The notes under the pieces are model-generated. The model ran no database searches. It saw only the letters and a program-made list of their open reading frames with translations, and was not told the DNA's origin. Below, in pieces: positions 1 to 11,601 of a DNA stretch of 11,601 nucleotides (its first letter is position 1; the number at the start of each line of letters is the position of its first letter). Source of the DNA: JAUWCW01 sp030609125 [NCBI: Candidatus Rokuibacteriota bacterium] (GTDB lineage: Bacteria; JAUVQV01); contig JAUWCW010000029.1 in NCBI GenBank assembly GCA_030609125.1, forward strand, positions 1-11,601, in the 5' to 3' direction. Both the position numbers and the translations under genes were made by a program.

Positions 1-1594
1 TCGGCTCGTAGGACTCGACAAAGGAAAGGGCCTTGCTCTCCTCCTCCTCCGTCTGTCCCGTGAGAAGGGAGAAGGCGACGTAGAGGCCCACGTTGACGAG
101 AAGCCCCCAGAAGAGAGCGTGGCTCCACTCGTCGAGCCCCTTGACGCCGAGAAGGGCATGCGGGTTCAGCAGCTCGGACTGCATGATCCTGCCGACCACA
201 CCCTCACGTTCGATTATGCCGGAAGTGACCAGTGCGGGCAGAAAGAGAGTGTAGCACCACACCACGAAGCCGCCCACCGTCCCCGCCACGGCCCCGAACC
301 GGTTCCCCTTCTTCCAGTAGAGTCCGAAGATTATGGAGGGCACAAAAATACTCACGGCCACGAAGGAGATGAGGCCCATGTCCACGAGGGTGAAGTACTC
401 GCCGACAGTCGCCGCGAAGAGGTAGCCGACGAAGACAAAGGCCATGATTATGATCCGCTTCACGTTCGAGAGAATGACGGAAAATCCCCGCATTCTGTTG
501 AACCGCCAGATGGCCGGACTGACTATATTGTTTATGACCATGTTGCTGATGGCGAGGGACTCGACGATGATCATCCCCGAGGCGGCGGAAAACCCTCCGA
601 TGAAGACGAAGAGGGCGAGGAAGTTCTTCCCCTGCCCCAGGGGAATGGTGAGCACGAAGGTGTCCGCGCCGCTCGGGCTTCCCCCGAGGAGGAGCCCGCC
701 GAAGGCTACGGGAAGAACAAATATGTTGATCAGCAGCAGGTAGAGGGGAAAGAGCCAGGCAGCCTTCCTGACATGCTCCGGGTCGTAGTTCTCCACCACC
801 GCCATGTGAAACTGCCGCGGAAGAACTATGATGGCCATCATGGAGAGAAAAGTGAGCGAAGCCCATTGGGCGTAGCCGACCGGGGCCCCTTCGCCGAGGG
901 CCAGGAGGTTGCGGAACTCCGTGGCCTCTATCCTCTGGAAGATGTCGCCAAAGCCGCCGAAGAGGCTGAACGTGACGTAGAGTCCCACCGTCAGGAACGC
1001 CGCGAGCTTCACGATCGACTCGAAAGCTATGGCGAAGACCAGCCCCTCGTGCTTTTCCGAGATGTCCTGCCGCCGGACGCCGAATATGGTGGCGAAGAGG
1101 GCGATGATGAGTGTGATGATCCACGCCGCTCCCAGGCTCCCCTTGCTCTCTCCCGCCAGGATGGTGAAGGTGCCGATGATCGCCTTGATCTGCAGTCCCA
1201 GGTACGGTGTTATGCCCACCGAGGCGACGACGGTCACGATGGCGGCCAGCAGTATGGAGTTGCCGTACCGGGAACCGATGAAGTCGGCGATAGTGGTGAT
1301 GCGGTGCTGTCTGGCTATACCGATAATCTTGCGCAGGACAACGGGCCAGAGCAGCGCGGCCAGAGTGGGCCCGATATAGATGGCCAGAAAGGAGAGGCCC
1401 GAAACGGCGGCCTTGCCGACACTCCCGTAGAAGGTCCATGAGGTGCAGTAGACCGCCAGTGACAGGGAGTAGACGTAGGGGTTCGAGACGATGCTGCGTC
1501 CACTCCGCCCTCTGCGCTCCGCGTAGGAGGCGATGAGAAAGAGGACGCTCAGGTAGCCGCCGGTGACAAGCAGGAGAAACCATCGCGGGAACAT
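1..1594 (-). CDS. SSS-domain (CbrA-like) sensor histidine kinase, N-terminal part, runs off left edge
   Basis: An open frame of 531 codons reads leftward from ATG at 1594 to the window edge without a stop. The visible part is a multi-helix sodium:solute symporter (SLC5/PutP-type) domain with about 13 hydrophobic segments. Segments around residues 40-62 (YVYSLSLAVYCTSWTFYGSV), 98-111 (ITTIADFIGSRYG), 128-137 (ITPYLGLQIK) and 256-269 (IVLPRQFHMAVVEN) match what I know of the N-terminal transporter domain of CbrA-type sensor kinases rather than plain transporters. In CbrA this domain is followed by a STAC linker and HisKA/HATPase domains; those would lie left of position 1, so the kinase is inferred. 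Residues 515-531 are already a charged cytoplasmic stretch, as expected for the linker. The ATG overlaps the stop of the preceding small gene (TGATG), which implies translational coupling. The alternative is a stand-alone symporter. The ligand is unknown. Confidence 0.85.
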   Translation of the reverse strand, partial: MFPRWFLLLVTGGYLSVLFLIASYAERRGRSGRSIVSNPYVYSLSLAVYCTSWTFYGSVGKAAVSGLSFLAIYIGPTLAALLWPVVLRKIIGIARQHRITTIADFIGSRYGNSILLAAIVTVVASVGITPYLGLQIKAIIGTFTILAGESKGSLGAAWIITLIIALFATIFGVRRQDISEKHEGLVFAIAFESIVKLAAFLTVGLYVTFSLFGGFGDIFQRIEATEFRNLLALGEGAPVGYAQWASLTFLSMMAIIVLPRQFHMAVVENYDPEHVRKAAWLFPLYLLLINIFVLPVAFGGLLLGGSPSGADTFVLTIPLGQGKNFLALFVFIGGFSAASGMIIVESLAISNMVINNIVSPAIWRFNRMRGFSVILSNVKRIIIMAFVFVGYLFAATVGEYFTLVDMGLISFVAVSIFVPSIIFGLYWKKGNRFGAVAGTVGGFVVWCYTLFLPALVTSGIIEREGVVGRIMQSELLNPHALLGVKGLDEWSHALFWGLLVNVGLYVAFSLLTGQTEEEESKALSFVESYEP

Positions 1595-1770
1595 CAGCGT
1601 TTGCGGTCCCTTCCGCCTCCGGCGCCGAGGAGGGCGGCGACGGCGATGAACACGCCCCAGAGCACGAAAAGACCGAGCGCGAGGGATCCTTCGAAGACGG
1701 TGAGGAAGGGCCAGTTAAAGAAAATGACCCCCAGCGCGAAGAGAAAAAACCAGATATCGCCCTGCTTCAT
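1594..1770 (-). CDS. small two-helix membrane protein coupled to the sensor kinase (CbrX-like position)
   Basis: A 58-residue protein from ATG at 1770, with hydrophobic segments at about residues 6-25 and 29-50 and a basic tail (GGGRDRKR), so probably two membrane helices with a cytoplasmic C-terminus. Its TGA stop shares its last base with the ATG of the SSS-domain gene. Small hydrophobic proteins are encoded directly upstream of several SSS transporters, and a short gene called cbrX overlaps cbrA in pseudomonads; I infer a similar accessory role from position, not from sequence identity. An in-frame ATG at 1800 would add ten residues (MAHEISRPAS), but those codons lie mostly in the terminal repeat of the inserted element at 1776-1795. 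I therefore take 1770 as the ancestral start. Neither start has a good Shine-Dalgarno sequence. No enzymatic motif is visible. Confidence 0.7.
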   Translation of the reverse strand: MKQGDIWFFLFALGVIFFNWPFLTVFEGSLALGLFVLWGVFIAVAALLGAGGGRDRKR

Positions 1771-1775
1771 CGAGG

Positions 1776-1795
1776 CTGGCCTGGAGATTTCATGA
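1776..1795 (+). repeat. left terminal inverted repeat of the insertion element
   Basis: Reads CTGGCCTGGAGATTTCATGA on the plus strand. It matches the inverted copy at 2121-2140 at 17 of 20 positions. It overlaps the first codons of the longer reading (start 1800) of the small membrane protein. Confidence 0.7.
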
Positions 1796-1804
1796 GCCAT
1801 CTGC

Positions 1805-1931
1805 TGCGAGCGCGGATATCACGCAATCTCAAGGTCTTTTCCTGTCTCACGACCTTGCCGTGCTTCAGCACAGCTTCACCCGCTCAACTGCGCAAAAGCC
1901 CTTGATCTTACGTAATCTCCACGCTCTCGCA
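1805..1931 (-). ncRNA. second branched hairpin domain of the element
   Basis: The arms 1805-1826 and 1908-1931 pair with a 2-nt bulge. Inside are two smaller stems: CAAGGTC (1830-1836) with GACCTTG (1851-1857), and GCCGTGC (1857-1863) with GCACAGC (1868-1874) around a TTCA loop. The two share base 1857 and may be alternatives or stacked. Four non-identical pairs, three in the outer stem and 1859/1872, are G-U in the minus-strand RNA and C-A in the plus-strand RNA, the same polarity as in the neighbouring large hairpin. Confidence 0.45.
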
Positions 1932-2120
1932 ACTAAGGGCTCACGCAAGAATAACTTCCCATTTTCGCATCTCATCTTCAGGCCGCCTTCGGCCGATCCT
2001 CATTCACGAAATCCTCGAAAGAGCCCTGCTATTCCTGCGGTTTCGCTCAATCAGATCGACCAAATCCGACCTGAACCTGAGCGCGAATTCTGTGAACTTA
2101 TTCTTGCGTGAACCCTGAGT
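1932..2120 (-). ncRNA. large hairpin, candidate structured RNA domain (about 90-nt arms)
   Basis: Arms pair around a centre near 2026. The outer 27 bp (1932-1958 with 2094-2120) agree at 24 positions. A second conserved part is 1971-1998 with 2054-2081. Within the arms to about 1999, six non-identical pairs (1940/2112, 1966/2086, 1983/2069, 1990/2062, 1993/2059, 1999/2053) are G-U in the minus-strand transcript, and I find none that would be G-U only in the plus-strand transcript. That asymmetry favours selection on a minus-strand RNA, the sense of the surrounding operon. No U-tract marks it as a simple terminator. No known RNA family was recognised. Confidence 0.5.
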
Positions 2121-2140
2121 TCATGAAATATCCGGGCTAG
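2121..2140 (-). repeat. right terminal inverted repeat of the insertion element
   Basis: Reads CTAGCCCGGATATTTCATGA on the minus strand, the inverted partner of 1776-1795. Its outermost CTAG contains the TAG stop of the aminomutase gene, so the element abuts the stop codon exactly. Confidence 0.7.
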
Positions 2141-3948
2141 TAGTAGTACCAGATCGTCTTGTAGTGGCTGATGTTTTCCCCGGACTTATGCAGTCTTCTC
2201 AGGTAGTCGTGGATGGAAACGTCCTCGTAGACGTACGTGTCGGCAAGGGCGAGCTTCTTTTCCCAGGGGTGAAACTCGTAGACCCTCCGGCCGTTGGGAA
2301 GGACCGCGATGATGTCGTGGTGCTGCAGCGCCCGGAGATAGTTCTTCCCCAGCCCGGGGACGTTGAAGACGATCTCGTCGGTGCGCACCGAACCGGGGAG
2401 CAGCCTCGCCTCCTCCTTCTGCTCCTGCATGAGCCTGGCGATGGGAACCCGGTAGTCATCGGTCTCCTCCTTGCCCTTGGTGTTGAACGTGTAGTACGGG
2501 GTAACACCCGCCAGTCGCAGCTTGTGGCGAAGCGCGGAGGCCTCGAATTTTCGCGAATTGAAAAAGGTGTACACGAGCTGATTGCAGACCTCTATGCCCT
2601 TCCGCCGGAATTTCTGCACCGCCCTGACGGCGTCCCCCGTGATCTCGTAGGGATGCTCGAAGTGGGTCACGACGAGGACCTCCCTCCGCCCCGGGCGGTG
2701 GTAGCGGCTCACCATCTCCACCAGTGAATCGGTGACGCGCTGCGGAAGAGTGACGGGGGTCCTGGTCCCGAGGCGGATTCTCTCCACGTGATCCATGCCG
2801 GCAAGGCGGGAGAGAATTTTCTCCAGTTTGCCGTCGGAGAGGAGAAAGGGGTCTCCTCCCGTCACGAGGACCTCGCTTATTTCGGGAGTCTCCTCCAGCC
2901 ACCGCAGGGCCTTTTCGAGCTTCTCCCGCGGCAGGGCGGCCCGGAAGGAGTGGACGTCCTCGATCTCCCAGTTCCTCTGGCAGTAGACGCAGATCTGCGG
3001 ACACGTCATGAACGGCTTCAGGATGGCGATCATAGGATAGCGGCGGGTGATTCCCTCGATGGGGGAGGTGTCCCGCTCGAGCATGAAGTCCATGGACGAC
3101 TCCTCGCAGTCCCGGTGCTCCCTCATCTTCTCGACAAAGTGGAGCGTGGGAATGACCTGCGCCCGCACGGCACTGTCGCGACCCCCGCCGATGCGCCGAT
3201 CCATGAGCGAGAGGTAGTAGGGCGTGACGCCGAAGGCAATGCGGTTCTCACGGGCGAGTCGGACCGCTTCCTTCTCTTCAGTGCTCAGATCGATGAGCGA
3301 CGCGAGGGTTTCCGCGTCCCTGATGATGTGCCGCGTGTGCCACTTCCAGCTGTTCCAGTCCGCAACGGTGCCGCCCATGAAATCCAGGATCCGTGCCCTG
3401 TTTCTCCGCCTCCTGGCAACCGCGTTTTCATCGAGACCGGACGGGTAGCGGTTCATGAATTCTCTCGCCCGGCGGGCCATCCGTGAAAGGTCCTCCGACC
3501 TCAGGCGGGCCGCTCTCTTCCCTTCGTATCTGACGAAGGCGGGAATGCGGTCCGCGTAGACGCCGGTCTTCCCCATGACCCCTCTCAGCAGGTGCTCGAG
3601 CTCTGCGAAAAAGCCCTGCCTTGGCTTTTCAACGCCCCCGGCGCCGATGAGAATGTCGTTCAGGTATTCGACGAGGCTGAATCCGGCGAGCCTTTCGCTC
3701 CGGGCTGAAAATATTCTCCTCAGCACGCCGATGGCGTCGCGCGTCAGGATCCACTCCAGCGACGGAATCTTCGGGTTGTCCTCGAACGTGTCGGTCAGGA
3801 GGCGCGAGAGAAAGGAGCGGGCTTTCGTCCTCTTCACGTGAATCGGGCTGTCGGCGAGAAAGATGGACATGAGTTCCGGAGCGATATCCAGAACGCTGAT
3901 CAGCCTCTCGCGAATCCTCTCTCTCTCCACCACAGCCTTTTCTGTCAC
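2137..3948 (-). CDS. KamA-family radical SAM/PLP 2,3-aminomutase, glutamate-mutase-like pocket
   Basis: A 603-residue protein from GTG at 3948 with GGAGAG 5-6 nt upstream. Residues from about 194 onward follow the lysine 2,3-aminomutase fold: a WNSWKW segment (199-204), the radical SAM cluster motif CPQICVYC (C316, C320, C323), the SAM-binding VTGGDP stretch, and the PLP lysine in NVPGLGK (K535). These enzymes move the alpha-amino group of an amino acid to the beta carbon through a SAM-derived radical and PLP. Aligned from memory, Asp293 and Asp330 of clostridial lysine 2,3-aminomutase, which bind the lysine side-chain amine, correspond here to Lys491 and Asn529, the substitutions described for glutamate 2,3-aminomutase. 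The C-terminal zinc-binding cysteines of the lysine enzyme are absent. The first about 190 residues are an extra, mainly helical, charged region with no motif I recognise. Family is certain; substrate is inference. It precedes the small membrane protein and sensor kinase on the same strand. Confidence 0.9.
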   Translation of the reverse strand: MTEKAVVERERIRERLISVLDIAPELMSIFLADSPIHVKRTKARSFLSRLLTDTFEDNPKIPSLEWILTRDAIGVLRRIFSARSERLAGFSLVEYLNDILIGAGGVEKPRQGFFAELEHLLRGVMGKTGVYADRIPAFVRYEGKRAARLRSEDLSRMARRAREFMNRYPSGLDENAVARRRRNRARILDFMGGTVADWNSWKWHTRHIIRDAETLASLIDLSTEEKEAVRLARENRIAFGVTPYYLSLMDRRIGGGRDSAVRAQVIPTLHFVEKMREHRDCEESSMDFMLERDTSPIEGITRRYPMIAILKPFMTCPQICVYCQRNWEIEDVHSFRAALPREKLEKALRWLEETPEISEVLVTGGDPFLLSDGKLEKILSRLAGMDHVERIRLGTRTPVTLPQRVTDSLVEMVSRYHRPGRREVLVVTHFEHPYEITGDAVRAVQKFRRKGIEVCNQLVYTFFNSRKFEASALRHKLRLAGVTPYYTFNTKGKEETDDYRVPIARLMQEQKEEARLLPGSVRTDEIVFNVPGLGKNYLRALQHHDIIAVLPNGRRVYEFHPWEKKLALADTYVYEDVSIHDYLRRLHKSGENISHYKTIWYYY

Positions 3949-4036
3949 TTCCGCTCTCCCCGGGAAGGAAATCCCGTCCCCGAAACCAGTGCGGCGTCTG
4001 GGCCGCCCCTCAGGATTCGATTCAGGTTTTCTCTGG

Positions 4037-4064
4037 TTGACACGTGTATTATACAGACTATTTG
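4037..4064 (+). promoter_or_regulatory. possible rightward promoter overlapping the leftward one
   Basis: An exact TTGACA (4037-4042) is followed after 16 nt by TATTTG (4059-4064). The -10 match is weak. The -35 box sits just downstream of the leftward -10, so the two promoters would occlude each other. Confidence 0.3.
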
Positions 4065-4076
4065 CCCTTCGGCCAA
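4048..4076 (-). promoter_or_regulatory. sigma70-type promoter for the aminomutase operon
   Basis: On the minus strand, TTGGCC (4076-4071) is followed after 17 nt by an exact TATAAT (4053-4048). The expected start of transcription near 4041 leaves a leader of about 93 nt before GTG 3948. Confidence 0.55.
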
Positions 4077-4116
4077 CACGGCCGGCCAGAGACGCCCCCC
4101 CCCTCCGGCTATGTGG

Positions 4117-4143
4117 TTGACAGGGGATACACTCTCATATATC
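4117..4143 (+). promoter_or_regulatory. possible promoter for the PD40 gene
   Basis: A second exact TTGACA (4117-4122), in the same GGTTGACA context as at 4037, is followed by TATATC (4138-4143) after 15 nt, or TATCTC (4140-4145) after 17 nt. It lies about 75 nt before ATG 4219. Confidence 0.35.
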
Positions 4144-4218
4144 TCTATCCAGGCGGGATGCGGGGCGGGAACGATGATGGGCCGTTGAAAGTTCCGCCCT
4201 GCGCACAGTAGGGTGATG

Positions 4219-5325
4219 ATGGAAAAAGGGAATTTATTTTTTCGCAAGCAGGGGAACGGCACGGCCGTTCGCGGGCCGCGCGCGGCGGCTCTCTTCGCCG
4301 GCTGGGCCTTGGTGAGCCTTCTTTTCTCCCCGGCGGCCGCCGCCGATGCCGGGGCCCTGCACGACCCCCGCGAAGCGCGGCTCTCCAATGTGACGCAGCT
4401 GACCTCAGGGGGACAGAACGCCGAGGCGTATTTTTCCGCTGACGGATCGAAGATCATCTTCCAGGCCACGCGCGGCTCGCACGCCTGCGACCAGATCTTC
4501 CTGATGGATGCCGGCGGAAACGGCGTGCGCCTCCTCTCCACGGGCGAAGGCCGCACGACCTGCTCCTTTCTCTCCCCCGACGGGACGAGCTTCCTCTACG
4601 CCTCCACTCACCTGGGCGACAGCGAGTGCCCGCCGCCGCCCGACCGAAGCCGCGGCTACGTCTGGAAGCTGTACCCTCACTACGACATCTTCACCGCACC
4701 TCTCGACGGCGGCGCTCTCACCCGCCTCACCGACACGCCCGGCTACGACGCCGAGGGGGCCTATTCCCCGGACGGGAGAAAAATTGTCTTCACCTCCGTC
4801 AGGGACGGCGACCTGGATATTTACACCATGAACGCCGACGGTTCCGGGGTGAAGCGCCTGACGGACAGAAAGGGCTTTGACGGCGGCCCCTTTTTCTCCT
4901 GGGACGGCCGACACATCGTCTACCGCAGCCACTACCCCTCCCCGGGGAAGGATCTTGACGACTATGAGAGCCTCCTTCGGCGGGACCTCATGCGTCCTTC
5001 CCGCGCGGAAATCTACTACATGAGAGCCGACGGCACCGGAAAGGTCCAGGTGACGGACACCGGCCACGCCAACTGGTCCCCCTTCATGCACCCCAACGGG
5101 CGCCAGATCATCTTCTCTTCCAACATGCACGACACGGAGGGGAAGACCTTTTCCCTCTACATCGTCAACGTCGACGGAACGGGCCTGGAGAGAGTGACGT
5201 ACGGGGCCCGCTTCGACAGCTTCCCCATGTTCTCCAGAGACGGCGGGAAGCTGATCTTCAGCTCCACCCGCAACTCCTCGCAGCCGAGGGAGTTCAACAT
5301 ATTCACGGCGGACTGGAAGCCCTGA
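4219..5325 (+). CDS. secreted TolB-like PD40 beta-propeller protein
   Basis: A 368-residue protein. A basic N-terminus and a hydrophobic run at about residues 22-38 ending in AAAADA indicate Sec export with cleavage near residue 42. Six PD40-type repeats follow, each with an (F/Y)SxDG-K-I-F-type core, at about residues 70-82, 117-129, 181-193, 226-237, 289-301 and 337-349, often followed by a DIYTMNADGSG-like strand. Six repeats fit a six-bladed propeller as in the TolB C-terminal domain. The TolB N-terminal domain is missing and no pal or tol gene is nearby, so this is not TolB itself. Such propellers bind proteins or peptides, and the gene just precedes a secreted peptidase fusion, so a substrate-capture role is possible. 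Starts at 4213 (GTG) and 4216 (ATG) are in frame; 4219 has the best spacing to AGTAGGG (4207-4213). The ligand is unknown. Confidence 0.85.
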   Translation: MEKGNLFFRKQGNGTAVRGPRAAALFAGWALVSLLFSPAAAADAGALHDPREARLSNVTQLTSGGQNAEAYFSADGSKIIFQATRGSHACDQIFLMDAGGNGVRLLSTGEGRTTCSFLSPDGTSFLYASTHLGDSECPPPPDRSRGYVWKLYPHYDIFTAPLDGGALTRLTDTPGYDAEGAYSPDGRKIVFTSVRDGDLDIYTMNADGSGVKRLTDRKGFDGGPFFSWDGRHIVYRSHYPSPGKDLDDYESLLRRDLMRPSRAEIYYMRADGTGKVQVTDTGHANWSPFMHPNGRQIIFSSNMHDTEGKTFSLYIVNVDGTGLERVTYGARFDSFPMFSRDGGKLIFSSTRNSSQPREFNIFTADWKP

Positions 5326-5387
5326 CGGTGCTGCACCCCCGCTCGGGCGACGCCTCGCCGGCATGAAAAACTGCTCCGGGGCAACCG

Positions 5388-5417
5388 GGTCAGGCATCAA
5401 ACCGGATGAGCCTGATC
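5388..5417 (+). other. small hairpin between the PD40 gene and the peptidase gene
   Basis: GGTCAGGC plus ATC (5388-5398) pairs with GAT (5405-5407) and GCCTGATC (5410-5417) across a 6-nt loop, with a 2-nt bulge. No T-tract follows, so it is not a clear intrinsic terminator. It could be a processing or attenuation structure, or chance. The rest of the 146-bp gap shows no gene and only a weak CATAAT (5436-5441) without a good -35 box. Confidence 0.3.
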
Positions 5418-5471
5418 GGGAAAAGGCCGATCTGCCATAATCCCTGTGGATCGCAGGAAACGAGGAGCTGA

Positions 5472-8400
5472 ATGGTCAATTACAAGGCCTGTTGCGGGCT
5501 GGTTGTCTTCGCCGTCCTCCAGTTCCTGCCGTTGAGGGCGGCGCTGGGGGCGCAGATCATTCACCACGATCTCTCCGTCGTACTTGATCCGGTATCCCAC
5601 AGCCTCCGAGTCAGCGACACCGTCACGGTTCCGGAGTCCTTCCTCGCCGGCGACGGAAAGCCGCTGACCTTCTCCCTCCACGAAGGGCTCTCACCCTCCT
5701 CCCCCACTGCGGGCGTCGGAATCCTGAAGAGCGGCTCCCACGGCGGCTCCCCCGGGCTTGAAGCCTTCACGGCCGTTCTTCCCCCCTCGGTCCGCACCTT
5801 CACCCTGCACTACGGCGGCGCCATAGACCATCCCCTGGAAGAGGTCGGCGAGGAGTATGCCCGGGGCCAGCGGCAGACGGCGGGCCGCATATTCCAGGAC
5901 GGGGCCTATCTCTCTCCCCGGTCCGGCTGGTATCCCGATTTCGGAGAAGGCCTTTTCTCCTTCTCCCTCGCCATAGAGCTGCCCGCCGCGTGGGACGCCG
6001 TCAGCCAGGGGCGGCGCACCGAACACACAGCCGGCGCCGCATCGAGAAGTGTGCGGTGGGAAGAAGAGGTGCCGCAGGACTCCATATTCCTTGTCGCCGG
6101 GCCGTATACCGAGTACGTCCGGCAGGAGGGCGGACCGGCGGCGATGGTCTTTCTTCGCCGGCCGGACGAGTCTCTGGCGAACCGATACCTGGAAGTGACG
6201 CTGCAGTACGTTGCCATGTACGAAGAGCTGATCGGCCCCTACCCGTACGGAAAATTCGCGCTGGTGGAGAACTTCTGGGAGACCGGATACGGGATGCCTT
6301 CCTTCACCCTCATGGGCCCGAAAGTCATTCGCTTCCCCTTCATACTTCACTCTTCCTACCCGCACGAGATCCTCCACAACTGGTGGGGCAACGGCGTCTA
6401 TATCGATTACGAGAGCGGCAACTGGGGGGAGGGGCTCACCGCCTACCTCTCCGATCACCTGATCAAGGAGCAGAGAAACCAGGGCGCCCAATACCGCCTC
6501 ATCGCCCTGCAGAAGTACTCCGACTACGTCACCTCGGGCCGGGACCTGCCCCTCACGGATTTTCGCTCGCGCCACGGCTCGGTGAGCGAAGCCGTGGGCT
6601 ACGGCAAGTCGCTCATGTTCTTCCACATGCTGCGACGCCGGCTGGGGGACGACGCCTTCCGCGGCGGTCTCCGCGCTTTCTACGGGCAGCACCTCTCCCG
6701 GGTCGCCTCCTTCGACGATCTGCGCCGCGCTTTCGAAACTTCCTCCGGGGAATCGCTGGAGCACTTTTTCGAGCAGTGGCTTTCCCGCAAGGGCGCTCCA
6801 CGCCTGACGGCGGAGGGGGTGAGCCTCGCACGCGACGGTGACGATTATCTGCTCCGGGGAACGCTCCGCCAGACACAGGAGGAGAAAGCGTTCGTCATTG
6901 ACGTTCCCCTCGCCGTCACCCTGGAGGGGAAAGTCGAGGCGGCCGAGGCCGTCGTGCCCATGACGTCCCGGAGTGCTTCCTTCGAGCTTCGCTTCCGCGA
7001 AGCGCCCCGGCGCGTCGACGTCGATCCCTCCTTCGACGTCTTCCGGAGGCTGGACCCTCTGGAGATTCCTCCCGCTCTGACGATGGCCTTCGGCGCCGAC
7101 AAGGCGCTCATCCTTCTCCCCTCCGCCGCCGGCGCCGACATTCTCGACGGGTACCGCGAACTCGCCCGCTCCCTGAGCCGCAGCGGCCCCGGGAGCGTGG
7201 AAATCATGACCGACGATGAGATTGAAGAGCTCCCGGCGGACCGGTCGGTCTGGCTCCTGGGCTGGGAAAACCGCCTCTTTCCGGAGATGCTGCGGGCCCT
7301 CGACGGCCGCGGCTTCTCTGCCGGCGACACGACGGTCCTTCTCGGAAAGAGCGAGATCCCGCGGGAAGACCACGCCTTCGTCCTCACCGCCCGCCACCCC
7401 TCCAGCCCCTCCCTCGCCCTGCTCTGGATAGCCGCGGACAATCCTGAAGCCATCCCCGGCCTGGGCCGGAAGCTACCCCACTACCACAAGTACAGCTACC
7501 TGGCCTTCTCCGGTCCGGAACCGGAAAACGTCGCCAAGGGGCGCTGGCCCGTGAAAGAAAGTCCCTTGACCATGGTTCTTGCCGGCGGCGGCGAGTCTCC
7601 CCCTCCCCCCCCCGGCAGTCTCCCCCGCCGGGACCCGCTGGCCTCCCTGGAGCCCCTCTTCTCCCGGGAGCGCATGGTCGAAACCATCGCCTTTCTCGCC
7701 TCCGAGAAACTCGGGGGACGCGGGCTGGGAACCCTCGGCCTGGACAGCGCCGCCCGCCACATCGCCGAAAGCTTTTCTTCCTCCGGACTGCGGCCCGGTG
7801 GAGATGACGGCAAGAGCTATTTTCAGAGCTGGGCCCACCCCGGCGACGACGGCTCCGGGGAGATCCTCCTCCAGAACGTCATCGGCGTCATTCCCGGCGC
7901 CCGCCCGGAGTGGGAGGGGCAGACCATCGTCATCGGCGCTCACTACGATCACCTCGGCCGCGGCTCGGGCGTCGCCGGTTCGGATGTGCGGCAAGGGAAC
8001 GAGGGTTTCTTTCATCCCGGAGCGGATGACAACGCCAGCGGCGTCGCCCTTCTGCTCGAGCTCGCGCGTGTGCTCGGCGGCGGCTGGAAGCCGGAACGCA
8101 CCGTCGTCTTCGCCGCCTTTTCCGGGGAGGAGGCGGGCAAGATCGGCTCCCGTTATTACGTTGACAACGCCGATCCTTCCCCCGCCCTCGGCTGCCGGGC
8201 AATGATCAACCTGGACACGGTGGGCAGGCTGAGGGACGGCAAGCTCATGGTCCTCGGCGGCGGCTCGTCCAGGGACTGGGTCCACATCTTCCGCGGAGCA
8301 GGTTTTCTCTCCGGCGTGGAGGTGGAGATGGTGGCGGAAGATCTCGATTCCAGCGATCATGTCTGCTTCCAGGAAAAGGGCATCCCGGCGGTTCAGCTCT

Positions 8401-8855
8401 TCTCCGGCCCCCATCTCGACTATCACCGGCCGGGCGATACGCCCGACAAGATGGATCCGGACGGACTCCTCAGGCTGGCGGCCCTGACAAAAGAGGTGCT
8501 GGAGTACCTGGCACGCAGGGAAGAGCCCCTCACGGCTCCGCCCGCTTCGGGCAGGGGCCCCGCGGAAGACCGCTCACCGGCCGGCGGGAAGCGCAAGTCC
8601 AGCCTCGGGACGGTTCCCGATTTCTCCTTCCCCGGGCCGGGGGTGCGCCTCGCAGGGGTCGTTCCCGGGTCGCCGGCGGAAAAGGCCGGCCTGCGCGAGG
8701 GGGACGTGGTCCATGCCGTAGGGGAGACGAAGATCCCCTCCCTGCGCGACCTCGCCGCGGTCCTGAGGAGGCTCCGCCCCGGAACACGGGTGGCGATCAG
8801 CTTCTCCAGGGACGGAAAACACCTCGGTGCGGAGGCAGTCCTCGAAGACCGATGA
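5472..8855 (+). CDS. secreted M1-like / M28 / PDZ tripartite metallopeptidase
   Basis: An 1127-residue protein; ATG 5472 is preceded by GAGGAG with a 4-nt gap. Residues 1-26 form a signal peptide (cleavage near LGA-Q). Residues about 30-530 are an M1-like domain with HEILH (H298, E299, H302), a downstream GEG whose E320 is the likely third zinc ligand, and Y377 in VGYGKS as the possible catalytic tyrosine. The GAMEN exopeptidase motif is replaced by GYGMPS (272-277). Residues about 540-700 are a linker region of unknown role, then a proline-rich stretch (710-714). Residues about 725-1015 are an M28 aminopeptidase domain with all expected metal residues: H824 and D826, D853, E886-E887, D915 and H985. 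Residues about 1055-1125 are a PDZ domain (GVVPGSPAEKAGLREGD). The protein should act in the periplasm or outside the cell, trimming peptides. It follows the PD40 gene by 146 bp. Domain calls are firm; activity of the M1 half is uncertain. Confidence 0.9.
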   Translation: MVNYKACCGLVVFAVLQFLPLRAALGAQIIHHDLSVVLDPVSHSLRVSDTVTVPESFLAGDGKPLTFSLHEGLSPSSPTAGVGILKSGSHGGSPGLEAFTAVLPPSVRTFTLHYGGAIDHPLEEVGEEYARGQRQTAGRIFQDGAYLSPRSGWYPDFGEGLFSFSLAIELPAAWDAVSQGRRTEHTAGAASRSVRWEEEVPQDSIFLVAGPYTEYVRQEGGPAAMVFLRRPDESLANRYLEVTLQYVAMYEELIGPYPYGKFALVENFWETGYGMPSFTLMGPKVIRFPFILHSSYPHEILHNWWGNGVYIDYESGNWGEGLTAYLSDHLIKEQRNQGAQYRLIALQKYSDYVTSGRDLPLTDFRSRHGSVSEAVGYGKSLMFFHMLRRRLGDDAFRGGLRAFYGQHLSRVASFDDLRRAFETSSGESLEHFFEQWLSRKGAPRLTAEGVSLARDGDDYLLRGTLRQTQEEKAFVIDVPLAVTLEGKVEAAEAVVPMTSRSASFELRFREAPRRVDVDPSFDVFRRLDPLEIPPALTMAFGADKALILLPSAAGADILDGYRELARSLSRSGPGSVEIMTDDEIEELPADRSVWLLGWENRLFPEMLRALDGRGFSAGDTTVLLGKSEIPREDHAFVLTARHPSSPSLALLWIAADNPEAIPGLGRKLPHYHKYSYLAFSGPEPENVAKGRWPVKESPLTMVLAGGGESPPPPPGSLPRRDPLASLEPLFSRERMVETIAFLASEKLGGRGLGTLGLDSAARHIAESFSSSGLRPGGDDGKSYFQSWAHPGDDGSGEILLQNVIGVIPGARPEWEGQTIVIGAHYDHLGRGSGVAGSDVRQGNEGFFHPGADDNASGVALLLELARVLGGGWKPERTVVFAAFSGEEAGKIGSRYYVDNADPSPALGCRAMINLDTVGRLRDGKLMVLGGGSSRDWVHIFRGAGFLSGVEVEMVAEDLDSSDHVCFQEKGIPAVQLFSGPHLDYHRPGDTPDKMDPDGLLRLAALTKEVLEYLARREEPLTAPPASGRGPAEDRSPAGGKRKSSLGTVPDFSFPGPGVRLAGVVPGSPAEKAGLREGDVVHAVGETKIPSLRDLAAVLRRLRPGTRVAISFSRDGKHLGAEAVLEDR

Positions 8856-8875
8856 GAACAAGGATCGCCTCAAAC

Positions 8876-8905
8876 TTGTCTTTGCGGGCCGGAATATGGT
8901 ATTGT
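8876..8905 (+). promoter_or_regulatory. weak candidate promoter for the lipoprotein-carbamoyltransferase pair
   Basis: TTGTCT (8876-8881) and TATTGT (8900-8905) are separated by 18 nt in the 126-bp gap after the peptidase gene. Each box matches consensus at four of six positions. No terminator hairpin was found in this gap, so read-through from upstream is also possible. Confidence 0.3.
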
Positions 8906-8981
8906 CTTGCCCCACGTGCTTGAAATAGACAACGAGATCAGACACTCACTTTCCCTGAAGTCCATACGGAGGTAAAACACT

Positions 8982-9779
8982 GTGAATAAAGCATTCGCAC
9001 CCCTTGTTCTCTCTGCCTTTCTTCTCACCCTTTCCGCGGGGTGCAAGAAAACCGACGTTCAGCAGGAAACGCAGGTCCCGTCCTCTCCCGCCTCGCAATC
9101 CTCGTCCCTGGAAAGCGCTCCCGGCGCGGTACCGTCCACCCAGGCGGGGAGCCGGAGCGGGACGGTGACGGAGACCATGGACGCCGGCGGCTACACGTAC
9201 GTCCAGGTCGATACCGGCTCCGAAACCATCTGGGCCGCTGCTCCCCAGTTCGCCGTTGCCGTCGGTGACGAGGTAACTATCCCCCCGGGGATGCCGATGA
9301 CCAACTATTACAGCAAGACCCTGGAGCGGGACTTCGACGTGGTCTACTTCGTTCCCGCCATACTGGGCACCGGGGCGGAAGCCCAGGCGGCCGGCGATCC
9401 TTCCGCCATGCCGACCGGACACCCCTCCCCCACGGAAGGAACCGATGCCGGGGACATCGACGTCCAGGGCATTGAAAAAGCGGAAAACGGCTTCACCGTG
9501 GCCGAACTCTTCAGCGACAAGTCCGGCCTGTCGGGCCAGAAGATCAGCGTCAGGGGCAAGGTCGTCAAGTTCTCCGGGGGCATCATGGGCAAGAACTGGA
9601 TCCACCTGCAGGACGGAACCGACCACGAAGGTTCCAACGACCTGACGGTCACCACCGCGGACATGGCGAACAAGGGCGACACCGTCCTGGTGAGCGGCAC
9701 ACTCGTCACCGACAAGGATTTCGGCGCCGGATACCGCTATGACGTGATCGTTGAAGACGCGCAGGTGACGGTAGAGTAG
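8982..9779 (+). CDS. outer-membrane-type lipoprotein with NrfJ-like and OB-fold-like domains
   Basis: A 265-residue protein from GTG 8982, with a strong GGAGGT at 8968-8973 and an 8-nt gap. The lipobox LSAGC places the lipidated cysteine at residue 21; Lys at +2 gives no inner-membrane retention signal, so outer-membrane sorting is expected. A flexible Ser/Pro-rich stretch follows. Residues 58-127 (SGTVTETMDAGGYTYVQVDT, then WAAAPQFAVAVGD and PPGMPMTNYYSKTL) match my memory of NrfJ-type proteins found beside some nitrite reductase systems. Residues about 166-265 (VRGKVVKFSGGIMGKNWIHL ... DFGAGYRYDVIVEDA) look like a small OB-fold seen attached to this domain in deltaproteobacteria. The biochemical role of neither domain is known to me. 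No cytochrome or nrf gene lies in the window. The carbamoyltransferase starts 30 bp downstream and is probably cotranscribed. Confidence 0.8.
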   Translation: MNKAFAPLVLSAFLLTLSAGCKKTDVQQETQVPSSPASQSSSLESAPGAVPSTQAGSRSGTVTETMDAGGYTYVQVDTGSETIWAAAPQFAVAVGDEVTIPPGMPMTNYYSKTLERDFDVVYFVPAILGTGAEAQAAGDPSAMPTGHPSPTEGTDAGDIDVQGIEKAENGFTVAELFSDKSGLSGQKISVRGKVVKFSGGIMGKNWIHLQDGTDHEGSNDLTVTTADMANKGDTVLVSGTLVTDKDFGAGYRYDVIVEDAQVTVE

Positions 9780-9809
9780 CCGCCCGCGTGGTGCACTTTC
9801 GCCGCCGCC

Positions 9810-11601
9810 ATGAACATACTCGGCATCTCCGCCTTCTACCATGACAGCGCTGCGGCGCTGGTAAGGGACGGCCGCATCGAGGCGGCGGCGCAGGAGGAGC
9901 GTTTCACCCGCCGCAAGCACGACCACCGCTTCCCGCTTCAGGCGGCCCGGTACTGTCTGGAAGAGGCCGGGATCACCGCCGCCGACCTCGACATCGTGGC
10001 CTTCTACGAGAAGCCCTTCCTCAAGTTCGAGCGGATTCTGGAGACCTACCTCGAATACGCCCCCTCCGGCATCCGTTCCTTTCTCAAGGCCATGCCGCTG
10101 TGGGTGAAGCAGAAGCTCTGGATCAAGGACCTGATCCGCCGCGAGCTCGATTTCGAGGGACAGATCATCTTCCCCGAACACCACGAGGCCCACGCCGCCT
10201 CTGCTTTCTTCCCCTCCCCTTTCGCGGAGGCGGCCTTCCTGACTGTCGACGGCGTCGGGGAGTGGACCACCACCAGCTACGGCATCGGCGAGGGGAACAC
10301 GATAAGAATTCTCGCCGACATCCGCTTCCCTCACTCCCTGGGACTCCTCTATTCGGCCTTCACCTACTTCACCGGTTTCAAGGTCAACTCGGGCGAATAC
10401 AAAGTCATGGGCCTCGCACCCTACGGCGAGCCCGTTTACCGGGACCTGATCCTGAAAGAGCTGATCGATCTGAAGGACGACGGCTCCTACAGGCTCAACA
10501 TGGACTATTTCGACTTTCCCGCGGGCCTGAAGATGACGGGGGAGAAGTTTTCCCGCCTCTTCGGCGGCCCGCCCCGCACTTCCGAAGGCGAGCTGACACA
10601 GAGAGAGATGGATCTGGCACGCTCCATCCAGGAGGTCACGGAGGAGGTCGTCCTGCGCATGGGGCGTCACGTGAGGAAGGAAACCGGCCGCCGCCACCTC
10701 TGCCTCGCCGGCGGGGTGGGACTCAACTGCGTGGCCAACGGGAAACTCCTCCGGGAGGGTATTTTCGAGGACATCTGGATCCAGCCCGCGGCGGGCGACG
10801 CCGGCGGCGCTCTCGGCGCGGCCTTGCTGGGGTGGCATCAGTATCTCGGCAAGGAGCGTGCGGCCCCGACCGATGAGTCCCAGCGCGGCTCCTACCTCGG
10901 CCCCTCCTACTCCGACGATGAAATCCGCTCTTTCCTGGAGAGCCGCAGCCTTCCTTTCACCGAGCTTTCGCGGGAGGAGATCGCCGCCAGGGTGGCCGGG
11001 CTGATCGCCGACGAGAAGGTCATCGGCTGGTTTCAGGGGCGGATGGAGTTCGGGCCGCGGGCCCTCGGCGCGAGGAGCATCATCGGCGACGCCCGCTCAC
11101 CGAAGATGCAGGAGGTGATGAATCTCAAGATCAAGTTCCGCGAGAGCTTCCGCCCCTTTGCCCCCTCCGTGCTGGAGGAAAAGGTCGCCGACTACTTCGA
11201 CATCGACAGGGCCAGCCCCTACATGCTCCTCGTGGCGGACGTGAGGGAGGAGCAGCGCCGCGAGCCCGGCGCTGAGGAAGCGGGCCGCAAGGGTCTGCAG
11301 AAGCTCTCGGCGGTGCGGTCCACCGTCCCCGCCATAACCCACGTCGACTGCTCGGCCCGTGTTCAGACCGTCAACAGCCGGACAAACCCCCTCTATCACG
11401 AGCTCATTTCGCGGTTCGACGAGGACCATGGCTGCCCGGTGATCATCAACACCTCGTTCAACGTCCGGGGCGAGCCGATCGTCTGCACTCCCGAGGATGC
11501 GTGGCGTTGCTTCATGCGCACCAACATGGACTATCTTGCTCTCGGGCCCTTCCTCCTTTCCAAGAGCGAGCAGCCTGCCCTCGAGGAAGAGGGCGACTGG
11601 C
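9810..11601 (+). CDS. NodU/CmcH-family carbamoyltransferase, C-terminal end cut by window edge
   Basis: The frame opens at ATG 9810 (MNILGISAFYHDSAA, the usual N-terminus of the family) and stays open for 597 codons to the right edge. Family members are close to 600 residues, so little is missing. These enzymes transfer a carbamoyl group from carbamoyl phosphate, through carbamoyl adenylate, to a hydroxyl group of a sugar, antibiotic or similar acceptor. The N-terminal Kae1-like domain shows the metal-binding FPEHHEAHAASAFF stretch (H124, H125, H128) and VDGVGEW (D147). Glycine-rich ATP-site segments follow (CLAGGVGLNCVANG and GDAGGALGAAL). The C-terminal YrdC-like half carries FQGRMEFGPRALGARSI. 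No Shine-Dalgarno sequence is obvious, and the gene follows the lipoprotein stop by 30 bp, so coupling is plausible. No glycosyltransferase, nod or biosynthetic gene is visible, so the acceptor is unknown; it may be cell-surface sugar or a pathway to the right. Confidence 0.9.
   Translation, partial: MNILGISAFYHDSAAALVRDGRIEAAAQEERFTRRKHDHRFPLQAARYCLEEAGITAADLDIVAFYEKPFLKFERILETYLEYAPSGIRSFLKAMPLWVKQKLWIKDLIRRELDFEGQIIFPEHHEAHAASAFFPSPFAEAAFLTVDGVGEWTTTSYGIGEGNTIRILADIRFPHSLGLLYSAFTYFTGFKVNSGEYKVMGLAPYGEPVYRDLILKELIDLKDDGSYRLNMDYFDFPAGLKMTGEKFSRLFGGPPRTSEGELTQREMDLARSIQEVTEEVVLRMGRHVRKETGRRHLCLAGGVGLNCVANGKLLREGIFEDIWIQPAAGDAGGALGAALLGWHQYLGKERAAPTDESQRGSYLGPSYSDDEIRSFLESRSLPFTELSREEIAARVAGLIADEKVIGWFQGRMEFGPRALGARSIIGDARSPKMQEVMNLKIKFRESFRPFAPSVLEEKVADYFDIDRASPYMLLVADVREEQRREPGAEEAGRKGLQKLSAVRSTVPAITHVDCSARVQTVNSRTNPLYHELISRFDEDHGCPVIINTSFNVRGEPIVCTPEDAWRCFMRTNMDYLALGPFLLSKSEQPALEEEGDW

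Follow-up and report, generated by a model that had tools for sequence, protein, structure and literature searches.

A MITE-like repeat nested in another carries a conserved, strand-biased hairpin core that may act as a folded RNA

The window considered here (the whole stretch of DNA analysed, 11,601 nucleotides) contains, between positions 1805 and 2120, a long imperfect palindrome within an operon read from the minus strand. The gene just upstream on that strand encodes a radical SAM protein (2137-3948, minus strand), which we take to be lysine-2,3-aminomutase-like; downstream are a 68-aa open reading frame (1594-1800, minus strand), for which a Pfam search returned no family, and a sodium:solute symporter family gene (2-1594, minus strand) that runs off the window. 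Elsewhere the window encodes a 1127-aa protein (5472-8855) in which a PDZ domain accompanies peptidase domains of the M1 and M28 types. An initial annotation of the palindrome, made by eye, counted ten stem mismatches that become G-U pairs in minus-strand RNA and none of the opposite polarity, and proposed that the segment may carry or be a functional RNA of about 320 nt, of no recognised family, made in the direction of the operon. The question raised by the locus is whether such an RNA exists, or whether the one-sided stems have some other cause.

The bias itself is real. When the arms were aligned by a strand-neutral scheme, in which G:T and A:C are scored alike, the minus strand of the first hairpin (1801-1932) showed six G:T and no A:C oppositions, as did that of the second (1931-2121), so that the joint count is 12 to none (two-sided binomial p 0.0005), in line with the count made by hand. 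The segment 1801-2136 folds as RNA at -172.7 kcal/mol on the minus strand (z -12.6) and at -113.8 on the plus strand (z -7.0); the energies of the two strands are thus far from equal, the minus strand being clearly the lower. The plus strand folded as DNA reaches -55.3 (z -4.7).

The segment is, however, not the single unit of about 320 nt that had been envisaged. A search of the window's own genome (G000; 2.3 Mb in 376 contigs) with positions 1780-2145 as query gave 61 matches, which are of two kinds and represent full and partial copies of two repeats. Matches of the first kind cover query positions 1-158, several copies continuing directly with 339-361, and define element A; matches of the second kind cover query positions from about 154 to 340 and define element B. 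Positions 1805-2120 consist of parts of both, B lying inside A, and on the basis of these two nested families we rejected the single RNA.

Element A occupies 1780-2136 on the minus strand and is split by B into 1780-1933 and 2119-2136; uninterrupted, it would measure about 178 bp. Its ends are CCCGGATATTTCATGAA and TCATGAAATTTCCGGG, mutated at the 1780 end, and the first seven codons of the 68-aa open reading frame lie within it. We take its flanks, CTGG (1776-1779) and CTAG (2137-2140), the latter providing the TAG stop of the radical SAM gene, to be a 4-bp target duplication that is imperfect in the window copy. Element B (1937-2115, minus strand) starts with GGG and ends with CCC, and its flanks, TAA (1934-1936) and TGA (2116-2118), are likewise taken as an imperfect target duplication, here of 3 bp. 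The empty site is preserved elsewhere in the genome: 12 other full copies of A lack the insertion and have GAA, on the plus strand, at the point that TAA-B-TGA occupies in the window. Within B lies a core (1965-2088, minus strand), a conserved and covarying hairpin whose minus-strand fold contains G-U pairs and tandem GA loops; its apex (2013-2040), which reads CCGCAGGAATAGCAGGGCTCTTTCGAGG on the minus strand, is common to elements with other arms and ends.

Short, non-coding and multicopy, with terminal inverted repeats and with both filled and empty sites, these repeats possess the features of miniature inverted-repeat transposable elements (MITEs). Evidence of target duplication differs between them. 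Identical 4-bp flanks, mostly CTAG, were found in 7 of 12 copies of A, against a mean of 3.8 in shuffled pairings; because the shuffled maximum is also 7, a duplication by A is only suggestive. Among relatives of B in a second genome (G119), which is filled with B-like copies at 74-79% identity, 14 of 32 have identical 3-bp flanks (including AAA, ATA, TCA and TGA), compared to a shuffled mean of 4.5 and maximum of 10. In G000 the corresponding count for B is 4 of 11 and equals chance (shuffled mean 4.0), since nearly all flanks are TAA. Both ends could be placed in 32 of 44 copies from G119 and in 11 of 13 from G000, and some were misplaced and scored as misses. Target duplications are accordingly clear for B in G119 and at most suggestive in G000. 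The ends of A were also compared to those of five other elements. Only one, in genome G350, resembles A at both ends (scores of 17 and 15, where shuffling gave at most 12.5 and 11.5), while an element of G119 (L046) passes at one end and those of G274, G100 and G087 at neither. The G350 element carries a B-type apex, and to judge from this likeness of sequence A and B are connected through it.

Shortened forms of both elements are present as well. A form of B of about 99 bp (L261-L266, six places in G119) and a form of A of about 53-84 bp (L280-L286, seven places in G000) keep both ends and lack the apex. By eye, TTA stands on both sides of three of the short B forms (L261, L263 and L266), and these forms accordingly seem to move too; since short forms have multiplied, the core is dispensable for movement as such. 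When each element's own end was sought again within its locus, three rows in two loci, among 69 elements, had a second copy, which we took for further short copies. Several copies in G000 lie at or near contig ends (C340, C140, C53, C298, C343, C288 and C21); the assembly probably breaks at the repeats, and copies are probably undercounted.

The strand preference seen in the window is shared by its relatives. The G-U strand folds better in all 13 copies of A (the joined window copy included), in all 15 copies of B and in all 28 B rows of G119, which represent 26 distinct places. To define the core we aligned 38 sequences: the window copy, two further copies from G000, two from G119 and 33 of 43 representatives drawn from the matches listed; ten representatives with other arms, insertions or degenerate sequence were left out. 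Standard pairs occupy 96.4% of cells, against 80.7% in shuffled alignments and 36.0-46.7% in slid ones. By counts that take no account of phylogeny, both partners have changed in 29 of 41 pairs (shuffled mean 19.0), with 221 two-sided cells compared to 61.4 after shuffling, and the copies therefore do covary, as would be expected had the initial annotation been right about a structured strand. GU cells outnumber AC cells by 213 to 16, although such cells are not independent because the copies share ancestry. One wobble pair is GU in 19 of 39 rows and UG in 14, the copies with the swap forming a block. Tandem GA/GA makes up each of two internal loops, in 21 and in 25 of the 38 rows respectively; a GATTGA/GATTGA loop has its exact form in 19. 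The constancy of the apex in 33 of the rows carries no weight, because the search pattern fixed most of its letters; in genomes found with a covariance model of the B core (R2), by eye, the apex stem varies and stays paired. The strand chosen by that model folds better in 15 of 16 loci (in one by 0.1 kcal/mol; the exception is L335). An Rfam covariance search at permissive E-values, covering the window and 16 loci with relatives, returned nothing over A, B, the core or the relatives, in keeping with the earlier impression of an unrecognised family; its matches elsewhere were a tRNA, one resembling a c-di-GMP riboswitch, and others that are weak and due to chance. Together these data show that the core is under constraint as a one-strand fold.

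How widely is the core distributed? A first look at 145 genomes gave matches to B in three beside G000, whose copies were counted among them, and to A in two. R2 matches 14 of 386 sample genomes, the window's own included; a model of B finds matches in one of two genomes of the window's phylum and in one of two of the phylum of G119. A scan of named genomes for the apex, in a pattern that left two base pairs free, returned at least 120 stretches, and both free pairs are canonical in 74 of the 80 stretches listed. Carriers among the matches listed are mostly Geobacteraceae, Desulfobulbaceae and other Deltaproteobacteria, and include Geobacter, a Gemmatimonadetes MAG, Synergistaceae, Gammaproteobacteria and others; among the Geobacter species with copies is Geobacter argillaceus. 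The MAG deposited as Gemmatimonadetes (NYZA01000008.1) carries the same element as G119 and is the same genome, present in both samples. A search of plasmids, phages and viral contigs gave no match to the element. The outer ends of B differ between lineages, and the inner core, about 120 nt long, is found again and again from Geobacter through to the window's phylum.

Three further observations concern the apex and its surroundings. Five elements among the matches listed (L143, L152, L158, L160 and L188) have the exact apex amid different arms and ends. In a Deltaproteobacteria MAG (G146, Dive100_bin10.32), 13 places among the matches listed share an identical 33-nt apex with an element of type 1, and their BLAST match to that element is limited to those 33 nt, which suggests either exchange of the apex or strong constraint upon it. 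Lastly, an optional insertion of about 27 nt (CACCCCAAGRG...GCA) stands at the same place beside the apex, much alike wherever it occurs, in copies from G000 (L027), a Desulfobacterales MAG and a Proteobacteria MAG (the further loci being L139, L192, L206 and L181).

Polarity recurs across this range. In a one-copy-per-genome count, based on 75 elements from 41 genomes among the matches listed (at least 70 nt on both sides), there were 334 GU and 110 AC; taking genome means, GU was ahead in 39 genomes, behind in one and tied in one. A division by region, in 31 genomes, gave 181 GU to 17 AC in the core and 56 to 26 in the ends (p 5e-6 for the difference), and the ends are thus far less polar than the core. 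The five elements with other arms show no polarity in the core (15:16). Ancestral states were then reconstructed on trees of four copy families, and changes from Watson-Crick pairs to GU or AC compared to the matching changes at unpaired sites. On internal branches the stems show 37 changes to GU and 9 to AC, the unpaired sites 10 and 15 (p 0.0013), with 30 of the 37 GU changes coming from G119 alone. On tip branches the figures are 102:56 for stems and 48:44 for unpaired sites (p 0.06), and singletons show little stem bias (22:17, against 16:8 at unpaired sites). Polarity varying at random from copy to copy, which would have told against the initial proposal, is thus seen only in part, in the singletons. 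Our interpretation is that the folded strand is under selection, which acts mostly where a lineage continues to spread; the five elements with other arms speak against this. Strand-biased mutation is disfavoured by the unpaired control on internal branches.

The reading that in our view best accommodates these data, and to which we give a probability of about one half, is that B is a transposable MITE-like hairpin lodged in A, whose core serves as a folded strand of its own, probably RNA, in a role that concerns the element itself. A MITE-like element, A, occupies 1780-2136 and has been entered by a second such element, B (1937-2115). The ends would be acted upon as double-stranded DNA by a transposase supplied in trans, and the core would function once folded and single-stranded, most likely as RNA read from the G-U strand. 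Selection for the fold would operate mainly in lineages that continue to spread, on two grounds: pairing is preserved more by changes that have been propagated than by recent ones, and copies are found in either orientation relative to neighbouring genes. The role of the core would most likely be one for the element, for example the binding of a factor that aids spread or tolerance, rather than regulation of the operon. We also entertain a bolder version, which we regard as doubtful: that apex and core form a folded module, probably RNA, passed between unlike miniature transposons and between phyla and helping its carriers to spread. If true, this would be a mobile non-coding RNA riding on different transposon ends, a kind of passenger not yet described.

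The data would suit either RNA or single-stranded DNA as the folded strand. Strand-specific hairpins of mobile DNA are familiar from REP/RAYT and IS200/IS605 systems, and the folded strand of B could likewise be DNA, recognised as a one-strand hairpin by a Y1/HUH (RAYT-like) or other single-strand recombinase. Such recognition would account for polarity without transcription and for random orientation to genes. We looked for transposase partners of two families, PF01609 and Y1_Tnp. PF01609 genes are present in G000 (2), G119 (2) and G146 (3), and ends matching the elements were not found at them in any of the three genomes, on which ground a DDE partner of this family was rejected. Y1_Tnp genes occur in all ten carrier genomes examined (nine above the curated cut-off), and one in G000, a RAYT-like gene for a 328-aa protein on contig C288 (L349:1922-3180), is separated by about 200 bp from a B core, one without its outer end that runs into the end of the contig. 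However, such genes are common anyway, being present in 5 of 14 control genomes, and a core match was found at only 1 of 37 Y1_Tnp loci. Apex-like strings are no more frequent there, with 21 in 134,522 bp near Y1_Tnp genes against 115 in 763,967 bp of other flanks, and the GC skew of the flanks shows no clear replication-strand preference of the G-U strand (46 positive, 60 negative). We therefore rejected RAYT as a linked partner, present though it is in carriers. Compared to REP/RAYT and IS200/IS605, B has target duplications (in G119) and long inverted ends, which are unlike single-strand transposition, and has no general linkage to Y1_Tnp. A folded DNA strand is accordingly rather unlikely.

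Less probable still is the reading closest to the original proposal, that the hairpin is a regulatory RNA of the operon, transcribed with its neighbours and tuning their mRNA, an effect described for ERIC. The operon of the window has the G-U strand as its sense strand, and in G000 this strand follows the upstream gene in 19 of 25 scored copies (the window being counted once for A and once for B). In addition, a probable Geobacter cousin, Gmet_R1005 = GSU0160.1, stands in an operon in two species, according to the Geobacter metallireducens genome paper (PMC2700814). Beyond G000 the association is lost. On gene calls that come, for G000 and the other genomes alike, from a simple codon-usage script, G119 has 10 copies in the same and 14 in the opposite orientation to the upstream gene (n = 24). 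Among the matches listed for named genomes 68 elements at least 150 bp from the locus ends were kept (two inside open reading frames, five without an upstream gene), and of the 61 scored 29 are in the same orientation and 32 in the opposite (p 0.80). Transcription in the direction of the operon, as first supposed, thus does not hold as a rule.

Random orientation would be compatible with a small RNA gene that stands alone under a promoter of its own, works for the host and is mobile by chance, and so would conservation of a covarying core across phyla. The spread is patchy, with 14 of 386 genomes and, for the B model, one of two in each of the phyla of the window and G119; this and the many near-identical and decayed copies, which look selfish, make such a gene improbable too. 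Finally, although shared ancestry of copies, the weak bias of singletons and the lack of it in elements with other arms would suit an ordinary palindromic MITE whose polarity arose accidentally, by descent or through strand-biased mutation, the two-sided changes in 29 pairs, the swap of G-U to U-G in a block of copies and the contrast of stems (37:9) to unpaired sites (10:15) leave this very little room.

How does the preferred reading, a MITE-like element with a folded strand of its own, compare to systems already described? HEARO, group II introns, GOLLD and ROOL are also long folded RNAs, some of them tied to mobile DNA, and none was matched by the Rfam search of the window and the 16 relative loci. 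The closest precedent is in the genome paper of Geobacter metallireducens (2009), which in the part consulted reports 24 copies of intergenic 'predicted short RNA elements' occurring in Geobacter and Desulfotalea, with a central palindrome GRCGTAGCGCTGCTACGCC (PMC2700814). The Geobacter copies of the present study have a similar sequence, GGCGTAGCAGGGCTACGTC, as their apex, and on this resemblance the predicted elements are likely cousins of the B family; the same part of the paper describes neither fold, ends, target duplications and covariation nor strand bias, and gives no mechanism (PMC2700814). Apart from that notice, a search of the open-access literature found no description of the B family. 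Several features were not encountered in this literature and are to that extent apparently new: a core common to several phyla, the covariation within it, the contrast between a polar core and much less polar ends, and an orientation that is random.

In kind, B is close to the MITEs with folded transcripts, of which ERIC, Correia/NEMIS and QMITE2 are bacterial examples (PMC2229807, PMC10969869). Like B, these measure 100-200 bp and have inverted ends, target duplications and, once transcribed, a long stem-loop; for ERIC, orientation matters. They differ from B in that the B core spans several phyla, is polar while its ends are much less so, and has an apex shared by different ends. It is common to regard bacterial MITEs as what is left of transposon ends. 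The B family, with a conserved, covarying, strand-biased core in several phyla and the same apex amid quite different ends, makes a testable case that small transposons may possess their own functional folded RNA (or DNA strand), and Geobacter, a cultivated genus among the carriers, is open to such testing.
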